The notes beneath the pieces were generated by a model. It was not told the DNA's origin. It worked only from the letters and a program-made list of their open reading frames with translations, and ran no database searches. Below are positions 1-52,210 of a stretch of 52,210 nt of DNA, piece after piece. Both the position numbers and the translations under genes were made by a program. Position 1 is the first letter of the stretch; the number at the start of each line of letters is the position of its first letter. Origin of the DNA: Planctomycetaceae bacterium (GTDB lineage: Bacteria; Planctomycetota; Planctomycetia; Planctomycetales; Planctomycetaceae); NCBI GenBank assembly GCA_020426325.1, contig JAGQQG010000041.1, positions 1 to 52,210 on the forward strand, written 5' to 3'.

Positions 1-2
1 AC

Positions 3-1667
3 TCCAGCGGCACACTGCTGATTGACTTACCTAACCCGAACTCTCATAAGCCTGGTACAAAAAATGGGGGCATCTCACTGGGTGAACAGAGTTTCGTCAT
101 CTTTGACGGTTCGGCAGGAACTATCCAAATAGACGACACACTGGTAATGAATAACAACCAGGTGCTCGTAGGAAGCGGTGTTTCAATTCACGTGAAAGGT
201 GAGAGGTTCGGACTGCCAGCGACATATACAACGCCACAAACACGACCAAGACTCCTCGGCGCTGACGACGATGTGGACACCATCGTGCTGCCCCTAGAGC
301 GAGGAGCTGTTATCGGTCTAGATCTTGTCGGTGGTAGAAACGGAATTACAGGAGACGGTGCATCCGACGCATTGATAACTCTCAATCGGATCAGCGGTGC
401 AAATTACGTTGAAGGAGAACTGTCTGGCAATGGGATCTACTTGAAAAACCTTGCAGACGGCTTTGTGATTACGAGCAATGTTCTGGAAGGTAACGATCGC
501 GCCGGACTCTATGTTGAGGGCTCGTTCCCAGTTGGAATCTCCTACAACACTCTTCGAGAGAATGGGACAGGGATGCATTTCTCGACAGATGTCGAAGGAA
601 GTATCACGGAAAACACCATTGAAGAAAATCGTCAATACGGCATCCGCGTCTTCGGTGATGTGCATGGTGACATTGCTAATAACACGATCATCGAAAATGA
701 ACAAACCGGAATCATGGTTGCGGAGACAGTTTTCGGAAGCATCAGGAATAATCAAGCCATGAAAAATGGTCGCCACGCGATTCATGTCGAAGGTGATGTG
801 CTCGGAGAAGTCCGTGACAACATCTTGGAAGACAACCATTACTACGGAGTGCTTATTGGAGGGGATGTTGGTGGCGACATACTTCGAAACATTGCCACAG
901 ACAACGGAGGCGGATTGTCCGTGGGTGGTGATGTTATGGGTAACATCAAAGACAACCAGGCTCTAGAGAATAATGGTGACGCACTCCGCACGAATGGTGA
1001 CGTCTTCGGTAGTGTTATGAGCAACTCAGTTCTGGGGAACGGCGGAGATGGCATCAAGTTATTGGGGACAGTTCATGGATCGATAGCGTTGAATACTTCA
1101 AGCGAAAACGATGGTGACGGGATTCATGCAGAAATGGGGATCAAGGGGGATGTAATCAACAACACAACTCTCTCCAATGGCTCCAACGGAATCGAAGTGT
1201 GGCCTTTCATCGGTGGGCAAGTAGCTCACAACGATGCTCATCATAACGGGAAAAATGGCATCGAAGTGGTCAATGTCGCCGGTGACATTATCCGGAACAG
1301 GGTGAACGATAATGGAAGGAAACGATACAGTACCGGGGCAAGCGGCCTTTCAATAGCCGGTGGGTTTGGTGGTGAGGTGGCTGAAAACGAAGCTCGAAAC
1401 AACTACAGTGAGGGCATATTGCTCATCGTTCAACCACAAGAGCAAGTGATCGCGCGGGACAATTTGTTGGTCGGCAACAACCGTATGAGGCATGAATTCA
1501 TGGTTGAGAAGTGGGGGAACTCTTCCGGGCCTGTATTTGTTACGCTCATTGATAACACAAGTCGAAATGATCTTGGAGGTGGAACTGGATATGACTATCG
1601 ACACGAACTGTACTCTGAAATTCGCCTCATCGATGGCGGCGGAAACTTTGGACTGATCGAACCATAG
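3..1667 (+). CDS. Right-handed beta-helix repeat protein, 5' end missing
   Basis: The frame is open from base 3 with no stop before the first ATG at 147, so the gene starts upstream of the window and only its C-terminal 554 residues are here. The centre consists of coils of 22-23 residues with the pattern V-x-G-D/S-I, N, N-G, G-I-x-V and often a closing G-D. This is the signature of a parallel beta-helix of the pectin-lyase/NosD type. Such proteins are usually secreted or surface-bound and either bind or cleave polysaccharides. I see no catalytic motif, membrane segment or sorting signal in the visible part, and the C-terminus is plain. The stop TAG is at 1665-1667. The DNA looks more AT-rich than the genes that follow. 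It faces the sulfatase gene convergently. The fold is fairly certain; the function is unknown. Confidence 0.85.
   Translation, partial: SSGTLLIDLPNPNSHKPGTKNGGISLGEQSFVIFDGSAGTIQIDDTLVMNNNQVLVGSGVSIHVKGERFGLPATYTTPQTRPRLLGADDDVDTIVLPLERGAVIGLDLVGGRNGITGDGASDALITLNRISGANYVEGELSGNGIYLKNLADGFVITSNVLEGNDRAGLYVEGSFPVGISYNTLRENGTGMHFSTDVEGSITENTIEENRQYGIRVFGDVHGDIANNTIIENEQTGIMVAETVFGSIRNNQAMKNGRHAIHVEGDVLGEVRDNILEDNHYYGVLIGGDVGGDILRNIATDNGGGLSVGGDVMGNIKDNQALENNGDALRTNGDVFGSVMSNSVLGNGGDGIKLLGTVHGSIALNTSSENDGDGIHAEMGIKGDVINNTTLSNGSNGIEVWPFIGGQVAHNDAHHNGKNGIEVVNVAGDIIRNRVNDNGRKRYSTGASGLSIAGGFGGEVAENEARNNYSEGILLIVQPQEQVIARDNLLVGNNRMRHEFMVEKWGNSSGPVFVTLIDNTSRNDLGGGTGYDYRHELYSEIRLIDGGGNFGLIEP
591..1274 (+). 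repeat. Ten consecutive 22-23-codon beta-helix coils
   Basis: Ten consecutive coils can be laid out without gaps between bases 591 and 1274. Eight are exactly 23 codons and two are 22 codons. Each starts V/I-x-G-D/S-I/V, has Asn at about positions 8 and 13, and mostly ends in G-D or a close variant. The units are conserved in protein pattern but diverged in DNA, so this is an old internal duplication and not a fresh tandem repeat. More irregular coils follow from 1275. Confidence 0.8.
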
Positions 1668-1732
1668 CGAAGTCCTAGTATCGTTTCTCATGTAACGTGC
1701 GGCATTACCACTGAGACGTCATTGAACTCTAA

Positions 1733-3160
1733 TCACTGATCAAGCTGTCGAGTGAGCCACGATGAGAACTCCGGGCGGTTCTTCCATTCGTCGAGGTAAG
1801 GCTGATACCCAGTGACCTCCGACCAGTCACGAGGAGCGGGGTCGGGTGGAGTGGCCGTGCCTTCGGGATAGTCCATCCCTGCGATGCTGTTTTCGATGGA
1901 GCCGGCCCATGCTTCGAAGGCTGACCGCAATTTCACTGTGACCTCGGGGTACTTGTCTGAAACGTCGGTAGTTTCGCGGGGGGCGTCGCTAATGTGGAAC
2001 AACTCGTACTTACCCTTATTGACATCGAGCGTGAGGAGTTTGAACTCGTTGTCGATCAAGGCTGCGCGGTTGGTGTGGCGGAAGGGGATGGGTTTTTCGC
2101 GATGGTTCAGTTCTTCCCTGAAGAGCGGTCGCAGGCTCAGGCCGTCCTGGGGTTGGAGCATGACGTTGTCTGGCAGGCCGGTGATATCGGTGAGGGTGGG
2201 GAAGATGTCCATCGTGACCGCTGGGAACTCGGTGACTCTCGGCTGGGTGATGACTGTGGGCCATTCGATGATCGCGGGGACGCGGAGGCCGCCTTCGTAG
2301 ACGGTGTTTTTGAAGCCTCGCAGGCCGCCGACGGTGTCCGGAGTGATCTTCGGCAGGCCGCCGTTATCGCTGTTGAACCAGACGAGAGTGTTGTCGGCAA
2401 TCCCGAGATCACGCAGTGCCTGTCGGAGCGTGCCGATACTGCGGTCCATGGCCACGAGTTCGCCGTAGTGCTGTTTTGAGTGCTCATCCAGATCCGTAAA
2501 GGGACTTCCGTCCTCGTCACTCGCTATCCAGGGACTGTGCGGGCTGCCGTACCAGATGACCGTGAATGACGGCTGCTGTGCGTCGACCTGTCTCCGAATG
2601 AACTCCAGCGCCTGCGAGACGATGATATCCGACGAATCCCCCTCGAACTCGATGAACTCTCCTCGGTGACTGAGGAGCGGGTTGCGATCAAAGAAGTTGG
2701 TGACGGACAGCCACTCGTCGAAGCCGAACACGCCAGGGTGACGGGCATCACTGGCAAGGATTGGAGCACCGGGGCCGCGCAAGCCGTTGAGGTGCCACTT
2801 GCCGAAGTGTCCCGTGGCGTAGCCGGCATCTCGTAGTGCTTGAGCGACGGTCCGCTCCTGAAGTCGCAAGGGGTACCCATGATTGTGGACGCCCGTGCGA
2901 TCGTTCGAGCGGCCGGTCATTACAGTGGCTCGCGTCGGTGAGCAATTCGGTGCTCCTGCGTAGAAGCGATCGAACCGTAGACCGTTCGCTACCATCGCAT
3001 CGAGGTTGGGGGTCTTCAAGACCGGATGATTGTAGTAGCCCGTCTGCCCCCAACCCATGTCATCCGCCATGACGAGCACGATGTTTGGGCGCGACTCGTC
3101 AGCTGACAAAGTCATCGACATCAGGCAGGTCAGAAGCAGTGTCTTGATTGTCGTTGCCAT
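1733..3160 (-). CDS. Secreted type I sulfatase (arylsulfatase family)
   Basis: A 475-residue sulfatase of the formylglycine-dependent alkaline phosphatase superfamily. A signal peptide covers about residues 1-20. Metal-binding Asp33-Asp34 lie in the opening strand (NIVLVMADDMGWG). The C-x-P-x-R modification site is Cys73-Ser-Pro-Thr-Arg77, where the Cys would become formylglycine. GKWH at 120-123 and a downstream SDNGG supply further active-site residues. The length is normal and no catalytic residue is missing. Planctomycetes carry many such enzymes for desulfating algal and other sulfated glycans; the substrate cannot be read here. The gene begins 43 bases after the stop of the ATP-grasp-like gene on the same strand, so the two may be co-transcribed. 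No anaerobic sulfatase-maturing enzyme is in the window. Confidence 0.93.
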   Translation of the reverse strand: MATTIKTLLLTCLMSMTLSADESRPNIVLVMADDMGWGQTGYYNHPVLKTPNLDAMVANGLRFDRFYAGAPNCSPTRATVMTGRSNDRTGVHNHGYPLRLQERTVAQALRDAGYATGHFGKWHLNGLRGPGAPILASDARHPGVFGFDEWLSVTNFFDRNPLLSHRGEFIEFEGDSSDIIVSQALEFIRRQVDAQQPSFTVIWYGSPHSPWIASDEDGSPFTDLDEHSKQHYGELVAMDRSIGTLRQALRDLGIADNTLVWFNSDNGGLPKITPDTVGGLRGFKNTVYEGGLRVPAIIEWPTVITQPRVTEFPAVTMDIFPTLTDITGLPDNVMLQPQDGLSLRPLFREELNHREKPIPFRHTNRAALIDNEFKLLTLDVNKGKYELFHISDAPRETTDVSDKYPEVTVKLRSAFEAWAGSIENSIAGMDYPEGTATPPDPAPRDWSEVTGYQPYLDEWKNRPEFSSWLTRQLDQ

Positions 3161-3203
3161 TTTCTCTCCCGAGGTCCGCTGTCCCGATGCTCACGCATGC
3201 GAC

Positions 3204-4256
3204 TCAAATCCGATGTGTCTGATCTGCGTTTCCCAGTTCGACTGCAAACGCTGGTCTTACATGAAACGTGCCGCGGTCCCATGAGGGAACGGACTCCCCC
3301 TCATGGCTGAGCAGTCGGCGCAGACCGAGGCTCAACCGTCCCATCGTCCAGCGTGCGTTGATATCCTGCAAGGGACGCAGCCAATCCTCGCCGTTGGGCA
3401 GGCGATATCGCATCGCATCGATCCCCATCGGACCGAAGTACCCGTCCTGCTGAGCGATGGCAGCCACTTTCAATCCGACCGTCAACGCATCGGTCCACGC
3501 AGGGTCATTATCGATTGCAGGGGTGAACTCACAGCCGAGGAACCGCCCCGCGTCATCGACAAGCAACTGTGTGACACCCTCCACGTATGGCTGACCGTTC
3601 TGCGGCACCGTCAACTGCACACCAACTTCTTCCACACGGTTGACCCATGGTTCGACGAACAAGGCATGGCCCCGCGTGAGGCGACTCTTTGCCCACTTGG
3701 TCAGTGCATCGACGTCAAACGGTTGCCTCCCCCGGTGAACGAAACGCTCTCGCGATGAGTTACTGAACTCGGCCTTCACGACCCAGCCATCAAACGAGGC
3801 AGGCAATGCCTCAATCGCTGCCTTGAGTTCACTCAACGATTCGACAATCGCTGCTCCGGGCAACCCCACTCCAAGTCGCTGTTCCTGCTGGTGGGAGAAT
3901 CGCCTGGCGTTCAGCCTCCGGACAACATTGAGCGACGGCGCATCTATGAGCGCCCCCAGAGAATGACCAAGGGCCACGACCTCTGCAGTCCACCCCCAAG
4001 GGACTAATGCCATACCGGGAGGAACATCTTCCACCGATGAGGCAATCGTCATTGCAGGCAGTCCGCTCTGCTCGATTCGCTCCAGAAACGCCCTGTTGAC
4101 TGGATCGGGACTCCAGAGGGCATCACCTGTCTGTGCGGCGACGCCCCAACCGCATGCCAACTCAGCTACGATTCGGCGTAGCCCGCCGGGCAATGGTTGC
4201 CCAGCTGCCACAAGCGAGTGCTCGAAATCGAAGTTACCGATCAACAGGCGGGACAT
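3204..4256 (-). CDS. ATP-grasp-like protein
   Basis: 350 residues from the ATG at 4256, whose product begins MSRLLIGNFDFEHSL. An in-frame extension to 4304 exists but runs towards the divergent hemH promoter region and adds an unlikely N-terminus. The middle has a lysine-bearing strand (DGWVVKAEFSNSSRERF, about residues 157-173) like the nucleotide-binding lysine of ATP-grasp ligases. The C-terminal third has GPMGIDAMRYR followed by DINARWTMGR, resembling the metal-binding D/E and N-x-R of that fold. Family members join a carboxylate to an amine or thiol using ATP; the substrate here is unknown. It lies upstream of the sulfatase and divergent from hemH, 113 bases away. The fold assignment is moderate and made by eye. 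Confidence 0.6.
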   Translation of the reverse strand: MSRLLIGNFDFEHSLVAAGQPLPGGLRRIVAELACGWGVAAQTGDALWSPDPVNRAFLERIEQSGLPAMTIASSVEDVPPGMALVPWGWTAEVVALGHSLGALIDAPSLNVVRRLNARRFSHQQEQRLGVGLPGAAIVESLSELKAAIEALPASFDGWVVKAEFSNSSRERFVHRGRQPFDVDALTKWAKSRLTRGHALFVEPWVNRVEEVGVQLTVPQNGQPYVEGVTQLLVDDAGRFLGCEFTPAIDNDPAWTDALTVGLKVAAIAQQDGYFGPMGIDAMRYRLPNGEDWLRPLQDINARWTMGRLSLGLRRLLSHEGESVPSWDRGTFHVRPAFAVELGNADQTHRI

Positions 4257-4369
4257 GATTTTCTGGTTGAAGGCCGGGGCATCAGTCGTTCCGCTGCACG
4301 ACACTTGCCGGACTGCCTATCATCTATCAGAGATATTGTTTGTACACGTTTTCAGGTGAGAACCAATTC

Positions 4370-5407
4370 ATGAGCCACTCATACGATGCGATTCTCGTCG
4401 TCGGCTTTGGCGGTCCCGAAAGTCGCGACGACGTGATTCCTTTTCTCGAAAACGTCCTGCGAGGCCGCAACGTCCCGCGCGAACGGATGCTGGAAGTCGC
4501 AGAGCATTATTACCATTTTGGCGGCGTCAGTCCCATCAATCAGCAGGTTCGAAATCTTCTCGAAGTTTTGAAACCTGAACTTCACCAGCACGGCATCGAT
4601 CTCCCGGTGTACTGGGGCAATCGCAACTGGCATCCCATGCTTGCGGACACGATGCAGCAAATGGTCGATGACGGGGTTCAGCGGGCAATTGCTGTGGTGT
4701 TGGCCGCCTACAGTTCCTACTCAAGTTGTCGGCAGTACCGGGAAGACATCATGCGAGCACAGGAGGCTGTCGGTGAAAAAGCTCCGCAGGTCGACAAAGT
4801 CCGCGTCTGGTACAACCACCCGGATTTCATCGCTGCCAATGCCGAACTGTTGCAAGAGTCAGTCGAGAAGTTCTCCCCGGAGGATCGTGAGATTCTGCAC
4901 CTTGCATTCACGGCCCACAGCATCCCCAAGTCCATGGCCGATCAATGCCGTTATGAAGAGCAGCTGACGGAGACTTGCCGGCTGATCGCTGAAAAACTCG
5001 GAATTGAAAACGATCGCTGGCAACTGGTCTATCAAAGTCGAAGCGGTCGGCCACAAGACCCGTGGCTCGAACCTGACATCTGCGATCACTTGCGGGACCT
5101 GAAGGAACGAGGTGTCGAAAATGTCATCATTCATCCCGTCGGGTTTCTTTCCGATCATATGGAAGTTCTGTACGACCTCGACGATGAGGCAGCCGGGATC
5201 GCGAAGGAACTCGGACAACACATGGAGAGAGCGGCCACCGTCGGCACTCACCCGACCTTTGTGTCGATGCTGCGCAAGCTGATTGCCGAGCGTCTGAATG
5301 AAGACATGCAACGTGAAGCAGTCGGTGATTTCGGTCCGAGCCATGATGTGTGCCCGCTCGATTGCTGTCCGGCTCCCATTCGTCCCGCCACTCGGCCCGC
5401 AGTTTGA
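4370..5407 (+). CDS. hemH: Ferrochelatase, probable [2Fe-2S] coproporphyrin type
   Basis: 345 residues from the ATG at 4370, preceded by AGGTGAG. The enzyme inserts Fe(II) into a porphyrin late in haem synthesis. The catalytic His183 lies in FTAHSIP and the metal-site Glu265 in SDHMEVLYDLD. The text closely resembles actinobacterial ferrochelatases: FGGVSPIN, GNRNWHP, YSSYSSCRQYREDI, YQSRSGRPQDPWLEPD. Cys193, ten residues after His183, matches the internal cluster ligand of the mycobacterial enzyme. A short C-terminal tail carries Cys328, Cys332 and Cys333. That arrangement suggests a [2Fe-2S] cluster and use of coproporphyrin III (the CpfC role), which is inference. No other haem gene is nearby. 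An upstream in-frame ATG at 4340 lacks support. Confidence 0.92.
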   Translation: MSHSYDAILVVGFGGPESRDDVIPFLENVLRGRNVPRERMLEVAEHYYHFGGVSPINQQVRNLLEVLKPELHQHGIDLPVYWGNRNWHPMLADTMQQMVDDGVQRAIAVVLAAYSSYSSCRQYREDIMRAQEAVGEKAPQVDKVRVWYNHPDFIAANAELLQESVEKFSPEDREILHLAFTAHSIPKSMADQCRYEEQLTETCRLIAEKLGIENDRWQLVYQSRSGRPQDPWLEPDICDHLRDLKERGVENVIIHPVGFLSDHMEVLYDLDDEAAGIAKELGQHMERAATVGTHPTFVSMLRKLIAERLNEDMQREAVGDFGPSHDVCPLDCCPAPIRPATRPAV

Positions 5408-5477
5408 CCCGTTGCGTGCACTCAGGAGGCTGCGTAAGATTGAAAAGGAACCTAATCTCGACTGTGAAAGAGGCGTG

Positions 5478-5966
5478 ATGGATTTTCAAGACCGGCTCGA
5501 ACGAGCGATCAAGCGTGGCAACCGCACTGCGGAAGCCCGCGTTCAAGCCGAGGTCCAGAAGACCATGTCCGCTGAGGAGCAGAAGTCACTTCACTCCCGT
5601 AGCCGTCTCGAACTGTCCGATCACATTGAGTCCTGTCTGAAGATGCTCGCAGACCGGTTTCCCGGGTTCGATTACGGATCGATCCTGAATGAGGACGGCT
5701 GGGGCGGTCGAATCACTCGCGATGACATCAGGCTTCAGCGCGGTACAGGAAGCCAGACGCTCTACAGCCGGCTGGAGATGACAGTTCGCCCGCTCGGATC
5801 AGTGCCCATCGTTGAACTTGTCGGCAAGGCGACCATTCGCAACAAAGAGATCTTCAGCCGCAACCACTATCAGCGGCTCGAAGAACTCGATATCGAATCG
5901 TTCCGCGAAATGATCGACCTGTGGGTTCTCGAGTTCGCAGAACAGTTCGCCGCCGCCGCGAAGTAG
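5478..5966 (+). CDS. Conserved-looking hypothetical protein (162 aa)
   Basis: 162 residues from the ATG at 5478; the open frame extends further upstream but overlaps the end of hemH. The N-terminal half is charged and helical with many Arg, Glu and Gln. The C-terminal half is predicted beta-rich (SRLEMTVRPLGSVPIVELVGKATIRNKEIF) and ends in a helix. There is no signal peptide or membrane segment, so it is probably cytoplasmic. I do not recognise a family. It follows hemH by 70 bases on the same strand and could be co-transcribed. Coding bias and the regular amphipathic pattern support a real gene. Confidence 0.7.
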   Translation: MDFQDRLERAIKRGNRTAEARVQAEVQKTMSAEEQKSLHSRSRLELSDHIESCLKMLADRFPGFDYGSILNEDGWGGRITRDDIRLQRGTGSQTLYSRLEMTVRPLGSVPIVELVGKATIRNKEIFSRNHYQRLEELDIESFREMIDLWVLEFAEQFAAAAK

Positions 5967-6007
5967 ACGCCGTGAATCAACGAGACGAGTGAAGAGGATT
6001 GTGACAA

Positions 6008-7009
6008 TCAGTCCTCGAACGCTGCATCGAACCGGCGACCGGACGGAGCGAAGTCCACGTTCTTACAGAACTGGGCTGCTTCTTCCGCTCCTGCTTCGCG
6101 ATCCATGCCCGAGTCTTCCCATTCGACTGACAATGGCATGTCCTGAGGATATCCGGCCGCGTTGAGAGCCCGGATGATCTCTTCGAACCGCACGCCCCCT
6201 CGTCCGACGCTGCGGAAGTCCCAGCCGCGTCGCTGATCGCCAAACGACAGGTGACTGGCAAGAATGCCTGTTTTTCCGTTAAGCGTGACGGCTGCATCCT
6301 TCATATGCACGTGATAGATGCGGTTCGGGAACGCCCGGATAAACTCGACCGGATCAACTCCCTGCCAGATGAGGTGACTCGGATCGAAGTTGAATCCAAA
6401 TTCCTCGCGATGATCGAGGGCCTGGAGTGCCAACTCGGAAGAGTAAATGTCGAAAGCGATTTCCGTCGGGTGAACCTCGAGGGCGAACTTGATCCCGCAT
6501 TCCTGAAAGACATCGAGAATGGGGTTCCACAAGTCAGCGAGGAGTTGATATCCCGCATCGATCATGTGTCGCGGAACGGGAGGGAAGTCGTAGATGAGAT
6601 GCCAGATGCTGCTACCGGTGAAGCCGTTGACGACACCGATGCCCAACTTCTGAGCGGCCCGGGCCGTGTTCTTCATCTCTTCGATTGCACGCTCACGCAC
6701 GCCAGCGGGGTCGCCGTCACCCCAGACGTATTCCGGCAGGATCGCCTTGTGCCGCTCGTCGATGATGTCCAATACTGCTTGTCCGACGAGATGGTTCGAG
6801 ATCGCAAACAGCTTCAGATCGTGCTTTTCGAGCAGATCCCGCTTTTTGGCACAGTAAGTGTCATCCGAGAGGGCCTTGTCGACCTCAAAATGGTCGCCCC
6901 AGCACGCCAGCTCGACACCGTCGTATCCGAACGCCTTGGCCTTCTTGCAGAGTTCCTCTATTGGCAGATCGGCCCACTGGCCGGTGAAGAGTGTAACCGG
7001 GCGTCCCAT
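6008..7009 (-). CDS. Sugar phosphate isomerase/epimerase (xylose-isomerase-like TIM barrel)
   Basis: 333 residues, cytoplasmic, with no signal peptide. The four metal-ligand positions of the AP-endonuclease-2/xylose-isomerase fold are all present: Glu in FALEVHPTE, Asp and His in FNFDPSHL, His in YHVHMKD and Glu in LSVEWED. Members isomerise or epimerise sugars, keto-sugars or inositols, and in planctomycetes they are usually linked to sugar catabolism with Gfo/Idh enzymes. The substrate is not readable. The start at 7009 begins [16 protein letters not shown], right at the fold's first strand. A 13-base palindrome lies 18 bases upstream. It converges with the hypothetical gene ending at 5966. 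Confidence 0.88.
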
Positions 7010-7027
7010 GGTGCAATTCCTAACGTC

Positions 7028-7040
7028 TTATCTGAGATAA
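7028..7040. promoter_or_regulatory. Palindrome TTATCT-G-AGATAA, possible operator
   Basis: A perfect 6+1+6 inverted repeat 18 bases upstream of the start codon of the minus-strand isomerase gene. The position suits a repressor site for a sugar-responsive regulator, but no regulator gene is adjacent except the LuxR-type gene at 7591, and LuxR-type sites usually look different. It is only a candidate, because a 13-base palindrome can arise by chance. Confidence 0.3.
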
Positions 7041-7590
7041 CCTTCGGTACCACAAACATGTTGCAGTGGTGTATGAAGTTCGTATGAGATTGATCACGGT
7101 AATCGACACGGATCACGATTTCAATCATGAGCGAGGCCACAAACGATCCCGAGAGTAACGCAACAAGAGGATGAAACGAGCGGATGAAAAGGTGTGATTC
7201 AGGCAAGTATGGCGCTCGACAGACGAAGAAGGTCATGATGCAGCAATTCTACGCTCGTACGCGTGGTATCCGATCATGCGTGATTTCCCGCCTCGACCAC
7301 ACGTGTTGTTCCGCAATGGTTTACTGCAAGAGTGCTTGTCTCCTCTTCTGATGATGTTCCACCGTCGGGCCTACTCATTGCTGCGAAAAACACCATCAGG
7401 CGGGGAATGCACTTGTATCGATGAGAAGAAACACTTAGTCTCAAGAAGACCTGTTAGTAGACAGATGTCACCTTGATGGCAGAGCTTCTAACAGGCGGAT
7501 CGATTCGGGCTGTGTCCGACCCTGAAGTTGTCGGACTTGCAGTTCATTGTCTGTTCGTTTCGTCCTGTTCAAAATCTCAGGGAGGCAGGC
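7041..7590. other. Intergenic gap between divergent genes
   Basis: About 550 bases without a convincing gene. A 66-codon open frame at 7276-7476 has no ribosome binding site and no recognisable composition, so I do not call it. The gap should hold the promoters of the isomerase gene (leftwards) and of the response regulator (rightwards). GGAGG at 7581-7585 is the regulator's ribosome binding site. A possible small RNA cannot be judged from sequence alone. Confidence 0.6.
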
Positions 7591-8250
7591 ATGCGCTCGC
7601 AGTTCTTCAAGATCGCAATCATCGACGAACACCCCATGTTCGTGGAGGCACTGAGCCAGCGGATTGCTCAGTTCGATGAAATGCAGGTCGTTTTTACGGC
7701 GGAAGATTCAGAGACCGGATTCCGACGCGCTCTGGAACACCAGCCGGATCTGGTCCTGATCGCGATGGACATCCCCGGGCGCGGCGTGTTTACACTGGCC
7801 GACGAACTTGCGAGGAGACTGCCGGCGGCCCGTGTCGTCTTCTTCGCAGACGTGGTCACGGATGTTTTTCTGGATGAAGCATTGCGATTCGATGCTGCGG
7901 GTTTTCTGCTCACCAGCGACCCCGTCGACCGGTTCATTGAGAACATTCGTTCAGCCTGTCGGGGAGGAACCGTTTTCTCCGACTCGGTTGCAGACCGTCT
8001 GGAATACGACCCTGAGACACGGCGATACTCTGCAAAAATTACGAGTTATCTGGCTACATTAACAAGTCGGCAGACGGCCGTACTGCGACATCTCGTGCGG
8101 GGGGACAGCGTCAAGGAAGTTTCCCGTACCATGTCCCTGTCGGAGCGGGCGATCGAGAGCCACAAGTACCGGATCATGCGAAAACTCGGCATTCATGACC
8201 GAGTGGAACTGGCCCGGTATGCCATTCGTGAAGGTCTTGCGATACCATGA
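7591..8250 (+). CDS. LuxR/NarL-type response regulator with degenerate receiver
   Basis: 219 residues from the ATG at 7591, set five bases after GGAGG; the frame is open to 7528, but this start fits best. An N-terminal receiver-like domain (residues 1-120) is followed by a LuxR-type helix-turn-helix (about 155-219: LTSRQTAVLRHLVRGDSVKEV, then ERAIESHKYRIMRKLGI). The DNA-binding half is intact. In the receiver, a gap-free match to NarL-type proteins puts Ala58 at the phospho-acceptor Asp, Ala86 at the switch Thr/Ser and Thr108 at the conserved Lys; only the acidic pair Asp12-Glu13 remains. It therefore probably works without phosphorylation. No sensor kinase is adjacent. The Tat-exported TIM-barrel gene starts 34 bases after its stop and may be its target or operon partner. 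Confidence 0.88.
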   Translation: MRSQFFKIAIIDEHPMFVEALSQRIAQFDEMQVVFTAEDSETGFRRALEHQPDLVLIAMDIPGRGVFTLADELARRLPAARVVFFADVVTDVFLDEALRFDAAGFLLTSDPVDRFIENIRSACRGGTVFSDSVADRLEYDPETRRYSAKITSYLATLTSRQTAVLRHLVRGDSVKEVSRTMSLSERAIESHKYRIMRKLGIHDRVELARYAIREGLAIP

Positions 8251-8284
8251 GGTGAGTTCACTCCCTCTCGGATCGAGATTGCTG

Positions 8285-9217
8285 ATGAATGAATTGACGC
8301 TTTCCCGCCGCGAGTTTGGCGTGCTGCTCGCGGGTGCTGCCACTTCCGCTGCACTTGCGAATCAAGCATCTGCCGCAAACGATGACACGTTTCAGCTGCG
8401 GTACATTGTCGCTTCCTGTATGTATGGCAAGGCTCCGCTCTCCGAGATTCTGGCGGAAGTGCGCAAGACCGGGGCGGAATACATCGAGATCTGGGCCGAG
8501 CGGCATGGCAATCAGCGCGAGCAGATCGACAAACTGGGGGTCGACCGGACTCACAAGTTGCTCGACGAAAACGACGTCAAGCTGGGCAGTTTCACCTGCT
8601 TCAAATTCGGCATCCTCAACATGCAGGACGAGATGCAGCTGGTCAAACAGCTCGGTGGAGACATGGTTATCTGTAACACGGGCGGACCGAAAGATCTCAC
8701 CGGCGACGAACTCAAACGTGCTGTGCAGGAATTCGCTGAGAAGTTGAAGCCACATGTCGAAGTTGCCGAGGATTTGGGCATCACGATCGGCATTGAGAAC
8801 CACAGCGGCGGGCTCATCAGTTCGCCCGAGTCACAGCTCTTGATAATAGAAGCGATTTCTTCCGATCGCCTTGGGATCGCGATGGCGCCGTATCATCTTC
8901 CGCAGGAGGCCGACATCATTAGCGGGCTGATTCGCAACCTGGGTGACCGGCTTGTGCATTTTCAGGCGTGGGAGCACGGCATGGGATGCATGACCAAACT
9001 CCCCAAAGAGCAGGAACTCATGCAGCTACCGCATCGCGGGCCGCTGGATTGGGTGCCCATCCTCGCTGCTTTGAAGGACATTAACTATCAGGGCCGCACT
9101 GAAATCTTCATGCACCCGGTTCCACGAGGTATTCCGATCCTCGACACGACTGCTGAGGTCACCGCCGAGATCAATGCTGCACGGGCATACCTGAGCGATT
9201 GTCTGACGAAGGTCTGA
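8285..9217 (+). CDS. Tat-exported xylose-isomerase-like TIM barrel, metal ligands degenerate
   Basis: 310 residues from the ATG at 8285. A twin-arginine signal (SRREFGVLLAGAATSAAL) shows export to the periplasm as a folded protein. The body has the sugar phosphate isomerase/epimerase fold, with IGIENHSGG carrying the first ligand Glu. Compared with the cytoplasmic relative at 6008-7009, the Asp of FNFDPSHL is Ala (AMAPYHL), the His of YHVHMKD is Gln (VHFQAWE), and the last Glu falls at a non-acidic residue near TEIFMHP. It may be a binding protein or use different chemistry. It follows the LuxR-type gene by 34 bases and converges with the DUF1501 gene, whose stop is only 16 bases away. Confidence 0.85.
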   Translation: MNELTLSRREFGVLLAGAATSAALANQASAANDDTFQLRYIVASCMYGKAPLSEILAEVRKTGAEYIEIWAERHGNQREQIDKLGVDRTHKLLDENDVKLGSFTCFKFGILNMQDEMQLVKQLGGDMVICNTGGPKDLTGDELKRAVQEFAEKLKPHVEVAEDLGITIGIENHSGGLISSPESQLLIIEAISSDRLGIAMAPYHLPQEADIISGLIRNLGDRLVHFQAWEHGMGCMTKLPKEQELMQLPHRGPLDWVPILAALKDINYQGRTEIFMHPVPRGIPILDTTAEVTAEINAARAYLSDCLTKV

Positions 9218-9233
9218 AAACGTCGCTCAGCAT

Positions 9234-10676
9234 TTACGCGAATAGGTCCAGCACGGGTTGACCGGTCCCGTCCTTCGTCACGTAGAACGGTCGGCGTTCG
9301 ACTTCGAACGCTGTCTTCGGGCTGATCCCCATCGCGGTGAAGATCGTCGCGTGAAGATCGGTGATCGTGACCGGATTCGTGATCGCTACGCAGGGACGTT
9401 CCGGCGCGGTTGCTCCGTAAAGCAGGCCCCGCTGCATGCCACCTCCAAACATCAACACAGAGGTGCCGCCAGTGAAGTGACGATGTAATCCATAGTGCCG
9501 CATCTCCTGAAGCGTTTCGGTCTTGGCACGCGACTGGTCGTTTGCAGTGCTTCCGGGGACGCCTTCGATGATCATGTCGCGGCTGAACTCACTCGCGAGC
9601 ACCACCAGCGTGCGGTCCAGCAAGCCGCGTTGTTCGAGATCGAGAATCAGCTGTGCAATGGGACGGTCAATCTCCTGCTTCATGCGGGCGGCCGTCGTAT
9701 GACCGTTCTCGTGCGTGTCCCAGTGCAGGAAGGGAACGTACTCCGTGGTGACTTCGATGAATCTTGCTCCCGACTCAACGAGACGCCGTGCGAGGAGGCA
9801 CCCCTGGCCGAATCGACCTGTGTCGTATTTCTCAAACGACTCCTTCGGTTCCAGCGACAAGTCGAAGGCATCTTTGTGTTTGGATTCGAGCAGTCGATGT
9901 GCGTTCTCCATCGAACGGATCATCGACTCCTGCTGGAAATCACTTGCGTACTGCCCCTGCGGCGACTCCTTGACCAGTTTCTGATAGGCCTGGAATCGAT
10001 TCTGGAAGCGTCCCATTTCCATCCCCTGGGGCGGTCGCACGGCACGGGCTGCCTGTGATGGATCGGGAATGTTGAACGGACCGTACTCATTTCCCAGGAA
10101 CCCAGCGGTCGTGAACGCCTGCAACTCCTGAGCCTCGCCATTGCCTTCGATGCGCTGTCCGATGTTGATGAACGGTGGAATCACCGGATTGATGGGGCCG
10201 AGCACGCGGGCCATCCACGCACCGATGTGAGGGGCTGCAACGGTCTGCGGGGGCACGTAACCCGTGTGCCAGTGATACTGGTGCCGCGAATGAAGGATGT
10301 TCCCCAAGTCAGCCTGTACGTGTGACCTTACCAGCGTGGCACGATCCATCACGCTGGCGATTGACTCCAGCCCCTCGGTGATTTTGATGTTGTCGACGAC
10401 CGTATCGATGGCCGGGAACGTGCTGATGATTTCCTCAACAGGCGTACCAACCTCAAAGGGACGATACTGCTTCGGATCGAACGTATCGGGCGCGGCCATG
10501 CCGCCCCCCATCCAGAGCAGAATGCACGAGTCGGCTTTTGCCGCTGGTGCTTGTGCGTCGTTTGCACGAAGCAGTCGCGGCTCGCTGCTCATCATGGCCG
10601 CTGTGGCGGAGGCAGCCAGCGTCTTGAGAAAATGACGGCGAGTTTCAAGTTCCGACATATCGTTTGGTAATTGCAT
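9234..10676 (-). CDS. DUF1501 protein, Tat-exported (sulfatase-like fold)
   Basis: 480 residues with a twin-arginine leader (TRRHFLKTLAASATAAM), so exported folded. The DUF1501 family has an alkaline phosphatase/sulfatase-like core, seen in the opening SCILLWMGGGMAAPDTFDPK and in LVVLASEFSRD near the C-terminus. Its biochemical role is not established. It lies 46 bases downstream of the DUF1549/DUF1553 gene, a pairing found repeatedly in planctomycetes and thought to act on exported polysaccharide or sulfated substrates. A second ATG at 10658 is possible; I prefer 10676. Note that the usual G-G-P-S-H-I-D-T-W-D motif is altered here to G-G-G-M-A-A-P-D-T-F-D. Confidence 0.9.
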   Translation of the reverse strand: MQLPNDMSELETRRHFLKTLAASATAAMMSSEPRLLRANDAQAPAAKADSCILLWMGGGMAAPDTFDPKQYRPFEVGTPVEEIISTFPAIDTVVDNIKITEGLESIASVMDRATLVRSHVQADLGNILHSRHQYHWHTGYVPPQTVAAPHIGAWMARVLGPINPVIPPFINIGQRIEGNGEAQELQAFTTAGFLGNEYGPFNIPDPSQAARAVRPPQGMEMGRFQNRFQAYQKLVKESPQGQYASDFQQESMIRSMENAHRLLESKHKDAFDLSLEPKESFEKYDTGRFGQGCLLARRLVESGARFIEVTTEYVPFLHWDTHENGHTTAARMKQEIDRPIAQLILDLEQRGLLDRTLVVLASEFSRDMIIEGVPGSTANDQSRAKTETLQEMRHYGLHRHFTGGTSVLMFGGGMQRGLLYGATAPERPCVAITNPVTITDLHATIFTAMGISPKTAFEVERRPFYVTKDGTGQPVLDLFA

Positions 10677-10722
10677 GATGAACGTCTCGTCCAGCTGATC
10701 GTGAATGGAACTCAGCTGTCAA

Positions 10723-13251
10723 TTATCGGATCAAATGGAATTCTGGCAACATGAACACGGCCCAGAGGAGGTCTTCCACTCCATCCTGTGTCATCGGTTC
10801 ACCCAGCAATCCGAGGGAAACCTGATGCTCGATGGTGGATGGTGGCCTAGCGAGAGCTGCAAGGAAAAGTGAGTTGATGAGTTCGTCAGGATCGTCTCTG
10901 TTTTGGGCGAGAACGTTCTCTGCGGCGTGCTGCATCAGGCTGGAAACATCTTCACCATTGGCCAGACTGATGGCTTCCAGCGTGGTTAACTCGGAAGGGC
11001 GAGTGCTGACGACCTGTTCGCGATTCGGACGTCCCAACGTGGCCTGGAGTTGGTCGTGAGGCCGGAGTGCAGCACGCACTGGCCGGTCTCCCCACAGTGA
11101 CTTCCAATCGTGGACAACAGCGTACCGGCTGTCATCAAAGGTCGCGAGGAGATTCCAAGGTGCCATCGACGCATCTCCCAACACGACTGCTGTCTCCCAA
11201 CTGCTCGCGTCGAAGTCTGTGAGCTCCCAACCGGAATGGGTCTCGGCAGACCAGACCCATTGGCCACTTTCGCTCTCGACCCATTGCAATTTTCCATCTT
11301 CCGACAGGCCGAACACTTTCAGCAGTAGGCCTGCCGGATTGGGTTGATCCGTGTCATTCTTCCCCCGTACGGCGATCAAGTTTGTCCCACTCGTCACATG
11401 TTCAGTCGCTTCGAGAATCACCACTCGATCATAGGCCCCTGAGTCACCGAGCCGATGTCCATTCAGGAACACCTCGGCCGAATTGTCCGCCGCAGTGACG
11501 ATGAGCACGTGCGGAGCATCGGGGATCTCGATGGTCTGTCGGAAGTGCGCCACTCCTGGCGGAGCGACTGTCGCTGCGTCTGGTGTCGACCAGACCCACT
11601 GTGATTGCTGCAGCACCTCGCGGATGAGGTCGCCGGTCAACAGGTGATCAACGGTCTTGATTCTCGCCTGTGACCCCTCGGCCTGCAGCACGGCAGCGAG
11701 TTGACCTCCCTGTCCGCGTCCGTCAGGCTTGAAAGCGTTTCCATCAGGATCGGACCAGGTGCGGGTGCTCTGCCAGATCGCATCAAGGAACTGCTCAGCA
11801 GTCATCCGTTTGGTCTGCGGCCCCTGAAACACAAACTGTTCTGATGACGAGTGATCCTCGATAGCCACCGCCTGTGCCTGATAGGCGTGAGAGTTCGCGA
11901 TCAGGGAGAGCGTCTGCTTGAGATCATAATTGTGTTGCTGGAGGTTGAGCGCCAGGTAATCCAGCAGGTCTGCACTCCAGGGTTCGGTCTGCATCGCGTC
12001 GACCGGATCGACGATGCCTCTGCCCATCATCCGCTGCCAGAGTCGATTGACGATCGTCCGTGTGAGACGACCATTGTCCGGGTGCGTCATCAGGTCAGCG
12101 AGTTGTCTCAATCGCTCGGGTTGCTCAGCCTGTTTGTCGACCTGCCCCAACTCCGGGAAGATCCATGCTGCTTCAGCAAAGCGACCGCTCGGGACGTCAC
12201 AGCGATGAACTTCCAGCGGCTTCGATGAGAAGACCGCAGCCAGGTTGTAGGTTTCGTCGAGTGTCCAGCGGTCGATGAAGCTGTCGTGGCAGGAGGCACA
12301 CTTCAAGTTGATACCCAACAGTACCTGTCCCACACTTTGTGCGAACTGAATCTCCGGAGCTTGCGAACTGTTGACGTTGCCTCGCCACTTGATCCCCTTG
12401 ATGAATCCCTCCGATTCCGGACTTGGGGCAATGAGTTCCCTCACAAACAGGTTGTAGGGCATGTTTGTCAGCAGGGCACCGTAGAGCCAGCCGGTGATCT
12501 GCTTCCGTCCGCCGTCGATGAATCCGGTTCCGGCATAGGCATTGCGAAGCAGGTCGCTCCAGAACGTGATCCAATGTTCCGCATAGTCACGATCCTTTGC
12601 GAGCGTCTGATCGATCAGTTGTTGCCGCTTGTTGACAGCATCATCCGCAACGAAGGCTTCAAGTTCCTCAGGGGCGGGGAGCAGGCCGACGAGGTCGATT
12701 GTGAGACGTCGCATGAAGGCCGCATCATCGATCGGAACTTCGCGAGGCAAGCCGTATTCGACCCGGTACGCATCGATAATCCGGTCGATCGGATTGCTAC
12801 GTCCTTCCATCACCGTTGGCAGTTCGACAGGTCGCGGCAGCAGGGGAGGCTCGTACCGTTCTTCTGCAAAAGTGAAGCCGTCCTCCCAGGGGAGACCGTC
12901 ATCAATCCATTGCTTGAGAAGCTGCATCTCCTTCTCAGTCAGGCGGTCACGATCCTTCGGCGGCATCTGATCGTCCGGATCGGTGGAAGTGACCAGTTCC
13001 AGAATTCTTGACTCATCAGCCTGTCTGGGGGTCACAACGTCGGCTTCAAGCAGCAGAGCACGCGTGTTGAGGGAGAACCCGCCTTCCGCTTCTGATCCCC
13101 CGTGACATTCGGCGCAGCGCTGACGCAGGATCGGCACAACGTCGTGCGCGAAATCAATGTCCTTCGCAATTGCAGGTGCCTGCCAGAGAATGCTCGCAAG
13201 CAGAGTACATCCCATGTGTTTGCGAAGTGATGAAGATCGTTGGTGCGTCAT
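10723..13251 (-). CDS. Planctomycete cytochrome c / DUF1549 / DUF1553 protein with inserted sandwich domain
   Basis: 842 residues from the ATG at 13251 (an in-frame GTG at 13275 is less likely). A signal peptide is followed by the planctomycete cytochrome c domain with haem-binding CAECH and the MPP motif (DQMPPKDRDRLT) typical of its axial Met. DUF1549 follows, with a second CXXCH (CASCH) inside it, and then DUF1553 (GRLTRTIVNRLWQRMMGRG). DUF1553 is split by about 170 residues around HFRQTIEIPDAPHVLIVTAADNSAEVFLNGHRL, which reads as a galactose-binding-like beta-sandwich; its end resumes at RPVRAALRPHDQLQATLGRP. The family is exported, possibly redox-active, and its substrate is unknown. It is first in an operon with DUF1501. 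Confidence 0.92.
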   Translation of the reverse strand: MTHQRSSSLRKHMGCTLLASILWQAPAIAKDIDFAHDVVPILRQRCAECHGGSEAEGGFSLNTRALLLEADVVTPRQADESRILELVTSTDPDDQMPPKDRDRLTEKEMQLLKQWIDDGLPWEDGFTFAEERYEPPLLPRPVELPTVMEGRSNPIDRIIDAYRVEYGLPREVPIDDAAFMRRLTIDLVGLLPAPEELEAFVADDAVNKRQQLIDQTLAKDRDYAEHWITFWSDLLRNAYAGTGFIDGGRKQITGWLYGALLTNMPYNLFVRELIAPSPESEGFIKGIKWRGNVNSSQAPEIQFAQSVGQVLLGINLKCASCHDSFIDRWTLDETYNLAAVFSSKPLEVHRCDVPSGRFAEAAWIFPELGQVDKQAEQPERLRQLADLMTHPDNGRLTRTIVNRLWQRMMGRGIVDPVDAMQTEPWSADLLDYLALNLQQHNYDLKQTLSLIANSHAYQAQAVAIEDHSSSEQFVFQGPQTKRMTAEQFLDAIWQSTRTWSDPDGNAFKPDGRGQGGQLAAVLQAEGSQARIKTVDHLLTGDLIREVLQQSQWVWSTPDAATVAPPGVAHFRQTIEIPDAPHVLIVTAADNSAEVFLNGHRLGDSGAYDRVVILEATEHVTSGTNLIAVRGKNDTDQPNPAGLLLKVFGLSEDGKLQWVESESGQWVWSAETHSGWELTDFDASSWETAVVLGDASMAPWNLLATFDDSRYAVVHDWKSLWGDRPVRAALRPHDQLQATLGRPNREQVVSTRPSELTTLEAISLANGEDVSSLMQHAAENVLAQNRDDPDELINSLFLAALARPPSTIEHQVSLGLLGEPMTQDGVEDLLWAVFMLPEFHLIR

Positions 13252-13333
13252 GAGGGGACAAGTCGTTTTGACCACGGACGTTCAAGAAGGTGCCGCTGAT
13301 TCTCGTCTGCGACATCGGCCGATTAAGGGAGAT

Positions 13334-14137
13334 TCAATCTTCAATCCTGATCTGTGCCGGGTCATAGTCAATGGTGGGGAACTGCGGATTCATTTCTTCC
13401 AGTGTTTTGACAATGATCTCGCTAATGGCGAGGTTGCGGTACCACTTTTGATCTGCAGGGATGACGTACCAGGGTGCCCATTCGGTCGAGCAACGCATGA
13501 GAGCCTCCTCGAAAGCATCTCGATAGTCGTCCCAATGTTTACGCTTCTGGAGATCATCGAGAGAGAACTTGAAGTGCTTCTCGGGATCATCGAGACGTTC
13601 CTGAAACCGCCTGCGCTGTTCGTCCTTGGAGATGTGCAGGTAGAACTTGAGGATCCTTGTTCCGGTCTCGGTGAGCAGTCGTTCGAATTCGTTGATCTGC
13701 TGATAACGTTGTCGCCACTCGTCTTCCGGGACGAGGTTCTCGACCCGAACGACCAGCACATCCTCATAATGAGACCGATTGAAGACGCCGATCATCCCGG
13801 TCGGCGGAACGGCCTGATGGACTCGCCACAGGTAATCGTGAGACCGTTCCAGTGTGCTCGGTGCCTTGAATGACACAACTTTCACGCCTTGCGGATTAAC
13901 GCCCTTGAACACCTTGCGAATGGTGCCGTCCTTCCCACCGGCGTCGGTCGCCTGCAGGACGATCAGCAGCTTCTGTTTGCCATCCGACCACAGGACCCGC
14001 TGCCATTGGATGAACTCATCCCGTAGTTTACGAAAGCGCTTCTCGGCTTTCTTCCGGTCATCACAGAATGTTCTGGCTTCCGTGGGGATGTCTGCAAGAG
14101 TGACTGACTGGCCGGGGATGATCTGATGTTGCGACAT
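13334..14137 (-). CDS. ppk2: PPK2-family polyphosphate kinase
   Basis: 267 residues. PPK2 enzymes move phosphate between polyphosphate and nucleotides, usually making ATP or GTP from the diphosphates or ADP from AMP. The Walker A-like loop DAGGKDG is at residues 65-71 and the lid/Walker B segment FNRSHYEDVLVVRV at 119-132. YLHISKDEQRRRFQERLDD and the C-terminal W-Y-V-I-P-A-D-x-K-W-Y-R-N are characteristic. One catalytic domain makes it a short form; the class cannot be fixed by eye. It is the last gene of the polyphosphate operon, 27 bases after sixA. Confidence 0.92.
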   Translation of the reverse strand: MSQHQIIPGQSVTLADIPTEARTFCDDRKKAEKRFRKLRDEFIQWQRVLWSDGKQKLLIVLQATDAGGKDGTIRKVFKGVNPQGVKVVSFKAPSTLERSHDYLWRVHQAVPPTGMIGVFNRSHYEDVLVVRVENLVPEDEWRQRYQQINEFERLLTETGTRILKFYLHISKDEQRRRFQERLDDPEKHFKFSLDDLQKRKHWDDYRDAFEEALMRCSTEWAPWYVIPADQKWYRNLAISEIIVKTLEEMNPQFPTIDYDPAQIRIED

Positions 14138-14164
14138 GCGAGCTTCACAATCTTGTTAAATCCG

Positions 14165-14656
14165 TCAGCTGAGGTCTTTCGGCTTCCAGACCTCATGGAG
14201 TTCGACGTTCACACCATCGGCAAACGACACCCAGTCATCGACATTGCTCGACAGATGAGCGATGGCAGCCGTCGGCATGCGAATGTACTGGTTCGTGATC
14301 GTACCGATGTATTCCTCAATCCCCGGATTGTGTCCCACACAGAGCACACAGGTCCAATCAGCTGCAAACGTCTCAACCATCTCCTGCCAGTCGTCGATGC
14401 CGGCATGGTACAGATCCGAAAGAGATGTCACGCGATCGGTCACGCTGCACTCAGCAGCAACCATTTTTGCGGTCGTCTGAGCTCGCACAGCCGTGGAGGT
14501 GACGATCTGGTCGGGGGTGATGGCGTTCTGTTTCAGGAATTGCCCCATCCGAGGAGCATCTCGCAGGCCGCGCGGGTTCAGCGGACGGTCGAAGTCCTGC
14601 AAGGTTGGATCATCCCAACTCGATTTGGCATGCCGCATCAGGAGGAGTGTTTTCAT
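14165..14656 (-). CDS. sixA: SixA-type phosphohistidine phosphatase
   Basis: 163 residues of the histidine phosphatase superfamily. The R-H-G-like motif is Arg8-His9 in LLLMRHAKSSW, His9 being the nucleophile. LNPRGLRDAPRMG, TSTAVRAQTTA and the second His in VCVGHNPGIEEY complete the pocket. SixA removes phosphate from histidine residues of proteins. Its place between ppk1 and ppk2 is notable, because PPK1 works through phosphohistidine; a regulatory link is inference. It starts 50 bases after ppk1 and ends 27 bases before ppk2. Confidence 0.9.
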   Translation of the reverse strand: MKTLLLMRHAKSSWDDPTLQDFDRPLNPRGLRDAPRMGQFLKQNAITPDQIVTSTAVRAQTTAKMVAAECSVTDRVTSLSDLYHAGIDDWQEMVETFAADWTCVLCVGHNPGIEEYIGTITNQYIRMPTAAIAHLSSNVDDWVSFADGVNVELHEVWKPKDLS

Positions 14657-14706
14657 TGAAAGGCAGCTTCCATCAGTAGAATTGACATCCTTGACGATCA
14701 GGCCTG

Positions 14707-16845
14707 TTAAGTGCCGGGGGCTCGATGCGGAACGAATTCGGTGAGTCGTTTCTGGTCCTCAACTCGGACGAGTTCGCAGACCATTTGACACAACCGCTCC
14801 TGAACACGGTAGTCTTCGCCCTCTGAGAGCGTGCGACGGACTTGTGAGCCATCGGGCTGCAACAGTGTCGCCTTGACGTTGTCCAGAAAATAGCACTCGA
14901 GAAACGAAAGCAAACGCTCGCGACAGTCGGGATCTTCGACGGGCACCAACAACTCGATGCGTTTGTCGAGGTTGCGGGGCATCCAGTCCGCACTGGAGAT
15001 AAAGACACGCGGATCACCACCATGATGAAAGCTGATGATGCGGGCATGTTCGAGATAACGATCGATGATCCGGACGACCTCGATGTTCTCACTCAGCCCC
15101 TTGACGCCAGGACGCAGGCAACAGATCCCGCGAATGTTCAATCGCACCTGAATCCCCGCCTGAGAGGCTGCGTAGAGAGCGTCTATCAATTGAGGATCAA
15201 CCAGCGAGTTGAGTTTCGCAGTAATCCGGGCATTCTGTCCCTGACGCTTGCGTTCAATTTCCGATTCGACCAACTCGAGCAAAGCATCCCGCAGTCCGAG
15301 AGGAGCCGCTTCGAGCTTGCGAAAGTTTTGTGGTTGTGAAGCACCTGTGGCCGCGTTGAAGAAGGCAACCGCATCAGCCCCCAACTCGTCATCGCACGTC
15401 AACAGGCTAACGTCGCTGTAAAGCCTCGCAGTGGTTTCGTTGTAGTTGCCGGTTCCGAAGTGGACGTATCTGCGGATCCCGTCTGGCTCACGTCGGACAA
15501 CAATGCAACACTTGGCGTGTGTCTTGAGGTTTTTGACGCCGTAAATGACTTGTGCCCCGGCTTCCTCCAGTGTGCGCGCCCAACGAATGTTGCGTGCTTC
15601 ATCGAATCGGGCCTTCAATTCGACGATGGCCGTGACATACTTTCCATTCTCAGCGGCTCTCATCAAGGCCGCAACGATGCGACTGTCTCGACTGGTGCGA
15701 TACAGCGTCTGTTTGATGGCCAGGACATCTGGATCGTCGGCTGCTTCTTCGATGAAATTGACGACCGGCTCAAAGCTCTCGTAAGGGTGGTACAGTAGTA
15801 GATCGCGAGCAGTGATGGCTTCAAACATGGTTGCCCCGTCCGCGATCTGGGTCGAACGTTGCGGTGTCCAGGAAGCGTCCTTGAGATTGTCAAATCCCGG
15901 TCTTGTGGCCAGTGAGAACAGTCCCCCCAGATCGAGCGGCCCTGGGTGTTTGAACAATGCGCTTTGATCGATGTTCAGCGAGTCGAGCAGGAACTTGACC
16001 GTCCCCGGAGTGATGCTGGTCAGTGTCTCCAATCGGACGCATTCGGCTTGCCTGCGTGCGCGAAGCAGGTGTTCCATCTCCGCAGTCAGGTCGGCTGCTC
16101 CTTCCTCCTGTAAGGTGAGATCGGCATTGCGAGTGACACGGAACGGCACACACTCGATGACTCGTTCGCTTTCGAAGAAGCGATGCACAAACATCGCGAC
16201 AGCGTCTTCGAGAAGCAGAGAGACGAGCCCCCCCTCGGAGGGAAGTGTGATGAACCGCGACAGTGTGTTCCCCAAAGGAATGATCGCAAAGCGATCCTTG
16301 ATCTTCTCTTTACTCTCTGATCCGTCGGCCGCCTGCTCAACAGCGACACCTTTGATGCGTACGCAGACGCTCAGAGACTCATTGGGCAGCAGCGGAAAGT
16401 CTTCCGGACCTGTGACGGCCATCGGTGCCAGGATGGAGAAGATTTCGGTCTCAAAATACCGTTCGAGAAATGACTGCTGAACATCGTTCAGATGCTTGGG
16501 ATGAATGGATTGGATTCCCTTCTTCGCGAGCAACGGAACCAATTCCTTCTCGTAGCAGGCATACTGATCGTGTTGGAGCTTTCGTACGCGGACGTCGATC
16601 AGCTTGAGTTGCTCTCCTGGGGATAAGCCGGAGGGATCAGGGCGTGTGATTCCCTGCTCCTGCAACATCCGGAGTCCCCCGACTCGTACCCGAAAGAACT
16701 CATCCAAATTGGAAGCGGAGATTGCCAGAAACTTCAATCGTTCCAGAACCGGAACGCTCGGGTCGAACGCCTCATCGAGCACTCGTTGGTCAAATTCCAA
16801 CCAGCTCAACTCTCGATTCAGATACTTCGGTAATTTCCTGGCCAT
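14707..16845 (-). CDS. ppk1: Polyphosphate kinase 1
   Basis: 712 residues from the ATG at 16845; a GTG nine bases upstream is the alternative. It polymerises the gamma-phosphate of ATP into polyphosphate at the membrane. The opening YLNRELSWLEFDQRVLDEA is the family's N-terminal signature. The phospho-accepting His is about residue 443 in LKTHAKCCIVVRRE, followed by YVHFGTGNYNETTARLYSDV and, near the end, SSADWMPRNLDKRIELL. The length matches the family and the key residues are present. It sits between ppx (62-71 bases upstream, depending on the start) and sixA, so synthesis and degradation enzymes share one transcript. Confidence 0.96.
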   Translation of the reverse strand: MARKLPKYLNRELSWLEFDQRVLDEAFDPSVPVLERLKFLAISASNLDEFFRVRVGGLRMLQEQGITRPDPSGLSPGEQLKLIDVRVRKLQHDQYACYEKELVPLLAKKGIQSIHPKHLNDVQQSFLERYFETEIFSILAPMAVTGPEDFPLLPNESLSVCVRIKGVAVEQAADGSESKEKIKDRFAIIPLGNTLSRFITLPSEGGLVSLLLEDAVAMFVHRFFESERVIECVPFRVTRNADLTLQEEGAADLTAEMEHLLRARRQAECVRLETLTSITPGTVKFLLDSLNIDQSALFKHPGPLDLGGLFSLATRPGFDNLKDASWTPQRSTQIADGATMFEAITARDLLLYHPYESFEPVVNFIEEAADDPDVLAIKQTLYRTSRDSRIVAALMRAAENGKYVTAIVELKARFDEARNIRWARTLEEAGAQVIYGVKNLKTHAKCCIVVRREPDGIRRYVHFGTGNYNETTARLYSDVSLLTCDDELGADAVAFFNAATGASQPQNFRKLEAAPLGLRDALLELVESEIERKRQGQNARITAKLNSLVDPQLIDALYAASQAGIQVRLNIRGICCLRPGVKGLSENIEVVRIIDRYLEHARIISFHHGGDPRVFISSADWMPRNLDKRIELLVPVEDPDCRERLLSFLECYFLDNVKATLLQPDGSQVRRTLSEGEDYRVQERLCQMVCELVRVEDQKRLTEFVPHRAPGT

Positions 16846-16916
16846 TGATCCCACACATTGTCGACGGCTGCGATGTCATTTCGGTCTATTACTTGCTGAA
16901 CTTCACCCGTCGTTCA

Positions 16917-18491
16917 TCAATTTCCCCCGGCTCTCAACAGTACTCGCAGACCGAAGATCTCTTCAAAGAGGGTTCGGGCGTGCTGCATCGCAAGTTGTTC
17001 GACGGAGAGATCTGTCAAATGAGGCACGGTGATGACTAACCGGTCCGCTTCAATCTGACATGAGATTTCACGGACGCGCTGGCTGCGGGATGTGTCGAGA
17101 GCATCCGCGAGTCGGAGAATTGCGGCCATTTTCGAGACCGCAACCCGCTGGTTCCTTTCCAGGCTTCCGTAGTACTGGTGAGTCGGCTTGGGAGACGCCC
17201 TGCGGTGGTAGCGGGCCACCAGCGCGACGAGCGTCAGATCGGCCTGTGTCAAACCGAACAGTTCGCTGTTCATGATCAGGTACATGGAATGCTTGTGCAG
17301 ACTCGACTGATTCACAAACGAACCAATTTCATGCAACAGCGCAGCGATGTGCAGGATGAGCGCAGCCCGACTATCTAACTTATGCTCGCTGGACAGAGCA
17401 TCAAACAGTGATCTCGCGAGCAGTGCGACATGAGCCGCGTGTTTGCCGTCAACATGGTACTTGCGGCCCAACTCACGGGCCGAACGGACAATTTGTTTGC
17501 GAAAATCGTCCGTCCAAACATCCGCGGTCGCCATCTCCTGAAGGAGTCCATCACGCAGATTAGCATTGCTGATTCGAATTTGATCCAGGTCAAGAATGCG
17601 AGCGAGTTCGAGGTAGACGAGCATTGCCGGTCCGAGCGTTTCCGCTTCCTGGAATGTCACGCGGTATTTGCGAACGGTTTCATCGGGTGTCAAATGGAGA
17701 ATGTCGTAGGCCAGTTCCCCTAATTCGGCGACTGTCACGAGGCCCAATGATTCCGGATCCCAATCGCGTAGCAGCTCGCGTGCAGCAAACCGCATGTCTC
17801 CCCCCAACGCAATCATCTCTGATCGAACATCCGTGTTGATGTGCTGTGGGAGTTGTTCGAGCGTTCGCTGAATTTGACTCTCCATCAATTCCCGCAGCTT
17901 GTCTGGCGATGCCCGGTATCCGCTGAGCGACTCACGCAACCGCAATGAACCAAGACGGTACGAGTGTGCATAGGCGACTTCACCGCTCTCCACCAGCAGC
18001 AGTTCGGTACTCCCTCCGCCCACCTCCGAGATGATGACCCGTGACTTCAGAAGTTCTTCATGTTCACGAAGCTGCGGCTGGATGCTGCGGTAGGTGATGC
18101 GATGGACTTCGGTGGTGTCGATCGCATCGACTGTAAACCCCGTTGCAACATAAATCCGATCGAGAAAGGCCAACCGGTTACTGGCCTCTCGAACGGCGCT
18201 CGTTGCGACCACACGGACGTCATCGGAAGAACTGATGCGGTATTCTTCCAGAGTCTGGGCATACCGCCTGAGGACTCGTACGCAGTCCTCAATAGTCTTT
18301 CGGGCGATCTCTCCTTTTGTGAACGTGTCTTTCCCCAGGCTCACGCCTTGCGAAAGAGTTTCGAGTATCCGGACCCCACCCTGGCCATCGATCTCAGCGA
18401 CCGCCATTCGTATCGAACTGGTGCCGACATCGATCACTGCGACCGGACGAGCCGCGGATGCGACAATTGGAATTTCTCCGGACTCTGTCAT
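16917..18491 (-). CDS. ppx: Exopolyphosphatase, Ppx/GppA family with C-terminal HD-like domain
   Basis: 524 residues. The sugar kinase/Hsp70-like phosphatase domain opens with VAVIDVGTSSIRMAVAEI and has EVGGGSTELLLVE in the phosphate-binding loop, then LGSLRLRE. It cuts terminal phosphate from polyphosphate and may also hydrolyse pppGpp. From about residue 325 comes a helical HD-type domain (HAAHVALLARSLFDAL ... HIAALLHEIGSF ... VALVARYHRR); HE replaces HD, as in many Ppx proteins. This two-domain form is usual in bacteria. It starts 40 bases after the ROK kinase gene. Confidence 0.93.
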   Translation of the reverse strand: MTESGEIPIVASAARPVAVIDVGTSSIRMAVAEIDGQGGVRILETLSQGVSLGKDTFTKGEIARKTIEDCVRVLRRYAQTLEEYRISSSDDVRVVATSAVREASNRLAFLDRIYVATGFTVDAIDTTEVHRITYRSIQPQLREHEELLKSRVIISEVGGGSTELLLVESGEVAYAHSYRLGSLRLRESLSGYRASPDKLRELMESQIQRTLEQLPQHINTDVRSEMIALGGDMRFAARELLRDWDPESLGLVTVAELGELAYDILHLTPDETVRKYRVTFQEAETLGPAMLVYLELARILDLDQIRISNANLRDGLLQEMATADVWTDDFRKQIVRSARELGRKYHVDGKHAAHVALLARSLFDALSSEHKLDSRAALILHIAALLHEIGSFVNQSSLHKHSMYLIMNSELFGLTQADLTLVALVARYHRRASPKPTHQYYGSLERNQRVAVSKMAAILRLADALDTSRSQRVREISCQIEADRLVITVPHLTDLSVEQLAMQHARTLFEEIFGLRVLLRAGGN

Positions 18492-18531
18492 TTTCTCAAC
18501 AGTTCACACTTGGGACTGGCCGTCTTGCTCG

Positions 18532-19524
18532 TCATTTGGTTGATTGTCCAACCACCATTTTCTCGGCCCAGGCAGCCGCCCCCAGGACGCCTGCGTCATC
18601 ACCCAGCTCCGTTGCAACGACCTTGAAGGTATCGCGGTAGGCGACCATTACACGGTCCCGTGCCGCTGCCATGACATCTTCCACAAACAGTTTGGGCATG
18701 GCTTCCACCAAGCCTCCTCCCAACACCACAACATCGGGTGAGATGAGATGAATGACTCCTGCTAGAGCCGTTCCGATGTGATGGGCAGCATCTCGCACGA
18801 TCTGCTCGATCGCTTCATCGCCGGCTTTGATCGCATTCGCCAGCGAGCTGCTGCGAATGGAACTCAAGTCCGTCCCGGCAGCCTTCTGCAGGTAAGGGGC
18901 CTCACCGCGATAGACTGAGCGAGCCGCACTCGCTGCCACAGCCAGTCGACTGGCAACAGCCTCCAGACATCCCCGTTGACCGCACCCACACAGCGGACCA
19001 TCAGGAAGGACCGGAATGTGACCGATCTCCACGCAGGAACACTTGCTTCCTCTGAGGATTGCCCCCTCGTAGATGCATCCTCCTCCAATCCCTGTGCCCG
19101 GGAAGACGCCGATGACAGTCCTCACTCCCTTGGCAGAACCGAAGCGGTACTCTCCGTAAACACCGGCATCGACATCATTGGCCACTGCCACGGGACAGCC
19201 AAACTCCTGTTCGAGATGTTTCCTGATTGACACCTTTCCCCAACCCAGGTTGGGAGGGTCAAGAACGACCCCCTTCTCCATATCGATGGGACCGGGACAG
19301 CCGATGCCGATCCCTGCAATCTCTGATGGATCAACATCCGCGTCCTTGAGTGCATCGCGGATCGTTTCTACGACCCGCTCCAAGCCCGCCTTCGTTCCGA
19401 GGTGAGCTTTGGTCTTCTTCCGGTTCCAACCGAGAGGCTTGAAGTCCCCATCGTAGACCCTCGAAAGCATCTTGGTGCCGCCAAGGTCAAAGCCGATCCA
19501 TTTGTTTCGTTGTTCTGCAGTCAT
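18532..19524 (-). CDS. ROK-family sugar kinase (glucokinase-like)
   Basis: 330 residues from the ATG at 19524, which has GGAGAC just upstream; the frame extends to 19578 without support. It phosphorylates glucose or a related sugar. The phosphate loop is GFDLGGTKM, the catalytic Asp lies in AVANDVDAGVYGE, GTGIGGGCIYEG follows, and the zinc site is EIGH plus CGCGQRGCLE. It is first in the polyphosphate operon, so polyphosphate could be its phosphate donor, as in polyphosphate glucokinases of the same superfamily. That is inference: the sequence motifs do not separate ATP from polyphosphate users. The C-terminal DDAGVLGAAAWA is typical. Confidence 0.9.
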   Translation of the reverse strand: MTAEQRNKWIGFDLGGTKMLSRVYDGDFKPLGWNRKKTKAHLGTKAGLERVVETIRDALKDADVDPSEIAGIGIGCPGPIDMEKGVVLDPPNLGWGKVSIRKHLEQEFGCPVAVANDVDAGVYGEYRFGSAKGVRTVIGVFPGTGIGGGCIYEGAILRGSKCSCVEIGHIPVLPDGPLCGCGQRGCLEAVASRLAVAASAARSVYRGEAPYLQKAAGTDLSSIRSSSLANAIKAGDEAIEQIVRDAAHHIGTALAGVIHLISPDVVVLGGGLVEAMPKLFVEDVMAAARDRVMVAYRDTFKVVATELGDDAGVLGAAAWAEKMVVGQSTK

Positions 19525-19790
19525 ATCAGTCTCCTTGCTGTCACCAACGAGAATAGCGGATTGCGGAACCTCTCGCACGTGTCTGTCGACGGGGAAAGAA
19601 GCCTTTGTTTGACTTGGAAAAGGCGTTACGCTTCATGCGTATTTTCGGTGCAAAACTGCACGACTGTGCGGCAACTGACTGCCCGTCGCAGATCAGAATC
19701 TACGGAAAATCAATCTTTGATCGATTGGAAACCTCGAATCGCTGCGTCAGGTACACACTGATGCGTCCTTGTCTGGAATGAGTCCCCATC

Positions 19791-21449
19791 ATGAATGAAA
19801 CTGTTTCCCCCCCGTCTGAAGAACAGCCGACGAGCATTCTGCGACTCATCGGCTCATGGTTAACGGGCTTGCTGCTCTTGGCTGCCGCGGGTGGACTCGT
19901 CTTTGTTTGGGGCATCTGGGACCCTGTGTGGGGGCGCGGGATGCAGATTAGCGTCACCTACGGCATCGTGGTGCTGAGTTCGTTGATCCTCCTCCTCTGG
20001 TTCGCACTCTTCTCAACTTTTCGCTGGTCTTCGATTGCCGGCGCCTTTGCGTTGCTGGTGCTCTTGGCTGGAGGCCTTGCTTACTCCGTGCGGGAGGTTG
20101 AGTTCAGTGGAGACATGGAGATGATCCTGCACTCACGCTGGAAGCCGACGCAGGATCAACTCGTCCAACAACACCGGGAAGCTCAGAACCACGCGGAAGT
20201 TCCGGAGACACAGACGTGGGATGTCTCTGTCATCTCTGATGAAGATGCTCCTGCCTATCGTGGCGTCCATCGGGATGGCATCATCATTGGCCCGCCCCTG
20301 CGAACCGACTGGACAGCTGAACCGCCGACGGAATTGTGGCGACAGCCGTGCGGAGGTGGATACTCCTCATTCTCAGTCGTCGACGACTTTCTAGTAACAC
20401 TTGAGCAGCGTGGAGACAACGAAGCGATCGTCTGTTACGACACCTCGACCGGTTACGAACGTTGGGTGTACGAGTATCCTGCTTCATTTTCCGAACCACT
20501 CGGCGGATGGGGACCTCGTTCAACCCCCACCATTGACGGGGACACCGTGTTTTCCTTCGGGGCATTGGGGGATGCGGTCGCGGTCGATCTGTTGACTGGC
20601 GAAGTGCGCTGGTCACGAGACCTGCTCGCTGAGAACCGCAAGCCGGTCCAATGGGGAATGTGCGGCTCACCGCTCGTTGTTGGAGAACAGGTGATCTTCG
20701 AGGCTGGCGGGCCTGAAGGAGATGGCCTCATCTCATTGAACCGGGACACGGGTGAAGTCCTCTGGCAACGACCGGGCATCGATCTGTTGAATGCACCAGA
20801 AGTGAAGAATCGAGCCGGGTACAGTTCACCGCAGTTGGACACGATCGACGGTGTTGAACAGATACTGATCTTTGACGGCGAGGGACTTCGCAGTCACGAC
20901 GTCACGACGGGCGAGCAATTGTGGTTCCACCCGTTCCGGAACGATCCGGGGGTAAGTGTCGCCCAACCCATCGTGTTCGAGGATGGACGCATTTTTCTTG
21001 CGATGAGCTACGGCGTTGGGTGCACCATGATTCGGATCTCGCGGAATGGCGAAGCTTGGGCGGAGCCCGAGGAACTGTGGAGCAACAAGAACATGAAGTG
21101 CAAATTCACCAGCCCGGTGCTGCACGACGGCTACCTTTATGGCCTGGACGAGGGAATTCTCGTGTGCATCGACCCCGAGACGGGTGAACGCAAGTGGAAG
21201 GGGGGGGACGACGGGTTGCGAGGACGCTTCTATCACGGTCAGATTCTGCTGACGAATGATCTCATCGTCGGCTTCACGGAGAAGGGTGAACTCGTACTCG
21301 TCGAGCCGAATCCAGAGGAATACCGCGAGTTGGCGAACCTGCCCGTGTTCGACACCAAGAAAGTCTGGAACCCGCTCGCCCTCAGTCGCGGTCGCGCGTT
21401 CGTTCGCAGTCATGAGCAAATGGCAGCTTTCGATATTTCTGCCCCATGA
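19791..21449 (+). CDS. Membrane-anchored PQQ-like beta-propeller protein
   Basis: 552 residues. Three hydrophobic helices near the N-terminus (about residues 20-45, 55-75 and 78-98) anchor the protein. From about 165 onwards it has repeated blades with the PQQ-type pattern, e.g. EAIVCYDTSTGYERWVYEY, DAVAVDLLTGEVRWSRDL, GLISLNRDTGEVLWQRPG and ILVCIDPETGERKWKGG. No dehydrogenase active site is seen, so it is probably a BamB-like or scaffold propeller and not a quinoprotein enzyme. Planctomycetes have many such proteins outside the cytoplasm. The start at 19791 follows the divergent ROK operon; the 266 bases between should hold both promoters. Confidence 0.87.
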   Translation: MNETVSPPSEEQPTSILRLIGSWLTGLLLLAAAGGLVFVWGIWDPVWGRGMQISVTYGIVVLSSLILLLWFALFSTFRWSSIAGAFALLVLLAGGLAYSVREVEFSGDMEMILHSRWKPTQDQLVQQHREAQNHAEVPETQTWDVSVISDEDAPAYRGVHRDGIIIGPPLRTDWTAEPPTELWRQPCGGGYSSFSVVDDFLVTLEQRGDNEAIVCYDTSTGYERWVYEYPASFSEPLGGWGPRSTPTIDGDTVFSFGALGDAVAVDLLTGEVRWSRDLLAENRKPVQWGMCGSPLVVGEQVIFEAGGPEGDGLISLNRDTGEVLWQRPGIDLLNAPEVKNRAGYSSPQLDTIDGVEQILIFDGEGLRSHDVTTGEQLWFHPFRNDPGVSVAQPIVFEDGRIFLAMSYGVGCTMIRISRNGEAWAEPEELWSNKNMKCKFTSPVLHDGYLYGLDEGILVCIDPETGERKWKGGDDGLRGRFYHGQILLTNDLIVGFTEKGELVLVEPNPEEYRELANLPVFDTKKVWNPLALSRGRAFVRSHEQMAAFDISAP

Positions 21450-21513
21450 GACAGCTGAGATCGCAACTCAAGGATGCTCGCGAGGTAGCCTGCTGCCCGC
21501 TATCGTAAGCGGC

Positions 21514-22443
21514 ATGAGTGAGCCGACCGCATATCTGAATGGGGCATGGGTCCCCTTCTCACAGGCGACGCTGTCGGTGGCCGACCTGGGGATCGTCCAG
21601 GCAGCCACCGTCACGGAGATGATCCGCACGTTCGGACATCAGCCGTTTCGAGTCGAGCAACATCTGGCACGGCTCCGTGGATCGCTCACGAAAACAGGCA
21701 TCGCCGATCCTGAACTCGTCTCGACCCTTCCCGGTGTGATCGATCGCATCATCCGGGAAAACGCCCCTCTGATTCCCACAGGTCACGACCTTGGAATAGT
21801 GATCGTCATCACCGCCGGGATTCAACCGATGTATGCAGGGGGCTCAGCAATTGCCTCCACGGGAGCCACGGTCTGTGTTCACACGTTTCCGCTGTTATTA
21901 GAGCGATGGGCCGAACACTACCACACGGGCGTCCATCTGATCGTCCCGTCAGTCCGCGCGATGTCGTCTGAGGTCATCGATCCACGCATCAAGTATCGAA
22001 GCAGGCTCCATTGGTTCCTGGCTGACCGCGAAGTCCGCTCGACCGATCCCTCTGCAATGGCACTCTTGGCTGATGAACAAGGCCGCCTCACCGAAACCAA
22101 CAGTGGCAATCTGATCCTGTTCAATGGCCGATCTCTACTCACTCCGCAAGAGGACACAGTGCTGGCGGGCATCAGTCAGGATGTGATCTTTGAATTGGCC
22201 GCCGCGAAGGGAATCGAGAGGCAGCAGCGAGACCTGCATGTCGAGGATGTCTTGAATGCAGCAGAGGCTTTCGTTTCCTCGACAAGCTATTGTCTGCTCC
22301 CGGTCACCAGTATCAACAATCGCCCCATAGGTACTGGTCAAGTCGGTGCGATGTTTCAAGAACTGATCTCAGACTGGTCGGCACTTGTGAAGACAGACAT
22401 CATTGGCCAGGCACAACAGGCAGCACGCGAACGGACCCCATGA
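21514..22443 (+). CDS. Class IV PLP aminotransferase (D-amino acid / branched-chain / aminodeoxychorismate lyase type)
   Basis: 309 residues from the ATG at 21514; the longer frame upstream overlaps the PQQ gene. The product starts AYLNGAWVPFSQATLSVADLG, typical of fold type IV aminotransferases. Lys160 in DPRIKYRSRLHW is the likely PLP lysine, and LTETNSGNLILFN supplies the conserved Glu and Asn. The family covers branched-chain and D-amino acid transaminases and aminodeoxychorismate lyase; these cannot be told apart here. Its stop overlaps the next start (ATGA at 22440-22443), indicating translational coupling to the methyltransferase. Confidence 0.85.
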   Translation: MSEPTAYLNGAWVPFSQATLSVADLGIVQAATVTEMIRTFGHQPFRVEQHLARLRGSLTKTGIADPELVSTLPGVIDRIIRENAPLIPTGHDLGIVIVITAGIQPMYAGGSAIASTGATVCVHTFPLLLERWAEHYHTGVHLIVPSVRAMSSEVIDPRIKYRSRLHWFLADREVRSTDPSAMALLADEQGRLTETNSGNLILFNGRSLLTPQEDTVLAGISQDVIFELAAAKGIERQQRDLHVEDVLNAAEAFVSSTSYCLLPVTSINNRPIGTGQVGAMFQELISDWSALVKTDIIGQAQQAARERTP

Positions 22444-23108
22444 ATCGATTCACGGAGCATCTCCAGTTTTATCGCCAGTTTCGAGAGCGCTTCGAGACCA
22501 CGGGAGCTGTCGCTCCCAGCAGTCGGTTTCTCGCTCGCGCTCTGACGAGTCCACTGCTCACACGTCAGGGGCCATTGCGAGTGCTGGAAGTTGGTCCAGG
22601 CACCGGAGCGGTGACGAGTGAGATCGTGCGACGTCTCCCCACCGGCAGTCGATTTGACCTGGTCGAGATCAACGAGGAGTTTGCGGATCTTCTGCGTCAT
22701 CGATTTTTGCACGATCCTGATTTTGCCAAGGTGGCTGAACAGTCGTCTGTACATTGCTGCCCGCTTCAGGAGTTTCAGGCGGAAGAACCATTTGACGTGA
22801 TCGTCTCCGGCCTGCCGTTCAACAACTTCCCGGCCCCGCTCGTCGAGGAACTGATCGATCTCTGTCTGTCACTCCTCGCGCCGGGTGGTGAGATGGCATT
22901 CTTTGAGTACATGTTCGTCCGCCCTATTCGCTGTAAGATCTCGCCCGTGGAGACGCGAAACCGTCTGAAGCAGATCGAAGACATCCTGCAACAGCGATTC
23001 TCAGAGTACCGCACCCGGACTGACTGGGTGTTCGTGAACATCCCCCCCGCCTGGGTTCAGCATCTCCGCCGCGAAGCGACCGGAACCGATGCACTGTCTG
23101 CACACTGA
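22440..23108 (+). CDS. SAM-dependent methyltransferase, phospholipid N-methyltransferase-like
   Basis: 222 residues. SAM motif I is VLEVGPGTGAVT (residues 48-59), followed by DLVEINEEF. The stretch VIVSGLPFNNFPAPLVEEL resembles the V-S-x-L-P motif of PmtA-type phosphatidylethanolamine N-methyltransferases, which are distant relatives of rRNA adenine dimethylases. It would methylate a lipid headgroup at the inner membrane face. An rRNA methyltransferase is the alternative, but the usual N-P-Y/F motif is absent. Translationally coupled to the preceding aminotransferase. It ends in a convergent region that contains a dispersed repeat. Confidence 0.75.
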   Translation: MNRFTEHLQFYRQFRERFETTGAVAPSSRFLARALTSPLLTRQGPLRVLEVGPGTGAVTSEIVRRLPTGSRFDLVEINEEFADLLRHRFLHDPDFAKVAEQSSVHCCPLQEFQAEEPFDVIVSGLPFNNFPAPLVEELIDLCLSLLAPGGEMAFFEYMFVRPIRCKISPVETRNRLKQIEDILQQRFSEYRTRTDWVFVNIPPAWVQHLRREATGTDALSAH

Positions 23109-23121
23109 TTCTGGATTTTCG

Positions 23122-23196
23122 CCACGGAGTCCCGGAGGATGATTTGACGAGATTCAGAGCCTCCTCAACCTCTCCGTGTCTCAGTGTCTCCGTGGT
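23122..23196. repeat. Dispersed direct/inverted repeat between convergent genes
   Basis: Bases 23171-23196 hold the near-duplicate units CTCCGTGTCTC and TCTCCGTGG. An 8-base arm, CCACGGAG at 23122-23129, pairs with CTCCGTGG at 23188-23195. Similar CTCCGTGTCTCTGTGGT sequences are, from memory, scattered in planctomycete genomes. Read on the minus strand, this copy supplies the last codons and the stop of the glycosyltransferase gene. It may also form a long stem that ends transcription from both sides. Confidence 0.55.
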
Positions 23197-23917
23197 GAAC
23201 CAATCCTGCGTGATCAGGACAATCGGTATGCCAACGCCGCCATCGCCATAGTGTTCGCATGGCCTCGATGCCGTCACGATATCTCAGCTTCTTGCCTTCA
23301 GCCGCTGTGCGAGGATGATACGCGACGGGCACTTCTCTGATTCGCAGTTTCATACGGCACGCCTTGGCCACGACTTCCGGGCAAAATTCAAATCGTTCGC
23401 ATTGCAGGTCCATGCGCTTCAGGGTTTCGGTGAGCATGGCCTTGTAGCAACAGGCCTCATCGGTCAATCGCTGGCCGTACAGCGATCGGACCATCATGTT
23501 CAGCAGTCTGACACCCGCGCGGAACGACCAGGGAGCTTGAACGGGGACCAGAAAACGCGATCCGATGACGAAATCTGCCTCTTTGTTGAGCAAGGGAAGT
23601 AACAGCGACGGGTAATCTGCGGGGTTGAGTTCGAGATCACCATCTTGAATCACCGCGAACTTTCCGATTGCCTGTGACAGTGCCGAACGAATGGCAGCAC
23701 CCTTACCTCGATTCGTCGGATGATGAACAGCCTCAACTTCTCCTTTTGCAACCCAATGTGCGAGAATCTCAGAGGTCGCATCTGTCGACCCGTCGTTGAC
23801 GACCAGCACCTGCTTTTCAAACGGAGACGCCAGTACCTGTCTCAAGACTTCATCCAATGTGTCTCCCTCGTTGTAGACGGGGATGATCACACTCAACGTC
23901 GGTGTATCTGTTGACAC
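23165..23917 (-). CDS. Family 2 glycosyltransferase (dolichol-phosphate mannosyltransferase-like)
   Basis: About 250 residues from GTG at 23917, which has GCAGGG just upstream; a TTG at 23998 would add 27 residues with no recognisable content. The GT-A fold begins TLSVIIPVYNEGDTLDEVL, with VVNDGSTDAT for the nucleotide sugar and IQDGDLELNP as the D-x-D-like metal site, then GSRF and EVPVAYHPRT. It transfers a sugar, probably to a lipid carrier, from a nucleotide donor. The last ten residues (HHGDTETRRG) come from a dispersed DNA repeat and are unlikely to matter to the enzyme. There are no membrane helices. Confidence 0.88.
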   Translation of the reverse strand: MSTDTPTLSVIIPVYNEGDTLDEVLRQVLASPFEKQVLVVNDGSTDATSEILAHWVAKGEVEAVHHPTNRGKGAAIRSALSQAIGKFAVIQDGDLELNPADYPSLLLPLLNKEADFVIGSRFLVPVQAPWSFRAGVRLLNMMVRSLYGQRLTDEACCYKAMLTETLKRMDLQCERFEFCPEVVAKACRMKLRIREVPVAYHPRTAAEGKKLRYRDGIEAMRTLWRWRRWHTDCPDHAGLVHHGDTETRRG

Positions 23918-24062
23918 ATCGGCCCTGCAAACGGAGTCCACGACGTAATGACATGTACGTGTGTCGGCTAAAGTACCAGACGAATCCTTATGCAGCAATC
24001 AGGAGCGACACTGAAGCGAGAACGCCGAAGGGTCATCAAGTGACCGAGGCCAATAGAGACGT

Positions 24063-25511
24063 TCAGAACAACTCGGGCAGCGGTTGGCCATTCTCGAGGA
24101 CGAAGTAGTGCGGTCGTCCTCGATCGTCGAGATAGGTGCCGTCGACAGGCACTCCCATGTGACGATAGATGGTCGCTGCAAGATCGCCGGGGGTGACCGG
24201 CCGATCAGCGATCTCTCCTCCCTGAAGGTTACTTGCACCGATGACCTGCCCGTGACGGAGTCCACCGCCGGCGAGACTCATCGACATGACGACTGGCCAA
24301 TGGTTACGGCCATCGATGCTGTCCTGGGTCCCCATGAAGGGAGTGCGACCAAACTCACCCATCGCGATCACGAGCACTTCGTCGAGCAATCCCCGTTCTT
24401 CGAGGTCGCTGACCAGCGTGGTCAGCAGATGGTCGAACAAGGGCAACAGTGGCTTCAGGCCCCGTTCGATGCCTCCATAGGGTGGGATATTGTCGCCGTG
24501 ATTGTCCCACGTTCCGGAGGCTGTGTGATAGCTGAGGTCGAGTGTCACGAAGCTGACACCCGCTTCGACGAGACGTCGGGCCAGCAACGCCTGCTGACAC
24601 CAGAGGTGACTCCCGTAGCGATCACGCGAACTGGCTGGCTCGAGCGAGAAATCGAAGGCCTGCTGAGCACGTCGACCGAGCAGCATATCGAGCGCCTGCT
24701 GTCCGTACTCGTCCAGTGCATTCATCGAACCACTCTGGTCGAGACCACTTCTCAAACGGTCCAGATCCTGCATGAGAGAGTTGCGGTCGCTGAGACGATC
24801 ATGATTCAGCGCCCCCGGCAGTTTGAAGACGTTCGCCCCGGTTGTTGTGCCGAGGTCCTTCCCGACCAGATCATAGGCCGGCAGGACTGATGCCTTGTTG
24901 CCATCAAACGGATCGAACTCCTTGCCCAGATATCCGCCCCAGGCAACGTGTGAGTTGTGCTTGTGGAACGTGACGTACGGCGGCATGGCTGGATGATTGG
25001 CACCACGATGCCTTGCGACGATCGATCCAATCGCGGGATAGCGGTCTCCCTTGGCGTTGACGCGCGGAGCTGCGTCACGGTTGCCTGTCTGCATCACCTG
25101 ATTGGGCTGATGATTGCTTTTCGCTGGATCGACCGAGCGAATGATCGTGAAGCGGTCGAGCATGGCCGCTTGCTTCGGCAGATGTTCGCAGATCTGCACA
25201 CCGGGCAAGGCAGTCGAAATGGGGGCGAACGGTCCCCGGTTGTTGAGGGGGCGGTCTGGCTTGGGATCCCAGGTATCGATATGACTGGGGCCGCCGGTCA
25301 TCCAAAGCAGGATCACACTCTTATGACTGATTGATTCGCCGCTGGCTGCTGCCTTGGCCCGAGTCTGCAGGAGTCCGGGCAGGCTCAGCCCTGCGAGACC
25401 CGCCATGCCCGCCTTGAGCATATTCCGCCGACTCAAAACGGTCAGTCCTTCCCGCTGAAGCGGTACGAAACTGTTGAAAGCATGGTCGCCGTGCAGTCGG
25501 GCGTGTGACAT
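24063..25511 (-). CDS. DUF1501 protein, Tat-exported, without DUF1549 partner
   Basis: 482 residues. A twin-arginine leader (LSRRNMLKAGMAGLAGLSLPG) begins around residue 26, so the N-terminus is longer than usual. The classic DUF1501 motif is intact (LLWMTGGPSHIDTWDPKPD), as is VIAMGEFGRTPFMG near the C-terminus, with NHWPVVMSM after it. This is the common form, unlike the altered motif in the protein at 9234-10676. Members are exported and have a sulfatase-like core, with no established reaction. Usually a cytochrome/DUF1549 gene sits beside it; here both neighbours are unrelated. Confidence 0.92.
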   Translation of the reverse strand: MSHARLHGDHAFNSFVPLQREGLTVLSRRNMLKAGMAGLAGLSLPGLLQTRAKAAASGESISHKSVILLWMTGGPSHIDTWDPKPDRPLNNRGPFAPISTALPGVQICEHLPKQAAMLDRFTIIRSVDPAKSNHQPNQVMQTGNRDAAPRVNAKGDRYPAIGSIVARHRGANHPAMPPYVTFHKHNSHVAWGGYLGKEFDPFDGNKASVLPAYDLVGKDLGTTTGANVFKLPGALNHDRLSDRNSLMQDLDRLRSGLDQSGSMNALDEYGQQALDMLLGRRAQQAFDFSLEPASSRDRYGSHLWCQQALLARRLVEAGVSFVTLDLSYHTASGTWDNHGDNIPPYGGIERGLKPLLPLFDHLLTTLVSDLEERGLLDEVLVIAMGEFGRTPFMGTQDSIDGRNHWPVVMSMSLAGGGLRHGQVIGASNLQGGEIADRPVTPGDLAATIYRHMGVPVDGTYLDDRGRPHYFVLENGQPLPELF

Positions 25512-25651
25512 GTTGTCTCCGTCGAGCCAGGTAGGAAAGGGCTCACTTGCGGCAGGTGGTCAGACGACTCTCTGTAAGCAACAGAGAGTCGCATCTCCCA
25601 CAGAATGACAACAGATCGCTCAGCAATCAAGATTGGTCCGTGAATCAAGCC

Positions 25652-25677
25652 GTCATCCCCGCCTGAACGGGGATGAC
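25652..25677. terminator. Perfect 10-bp hairpin downstream of the Cys-rich gene
   Basis: GTCATCCCCG at 25652-25661 pairs perfectly with CGGGGATGAC at 25668-25677 around a six-base loop. It lies 36 bases past the stop of the minus-strand Cys-rich gene. No run of T follows on that strand, so a classic intrinsic terminator is not proven. The same kind of palindrome is a common dispersed element in many bacterial genomes. Confidence 0.45.
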
Positions 25678-25712
25678 AGTCTCTTACTCGCGAGGTCCAA
25701 TCATCTAGTCAA

Positions 25713-26261
25713 TCAGCGAACGCTGACGACCGGCTCCCAACCCGTGTTAATGGCTGAAGTCTGCTTGTTGGAAGTCGTGGAAACGACGGGTGTTGTTGCT
25801 GTCACAGGCATCGGAGTCCACTGAGGAACGCTTTGGACCACGGGGGCTGCCGGAGGCGCGAAGAAACCAAAGAACCCCATCGGACGCGGCGAGGCCTGAT
25901 ACACGGTTGCGGCGGGCAAGGTCACCGATGTTGTTCCACATCCGCCCGGACCACAAGGTGAGGAATAGGCGGGAGCACTTCCACAGGAAGAGCAAGAGGA
26001 ACACGAAGAGCATGACGAGCAGCCGTAACCGGAGCACGATGAGCAGCCACCACCGCCACAGGAGGAACATGCCGGTGCATAGCCACACGTCGATGGGCAG
26101 CAAGGCTGCGGTGCAGGACAGCACGGGGGCGGACCATAACCGCAGGTCTGCGGTTGGCAACAGGGGAACAGCCAGCCAAGAAGACACCCGGCCTCACTCT
26201 CCTGGCTGCTCCACGAGATCAATGCAAGTCCGCACACAGTCATCAGCAGATACTTTTTCAT
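25713..26261 (-). CDS. Secreted cysteine-rich low-complexity protein
   Basis: 182 residues from the ATG at 26261, preceded by GAGAGGGG; a TTG at 26279 is unlikely. A signal peptide (MKKYLLMTVCGLALISW) is cut near SEAG. The next 85 residues or so carry 20 cysteines in Pro-, Gly- and Ser-rich sequence, including CC pairs and a run of S-S-C triplets. The tail is Pro/Val/Thr-rich with no Cys. No catalytic motif is visible. Planctomycetes of this type are known for Cys- and Pro-rich proteinaceous envelopes, so a disulfide-linked structural protein of the cell envelope is a fair guess. It is flanked by hairpins on both sides, so it is probably a single-gene transcript. Confidence 0.8.
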   Translation of the reverse strand: MKKYLLMTVCGLALISWSSQESEAGCLLGWLFPCCQPQTCGYGPPPCCPAPQPCCPSTCGYAPACSSCGGGGCSSCSGYGCSSCSSCSSCSSCGSAPAYSSPCGPGGCGTTSVTLPAATVYQASPRPMGFFGFFAPPAAPVVQSVPQWTPMPVTATTPVVSTTSNKQTSAINTGWEPVVSVR

Positions 26262-26434
26262 TCGCGAATCCCCTCTCAATGTTGGTCAATCCTGGCGGAA
26301 GACAGTCAGGTGAACCTTTAGGCCTGACGTCCATCAACTGTGTCACGCCCAGATGTTGTTTTCCATCATCGCTGAGGGTTGTGCTGATCATTCCATGTGG
26401 AAAAGGAGCAATGTGCAGTTACATATCGAGCAAA

Positions 26435-26491
26435 CGTCAAACTCATCCAAACGGATGAGGCGATTCGTGGCGAGATTGAGCGAGTTTGACG
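26435..26491. terminator. Nested inverted repeats between membrane GT and Cys-rich genes
   Basis: CGTCAAACTC at 26435-26444 is perfectly complementary to GAGTTTGACG at 26482-26491. Inside, CTCATCC (26442-26448) pairs with GGATGAG (26453-26459). The two stems share three bases, so only one can form fully at a time. On the minus strand the long stem is followed by TTTG. It could end transcription of the glycosyltransferase gene or act as a leader structure for the Cys-rich gene. Confidence 0.35.
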
Positions 26492-26522
26492 ATTAGGAAA
26501 GCCCACTCGGACAGCCAATTTC

Positions 26523-28166
26523 TCAAGGAGCGATGTAATAGACATCGATTGAGCCACCAAGGTTGGCGACCGGGTCAAAGGCTCGGAAGTATCCAAACTC
26601 GTTGATGTTTGCTGCCCGTCCCTCGAGGTCGGGGGTGGGGACAACATGCGGACGTCCCATCACAAAGTTCACACTCACGGCGTGCCATCCCGGTTCCGGA
26701 TGCCATCCAGGAGAAACGTGGAACTTGATTCCCAGGACGTCCGGCGGAAGAGTTCCGAAGTATACGAGTCCGATCTCCTCCAGACCTTCATCTTCCATCA
26801 GTTCGCGGACCAGATACAGGTCCTGTCCCCAATCGAGATTGGAGTCGAGCAGATGGTAACGTCCGCCGATCGGTCCACCGGCAGCCTCATTGAAGTAGGC
26901 AAGATGATCCGGGTGATACCGCAGCGGCAGCATCATGACGATGACGATTGCAGTCACGATCCCCCATTTCGGCAGAGGCGACTGTCGGGTGATCCACTCT
27001 GCCACCGGACTGGCAAACAGGATCATCAGTGGAAGCAACGGGAGGATGTACCGGACACCGAGTTGCATGGACGAAAATGAGGCGATGCCGATCAACAGCA
27101 AGCAAGGCAGTCCCCAGAGCACGATGATCTTGATCCTGCGGAATCGTTCCCCCCGCAACAAACACATCGCCAGGCCAATCAGAAGGAGTGCCTGCAGTCC
27201 GTGACTCAGCTTGTATTGCAGAGTGCGGATAAAGTACGAGCGAAATCCCTGCAGGCTCCATTGCTCATCCAGATAAATCGGATGCTGTTGCTCCATCACG
27301 GCTCGCTGCCGATCGATGCCCGTCATGTACGATTCAGGGAGCGGGACCGGCAACTGACCGACCGGGGACAATGCTTCCTGTATCGAACGCATGGCCTGAC
27401 TGCCGAACTGGTAGCTCGCCAACGGACGTCCCGTTCCCTTGAAGAGATAGGTTCCATTCCATGCGACAAGACTGATCATCAGGACTGTCAGCCACTGACT
27501 CATGATGCGGGACCGAGATTTGTCTTCGCCGCGCGGACGGAAAATCGCCAGTCCACCCACAATGAGGATCACGCCATACAGCAGGATGGCCGTGAACTTC
27601 GTCCCTTGCGTTAATCCTGAAACGACGCCGAGCAGAATCGCCATTCGCCACGTCGGATGCTCCCACCAGCGACTCAGCAGATACAGAGTCGCTGTAAATC
27701 CAAGCATGAGTCCCGCATCGGGAGTCACGAGGCTGCTGTGTGCGATCAGGTTCGGCTCCGTGCAGGCGAGCAGGGCTGTCATCACGGCCGCTGCGTTACC
27801 GTACCATTCGCGCGCCCACCGACAGGCAATGAGAATCGTCGCGACTGAGAACAGCAGGTTGAACACACGTCCCCAGATGTACCACGTGCGATGTCCGGGA
27901 TGCTCGCGAATGTACTTGATGGCAATCTCACTGAATCCGTTTCCGGTCTCGACCTTCGGACCGAACATCCATCCAGGAATCCCGGCCAACATCCGGGTGA
28001 GGGGCGGATTCAAATCCTCAAAGTGAAACTGCCGCGTCTGCAGGTTGAGGATGCCGATCGGCAGATGCCAGATCTCATCATGAGTGATGGTCTTTCGTGA
28101 AGCCGTGTGAACTCCCAACATCAGGAACACGGCAAGTAAGAAAGCAATCGGCCCCCATGTTTTCAT
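26523..28166 (-). CDS. GT39/ArnT-like membrane glycosyltransferase
   Basis: 547 residues from the ATG at 28166; ATG 28196 is an alternative that adds ten residues. The protein starts with a membrane helix (MKTWGPIAFLLAVFLMLGVH) followed by the Asp30-Glu31 pair in THDEIWHLP, the usual catalytic acidic motif in the first outer loop of the PMT/ArnT superfamily. About a dozen hydrophobic helices follow, and a final soluble part carries DSNLDWGQDLYLVRELM, a motif common in planctomycete members. It would transfer a sugar from a polyprenyl phosphate to a protein or glycan outside the membrane. It lies 53 bases downstream of the receiver-PP2C gene on the same strand, perhaps by chance. Confidence 0.85.
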   Translation of the reverse strand: MKTWGPIAFLLAVFLMLGVHTASRKTITHDEIWHLPIGILNLQTRQFHFEDLNPPLTRMLAGIPGWMFGPKVETGNGFSEIAIKYIREHPGHRTWYIWGRVFNLLFSVATILIACRWAREWYGNAAAVMTALLACTEPNLIAHSSLVTPDAGLMLGFTATLYLLSRWWEHPTWRMAILLGVVSGLTQGTKFTAILLYGVILIVGGLAIFRPRGEDKSRSRIMSQWLTVLMISLVAWNGTYLFKGTGRPLASYQFGSQAMRSIQEALSPVGQLPVPLPESYMTGIDRQRAVMEQQHPIYLDEQWSLQGFRSYFIRTLQYKLSHGLQALLLIGLAMCLLRGERFRRIKIIVLWGLPCLLLIGIASFSSMQLGVRYILPLLPLMILFASPVAEWITRQSPLPKWGIVTAIVIVMMLPLRYHPDHLAYFNEAAGGPIGGRYHLLDSNLDWGQDLYLVRELMEDEGLEEIGLVYFGTLPPDVLGIKFHVSPGWHPEPGWHAVSVNFVMGRPHVVPTPDLEGRAANINEFGYFRAFDPVANLGGSIDVYYIAP

Positions 28167-28219
28167 GTCCGGATTCTTGAAGCAAAAAGTGCGCATGGAC
28201 AGCAGATCAAACTCGGAAC

Positions 28220-29470
28220 TCAAGGATTTCGTCGGATGCAGAGGAGTGTCTCATCATCCTTCTGTGAGGCTCCATTTCTCCAGCGATGAAGCCGATCCTG
28301 CACACTCTGCACAACCTCCGGCAATGCGAGATCCCGACTCTCTGCGAGGCACTGTTTGAGTCTTTTAACTCCAAACAACTCACGATCCGTATTGAGCGTT
28401 TCCACCAGTCCGTCGGAGTACAACATCAACTGGTCCCCCGGCTGAAGTTGCAACTCTGCTTCAATGAAGGGCACGTCCATGTCCAATGGAATCAGCCCGA
28501 TAGGTGGTCCGTCCGGTACCGTTAACAACTCAGGTTCCTTCCCGTTGCGTGTGAGGATCGGACTGGGATGTCCTCCTGAAGCAATGCGCATCTCGCCCGT
28601 GCTGGAGTTGAGGGTGACATACAGGATCGTGAAATACTGCATCCCGTCATCGTGCGGGACGAACTTCTCCTGCAGACGTTCGAGCACGTAGACCGCAGAG
28701 GCTACGGACGCAGACTCCTGTTCGCCGCGACCGTCTCCCAGCGGGCGTGGTGGCAACAGTGTATCGACCATCCCTGCTCCCCCACGTCCCGGTGAGAGAA
28801 TGCGATTCAGGCTGACCGCCAGCAGCGAAGCAGGGACCCCGTGCCCGCTGACGTCGAGCACGTAAAACGCCCAGTGCTCATCGTCGAGTCGGATCACATT
28901 CAGCGAGTCACCCCCCAAAGTATCGCACGGTTGATAGTCCCAGGCAATCTCCCAGCCGTCGATGACCAGTTGGGTGTCCGGCATTTGTTCCTGTTGAATT
29001 CTGGCAGCTGCCTCCAGGTCGTGTTCGAGCTTTCGCTGCATCTGCGACAACGAACGATTGGTCCTGATGAACTGTTCGTTGGTCTTCTTCAGGGCTACGT
29101 TGGTCCGAATGCGAGCCAGCAGAATGCCGCTGTCGACATCCTTAGTGACGTAGTCATTCGCTCCCGCCATCAGCGCTCCAACGATGTCAGTCACCGTCGA
29201 AGTCGTCGAATTGATGATGATCGGCAGCTCCGCCGGCGAATACTTCTCCCGGAGTTGAGGGACCGTCTGAGCTCCGGCGGCGTTCGCAATGTTCAGGTCG
29301 AGCAACACCAGATCGAAAGCCTGATCGCTGATCAGGTTGACCGTCTGCATCCCGCTGGAAGCTGTTTCGACATCGTAACCATTCTCCTGCAGAAGGGTTG
29401 TCAGCGTGCAAAGCATAGTGTTGTCATCATCGACCAACAGAATTCGACCCTCAGCCCGAGATCCGTTCAT
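28220..29470 (-). CDS. Receiver-SpoIIE/PP2C protein phosphatase (RsbU/RssB-like)
   Basis: 416 residues from the ATG at 29470, which has GGGAGA upstream; a TTG at 29482 is less likely. The N-terminal receiver is complete, with acidic residues Asp14-16, phospho-acceptor Asp58 in LVLLDLN and Lys110 in DYVTK. A coiled coil (about 125-165) with the E-A-A-R-I-Q-Q-E motif joins it to a SpoIIE-type PP2C domain: GGDSLNV and VLDVSGHG hold two metal Asp residues, then YSDGLVET and the end DDETLLCIRR. Such proteins dephosphorylate anti-sigma-factor antagonists in a stress or signalling switch. No partner kinase or antagonist gene is adjacent. Divergent from cfa. Confidence 0.92.
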   Translation of the reverse strand: MNGSRAEGRILLVDDDNTMLCTLTTLLQENGYDVETASSGMQTVNLISDQAFDLVLLDLNIANAAGAQTVPQLREKYSPAELPIIINSTTSTVTDIVGALMAGANDYVTKDVDSGILLARIRTNVALKKTNEQFIRTNRSLSQMQRKLEHDLEAAARIQQEQMPDTQLVIDGWEIAWDYQPCDTLGGDSLNVIRLDDEHWAFYVLDVSGHGVPASLLAVSLNRILSPGRGGAGMVDTLLPPRPLGDGRGEQESASVASAVYVLERLQEKFVPHDDGMQYFTILYVTLNSSTGEMRIASGGHPSPILTRNGKEPELLTVPDGPPIGLIPLDMDVPFIEAELQLQPGDQLMLYSDGLVETLNTDRELFGVKRLKQCLAESRDLALPEVVQSVQDRLHRWRNGASQKDDETLLCIRRNP

Positions 29471-29798
29471 TGAGTCTCCCAATCCGTGATGAGCACAACT
29501 GATATGTAAACCGTCCGAGGGTATGCTTCTTTAATTGATTTGTAGTAATGGCGACTCGGTCATTCCGTTGTTAGTCCATCGACACGAGGCTGATTCGATT
29601 TGGACACAGTCTATCGCATCCTCCACCGCAATTGCGAATGTCTCTCACTGCCCGCATGACACTGGGTTCTCCGGGATTGGCATTGACCTGATTTAGGGAA
29701 AACCGTTACTCCACGCATCCCGTGATGCATCAGGCAGAGTGCGCGCGGACGTTTCGGGATACGCCAGCACGCACAGGAACCTCGGAAGGAACGTCAGG
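29471..29798. other. Divergent promoter region between PP2C and cfa genes
   Basis: About 330 bases with no gene. It must contain the promoters of both flanking genes. A possible sigma-70 pair for cfa is TTGACC at 29683-29688 and, after 17 bases, TTACTC at 29706-29711; the second box is a weak match. GGAAGGAA at 29784-29791 is the cfa ribosome binding site. No repeat or strong hairpin is evident. Confidence 0.4.
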
Positions 29799-31136
29799 AT
29801 GACACGACATCAACAGCGACAATTAAGCGTTGCTCGCACCTTCCTGCAGAGTCTGGCCGAGAAACTGGACTCCCCCATCTCAGTCCGATTGTGGGACGGG
29901 AGTGAGGTTCCGCTCGGTCGCAGCGTGCGATCGAACCTCGCAGTCTCGATCAGCGGACCGGGCGTGATCGGCTCACTCATGCGACGTCCGACTCCCGACA
30001 ACTTGCTGAGGCACTACGCTCGCGGACAGGTCGATTTTCACGGCACGGACCTCTATACCTTCATCGACACCGCACGCGTCCGCAACTCCCGCAAGAAATC
30101 CCGCAGCATCTCGAAATCCGTTCTGGCCAAGGCAGTCGCTGCGTTTCTCTTCGCTCCTGCCGAGTCAACCGATGTCGACCACTGTTATGGAGGCGACGAG
30201 ATCGGTCACAAGCGAGCTGAAGGAGAGAATAAGGACTTCATTCAGTTTCACTACGACATCAGTAACGAGTTCTACAGGCTGTTCCTCGATCCGGAGATGG
30301 TCTACTCCTGTGCCTACTTCACCGACTGGAACAACTCCATCGAGCAGGCGCAGCAGGACAAGCTCGACATGATCTGCCGCAAGTTACAGCTCAAGCCGGG
30401 CGAACGCTTCCTCGACATTGGCTGCGGCTGGGGAGCCCTCGTTTGTCATGCTGCCCGCAACTACGGCGTCCAGGCACACGGCATCACGCTGTCACAACGT
30501 CAGCTGGACTATGCCCAGACCAAGGTCTCTCGCTTAGGCCTCGACAATCAGATCACTCTCGAACTTCGTGACTATCAACACCTCGAAGGGGAATGGGACA
30601 AGATCGCCAGCATCGGCATGGTCGAACACGTGGGCATCTCTAACATGGTCGGCTACATGCAGAAGGTCCGCAGCCTGCTTCCCGATCGGGGCATGTTCCT
30701 CAATCACGGCCTGACTCGCCCTGCGAAGGAATCCACTCGCAAGTTCCGTAAAATGCGCCCCGAACGGCGACTGCTCGCCAAGTACATCTTCCCCGGCGGA
30801 GAACTCGATCATATCGGCCACATGCTCGACACGATGGAATCGTCCGGCTTTGAGGTTCACGACGTCGAAGGCTGGCGCGACCACTACGCTCACACCTGCA
30901 AGCTCTGGTGCCAGCGACTCTCCGCAAGAGAGGAAGAGGCCATCGCCTCAGTCGGCGCAGAGAAGTACCGCATGTGGATTCTTTACCTGGCCGGCGTGAG
31001 CATGGCCATCCGCGACGGCTCCGCCTGTATCTTCCAAACCGTCGCCAGTAACCGCCGCACCCGAGGCATCTCCGGACAACCCCCCACCCGCGCCCACCTC
31101 TTCGAGCCCGCCTCGGCGAAACGACGTGCGGCCTGA
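29799..31136 (+). CDS. cfa: Cyclopropane-fatty-acyl-phospholipid synthase family protein
   Basis: 445 residues from the ATG at 29799, eight bases after AAGGAA. It adds a methylene from S-adenosylmethionine to unsaturated acyl chains of membrane lipids, or is a close methyltransferase relative. An N-terminal lipid-binding region ends near residue 145. The catalytic part has FHYDISNEFYRLFLDPEMVYS, SAM loop FLDIGCGWGALVCHAA, GITLSQRQLDYA and MVEHVGISNMVGYM, all in family order. The C-terminal HTCKLWCQRL is typical. The last residues are Arg/Ala-rich and variable. It stands alone, divergent from the receiver-PP2C gene. Confidence 0.93.
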   Translation: MTRHQQRQLSVARTFLQSLAEKLDSPISVRLWDGSEVPLGRSVRSNLAVSISGPGVIGSLMRRPTPDNLLRHYARGQVDFHGTDLYTFIDTARVRNSRKKSRSISKSVLAKAVAAFLFAPAESTDVDHCYGGDEIGHKRAEGENKDFIQFHYDISNEFYRLFLDPEMVYSCAYFTDWNNSIEQAQQDKLDMICRKLQLKPGERFLDIGCGWGALVCHAARNYGVQAHGITLSQRQLDYAQTKVSRLGLDNQITLELRDYQHLEGEWDKIASIGMVEHVGISNMVGYMQKVRSLLPDRGMFLNHGLTRPAKESTRKFRKMRPERRLLAKYIFPGGELDHIGHMLDTMESSGFEVHDVEGWRDHYAHTCKLWCQRLSAREEEAIASVGAEKYRMWILYLAGVSMAIRDGSACIFQTVASNRRTRGISGQPPTRAHLFEPASAKRRAA

Positions 31137-31309
31137 TTTCGTCTCAGGTCAGTCCCATTAAACCGTGATGAGTTTTGGAACGACTAGAACTCGAAATCGG
31201 CAGGCTGATTGCGAGACAATCATCGAGTGAGTAGGTTATTAGAAACGATGGTTCCGATAGGAGCCGATGTTACTGTTAACTTTCTCTGAAGATCCTCGTG
31301 GGGGTTGTG

Positions 31310-33139
31310 ATGGTTCAACGCATCGCCGTGGTGAGCCGATTCCCTTGGCTGGCATTCACGATCGTTCTGTTGTGGGCAGCGACAGGGAATACTGAAGAAA
31401 AACTCCGTACATGGTTTGATGTGACGGGGAAGCATTCGATGAAAGCCACCTATGTGTCGCATGACGACGAAAAGGTGACACTCAGGGACCCCGAAGGGAA
31501 GGTCTTTGAAATTGAACTGAAACAGCTCAGTAAACCAGACCGGGGTTATCTCGAGAGGATTGCGAAGAGTGACTCCGATGAGTCGGCTGAAGGTTCACCT
31601 CTTCCCGATCAGCCACTGGTGATTGGACAGTCTAAAGAGCGGGGAGTGGCCCTGGATGTTCATCCGTCGGAACCGGAATGGACTTTTCAGCGGAAACCGA
31701 ATGCGGGACTAGAGTTTTCGCCGCGAGAATTCTCCATTCCCCTGGAAGAGTTCGGTGAGCGGGCAACCGAGTTTGTGATCACACCCTCCGGACAGTTTGC
31801 AGCACTGACCGCGAGTTACCCTTCCAGTCAGACACGGGTCTCAATACTGGACCTGTCAAAGAAGAAGGTCGTCGCCTCTTCGTCAGCAGCAGGCGATTAC
31901 TTGGCGGTCGCTGTGAGTGACGACGGCCAACGAGTCGCGATTCGATCGGACGATTTTCGGGACAAAAGACAGATCGGCGTCTTTCGTGTGAGCGGAAAAA
32001 AGCTGAAGCCGGAAGGCAATTTCATGCCATTTCCCGATCTGACCGATACGGCGATTCTTTGGGCTGGATTCGTCGGCGACGATCAGCTGGCCATTCTCTG
32101 TGAGAATGCGGGAATCACCGTCTGGAATCTTTCGAACTATCAGGAAGACTGTTATTTCGAGTTAGAGGGAGACTCTGCCGCGACGCGAAACGCCGATGGC
32201 AGTGTGATCGCCTTTGCCGACAAGGAGAAGGTTGGCCTGTTCCAGATGGCTGACCGCAGCTTTTCGGCAGTGCAACCGGTCCCAAATGCTTTTTGGACGA
32301 AGCACTTGGCATTCAGTCCTTCTGAAGAGCGATTGGTTGGTTTCGGGGTCAATCGACTCGTCACCTGGGAGACAGACACGGGGAAAGTGATCAGCGACAT
32401 CCCCGAATTGAAATTGCCGGGATCCGCGGGAGATTGTGTGCAGGAGAATTTCGTCTTGATCAACAATCGATATCTCGTCGACTTGGAGAATCAGCTCAAA
32501 CTCTGGTCTTATAACGGACTTCACAGAACGGCTTCCGCAGGCGGAGTGACATTCTTTTTGATCCCGCGTAGAGCCGGACGCAATTCGACACTGGCGATCG
32601 CGCCGGTCTCGCTGCCGGACCCGGAAGCCACCACAGCACTCGATGAGGCACTTACCCAGCCGGATTTATTTTTACTGAAACCGGGAGGAACCGTCCAACT
32701 GGACGTTTCAAAAGTCCCTGACGCAGAGCGTGAAAAAGTTCGCGAATTTCTCATCGCGCGGCTTCAGGAAAACCGCATCTCCGTGTCCGATGATGCCGTC
32801 TCAACGCTCGTTGCATCGATCAGCAATCCACAACCAGTGACAGCCATCTATTACTCCCGGAAGGATCGGGTGCCTCATACATACAACTTCAAAGTCCTGA
32901 ATTCGAAGGTCGAACTTATTCATGATGGTCAAGTTGTCTGGAGCCAGCAATCAAATAATCAGCCCTCTTCCGTCTATGCCAAAGAAGGAGAATCGATCTC
33001 GGAAAAACTCAGTGAAGCAACCCAGAAACCAAACCTCTTCTTCTTCGAACATGCCCATCTCCCCAAGCTGATCCAGAAGAAACCCGAATCGGAGGGACAG
33101 AACCTCCAGTGGACTTTCGGAGAATCAACCGTCAAGTGA
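31310..33139 (+). CDS. Secreted SHD1-domain propeller-like protein, paralogue 1
   Basis: 609 residues from the ATG at 31310; an in-frame GTG twelve bases upstream lies within the leader. A signal peptide covers residues 1-27. Residues 31-86 (LRTWFDVTGKHSMKATYVS, then VTLRDPEGKVFEIELKQLSK) match the SLA1 homology domain 1 often found in planctomycete secreted proteins. A region of WD40-like blades follows from about 150 to 400. The C-terminal 190 residues, opening QPDLFLLKPGGTVQLDVSKVP, form a separate alpha/beta domain also found in the next gene. No catalytic motif is seen. It is the first of three plus-strand genes for exported proteins ending with the caspase-like protein. Confidence 0.82.
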   Translation: MVQRIAVVSRFPWLAFTIVLLWAATGNTEEKLRTWFDVTGKHSMKATYVSHDDEKVTLRDPEGKVFEIELKQLSKPDRGYLERIAKSDSDESAEGSPLPDQPLVIGQSKERGVALDVHPSEPEWTFQRKPNAGLEFSPREFSIPLEEFGERATEFVITPSGQFAALTASYPSSQTRVSILDLSKKKVVASSSAAGDYLAVAVSDDGQRVAIRSDDFRDKRQIGVFRVSGKKLKPEGNFMPFPDLTDTAILWAGFVGDDQLAILCENAGITVWNLSNYQEDCYFELEGDSAATRNADGSVIAFADKEKVGLFQMADRSFSAVQPVPNAFWTKHLAFSPSEERLVGFGVNRLVTWETDTGKVISDIPELKLPGSAGDCVQENFVLINNRYLVDLENQLKLWSYNGLHRTASAGGVTFFLIPRRAGRNSTLAIAPVSLPDPEATTALDEALTQPDLFLLKPGGTVQLDVSKVPDAEREKVREFLIARLQENRISVSDDAVSTLVASISNPQPVTAIYYSRKDRVPHTYNFKVLNSKVELIHDGQVVWSQQSNNQPSSVYAKEGESISEKLSEATQKPNLFFFEHAHLPKLIQKKPESEGQNLQWTFGESTVK

Positions 33140-33267
33140 GGAGGAAGGGTTCGGTCGGTGCAGTTCAGGTTGGCATCGAGGCGAATTCGTATCGACAAGC
33201 GAAGATCCAAAGGCAGTACGGTTTGAATTCAGGAACATCGCGCTCAGGTGACGGACGGAGAGGAATC

Positions 33268-35067
33268 ATGATTTCGGCTCAACAGAAAAATCAGAAACAG
33301 CCAATGATGGCGCAACGGCGACGATCACATCTCTGCTTGCTCCTGATGATCCTGCTGGTCTTCTCAGAAGGTCGACGATGTGTGGCACAGACGAATCCTT
33401 TCAAACCAACCACAGAAAGTCCGTTTCGCAAAAAGGCCGATAGCCCTTTCACTCCCGTCCCCTCCGACTCCAACGATTCCTCTGCGGATCAGCAAGACGG
33501 AGCTCCCCAATCAAACCGTCCCTCTCGTTCAGCCAAGAAGTTCCGGCACGGGAAGTACGTCCCGGTGAAGTCCCCCGAAGGCGGTTGGTCCTATACCCCC
33601 GGTCAACTGACGCCGCTCGAATACGAGCCTGAACGTGTTGATGTCGCTGAGATCGACTTTCCTGAACGGATTAAACAATTTTGCGTCAACCGTCCTGGAA
33701 CGCTCGGAGCGATCACTGCTCAACGGCCTCAAGGCAATACGCAGATCAAAGTGATGGATTTCCTGGAAGGGGAAGTTGTCGCCTCAATTGTGACCCCGAA
33801 AGAACTTCTCGTTCTGGATGTCGATGACTCGGGGCAGCGACTGGTCCTGGTGTCCGATAAATATGGCTTCGGGGAAAAGCGGGAAATCGGTACGTTCCTC
33901 GTCAACGACTCCGTGCTGGTCGAGGAGTCGATGTTCATTCCCTTCCCGGATTTACGAGTCCCGGACCTGGACGTCGTTTCAGCTGACTTCGTTGGTGATC
34001 ACCATTTGCTGATTGTGAGTTTCTCAGGAAGAGTTTCTTTGTGGGATCTGGAGAAGCTTCGTGAGGAATGTGGCTTTGATCTGAACAGCAGGGGGTCTAA
34101 GATCCAGGTCGTCTCCGGTCCAGACCCGGATGTGGTTGCTTTCGCAGACAAGGAACAGTTTGGTCTGTTTGATATCCGTCGTCAGGAATTTCTCGGCGTT
34201 TCTCCAATTCCTGAAGGGATGACATCTCCCCAAATCGCTGTGAGTCCTTCCGGAACTCGTCTGGTTCTCGCAGAGAGCGAGAAGGCGATCGTGATCGATG
34301 CGATCAATGGACAGATCCAGGAAGAGATTCCGCTCCCCGCCGGTCCGTTGACCCGAGTCGAGTTTGCGAACGACGACTTTCTACTTGTTTCCAGTCAAAG
34401 CCTGATCTCAATTTCAGATCGCATGTTGCTTTGGACGTATATCGGCGCCGAGAACTCGGTCTCTGTCCATGGCACAACGTTTTTCATGATGGGTGGATCA
34501 TCAGCCAAGGGGACAGTCATCCCCAAGACACTTCCCGATCCCCAGGCCGTCGACGCGTTGGAGACCGCACACTCGCAGCCGGACCTGTTTGTTGTCCGCC
34601 CCGGTGATTCGGTGCAGATTGATGTTTCAAAGGTGCCGTCACAATTCCGTCCGCAAGTTCAGGCTGCTCTTGAACAAGCACTTCATGACCGGGAATTAAG
34701 TGTCGCAGACAAATCAGACGTCGTCATGACTGCCAGTATCACCGGTCCGGAACAAAAAGTCGTTGAATACAGCCAGTTCGGGCGAGGAGGCGGTGCCTCT
34801 GGATATGTTGTTTCGGAATTTGTCTCGACACTCGAGATTCTCTGGAAGGGACAGGTGGCCTGGCGAAAAGAGCGAACAAATGCTCCGGGAAGTATCACTC
34901 CCAAGAAGGGGCAGTCGATTCAAGACATCCTCCGCGAGAAGACTTCACAGCCGAATCTGAGGCTGTTTGCACAGGCTGGCTTTCCTCGCTACGTGAGAAA
35001 GCCGGAGGGAAAATCTGCAGAGTCGAAGGAATCACTGGGGCAGTCCAACATCGAAGGCTTGTTCTAG
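33268..35067 (+). CDS. Secreted propeller-like protein, paralogue 2 (no SHD1)
   Basis: 599 residues from the ATG at 33268, which has GGAGAGG just upstream; an earlier in-frame ATG at 33109 lies inside the preceding gene. A long signal sequence with a hydrophobic core (LCLLLMILLVFSEG) is followed by a Pro/Ser-rich, disordered linker (about 45-95) where paralogue 1 has SHD1. The blades and C-terminal domain match paralogue 1 clearly: MFIPFPDL vs NFMPFPDL, VVAFADKEQFGLF vs VIAFADKEKVGLF, QPDLFVVRPGDSVQIDVSKVP vs QPDLFLLKPGGTVQLDVSKVP. This is a tandem duplication with N-terminal divergence. Function unknown. Confidence 0.82.
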   Translation: MISAQQKNQKQPMMAQRRRSHLCLLLMILLVFSEGRRCVAQTNPFKPTTESPFRKKADSPFTPVPSDSNDSSADQQDGAPQSNRPSRSAKKFRHGKYVPVKSPEGGWSYTPGQLTPLEYEPERVDVAEIDFPERIKQFCVNRPGTLGAITAQRPQGNTQIKVMDFLEGEVVASIVTPKELLVLDVDDSGQRLVLVSDKYGFGEKREIGTFLVNDSVLVEESMFIPFPDLRVPDLDVVSADFVGDHHLLIVSFSGRVSLWDLEKLREECGFDLNSRGSKIQVVSGPDPDVVAFADKEQFGLFDIRRQEFLGVSPIPEGMTSPQIAVSPSGTRLVLAESEKAIVIDAINGQIQEEIPLPAGPLTRVEFANDDFLLVSSQSLISISDRMLLWTYIGAENSVSVHGTTFFMMGGSSAKGTVIPKTLPDPQAVDALETAHSQPDLFVVRPGDSVQIDVSKVPSQFRPQVQAALEQALHDRELSVADKSDVVMTASITGPEQKVVEYSQFGRGGGASGYVVSEFVSTLEILWKGQVAWRKERTNAPGSITPKKGQSIQDILREKTSQPNLRLFAQAGFPRYVRKPEGKSAESKESLGQSNIEGLF

Positions 35068-35501
35068 ACAGCACTTCTCACGGTCGGACTTCTCACTGAA
35101 GTGGAAGAGGGAACACGCCCACTCCAACAACAGAAAGTTCAGAGAGAGTGAAGCGGGGTACGTGGTCGTGGACCGTTTCTGGTGAGCTCCCAGCGGGGAA
35201 GAACGTGGTCTATCATCCAACCTCGATCGCGCGATCCGAACGCACTATTGCTTAGCGCACATCGCTGCGGTGATACTGCAACCACCATGAATGGCCGGGG
35301 CTGGACTGACCAACGGGAAGGAGGCCCCGAAGGTTGCGGCAACGACACCGGGACTTCGCGACAGGTCCGGCCATCCAGCCGAGTTTGAGATCGCTCCCTC
35401 CCGTCACAGCCACACAATCTAGACATCTCTTCTGAATTGTCGGAAGATCGTTGTATCTGTCCCGTTGATCAAAAAAGTGCACTCAGCCGGGGATTTGAGT
35501 C
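35068..35501. other. Intergenic gap with a dispersed hairpin
   Basis: 434 bases between paralogue 2 and the caspase-like gene. No open frame here is convincing. The clear element is the hairpin repeat at 35294-35330, which has a relative at 52161-52189. The gap probably also contains the promoter of the caspase-like gene, so the three exported-protein genes need not be one transcript. Confidence 0.55.
35294..35330. repeat. Dispersed hairpin repeat, family B copy 1
   Basis: The sequence GCCGGGGCTGGA, then CCAACGGGAAG, then GGCCCC is shared with bases 52161-52189; this copy has two short insertions (CTGA and GAG). CGGGGC at 35296-35301 pairs with GCCCCG at 35324-35329. Both copies are intergenic. 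Confidence 0.6.
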
Positions 35502-37679
35502 ATGCTCTCACGATGGGCCTTCATGATTGCGGCGGTTTTGTCATGCGCTGCCCAGATTTGCGCGGATGACAGCAGCAAGGGAACCTCCAATACGACAGCC
35601 GTCTTTCGACCGGTTGCTGAGCAGGCTCCGAGCAACAATGCTGCGATGTTTGTCGGCATCAATGAATTCTCGAACGATCCGAACATTCCGCCACTTCGTT
35701 TTGCGGTCCATGATGCCGTCGAACTGGCACATCTGTTCGTTGTGCGACTGAAACTGATTCCTGCGGCCAACTGTCATGTGGCCCTCTCCGGCACTCCGTT
35801 TGTCGATTCGGTCAATCAGCATCTAACCGAACTGAAACGACTGGGGGTGCACGTCATTGAGGCTGACAAAGCGGACGTGTTGAAGGCTTTGCTGCTCGTG
35901 CGCAGATCAGCGAAAGATGAGTCAAACCTGCTGATTATCAGCATCTCCTCGCATGGCTTCGATGACGGGACTGTCCCGTATGTCATGCCGACAGACGGGC
36001 TCCGCGACTTTCTGGCAGATACGGCTATCCGGCTGCAGTCGATCGAGGAGCAGATGCAATTGTCCCATGCCGGACACCGGCTTTTTCTCGTTGACGCCTG
36101 TCAGGAGAAGGTCTCTTTCGCTCCGGAGAAAGCGATCGCAACGAAGACCTCTTCAGCCATGAACGCCACATTTGCAGAGGCACTGAAGCAGCCGACCGGA
36201 CAGGCGAAACTGACTTCGTGCGATGTCGGCGAATTCAGCTATGAGTTTGGAGGCCTGCGCGGCTGCGGGCACGGTGTGTTCACAGCGACCCTGCTGGATG
36301 CTCTCGATGGAGGCGCCCCCGCAGACGAAGAGGGTCTCATCCGTATGCGTGCCGTTGCCGACTTCGTGCACAACGGAGTGAACCGTTGGATTGAGGACAT
36401 GAAGCGAACTGGCGGCGGTGACATGAAGCAGTCCCCCGCCTGGTTCGGTCCCAAGTCAGCCGAGGCATTGCCGCTGGCCGTTAAAGCAGGCGATGTCGTG
36501 ACATTAATCACGAATCTGAAGAAGCAGAAACTTCCTGCCGCCTTCAGTAACGATCTGCGTGATCAACTGATTGTCCGTCTGGAAAAGGTCGATGCTTCCA
36601 GTCCAACTGATCGCGAGTTGCTCAACACGACCCGTTCGTTTCTCGATGGCCAACTCGCCGCCCGGCTGTTCGTCCCCTATTTGCGTGATGCGTTGAAGGC
36701 TGAGCCCCCAATGCCAAGACCCGGAAAACCTGCTCTCCTGACTTCCCCTGTTGCCCGTCAACAAAAAGTTCGTGGCACCATCGTCGATACACGCGATCGC
36801 ATTGATCGAAATGGGCGAGTTGGTGTCATTCAGATCCCGGCATTTCGAGTTGAGACTGACCCTCCACAACCGGGATTCGCCTCGACAAGTTCGGAGCGTG
36901 ATGTCGAGATGGTGCTCGCGGATTTCGCGAAAGCAGGTGGAGTCGATGCATTGATCCTCGACTTGCGAGGCAATCACGGAGGATCACTCACCGCGGCGGT
37001 GAACTGTACCGGGCAGTTCGTCGACCAGGGCCCGATAGCTCAGGTCAAGATGCCGGATGGCCGCGTGCAAAGTTACGATGATCCTGATCGCGGGATGTTA
37101 TACTCTGGACCGATGTTAGTCCTTTGCGACAGCGAGACTGCTGCCGAAGCGGAGGTGTTTGCGGGAGCCATCAAAGACTGCCGTCGCGGTATCATCGTCG
37201 GTGATTCGAAGACTCGTGGAGCCGGTGTCGGCAAGAGTGACGAACGATACTACCGCGTTAATGGCGATTCGATTCTGGGACGTGGAGTTCATGCAGACGT
37301 GCCGCTTCCTTCCGTTATGCCTTACCAGAGTGTCCTCTCGTCATCGCTGGGGGAATTCGACCGAATCGCTGCGACCCAATTTGTGCAATACAATGTGGTA
37401 TCTGCACCAATCGTAGCCGCATTAAAACGGGCGACTTCCGGTCGTATTGATTCTTCTCAGGACTTCAGGTCGCTGCAAGACTATGTCGATTCCCTCAGCG
37501 AATTACCCGGTCGTGCGTCACTCACAATCACAGGTCAAGATCTACTCAACAGTTTCAAACTTGCACGAGGTGATCTGGCGATTGAGGGCGACGAGGCCCC
37601 GTTATTGTTCCCAGCACATTGGTACAACGATGAAATCCTCAACATTGCGCTGGACTACGTCCATGCGTTGCAACAGTGA
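35502..37679 (+). CDS. Exported caspase-like protease fused to a degenerate S41 domain
   Basis: 725 residues with a signal peptide (1-21). Residues 46-325 form a peptidase C14 (caspase/metacaspase) domain: AMFVGINEF opens it, the catalytic His151 is in ISISSHGFDDG and the catalytic Cys200 in LFLVDACQEK. A helical linker follows. Residues 424-620 match the S41 tail-specific protease fold (VGVIQIPAF, ALILDLRGNHGGS, GPMLVLCDSETAAEAEVFAGAIKD). In a gap-free match to CtpA-type enzymes the catalytic Ser falls at Ala548, and the Lys position near GDSKTRGAG reads Ala574. The S41 part is therefore probably a binding or scaffold domain. There is no PDZ domain. Follows the two secreted paralogues. Confidence 0.85.
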   Translation: MLSRWAFMIAAVLSCAAQICADDSSKGTSNTTAVFRPVAEQAPSNNAAMFVGINEFSNDPNIPPLRFAVHDAVELAHLFVVRLKLIPAANCHVALSGTPFVDSVNQHLTELKRLGVHVIEADKADVLKALLLVRRSAKDESNLLIISISSHGFDDGTVPYVMPTDGLRDFLADTAIRLQSIEEQMQLSHAGHRLFLVDACQEKVSFAPEKAIATKTSSAMNATFAEALKQPTGQAKLTSCDVGEFSYEFGGLRGCGHGVFTATLLDALDGGAPADEEGLIRMRAVADFVHNGVNRWIEDMKRTGGGDMKQSPAWFGPKSAEALPLAVKAGDVVTLITNLKKQKLPAAFSNDLRDQLIVRLEKVDASSPTDRELLNTTRSFLDGQLAARLFVPYLRDALKAEPPMPRPGKPALLTSPVARQQKVRGTIVDTRDRIDRNGRVGVIQIPAFRVETDPPQPGFASTSSERDVEMVLADFAKAGGVDALILDLRGNHGGSLTAAVNCTGQFVDQGPIAQVKMPDGRVQSYDDPDRGMLYSGPMLVLCDSETAAEAEVFAGAIKDCRRGIIVGDSKTRGAGVGKSDERYYRVNGDSILGRGVHADVPLPSVMPYQSVLSSSLGEFDRIAATQFVQYNVVSAPIVAALKRATSGRIDSSQDFRSLQDYVDSLSELPGRASLTITGQDLLNSFKLARGDLAIEGDEAPLLFPAHWYNDEILNIALDYVHALQQ

Positions 37680-37771
37680 AGTAAGGTGCCTGGCAATTAA
37701 TCTGGTCAGTTACGCGGAACGGAGATGCGAGAACGACGAATGCAGGCAATCCAAATCATCGGCAGAACAAT

Positions 37772-38305
37772 ATGAACAACAAGACTGAGCGTGCCGTGCT
37801 GGCTGGTGGCTGTTTCTGGGGAATGCAGGAGCTCATCTGTAAGTTGCCCGGTGTCCTGAGTACTCGGGTAGGGTACACCGGCGGCGATGTTCGCAATGCG
37901 ACTTACCGCAACCACGGTACACATGCTGAAGGGATCGAGGTGATTTTCGATCCTTCCATAACGAGCTATCGTAAACTCCTGGAATTCTTCTTCCAGATCC
38001 ACGATCCCACCACAAAGAATCGACAAGGGAATGATCATGGGATGTCCTACCGGTCGGCGATCTACTTTACCTGCGACGAGCAGAAGCAGGTGGCGCTGGA
38101 TACGATCGCGGACGTGAACGCGTCTGGCCTTTGGCCGGGAATGGTGGTGACGGAGGTCGAACCTGTTGGTGACTTCTGGGAAGCCGAGCCGGAGCATCAG
38201 GATTATCTGCAGCTCAATCCTGGCGGCTATACCTGCCACTATCCGCGACGGGACTGGGTGCTGCCGAAGCGGGCAGACTCGATCGAAATCCCCTCGAAAT
38301 CCTGA
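37772..38305 (+). CDS. msrA: Peptide methionine-(S)-S-oxide reductase
   Basis: 177 residues. MsrA reduces oxidised methionine in proteins. The catalytic Cys14 lies in [48 protein letters not shown] and [21 protein letters not shown] follow in the family order. The length is normal and no signal peptide is present, so it is cytoplasmic. No msrB is adjacent. It starts 92 bases after the caspase-like gene, probably as an independent unit. Confidence 0.96.
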
Positions 38306-38417
38306 CCCTTCACCCAAGACTTTTCCCTCTGTCTTCACAGCAAGTCCTCTGTGAAACGTCATCGTCCCGGCCTGCATCAATTCGCAGCCCAGGTCATTCA
38401 CCATCGTACAGTCAGAT

Positions 38418-38441
38418 GGGGGCTGACGTCCCCCGCTCGCC
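38418..38441. repeat. Dispersed hairpin repeat, family A copy 1
   Basis: A GGGGGC stem, TGAC loop and GTCCCC stem (with one G-T pair), followed by CGCTCGCC. It ends 12 bases before the start codon of the DegT gene, directly 5' of its ribosome binding site AGGA, so it could affect translation. The family has two more copies at 51359-51386 and 51465-51492. Confidence 0.65.
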
Positions 38442-38453
38442 TCAGGAATCTCA

Positions 38454-39749
38454 ATGAACAACGTCCTTCATGCCATGCTCGCGGAGTCTCCCGAAGCGAT
38501 CTTTGCTCAACTCCCCCCCAAGCGTGTCGGTGAGACGGATCGGCGGTATCTGGATGAAGTGCTCAACGCGGGGTTTCGGAACACGATCGACCCGGCAGGG
38601 ATCTTTGCCCGGACCGAGGCAGCGTTTGCGGCGAAGTTTGGGGTGCGTTATGCGGTGTTGCATAACTCGGGGACCGGAACGATGCAGTCCTGTCTGCTGG
38701 CAGCGGGAGTCGGGCCGGGGGATGAGGTGATTGTGCCGCCGCTCACGGCGGTCGCGACTGCGGTCGTCGTCGTGCAGTGCGGAGCGGTCCCCGTGTTTGC
38801 GGACATCGACCCGGACACGTTCAACCTCGACCCGGCGGACGTGGCCCGCAGGATCACGCCTTTCACGAAGGCCATCATCCCGGTCAGCCTGTACGGCCTC
38901 GCTCCCGACTACGACGGGCTGATGGCTCTCGCAGCCGAGCATGACCTGACGGTGATCGAGGACAACGCGGAGTGCTTTCTCGGCGAGTACAAGGGGCGAA
39001 TGGTGGGAGCGATCGGCCATGCAGCCAGCTTCAGCTTTCAGGCGTCCAAGCACATGACGTCCGCGGGGGACGGCGGGGTCGTGATCACGGACGATCAGGA
39101 GTACGCGCAGAACATCCGCAAGCGGTCCTGTCTGGGGTACGCGACACTCGGTGCCAAGCCCGGGGACGTGTTCGTGCCGCGAGACGTCAGGCAGGACATC
39201 GACTTCGAGCGACACGACTTGATGGGTTACAACTTCCGCATGTCGGCTGTGCAGGCGGCTCTCGCGCTCGGTCAACTCGAACGACTGGACGCACTCGTCG
39301 CAGCCCGCATCCACATCGCCCGCATGTACCAGCAAGTGCTCGATGAGGAGCAATGCGACTGGCTCATCCCGCCCGTCGTCCCGGACGGCGCGTTGCACAC
39401 CTACTGGACTTGGGTCTGCAAGCTGGACGAAGAACGAGCGGGTGTCGACTGGCGCATGTTCCGCAAGGCGTTCATCGCCAATGGCGGCGACGGTCTCTAC
39501 TCCGCGTGGCGACCGGTGCATCTGGAACCGGTCTTCCGCAACCTCGCCTTCTACGGTCGCCCGGATCAGGCCCCCAACTTTGATCCTCGCTACAAGGGAA
39601 CGGTGAAGAGCTACCAGGAGGGAGACTGCCCCGTCTGCGAAGAATTGCAGCCTCGCCTGTGTCAGTTCAAGACGAGCATGCAGTCAATCGATGCCGTTGA
39701 GACGCAGGTGAACGCACTCAGGGCGACGATTCGTGAGATCGCCCGGTGA
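38454..39749 (+). CDS. DegT/DnrJ/EryC1/StrS-family PLP aminotransferase
   Basis: 431 residues. The family transaminates keto-sugars in the synthesis of amino sugars for glycans. PLP lysine is Lys199 in SFSFQASKHMTSAGDGG; HNSGTGTMQSCLLAAGVGPGDEVIVPPLT and the Asp of VIEDNAECFLGEYKG are the cofactor-binding regions. The C-terminal half is longer than minimal (PVCEELQPRLCQFKT), as in planctomycete members. AGGA at 38443-38446 is the ribosome binding site. It precedes a Gfo/Idh dehydrogenase by 158 bases. The two together suggest oxidation and amination of a sugar or cyclitol; the substrate is unknown. Confidence 0.92.
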   Translation: MNNVLHAMLAESPEAIFAQLPPKRVGETDRRYLDEVLNAGFRNTIDPAGIFARTEAAFAAKFGVRYAVLHNSGTGTMQSCLLAAGVGPGDEVIVPPLTAVATAVVVVQCGAVPVFADIDPDTFNLDPADVARRITPFTKAIIPVSLYGLAPDYDGLMALAAEHDLTVIEDNAECFLGEYKGRMVGAIGHAASFSFQASKHMTSAGDGGVVITDDQEYAQNIRKRSCLGYATLGAKPGDVFVPRDVRQDIDFERHDLMGYNFRMSAVQAALALGQLERLDALVAARIHIARMYQQVLDEEQCDWLIPPVVPDGALHTYWTWVCKLDEERAGVDWRMFRKAFIANGGDGLYSAWRPVHLEPVFRNLAFYGRPDQAPNFDPRYKGTVKSYQEGDCPVCEELQPRLCQFKTSMQSIDAVETQVNALRATIREIAR

Positions 39750-39907
39750 AGTCAGAACGATCTCACGTAGGATCGAATCCCATTGCTGGCGTTCGTTGTG
39801 TTCACGATTGGTGCGGATTATCCTGACGTGTCCTGCGGCATCACTCGATCGCCGTTCGTCTTTCTCATACTTTTTTCAGCAATCGAGAACGCAAACGGGA
39901 GTCAAAC

Positions 39908-41107
39908 ATGGAGACAACGAACGGACCGATCAATCGAAAGCTGCGGATGGGACTTGTCGGCGGCGGACAGGGAGCCTTCATCGGCCGCGTCCATGCGACG
40001 GCTGCCGTGATGGACAACCGGGCCGAACTTGTGGCTGGGGCTCTTTCGTCTAATCCAGAGAAGGCCAAAGCCTCCGCTCCGTCCTACGACATCAAGGACG
40101 ACCGGGCCTATGGGTCGTGGAAAGAAATGCTCGACACGGAAGCGTCTCTTCCTGAAGACAAGCGGATCGACTTTGTGTCGGTCGCAACCCCCAACTTCAC
40201 GCACTTCGAGATTGCCAAGTATGCGGTCCAGAAGGGTTTCAACGTCGTCTGTGACAAGCCGATGACCTTCGACTATGCCCAGGCGCTCGAACTGCAGAAA
40301 GCTGTCGAGGCGAGCGACGTCGTGTTTGCTGTCTCTCACAACTACACCGGCAACCCGCTCGTGCGTCAGGCGCGGCAGATGATCCTTGACGGAGAGTTGG
40401 GTGAGATTAACGCCATTCGCTCGAACTACATTCAAGGCTGGCTCCGCACAAGGCTGGAGGCAGAAGGTCAGAAGCAATCCGCGTGGCGGACCGATCCGTC
40501 CAAGTCCGGAGCCGCCGGTTGCTTTGGCGACATCGGCACGCACGCTTACAACCTGGCCCGCTACATGACCGGACTGCTTCCGGAGAAGATTTCCTGTCAC
40601 CTCAAAATCTTCGCTGAAGGCCGTCAGCTCGACGACTACGGCCACGCGGTGGTCCGGTTCGAGAACGGTGCTCTTGGAACAGTGACCGCCAGCCAGATCT
40701 CGCACGGTCGGGAGAACGATCTTTTCATTGAGATCGACGGCACCAAGGGAGCCATCCAGTGGCGACAGGAGACGCCGAACGCGATGACGTTCCGGCAGAA
40801 TGGCAAGCCGCACCAGATCTACTTCCGCGACCCCAATGCCCCCTTCTCGAATCAATTACAGGCGGCTGCCTGTCGAATTCCTGCAGGTCACCCCGAGGGC
40901 TACCTCGAAGCGTTCGGCAACGTCTACCGGGCTGCCTTCGATGCGATGGCCGAACGAGCGGTGGGCAACTCGGTCGAACGCAAGGACACCGTCTATCCCA
41001 ACGTCTACGACGGCGTCGAAGGCATGTACTTCATCCAGCAGTGTGTCGCCTCCAGCAAAGCCGGTGGAGAATGGCTCGACATGAAGTGCGACGCCGCCCG
41101 CCGATGA
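39908..41107 (+). CDS. Gfo/Idh/MocA-family NAD(P)-dependent oxidoreductase
   Basis: 399 residues. A Rossmann fold opens MGLVGGGQGAFIGRVHATAA for NAD(P) binding, with VSVATPNFTHFEIA and the catalytic-type Lys in CDKPMTFDY. The C-terminal substrate domain has GCFGDIGTHAYNLARYMTG, where the Asp and His act in catalysis. No Tat or Sec signal is visible, so it is cytoplasmic, unlike many planctomycete paralogues. It follows the DegT gene and precedes a symporter by 48 bases. Substrate unknown, likely a sugar or inositol. Confidence 0.93.
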   Translation: METTNGPINRKLRMGLVGGGQGAFIGRVHATAAVMDNRAELVAGALSSNPEKAKASAPSYDIKDDRAYGSWKEMLDTEASLPEDKRIDFVSVATPNFTHFEIAKYAVQKGFNVVCDKPMTFDYAQALELQKAVEASDVVFAVSHNYTGNPLVRQARQMILDGELGEINAIRSNYIQGWLRTRLEAEGQKQSAWRTDPSKSGAAGCFGDIGTHAYNLARYMTGLLPEKISCHLKIFAEGRQLDDYGHAVVRFENGALGTVTASQISHGRENDLFIEIDGTKGAIQWRQETPNAMTFRQNGKPHQIYFRDPNAPFSNQLQAAACRIPAGHPEGYLEAFGNVYRAAFDAMAERAVGNSVERKDTVYPNVYDGVEGMYFIQQCVASSKAGGEWLDMKCDAARR

Positions 41108-41155
41108 TATGAGGATCTCCGGTTTGCGATTTCGATTGCCTCAAAGTATCTCCAT

Positions 41156-42496
41156 ATGAGCGAAGCCCATCATCAGCCGCATCTGACGAAGTGGATCATC
41201 CTCGCGATCGTGCTGGCCATTGTGGCCGCGATGTTTGCTCCGACGTTTGCGATGTCGTTCGCGATCGGGGGTGAGATTTTTCTGCGGGTGCTGAAGATGA
41301 TCGTGGTGCCACTCGTGGTGGCGTCGGTCATGACGGGCATCCTCGGCATGGGGGACGTCCGCAAGCTGGGCAAACCGGGCCTGTACACGGTGATCTACTA
41401 TCTCGCCACGACTCTTCTCGCCGTCATCGTGGGACTGGTGGTGGTCAATATCGTGCGACCTGGTCTCTCCATGGGCGAGGAGGCGAAGGCCGGTGTTGCC
41501 GAGAGCAAACGGCCGAATGAGGTCCTGTTCGAACACCTCGCTGCCGAGACGGGCCTTTCGGATGATGCGATCGCGAAGACGTTTGGGGACAGCGACTACG
41601 TGGAACGGAAGGACCGTTCGATGGGCCGTATCTTCCGCAACCTCATCCTGATGCTGTTCACGGACAACCTGTTCGAGTCAGCCGTCGGCACACAACTGCT
41701 ACCATTGATCGTGTTCTCGATCGCATTTGCGGGTCTGCTCACGACGATGGGTGACGGAGTCAGCACGCTGAAGTCGTTCATCCTGGAGGCGAACAACGCG
41801 CTGATGGCGTTCATACTGCTCATCATGCGTGTCGCGCCGCTCGGCATCTTCTGTCTCGTCGCCGGTCGGTTCGGACAAGCGAATGCGAACGGGCAGTTCC
41901 TAGCCGAGTTGAGCAAGACCGGTTGGTACTCGGCGAGCGTGTTGATTGGTCTGGGAGTCCATTCGTTCATCACCCTGCCGGCCATTCTCTACTTCTTCAC
42001 GAAGCGGAATCCCTATCGCTTCATGGTGCAGATGGGACAGGCACTCCTGACAGCATTTTCGACAGCGAGTTCTTCCGCGACGCTGCCGCTGACGATGGAA
42101 GCAGCCGTCGACGAAGCTGGCATCTCCCGGCAATCGGTCGACTTCGTGCTGCCGCTGGGGGCGACGATCAATATGGATGGTACGGCTCTCTACGAAGCGG
42201 TCGCAGCCATCTTCATCGCACAAGTCGTCGGGGCCGATCTCTCATTCGCCCAACAGGTGACGGTTGCCATCACTGCGACGCTGGCCGCCATCGGGGCCGC
42301 AGGTATTCCGGAAGCAGGACTGGTGACGATGGTGATCGTCCTCACCGCCGTCGGTCTGCCGGTCGAGTACATCACGATCATTCTCTCCGTCGACTGGCTC
42401 CTCGACCGCTTCCGCACCACGGTCAACGTCTTCGGCGATGCGTGCGGGGCTGCCATTGTTGAGAAGTCGATGCCAGCTGCTGAGCCGGTAGGATGA
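41156..42496 (+). CDS. Dicarboxylate/amino acid:cation symporter (DAACS family)
   Basis: 446 residues with about eight membrane helices and two re-entrant loops. The family signatures are present: the serine-rich FSTASSSATLP at 301-311 (first hairpin) and GATINMDGTALYEA at 335-348, where NMDGT binds substrate and sodium. It imports a C4-dicarboxylate or an acidic or neutral amino acid with Na+ or H+. A 90-residue stretch between helices (about 103-160) is long and charged. The gene follows the Gfo/Idh gene by 48 bases and converges with the beta-helix gene only 11 bases away. Confidence 0.95.
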   Translation: MSEAHHQPHLTKWIILAIVLAIVAAMFAPTFAMSFAIGGEIFLRVLKMIVVPLVVASVMTGILGMGDVRKLGKPGLYTVIYYLATTLLAVIVGLVVVNIVRPGLSMGEEAKAGVAESKRPNEVLFEHLAAETGLSDDAIAKTFGDSDYVERKDRSMGRIFRNLILMLFTDNLFESAVGTQLLPLIVFSIAFAGLLTTMGDGVSTLKSFILEANNALMAFILLIMRVAPLGIFCLVAGRFGQANANGQFLAELSKTGWYSASVLIGLGVHSFITLPAILYFFTKRNPYRFMVQMGQALLTAFSTASSSATLPLTMEAAVDEAGISRQSVDFVLPLGATINMDGTALYEAVAAIFIAQVVGADLSFAQQVTVAITATLAAIGAAGIPEAGLVTMVIVLTAVGLPVEYITIILSVDWLLDRFRTTVNVFGDACGAAIVEKSMPAAEPVG

Positions 42497-42507
42497 CCGC
42501 TCGCGCC

Positions 42508-43470
42508 TCACTCGACTGGTGGGCAGGCTTCGATGATCAAGTTGTCGTTGATGATGTTCTGACCAAGTTGTGACGCTGGCTTACCTCGAATGGGCACATC
42601 ATCAGCACCTGAGAATGTGTTGCCGGTCACACTCCCGTCGGTCCCAGGCGTGAACGCCAAGGGAACCGTGAAACCCGCATAGCGATTGTTCGTCACTGTG
42701 AGATAAGTGTCCTTGTTCGGGCCGGCGTTAATCCAGACTGCGAACGTCCTTTCCTTTTGCTCCTCTGCAGAGAACGCATCATCAGCTTCAGTCGTACGTT
42801 CGATGATCGTATTCCCTTCCATGCGGCTGCCGCGGGCTGCATCGAAGTGGACTCCGACAATCTCGCCGCGGCCGTCAGCAAACCGTTTGAGGTGCAAGTC
42901 ATCGATACAGCAATCTTTCAGCAGGTTGCGTTCGCCGACGAGTCGTACTCCGTGCGGGATCGTGTGTCGCGATAACGATGAACCTCCCGTTGAGCGAATG
43001 TGGCAGTTTTCAATCCTCGAGTCGGCTCCCACCAGTCGAATGCCGAAATACGTATTCGCATCGAGTGTCATACCGGAGATCACGTGCTCCCGCGAACGTG
43101 AGTTCACCCGATCCGGCGAGTTGATGTCGATGCCAAAGTAGAAGCCCTGTATGGTTCCATTCGAGATAGTGAACTGTTTCCGATCAACAGCACGGACCCC
43201 GATTGCGGTGGTATCGCTCTTCCCCGATCCGATGAGCACATGCCCGTTCAGGTCTATTGTGACATGATCCGCTTCAATGCTGACAGCTGCACCGGACTCT
43301 GCTGAGTAAGACAAATCCTGAACGACGACGTACCGTCCCGGTGCAGTGATGACGATCGGCAGGTCAGCAATCTCGCGACGTCCGTCCCCTGCATCAGTCG
43401 GTCGCAAACTGATGACCGACAGGAAACCGCACAACAGGACCGTGTGCATCTTTGGGCTGGAGTCGGACAT
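42508..43470 (-). CDS. Secreted right-handed beta-helix protein
   Basis: 320 residues from the ATG at 43470; the frame stays open to 43728 but that part would overlap the VOC gene. A signal peptide lies in MHTVLLCGFLSVISLRPTDAG. The body has pectin-lyase-like coils: VSIEADHVTIDLNGHVLIG, QFTISNGTIQGFYFGIDI, SRIENCHIRSTGG, NLLKDCCIDD and GSVTGNTFSG. No catalytic acidic triplet is evident. Exported; a glycan-binding or lyase role is possible. It is unrelated in repeat detail to the long protein at the left edge. ATG 43449 is another possible start. Confidence 0.8.
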   Translation of the reverse strand: MSDSSPKMHTVLLCGFLSVISLRPTDAGDGRREIADLPIVITAPGRYVVVQDLSYSAESGAAVSIEADHVTIDLNGHVLIGSGKSDTTAIGVRAVDRKQFTISNGTIQGFYFGIDINSPDRVNSRSREHVISGMTLDANTYFGIRLVGADSRIENCHIRSTGGSSLSRHTIPHGVRLVGERNLLKDCCIDDLHLKRFADGRGEIVGVHFDAARGSRMEGNTIIERTTEADDAFSAEEQKERTFAVWINAGPNKDTYLTVTNNRYAGFTVPLAFTPGTDGSVTGNTFSGADDVPIRGKPASQLGQNIINDNLIIEACPPVE

Positions 43471-43552
43471 TATTTTGAATTGTTCAGCAGTTGATTGATG
43501 AGCGTGGGCAAACAGGAAACTTCGGAGATGCTTCGTTGTCAACGGATCGGGA

Positions 43553-43966
43553 TCACATGGAGTAATCGTTTCGCAGAGAGGCATCTTCGGTGAGGTATTC
43601 CACAAACTCCCATTCATTATTGTCCGCATCATGAAAATAAACTCGCTTGCGGTATGGATGAGGGTCCGCCTGAAACCCTTCTCGATAACCCGCCTGCCGC
43701 AGTGCGTTCGCCACTTGATCAGCGTCACTCACCACAATCCCTGCATGGTTGAAGCCGATGCCCGTGTAAGGTTCCTGCGACTGCTGTCGCTCGGAAGCCT
43801 GTGAGAGGGCAACGTATGACTCTGAAGTACCGACATGCACCCACTCCTTCCCGTCCGTCACACCTCGGTGGCGCACGACAAACTCGGGAATCGCAGTCGT
43901 GAGAAACCGGATCGCTTCCTCAAGATCGCCAACTGTCAGATTCACGTGTTCCACAAATGGTGACAT
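43553..43966 (-). CDS. VOC-family (glyoxalase/dioxygenase-like) protein
   Basis: 137 residues from the ATG at 43966. Two beta-alpha-beta-beta-beta modules: FVEHVNLTVGDLEEAIRFLT with a metal-site His, then GFNHAGIVVSDADQVANALRQ with a second His, and a final Glu in NNEWEFVEYLTE. The family includes glyoxalase I, fosfomycin resistance enzymes and extradiol dioxygenases; members this short act as dimers, and the exact reaction is not predictable. It lies 82 bases upstream of the beta-helix gene on the same strand. Confidence 0.85.
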   Translation of the reverse strand: MSPFVEHVNLTVGDLEEAIRFLTTAIPEFVVRHRGVTDGKEWVHVGTSESYVALSQASERQQSQEPYTGIGFNHAGIVVSDADQVANALRQAGYREGFQADPHPYRKRVYFHDADNNEWEFVEYLTEDASLRNDYSM

Positions 43967-44085
43967 GATCGCTCTCGATTCTTCCTGAAGATATGACGGA
44001 GTAACGTCCAACCGACGTCTATTCATCTCGTGTTCAAACCATTGTGACTCTATCCTCGGACATAGAAGCAGAATCCGTTACACCT

Positions 44086-44745
44086 TCAATCATCAGCGTA
44101 AGGGTAACCGATCCAAGGCGTCCGTCCGCAGATTCCAATTGCGATCTCTACCTTGGTCCAGTCGCTCAGTGAGCACGCCGATAATGATGTGAAAAGGTCC
44201 TTTGCAAGCAAGAACTTCCGCCGACGAAAGGCCTCGATTGTCGCAACCAATCGCACCAAGCTACCGCTGTCTCGTTCAGACAGTTCGGGAGCCTTGGCCA
44301 AAGCTGCTGCGAACTGTTCATGGAAGACCTGAGTGACGAGGACCGACTCCTTCTCATAACCATCGTTCGCATTTCGGTAAGCTAGTCTGAAATCGTTGTT
44401 CGGATAACGATCAAGTGGATACTGCTGGAAGTATACGCGACCGATGTACGGATAACTGGCGGATGCGACTTCAATTGAGGGTATTGTGGTGAATGCACGT
44501 CTGACGGGGTCTCTCGCTATTCGCGGGTGTCGTATGGACATCCAGAAACCGAGCTGAGCATGCTTGAGAACCTGTCGAAATCCCTCGAGGAGAGTGTCAA
44601 ATCCATACAAGAGCGCTACTTCCCCTGCAAACTTGGCTGAAAGATAGTTCGTCCCTTTCCTCTCACTGAGATTTCTTCGATGATCATCGAGTGCTTCTGA
44701 AAGGAGTTGCTCCGCGAGCTTCAGGTTTTCCGCGACAAGTCCCAT
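44086..44745 (-). CDS. Hypothetical protein, no family recognised
   Basis: 219 residues from the ATG at 44745; a TTG at 44793 would add 16 residues. No signal peptide is evident for the shorter form. The sequence is helix-rich with aromatic stretches (YFQQYPLDRYPNNDFRLAYRNANDGYEKE) and ends GICGRTPWIGYPYADD. I see no catalytic motif. No ribosome binding site is obvious. The composition differs from the neighbouring housekeeping genes, so it could be an accessory or recently gained gene. Flanked by the VOC gene (same strand) and the divergent AllA-like gene. Confidence 0.6.
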   Translation of the reverse strand: MGLVAENLKLAEQLLSEALDDHRRNLSERKGTNYLSAKFAGEVALLYGFDTLLEGFRQVLKHAQLGFWMSIRHPRIARDPVRRAFTTIPSIEVASASYPYIGRVYFQQYPLDRYPNNDFRLAYRNANDGYEKESVLVTQVFHEQFAAALAKAPELSERDSGSLVRLVATIEAFRRRKFLLAKDLFTSLSACSLSDWTKVEIAIGICGRTPWIGYPYADD

Positions 44746-44888
44746 AGCGATTGTGAACACATGCAGGATGACGAGACTAGGCCATGGTAACAAATCTCAC
44801 ATCAGATGTTTGCCATTCGGGGGATGACATGACTGGGTTGTCTCGACTAACGTCTTGGTGTCCTGCAACTCCATGATCCACTCTGCCA

Positions 44889-45536
44889 ATGCCCCCCGCA
44901 CCTGACTATCTCAATCCGAAGGTTCCTGCAGGTCTGTCACGAGTCCTGATGCCGTTAGTCGAGGCCGCTGCGGGCAGTCTTGAGGGGTACGGATTCCTCA
45001 TCGATTCGCCCGATGAAATTGAGGTCGAGATCGTGCGTTGGCCCGCGCAGGGTTGGCGGCCGGTTGATGAGGACAGCGGGAATGAAGGGGGCACGACGGA
45101 GGGTGTCTTCGTCAGCGAGTGGCGCGGGGATGTGCTCTATGGCAGCAATGAAGCCGTCGGCGGACATTACATTCTTGGATATGCGGTTGAACCGGAGAGG
45201 GCCGACGAATCCCACACTCGACCACCTGAGCGGCTGTTGATGTGGCACGCGAATTACCACCCGGACGGCGGCCAGTTGTTCTTTCCGCTCGACAACAGGC
45301 CGTTCGTCGTGCCGCTCGCGCTCCCGGGGGACGATGTGCAGCCGAGCGACTTCGTCTGTTTTTGCTTTGATGGAACGCGGGGACTCTACATTCATCCGAA
45401 TATCTGGCATGACGGGGTGTTCACGTTGTCAGGCAGGCAACGCTTCTTCGACCGTCAGGGGGCCGTTCATGCCCGTGTCTCAGTCGATTTCCCTCGAGAG
45501 TTCCAATGCCTACTCGAAGCCGGGCTGACGTCCTAA
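44889..45536 (+). CDS. Ureidoglycolate lyase (AllA-like) family protein
   Basis: 215 residues, against about 160 for E. coli AllA. The C-terminal half has the cupin-like core of the family: RLLMWHANYHPDGGQLFFPL, PFVVPLALPGDDVQPSDF, then YIHPNIWHDGVFTL, where the His residues line the active site. AllA splits ureidoglycolate into glyoxylate and urea in purine/allantoin breakdown. The extra N-terminal 40 residues and the lack of other allantoin genes leave the substrate open. It is followed 107 bases later by the thioesterase operon. Confidence 0.7.
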   Translation: MPPAPDYLNPKVPAGLSRVLMPLVEAAAGSLEGYGFLIDSPDEIEVEIVRWPAQGWRPVDEDSGNEGGTTEGVFVSEWRGDVLYGSNEAVGGHYILGYAVEPERADESHTRPPERLLMWHANYHPDGGQLFFPLDNRPFVVPLALPGDDVQPSDFVCFCFDGTRGLYIHPNIWHDGVFTLSGRQRFFDRQGAVHARVSVDFPREFQCLLEAGLTS

Positions 45537-45643
45537 CATGGACGAACAGCCTTGCAGCGAGCCTTCCAGTCTGGCTTGACTCGAAGCAGCTGTTTCGACG
45601 ATGAACGCTTTGAAACATTGGATCGAAAGGCAACGAAGACGGT

Positions 45644-46093
45644 ATGCCTCAATACATCGCCACCCGCCGTGTGCAGTTTGCCGAGACCGACATGGCAGGC
45701 ATCGTGCACTTCGCAAACTTCTATCGCTGGATGGAAGAAACGGAACATGAGTTCTTTCGTTCGCTCGGGTTCACCATCATGGAGCCGCAGGACAATGACA
45801 CCTACCTCGGCTGGCCACGCGTCTCAGCCTCGTGCACGTTTGAACGTCCGCTGAAGTATGACGACGAATTTCAGGTGCGACTGGACATTGAACGTATCGG
45901 CGTGAAGTCAGTGACGTACGCCATTGAGTTCTGGCAGGAGCAGCGAATCGCTTATGGTCGACTCAAGACAGCCTGCTGCATCTGCGGCGCTCATGCGAAC
46001 ATCAGATCGATTCCGATCCCGGAACACTATCTGGCCTTGCTGCACGAATCCGACGAGTTGCCTCGCAAGACGGGAAAGGAAACGCAGGGATGA
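45644..46093 (+). CDS. Acyl-CoA thioesterase, 4HBT hotdog fold
   Basis: 149 residues. The motif FAETDMAGIVHFANFYRWMEE is that of the 4-hydroxybenzoyl-CoA thioesterase subgroup, with Asp16 as the catalytic acid; RPLKYDDEFQVRLDIERIGVKSVTY follows as expected. It hydrolyses an acyl-CoA, often linked to Tol-Pal (YbgC) or lipid metabolism. Its stop overlaps the next start (ATGA at 46090-46093), so it is translationally coupled to the ABC ATPase, making it the first gene of a lipid-related operon. Confidence 0.88.
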   Translation: MPQYIATRRVQFAETDMAGIVHFANFYRWMEETEHEFFRSLGFTIMEPQDNDTYLGWPRVSASCTFERPLKYDDEFQVRLDIERIGVKSVTYAIEFWQEQRIAYGRLKTACCICGAHANIRSIPIPEHYLALLHESDELPRKTGKETQG

Positions 46094-46782
46094 GTGAGCC
46101 GTCAGCCGATCTTCAAGTGACCAGTCTGACGAAGCAGTTCGCGGGAGCCGCCGGGACGCTTGATGTCCTGACCGGCGTTGACCTCACGATGCGGCGGGGA
46201 GACTCCGTGGTCATCACCGGTCCCTCCGGTTCCGGTAAGAGCACGCTGCTGTACATCATCGGCGTCCTTGATGAGCCGACATCGGGCGAGATCAACGTCA
46301 GTGGCACACTCCCCTTGAAGATGTCCCCAGCCGAACAGGCGAAGTTCCGTAATGAATCGGTCGGCTTCGTTTTTCAGGATCACCACCTGCTGCCGCAGTG
46401 CACGGTGCTGGAGAATGTGCTCATTCCGACGCTCGCGGGTGCGAAGCCAGCAAGTGGCATCGAGGAACGTGCGAGGAAGTTGCTGGATCGCGTCGGTCTG
46501 AGTGACCGCATTACGCATCGCCCCGGTCAACTCTCCGGTGGAGAACGACAGCGAGTCGGCATCTGTCGGGCACTCATCAATGAGCCACTGTTACTCCTCG
46601 CTGACGAGCCGACTGGCAACCTCGACCAGAAGACAGCGGAAGCCGTCGGTTCGCTCCTGCTGGAAGTTGCACGAGAACAGAACACCATGCTCCTCTGTGT
46701 GACGCACAGCCTCGACCTTGCCGCGAGGTTCCCCCGGCGCTACGAATTGACTGAGGGGAAGCTTGTTGAACAGGCATCGTGA
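46090..46782 (+). CDS. ABC transporter ATPase, LolD/YbbA-like
   Basis: 230 residues. Walker A GPSGSGKST at 44-52, Q-loop FQDHH, signature LSGGERQRV at 148-156, Walker B LLLLADEPTGNLD at 167-179 and the switch His206 are all intact. It belongs to the MacB/LolD/FtsE/YbbA type that powers mechanotransmission through FtsX-like permeases and does not import or export by the usual route. Its natural partner is the permease at 47700-51347, two genes on. It overlaps the thioesterase stop by four bases and ends nine bases before the SGNH hydrolase. Confidence 0.94.
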   Translation: MSEPSADLQVTSLTKQFAGAAGTLDVLTGVDLTMRRGDSVVITGPSGSGKSTLLYIIGVLDEPTSGEINVSGTLPLKMSPAEQAKFRNESVGFVFQDHHLLPQCTVLENVLIPTLAGAKPASGIEERARKLLDRVGLSDRITHRPGQLSGGERQRVGICRALINEPLLLLADEPTGNLDQKTAEAVGSLLLEVAREQNTMLLCVTHSLDLAARFPRRYELTEGKLVEQAS

Positions 46783-46791
46783 GGTGATGGC

Positions 46792-47697
46792 ATGATCCTC
46801 CGTTGGGCGCTGCATTTTGCTAGTGGGAACTCCCTGTTCACGGGCGTGGTCATCCTGACGGTCGTGTGCGCACTCGTCTCTTTCTCCCGATTCCGCAAGT
46901 ACGAGCGAGCCTGGCGGTTGGTGCTACTGGTGGCAGTCATTTGCGTCGCCCTCTCTGCGACACCCTGGCCGTGGTTCGTGTATGCAATGTGGCTCACTTT
47001 GCTTGGTCTTTGGTTGTGGTCGTTGCGCAGGCCAACGACCGAAGGAGTCCCGGTCAATCGGCGGACACAACTCCTCGGGTTGACACTAATACTTTTCAGT
47101 GTTGTCGCCTGCATCATCGAGGGCTTGACATTGCTGCCTCACTCAGAGACGGCGGATCATCACGTGATGTACGTCATCGGTGATTCGATCACCGCGGGAC
47201 TGAATGAAGACGACATTCTCTGGCCCACCATTCTCACAGACGCTCACCATGTCGACGTCGTGAATCTCGCACAACCGGGAGCGATGGCGGATTCGGCGAT
47301 GAAACAGGCTCAGGACATTCCCTCTGAGTCCGAAGGGATCATTCTGATCGAAATCGGCGGGAACGATCAGCTCTCCGGGCGGAGTGCTGAGGTTTACGAG
47401 AGTGACCTGAGGAAACTCCTCGCTGCGGTCGCCGCTTCCAATCGCACGATCGTGCTGATGGAACTCCCGCTCGCCCCTTTCAAGAACGCCTATGGACGTG
47501 TCCAGCGTCAACTCGCAGTGGAGTACAATGCCGTGTTGATCTCCAAACGGGAGTTTGCCAGTGTCCTTGGGCAAGCGGACGGCACCCTCGATGGGATACA
47601 CCTGTCGGCTGCCGGGCAGGAACGCATGGCGGATGTCGTGTGGCGAGCCGTTCGTCCACTTTACAGTTCAACCTCACCAACATCCGACGGTCTGTGA
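46792..47697 (+). CDS. Membrane-anchored SGNH/GDSL hydrolase (TesA-like)
   Basis: 301 residues; GAGGTG lies five bases before the ATG at 46792. Residues 1-112 contain about four membrane helices. The rest is an SGNH esterase facing the outside: Ser132 in VIGDSITAG, Gly164 in AQPG, Asn192 in GGNDQL and Asp268/His271 in DGIHLSAAG give a complete catalytic set. It resembles E. coli TesA (thioesterase I/lysophospholipase L1), but TesA is a soluble periplasmic protein with only a signal peptide. Set between the ABC ATPase and its permease, it probably acts on the lipid that complex extracts. Confidence 0.88.
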   Translation: MILRWALHFASGNSLFTGVVILTVVCALVSFSRFRKYERAWRLVLLVAVICVALSATPWPWFVYAMWLTLLGLWLWSLRRPTTEGVPVNRRTQLLGLTLILFSVVACIIEGLTLLPHSETADHHVMYVIGDSITAGLNEDDILWPTILTDAHHVDVVNLAQPGAMADSAMKQAQDIPSESEGIILIEIGGNDQLSGRSAEVYESDLRKLLAAVAASNRTIVLMELPLAPFKNAYGRVQRQLAVEYNAVLISKREFASVLGQADGTLDGIHLSAAGQERMADVVWRAVRPLYSSTSPTSDGL

Positions 47698-47699
47698 CC

Positions 47700-50600
47700 A
47701 TGTCCATCGCTCAACTGCTCATTGACAACCTGCGACACTTCTGGCGGACGAATCTCGCAGTCATCCTCGGCGTCGTGGCAGCGACAGCCGTGATCGGCGG
47801 TGCCCTTATCGTCGGCGACAGCGTCCGTGACAGCCTGCGGCAGATGAGTCTCGACCGACTCGGCGGCGTGGATTACTCACTCAAAGGCGGACGGTTCTTC
47901 CGCGAGGAACTTGCAGGCGAATTCGACCTGTCGAAGAACTGGCCCAGGACCGAAGCGACCGTCGCACCGGTGATCACACTGACCGGGAGCGTCACGCATA
48001 AAAAGGACGACTCGGAACAGCGGGCCAGCGGCGTTGTCACGTACGGCGTGGATGAAAGGTTCTGGTCCATGATGCAGACCTCCAGTTCGCTGCCGACCGG
48101 GGACGAAGTCATTCTCAACCGTCGACTGGCGGACGGTCTGGGGGCAGAGGTTGGCGATGAAGTCTCATTGATTGTCGAGATCCCCGCAGCGATCCCGCGC
48201 GACTCGCTTCTTGGTGACCGCAATGAGAACGATACGGAACTGGTGCTCACGGTTGCAGGGATCGCAGAGGACGAAACAACGCCCGGTCGCTTCGGTCTCA
48301 ACCCGGCCCAGCAACTGCCGATGAACGCCTTCGTTTCTCTCGACATGCTCCAACAGGCGATCGAGGTCGATCACCGCGCTGCGACGCCTCGTAACGCGAC
48401 CGAGAAACCGGCGCGTGTAAATGGACTGTTCGTACAACTTCACGAACGGGCTGACAGTGAGCCGCCTGGACTACAGGATCTGAATCGTGAGCTGGCATCG
48501 AACGTCCTGCTCGAGGACTTGGCCCTTCGGCTCGTCGTCAATGAGGAGCACGGATATGTTTCGCTCGAAAGTGAACAGATGATTCTCGACAGCGCAGTCG
48601 CGAAAGCTGCCAGGCAGGCAGCCGGAGAGTTGAAATTGCCATACTTCGCGCTTGCAACATTGGATGGGGATGAAGTGAAAACGACAGACCTCCCCGATCT
48701 CGACGTGTTGCGTTCTCCCGTGCTCGTTTACCTGCTGAACGAACTCTGGAATCCTGATGATAATGAGCAGTTTTCGATGTACTCGATTGCTGCCGGGATC
48801 AATTTTTCTGATGATCCACCGTTCGGCCCATTCGAGTACATCGCTGGTGGCCCGCCGCAGGAGGCGCCAGCGGGTAGCGAAGTTCAGGTCGTGGTCAATG
48901 ACTGGCTGGCCGAGGACCTGGGTATCGGCGTGGACGACACATTCACCACGAAGTACCAGGAAGTCGGCGATCGGGGCGATTTGCCTGAAATCAACCAATC
49001 GTTCAAAGTCACGGGAGTCATCAAGCTAACCGGACCCGCAGCTGATCGTGGGGTCTCTCCCGAAGTCGAGGGCATCACAGATGCGGAGACCTTCGGCGAC
49101 TGGCGGCAACCCTTCCCGATGGAACTCGACCGTGTCACCTCACGAGATGAGGACTACTGGGACGAGCATCGGACGACGCCCAAGGTTTTCCTGAGGTTAG
49201 CCGACGCTCAACGACTCTGGCAAAGCCGCTACGGAGACCTGACTTCCTTTCGCATAGCCCCAACGGATGAGACTCCATTGACCGATCTCGCTGCTGATTT
49301 CGAGCGCCGGTTTCTGGCCCTGATGTCCGGACGAGCCATCCAGTACGAACAACAAGCTCGTCCCACGGGTCAGATGGCATTGGTTCCACAGATGGATGCC
49401 CAAGCGCCGCCGAGCGGTCTTGTGTTTCAGCCGGTGAGAGAGCAGGGGCTTGCGGCGGCCAGCGGGACGACCGACTTCACCGGGCTGTTCATTGGGTTCA
49501 GCTTCTTCCTGATTCTCGCAGCCATGCTGTTGATTGGTCTGCTCTTCCGGTTGGGGATCGAGCGGCGGGTGAGTGAACTCGGGCTGTTGTCAGCTGTTGG
49601 CCTCTCCCCCAAGCAGGTGCGGCGACTGTTTCTGGCGGAGGGGGCGATTCTCACGTTGATCGGCGGATTCCTCGGGTGTCTCGCGGCAGTCGGCTATGCG
49701 TCCCTGATGATCTATGGACTCAAGACATGGTGGTTCGGTGCCATCGGGACGAAGTTTCTGTTCCTCTCTGTTCATCCGGTGAGTCTGATCGGTGGATTCG
49801 TGATTGCCGCGATTGTCGCCATGCTCGCCGTGTGGTGGGCCCTGCGACAGACACGTGGCGTCTCGACACGCGAGTTGCTCGCAGGAACAAGCGAGCCATC
49901 ATTGGATGCCCTGCAAAAGCAGCAGCGGGGACGTCGAAGCGGTATGACGGCTGCCGTCTCGTGGGGCTTGGCCGTCCTATTGTTGGGGGCAACCCTGGCT
50001 GGACTCATTCCGCAGTCCGAAGCGTTCAGCGGTTTCAACTGGCGGGTGGTGACATTCTTCGTCGTGGGCGTGGCTGCTCTGGTGGGGAGTCTGGCCTCGC
50101 TGGCCTGGTGGCTGGATGCCGATCGCGCGGCTGCCGTGCGGGGACACGGCGTGACAGGCATGATCCGGCTCGGTCTGCGGAATGCGGCAAGACATCGCGG
50201 ACGCAGCGTGCTCACCGCCAGCCTGATTGCATCCGCCACGTTCGTGATCGTCGCGGTCGCAGCCGGTCGACGGAACCCGGCTGTCGAGCAACCCGTGAAC
50301 GCATCCGGCAACGGAGGCTTTACACTCGTCGCAGAAACAAGCACGCCGATCCTGTACGACCTCAACACAACGGAAGGACGTGCTCAGGCCGGAATGGACA
50401 TCGCAGACGGAAGTGAGAATCAACTGGTCGAGTCGATGCGGGTCATGCCATTTCGTGTGAAGCCGGGCGAGAACGCGAGTTGTCTCAACCTGTATCAGAC
50501 GCAGCTCCCCACCATCCTGGGCGTGCCGGAGGATGTCATTCAAACCATGAGTGATGAGGGTCGGTTCAAGTTTGCCGACACGCCGAGTGAGCATCCGTGG

Positions 50601-51347
50601 GAGTTGCTCAAGAAACAGCATGCCGACAATCGCATCCCCGTGCTGGGTGACATGAACACGCTGCTGTACAGTTTGCACAAGGGCATCGGCGATCTCGTGC
50701 ATGTGCCGCCGGGTGACAATCCGGGGGGGACGTTACAGATCGAAGGCATGTTCGACGGCAGCGTGTTTCAAGGAGTGCTGCTGATGTCCGAGGCGAACTT
50801 CTTCAAGCTCTTCCCCGATCAGACTGGCTTCCAGTATTTCCTCATCGAATCTGACCCCGCTCAGTCGGGCGACCTGTCGACGCTCCTCGAAACGCAATTG
50901 TCCGATGCGGGTTTTGATGCTGAGCGAGTCTCCGACCGGCTCGCAGATTTTCTGGCGGTGCAGAACACGTACCTGTCGACCTTCCAGACACTGGGCGGAC
51001 TGGGCCTACTGCTGGGGACGCTCGGCCTGGCGACAGTCATGCTGCGGAACGTGCTTGAGCGACGGGGCGAACTGGCACTGTTACGAGCGGTCGGATTTCG
51101 AGCAGGACACGTGGCCTGGCTGGTGCTGTGCGAGAATGCTTTCGTGATGCTCTGGGGACTGGCCGCCGGAGCACTCGCCGCGCTGCTCGCAATGCTGCCG
51201 CACCTCCTGAGTACGGGAGCCGATGTTCCCTGGGGCGGTTTGCAGGTTATGCTGCTGGGCGTGTTCCTGGTTGGCATGCTCGCGGCCTTGCTCGCAGTGC
51301 GTGAGGCGGTGCGGACGCCTATTCTGGCAACATTGCGAAGCGAGTGA
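47700..51347 (+). CDS. FtsX-type ABC permease, YbbP-like, very large
   Basis: 1215 residues from the ATG at 47700, two bases after the SGNH stop. The N-terminal helix (LAVILGVVAATAVIGGALIVGD) is followed by a large MacB-like periplasmic domain, then helices near 597-620, 650-672 and 685-708, two more near 755-805, one near 845-865, a second periplasmic domain, and three C-terminal helices (LGLLLGTLGLATVMLRNVLERRGELALLRAVGF onwards). About ten helices in two FtsX halves match the E. coli YbbP plan, which is about 800 residues, so the extra-membrane domains here are enlarged. It pairs with the ATPase at 46090-46782. Confidence 0.9.
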   Translation: MSIAQLLIDNLRHFWRTNLAVILGVVAATAVIGGALIVGDSVRDSLRQMSLDRLGGVDYSLKGGRFFREELAGEFDLSKNWPRTEATVAPVITLTGSVTHKKDDSEQRASGVVTYGVDERFWSMMQTSSSLPTGDEVILNRRLADGLGAEVGDEVSLIVEIPAAIPRDSLLGDRNENDTELVLTVAGIAEDETTPGRFGLNPAQQLPMNAFVSLDMLQQAIEVDHRAATPRNATEKPARVNGLFVQLHERADSEPPGLQDLNRELASNVLLEDLALRLVVNEEHGYVSLESEQMILDSAVAKAARQAAGELKLPYFALATLDGDEVKTTDLPDLDVLRSPVLVYLLNELWNPDDNEQFSMYSIAAGINFSDDPPFGPFEYIAGGPPQEAPAGSEVQVVVNDWLAEDLGIGVDDTFTTKYQEVGDRGDLPEINQSFKVTGVIKLTGPAADRGVSPEVEGITDAETFGDWRQPFPMELDRVTSRDEDYWDEHRTTPKVFLRLADAQRLWQSRYGDLTSFRIAPTDETPLTDLAADFERRFLALMSGRAIQYEQQARPTGQMALVPQMDAQAPPSGLVFQPVREQGLAAASGTTDFTGLFIGFSFFLILAAMLLIGLLFRLGIERRVSELGLLSAVGLSPKQVRRLFLAEGAILTLIGGFLGCLAAVGYASLMIYGLKTWWFGAIGTKFLFLSVHPVSLIGGFVIAAIVAMLAVWWALRQTRGVSTRELLAGTSEPSLDALQKQQRGRRSGMTAAVSWGLAVLLLGATLAGLIPQSEAFSGFNWRVVTFFVVGVAALVGSLASLAWWLDADRAAAVRGHGVTGMIRLGLRNAARHRGRSVLTASLIASATFVIVAVAAGRRNPAVEQPVNASGNGGFTLVAETSTPILYDLNTTEGRAQAGMDIADGSENQLVESMRVMPFRVKPGENASCLNLYQTQLPTILGVPEDVIQTMSDEGRFKFADTPSEHPWELLKKQHADNRIPVLGDMNTLLYSLHKGIGDLVHVPPGDNPGGTLQIEGMFDGSVFQGVLLMSEANFFKLFPDQTGFQYFLIESDPAQSGDLSTLLETQLSDAGFDAERVSDRLADFLAVQNTYLSTFQTLGGLGLLLGTLGLATVMLRNVLERRGELALLRAVGFRAGHVAWLVLCENAFVMLWGLAAGALAALLAMLPHLLSTGADVPWGGLQVMLLGVFLVGMLAALLAVREAVRTPILATLRSE

Positions 51348-51358
51348 CGCCCGCAGTC

Positions 51359-51386
51359 GGCGAGCGGGGGGTGTCAACCCCCTGTC
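51359..51386. repeat. Dispersed hairpin repeat, family A copy 2 (inverted)
   Basis: Reverse complement of the family. Read on the minus strand it is GACA, GGGGGT, TGAC loop, ACCCCC and CGCTCGCC. It lies 12 bases after the permease stop and may terminate the operon. It forms a 28-base inverted pair with 51465-51492 (24 of 28 bases match). Confidence 0.65.
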
Positions 51387-51464
51387 CTCTGTGACGTGTT
51401 GAAGCAAACAACGTCGCATGACTTCGCAGGTGCAGAGTATTGCATTCATTCTAACGCCTGATTC

Positions 51465-51492
51465 GACAGGGGACTGACGTCCCCCGCTCGCC
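51465..51492. repeat. Dispersed hairpin repeat, family A copy 3
   Basis: GACA, then stem GGGGAC, loop TGAC, stem GTCCCC and CGCTCGCC. Perfect six-base stem. Its stem differs from copy 2 at two positions on each side, and both changes keep the pairing. It sits 86 bases before the last gene. Confidence 0.65.
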
Positions 51493-51578
51493 GTTGAACG
51501 TGCGTTTGCGGGGCGGCATCATTACGATAGCATCACGTCGACACGCGGAACCAAAAACACTTATCAACAACGGTCAAC

Positions 51579-52133
51579 ATGAAACCTATGCTCGTTCCCA
51601 TCCTGTTCGCAATTGGTACGGCCCTGTTCTGGGGGATGTATGGCCCCACCATCGGCAATGCGCAGGTCAAGGTGCCGCCACCGGAGGGTTGGAGTCCATT
51701 CAAACCCTATGTGTTCATCGGCGTGGCATACGTGGTGATCGCGATCATCGGGGGATTGATTGCCATGCAATGGAGGGGGGATACGTTCTCCTACTCCGGA
51801 GAACACTTCACCCCAGCCAAGTGGGGTTTCCTCGCGGGATGTCTCGGAGCGGGAGGAGCGTTATGCCTCACATCGGCCATGATGCTCAGCAAAGGGAATG
51901 CCGCGCTGGTGATGCCGATCGTATTTGGCGGAGCGGTCTCCGTGACGGCCCTTTACTCAGCCTGGAAACTGAGCGGTCACGTTCAGATCAGCCCCATGCT
52001 CTGGGTGGGGATGGCATTCGTGGTGATTGGTGTCGTGATCGTCGCCCGCAACACGCCTCATGGTCATGCCCCCAAGCCGACAGAATCGCACGCATCGCCA
52101 GTCGAGGAAGAGCATTCCACACCCTCCGTCTAG
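51579..52133 (+). CDS. Small integral membrane protein, EamA-like half
   Basis: 184 residues with about five hydrophobic segments: residues 5-22, 45-65, 85-105, 108-130 and 137-158. The pattern LFWGMYGPTIGNAQ, GGALCLTSAMMLSKGNAALVMPIVFGGAVSVTALYSAWKL and WVGMAFVVIGVVIVA resembles one half of an EamA drug/metabolite transporter. A half-size protein would need to dimerise. The C-terminus is hydrophilic with several His and Glu residues. No partner gene is in the window. Transported substrate unknown. Confidence 0.78.
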   Translation: MKPMLVPILFAIGTALFWGMYGPTIGNAQVKVPPPEGWSPFKPYVFIGVAYVVIAIIGGLIAMQWRGDTFSYSGEHFTPAKWGFLAGCLGAGGALCLTSAMMLSKGNAALVMPIVFGGAVSVTALYSAWKLSGHVQISPMLWVGMAFVVIGVVIVARNTPHGHAPKPTESHASPVEEEHSTPSV

Positions 52134-52160
52134 CAGCTCGTTGAAGTTCAATTCTGAGTG

Positions 52161-52189
52161 GCCGGGGCTGGACCAACGGGAAGCCCCGG
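52161..52189. repeat. Dispersed hairpin repeat, family B copy 2
   Basis: CCGGGGCT at 52162-52169 pairs perfectly with AGCCCCGG at 52182-52189 around GGACCAACGGGA. It matches bases 35294-35330 apart from two short insertions there. It lies 27 bases after the stop of the membrane protein and could act as its terminator, although no run of T follows. Confidence 0.6.
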
Positions 52190-52210
52190 TGAACATGGAT
52201 TCGATATTCG

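Follow-up and report, generated by a model that had tools for sequence, protein, structure and literature searches.

The gene analysed here lies in the middle of a Planctomycetaceae contig (the window, 52,210 nucleotides of JAGQQG010000041.1), in which an open reading frame on the forward strand at 35502-37679, stop codon included, codes for a protein of 725 amino acids that fuses a caspase to a protease fold of the S41 family. The protein begins with a signal-peptide-like stretch (residues 1-21, 35502-35564), followed by a caspase (C14-like) domain (residues ~46-320, 35637-36461) supported by an NCBIfam match, the module alignment and profile matches in the PDB. A linker module, helical by its look, extends over residues ~321-400 (36462-36701) and is common to the closest caspase relative found (L070) and to a paralogue in the same genome (L002). 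A junction rich in Pro, Lys and Arg, recognised from the sequence (residues 401-421, 36702-36764), then leads into the pseudo-S41 half, a Tsp/Prc core with a C-terminal helical part (residues 422-725, 36765-37676) identified by Pfam, AF2, Foldseek and tree. Caspase modules and Tsp cores were aligned separately (alignments A2 and A3), a joint alignment (A1) having placed the Tsp cores on the caspase half; the structure of the full-length fusion, predicted without an alignment, had a pLDDT of 32.6, too low to show how the two halves are arranged.

Upstream, and separate from the fusion gene, two tandem genes on the same strand (31298-35067) code for an SHD1/beta-propeller-like and a beta-propeller-like protein, and downstream the fusion gene adjoins MsrA. 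Profile scans of these neighbours (Pfam for all of them, NCBIfam for the two upstream genes) gave no EACC1 match, and the gap at 35067-35502 holds only open reading frames shorter than 100 aa. The beta-propeller-like pair occurs also in another genome of the genus (G001), and was not found at a threshold of 1e-20 in three further ones (G002, G003 and G004). An operon of caspase and beta-propeller genes was considered and dropped, the pair in G001 (contig C290) being without a caspase among the open reading frames listed nearby and the caspase of that genome lying on contig C62.

Within the caspase half, residue 151 is His (35952-35954) and residue 200 is Cys, in a VDACQ motif (36099-36101), so that the His-Cys dyad of a p20-like domain is present, as the earlier note on this DNA had stated. 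Both residues are kept in 17 of the 18 aligned caspase modules, the exception being L068. Profile searches gave mixed results for the domain: Pfam C14 left the caspase half of the fusion (P0001) unreported at E<=1, as it did L052, L062 and L068, while the relatives L002, L070, L051 and L015 passed it; the NCBIfam profile caspase_w_EACC1 matched the fusion with an E-value of 2.6e-12 and 46.7 bits, under its cut-off of 140; PADLOC returned weak generic caspase matches in three of four proteins (best E-value 1.4e-4); and a profile built from the 18 modules matched metacaspases and MALT1 in the PDB. Compared with L070 over 406 codons, the module has a dN/dS of 0.10 at a dS of 1.17, and is thus under strong purifying selection. 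The caspase half is probably an active protease, and its metacaspase and orthocaspase kin would point to cleavage after Arg or Lys. Asp198, which we take to be linked to a preference for a basic P1 residue, is invariant in all 18 modules.

Two other caspase-like genes deserve mention in their own right. L068 (493-2580, minus strand, genome G042) has Tyr instead of the catalytic His and Ser instead of the Cys, and is accordingly a pseudo-caspase, sharing its genome with two intact caspase modules. In the genome of the fusion itself, L077 (1129-2337) is caspase-like with a possible PDZ domain after the caspase domain (E-value 2.7e-4, 21.6 bits against a Pfam cut-off of 27).

The signal peptide claimed in the earlier note finds support by inspection. 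The N-terminus MLSRWAFMIAAVLSCAAQICA|DD looks like one, L070 and L004 read VHA|DE at the corresponding point, and no other run of 19 residues in the whole fusion protein is as hydrophobic as residues 2-20. Judged by this start, the protein is probably exported, and the contrast drawn with the caspases used in phage defence is plausible; export by itself leaves a conflict role possible for the fusion. To our knowledge, exported caspases have apparently been little studied in comparison with the cytoplasmic ones of defence systems.

The C-terminal half matches Pfam Peptidase_S41 with an E-value of 7.7e-27, and its best solved relatives in a PDB search are Prc structures. Against solved chains of Escherichia coli Prc/Tsp, Ala548 (37143-37145) falls on the position of the catalytic Ser, which the S452I mutation has turned into Ile in chain 6iqq, and Ala574 (37221-37223) on that of the Lys, where the aligned 8xud chain likewise shows Ala. 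The Gln position has been lost as well, being occupied by Lys578 (37233-37235), after which 24-27 residues are missing relative to the four Tsps of the genus. The fusion was further aligned by MAFFT to 43 S41 rows of its genus, family and class, among them the intact Tsp of its own genome; they represent 40 genes, three of which each supply two rows. Ser, Lys and Gln are all present in every one of the 43 rows, while the fusion has Ala, Ala and Lys. Both substitutions reported in the earlier note were thus found against Prc chains and S41 rows alike, and its dead serine-protease half lacks all three catalytic residues; as far as the alignments tell, this half is catalytically dead. The fold motif DLRGNHGGS, described there as kept, is so in part: the GG is present, but His492 takes the place of the leading Gly of NGGG, which does not vary among the 29 Tsps of alignment A3.

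The fusion lacks two domains that the parental Tsp has, TSP_NTD and PDZ, the fused S41 half being therefore a fragment of Tsp, and DUF3340 reaches 17 bits against a Pfam cut-off of 28.6, which leaves the core only of the full Tsp/Prc domain set. Tsp/Prc depends largely on its PDZ domain to grip C-terminal peptides. The proposal that the S41 half binds chain ends did not hold up well: with no PDZ domain and with the segment adjoining the Lys site gone, it is weakened to one guess among several, and the substrate pocket itself may be spoiled by the loss of PDZ, the 24-27 missing residues and the replacement of Gly by His492.

Where this half came from is indicated by the genome itself, which codes for a complete Tsp (L003) with TSP_NTD, PDZ, S41 and DUF3340 domains and an intact site (SASASE/GKGTVQ); Tsp was found in four of the five genomes of the genus, the fifth being 72% complete. 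In a careful tree (304 columns, 30 rows), from which 11 shorter CtpA-like S41 rows were excluded, the S41 half clusters with the four Tsps of the genus with a support of 97/99. A quick tree of 41 rows agrees (SH-aLRT 100); three pairs of duplicate S41 rows had been merged before the trees were built. The terminal branch of the S41 half measures 2.75 changes per column (2.35 in the quick tree) against 0, 0.08, 0.08 and 0.10 for the four Tsps, i.e. about 30 times longer, and a branch of such length makes a placement less secure. The clustering supports the view that the S41 half arose as a copy of the Tsp of its own genus and has diverged fast since.

Despite this divergence, the half has not decayed as an idle remnant would. 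At 41% identity to the Tsp of its genome, its 304 aligned codons contain no stop, an outcome reached in 3 of 2000 simulations of neutral drift to the same identity, made under one substitution model and without indels. Counting columns that are uniform among the four genus Tsps and occupied in the fusion, 35 of the 54 invariant in 29 Tsps are kept, 20 of the 25 that are 90-99% conserved, 40 of 79 in the 60-90% class, 11 of 31 in the 30-60% class, and 7 of 24 among the least conserved. Changes at bases where the genus Tsps agree amount to 79/226, 82/263 and 34/54 for codon positions 1, 2 and 3; synonymous sites are saturated in the comparison with the Tsps, which precludes a reliable dN/dS for this half. 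Conserved residues were lost more often inside the two catalytic motifs than elsewhere (10/15 against 14/64, Fisher p 0.0014, the limits of the motifs having been set with knowledge of the active site). Structure prediction, proposed as a check in the earlier note, gave an AF2 model for residues 419-725 (30 rows, pLDDT 84.4, pTM 0.85), which folds as Prc: Prc chains were its best Foldseek matches (E-value 1.1e-20), the first nine having TMq values of 0.70-0.76 and rmsd values of 5.0-7.9. The S41 half has kept its fold under purifying selection and given up its activity.

Searched with the caspase module as a query, family genomes gave a match at 1e-10 in 14 of 170 (its own included), at 24 places; close relatives (1e-18) occur in at least 5 of 397 class genomes and at least 2 of 392 phylum genomes, the own genome included and both sets having been drawn evenly from larger groups and up to four candidates scored per genome, and no relative was found in viral contigs. 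Among the 24 places, L061 and L066 were outside the tail scan, L063 is a piece of L015, and L004 is probably a piece of L002. None of the 19 caspase relatives scanned with Pfam has an S41 tail, five of them (L051, L054, L055, L056 and L058) being cut by contig or locus ends with their tails partly visible. Orthologues with an intact Ser-Lys pair, named in the earlier note as grounds for refutation, did not turn up: no orthologue was found fused to an S41 tail of any kind, and the intact pairs belong to separate S41 proteases.

Instead, relatives carry other domains in this place. The closest one, L070 (G001, MAG HKST-UBA51, of the same genus), is 81% identical over residues 1-407 and has an FGE-type tail, with the reading frame of L070:1992-4010 broken inside the FGE part; likeness at the DNA level between it and the fusion is confined to 35596-36697. 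The in-genome paralogue L002, 62-65% identical, has a DsbD_N tail, L052 and L015 have beta-helix tails, L062 has a TPR tail, and L051 reaches the end of its contig at what looks, by eye, like the beginning of an FGE-like domain. Two modules of the same genome (G042), L052 and L062, are 85.9% identical over 375 positions at a dS of 0.54 and bear beta-helix and TPR tails, respectively, and so constitute a second apparent case of tail exchange. As every readable tail among the close relatives is of another kind, caspase and S41 domain are not conserved as a pair, and the S41 tail would seem to be a replaceable part for binding or sensing rather than a second enzyme. A more distant caspase of the family, L053 (202-2313), has a PQQ-type beta-propeller tail.

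SUMF1/FGE has a pair of Cys residues with a catalytic role. Five caspase relatives with an FGE tail were compared at this pair: the first Cys is missing from all five tails, and three of them have a Cys at the second position. Tails without the first Cys would also fit a binding function, and the FGE piece of L070 finds its closest PDB match in Treponema denticola variable protein 1, a lectin-like binding protein. The DsbD_N tail keeps two cysteines (L002:1079-1585), so that, together with the second Cys of three FGE tails, dead-enzyme tails do not emerge as a general rule. A stretch matching this DsbD_N tail is found in larger genes of all five genus genomes (open frames of 868-971 aa), including a related gene at G000:C28 (L091). 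The broader idea that all tails are copies of proteins of the genus was not upheld in general, the DsbD_N tail having no firm place in its tree, where a clade with the genus rows is not rejected (p-AU 0.61).

Taken as a whole, we favour with moderate confidence the reading that the gene codes for an exported caspase with a swappable tail, which in this instance is a dead Tsp core serving as a binding or sensing module. The signal peptide, caspase domain and linker would form a constant N-terminal module, and the C-terminal tail would be exchangeable; here it would be the protease core of Tsp deprived of Ser, Lys, Gln, the N-terminal domain and PDZ, with the fold retained. Such a tail may bind a partner in the periplasm or outside the cell, either a protein met by the Tsp core or a partner or inhibitor of Tsp itself, and its binding might steer the caspase toward substrates; alternatively, the tail might hold the caspase and then release it, acting as a sensor. 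The caspase, cutting after Arg or Lys, would be the sole active protease of the fusion.

A recent accident could have produced the same architecture, an active caspase having picked up, as a passenger, the remains of a duplicated Tsp that are now being lost. The single occurrence of the fusion among the genomes searched, the missing segment and the loss of PDZ agree with this, as does the long branch, since a half that is of little use and under relaxed constraint could have one too; we nevertheless hold it to be unlikely, as the purifying pattern, the retained fold, 304 codons free of stops at 41% identity and losses centred on the active site speak against a remnant in decay.

Rather unlikely, too, is that the tail is an integrated decoy, in which an attacker targeting Tsp (a phage, a predator or a rival bacterium) would bind the dead copy and thereby switch the caspase on. 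Plant integrated-decoy NLRs are receptors of this kind, fusing a copy of a cellular target to a death-inducing receptor; they are eukaryotic, and their likeness to the fusion is one of analogy. A tail derived from the Tsp of the genus (present in four of five genomes, the fifth 72% complete), devoid of catalysis yet folded, and evolving about 30 times faster, would suit a decoy, and the tail of the paralogue resembles a domain of a larger gene in all five genus genomes. Against this, the attacker is hypothetical, the fast evolution fits relaxed constraint as well, the place of the DsbD_N tail in its tree is unsettled, and the beta-helix, TPR and FGE tails are not evident copies of targets. The more general picture of exported caspases that have captured disabled copies of envelope proteins as bait, in the manner of plant integrated decoys and outside the cytoplasm, is accordingly offered as a speculation of low probability.

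Self-cleavage by the caspase might free the tail as an effector, a mechanism put forward for EACC1 systems (PMC7159879). The layout is the same, a constant N-terminal caspase with a variable C-terminus, and several Lys and Arg residues lie in the linker between the halves; yet the adjacent genes scanned are without an EACC1 match and the start is signal-peptide-like, which makes this account quite improbable. Lacking Ser, Lys and Gln, the tail could be no peptidase effector, and a non-enzymatic role for a freed tail is possible. As for a misjoining of two separate genes in the assembly, we regard it as very improbable, since the fusion, though known from one draft genome only (424 contigs, contamination of 3.3%) and from no other, has a continuous frame across the junction, an S41 half that begins at a domain boundary and is unique and diverged (best match in its own genome 51% over residues 419-576), and a mid-contig position (35.5-37.7 kb of 52.2 kb).

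We return to the exported caspase with a Tsp-derived binding tail, for which the literature offers several points of comparison. No paper treating metacaspase and "Peptidase S41" together was found in the open-access literature searched, subscription papers being mostly outside it, and among the best matches listed there, none concerned a fusion of pseudoprotease, S41 or Tsp with caspase as judged by title or the start of the abstract. With E. coli Tsp/Prc (S41; PDB 5wql, 6iqu) the fusion shares the fold of its C-terminal half, and the parental gene is present in the same genome, but it has lost Ser, Lys, Gln, TSP_NTD and PDZ, as well as 24-27 residues. Prokaryotic caspases and orthocaspases, as portrayed in the main text of PMC3501461, resemble it in combining a His-Cys caspase domain with varied partners, among them FGE fusions, and in including forms with an N-terminal helix that is likely a signal peptide; "S41" is absent from that main text, figures aside. 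The EACC1 and EACC2 conflict systems (PMC7159879, PMC8195603) likewise join a constant caspase to a variable C-terminal domain; EACC1 tails include Clp-like proteases (PMC7159879), and the authors propose roles in sensing or as effectors released by self-cleavage. The main text of PMC7159879 lacks the word "tail-specific" and has "S41" nowhere but in three DOIs. Unlike EACC1 proteins, the fusion looks exported, its tail is a dead S41 domain, and the adjacent genes scanned show no EACC1 match.

A dead protease fold with a function is known from IRBP/RBP3, in which, according to PMC11750400, such a fold without catalytic residues works by binding; its structure 9frx is a far relative of the S41 half (E-value 2.1e-6), but IRBP/RBP3 binds retinoids and fatty acids and has no caspase. 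Variable tails on bacterial caspases are already known, and their roles have been guessed. What the present fusion adds to these systems is a tail in which an enzyme can still be recognised, with the catalytic residues gone and the fold kept, and therefore at least the S41 tail would work by binding: dead but folded, it amounts to a natural knockout, whose candidate partners, i.e. whatever the core of Tsp binds, can be named and tested because the intact parent is present in the same cell.
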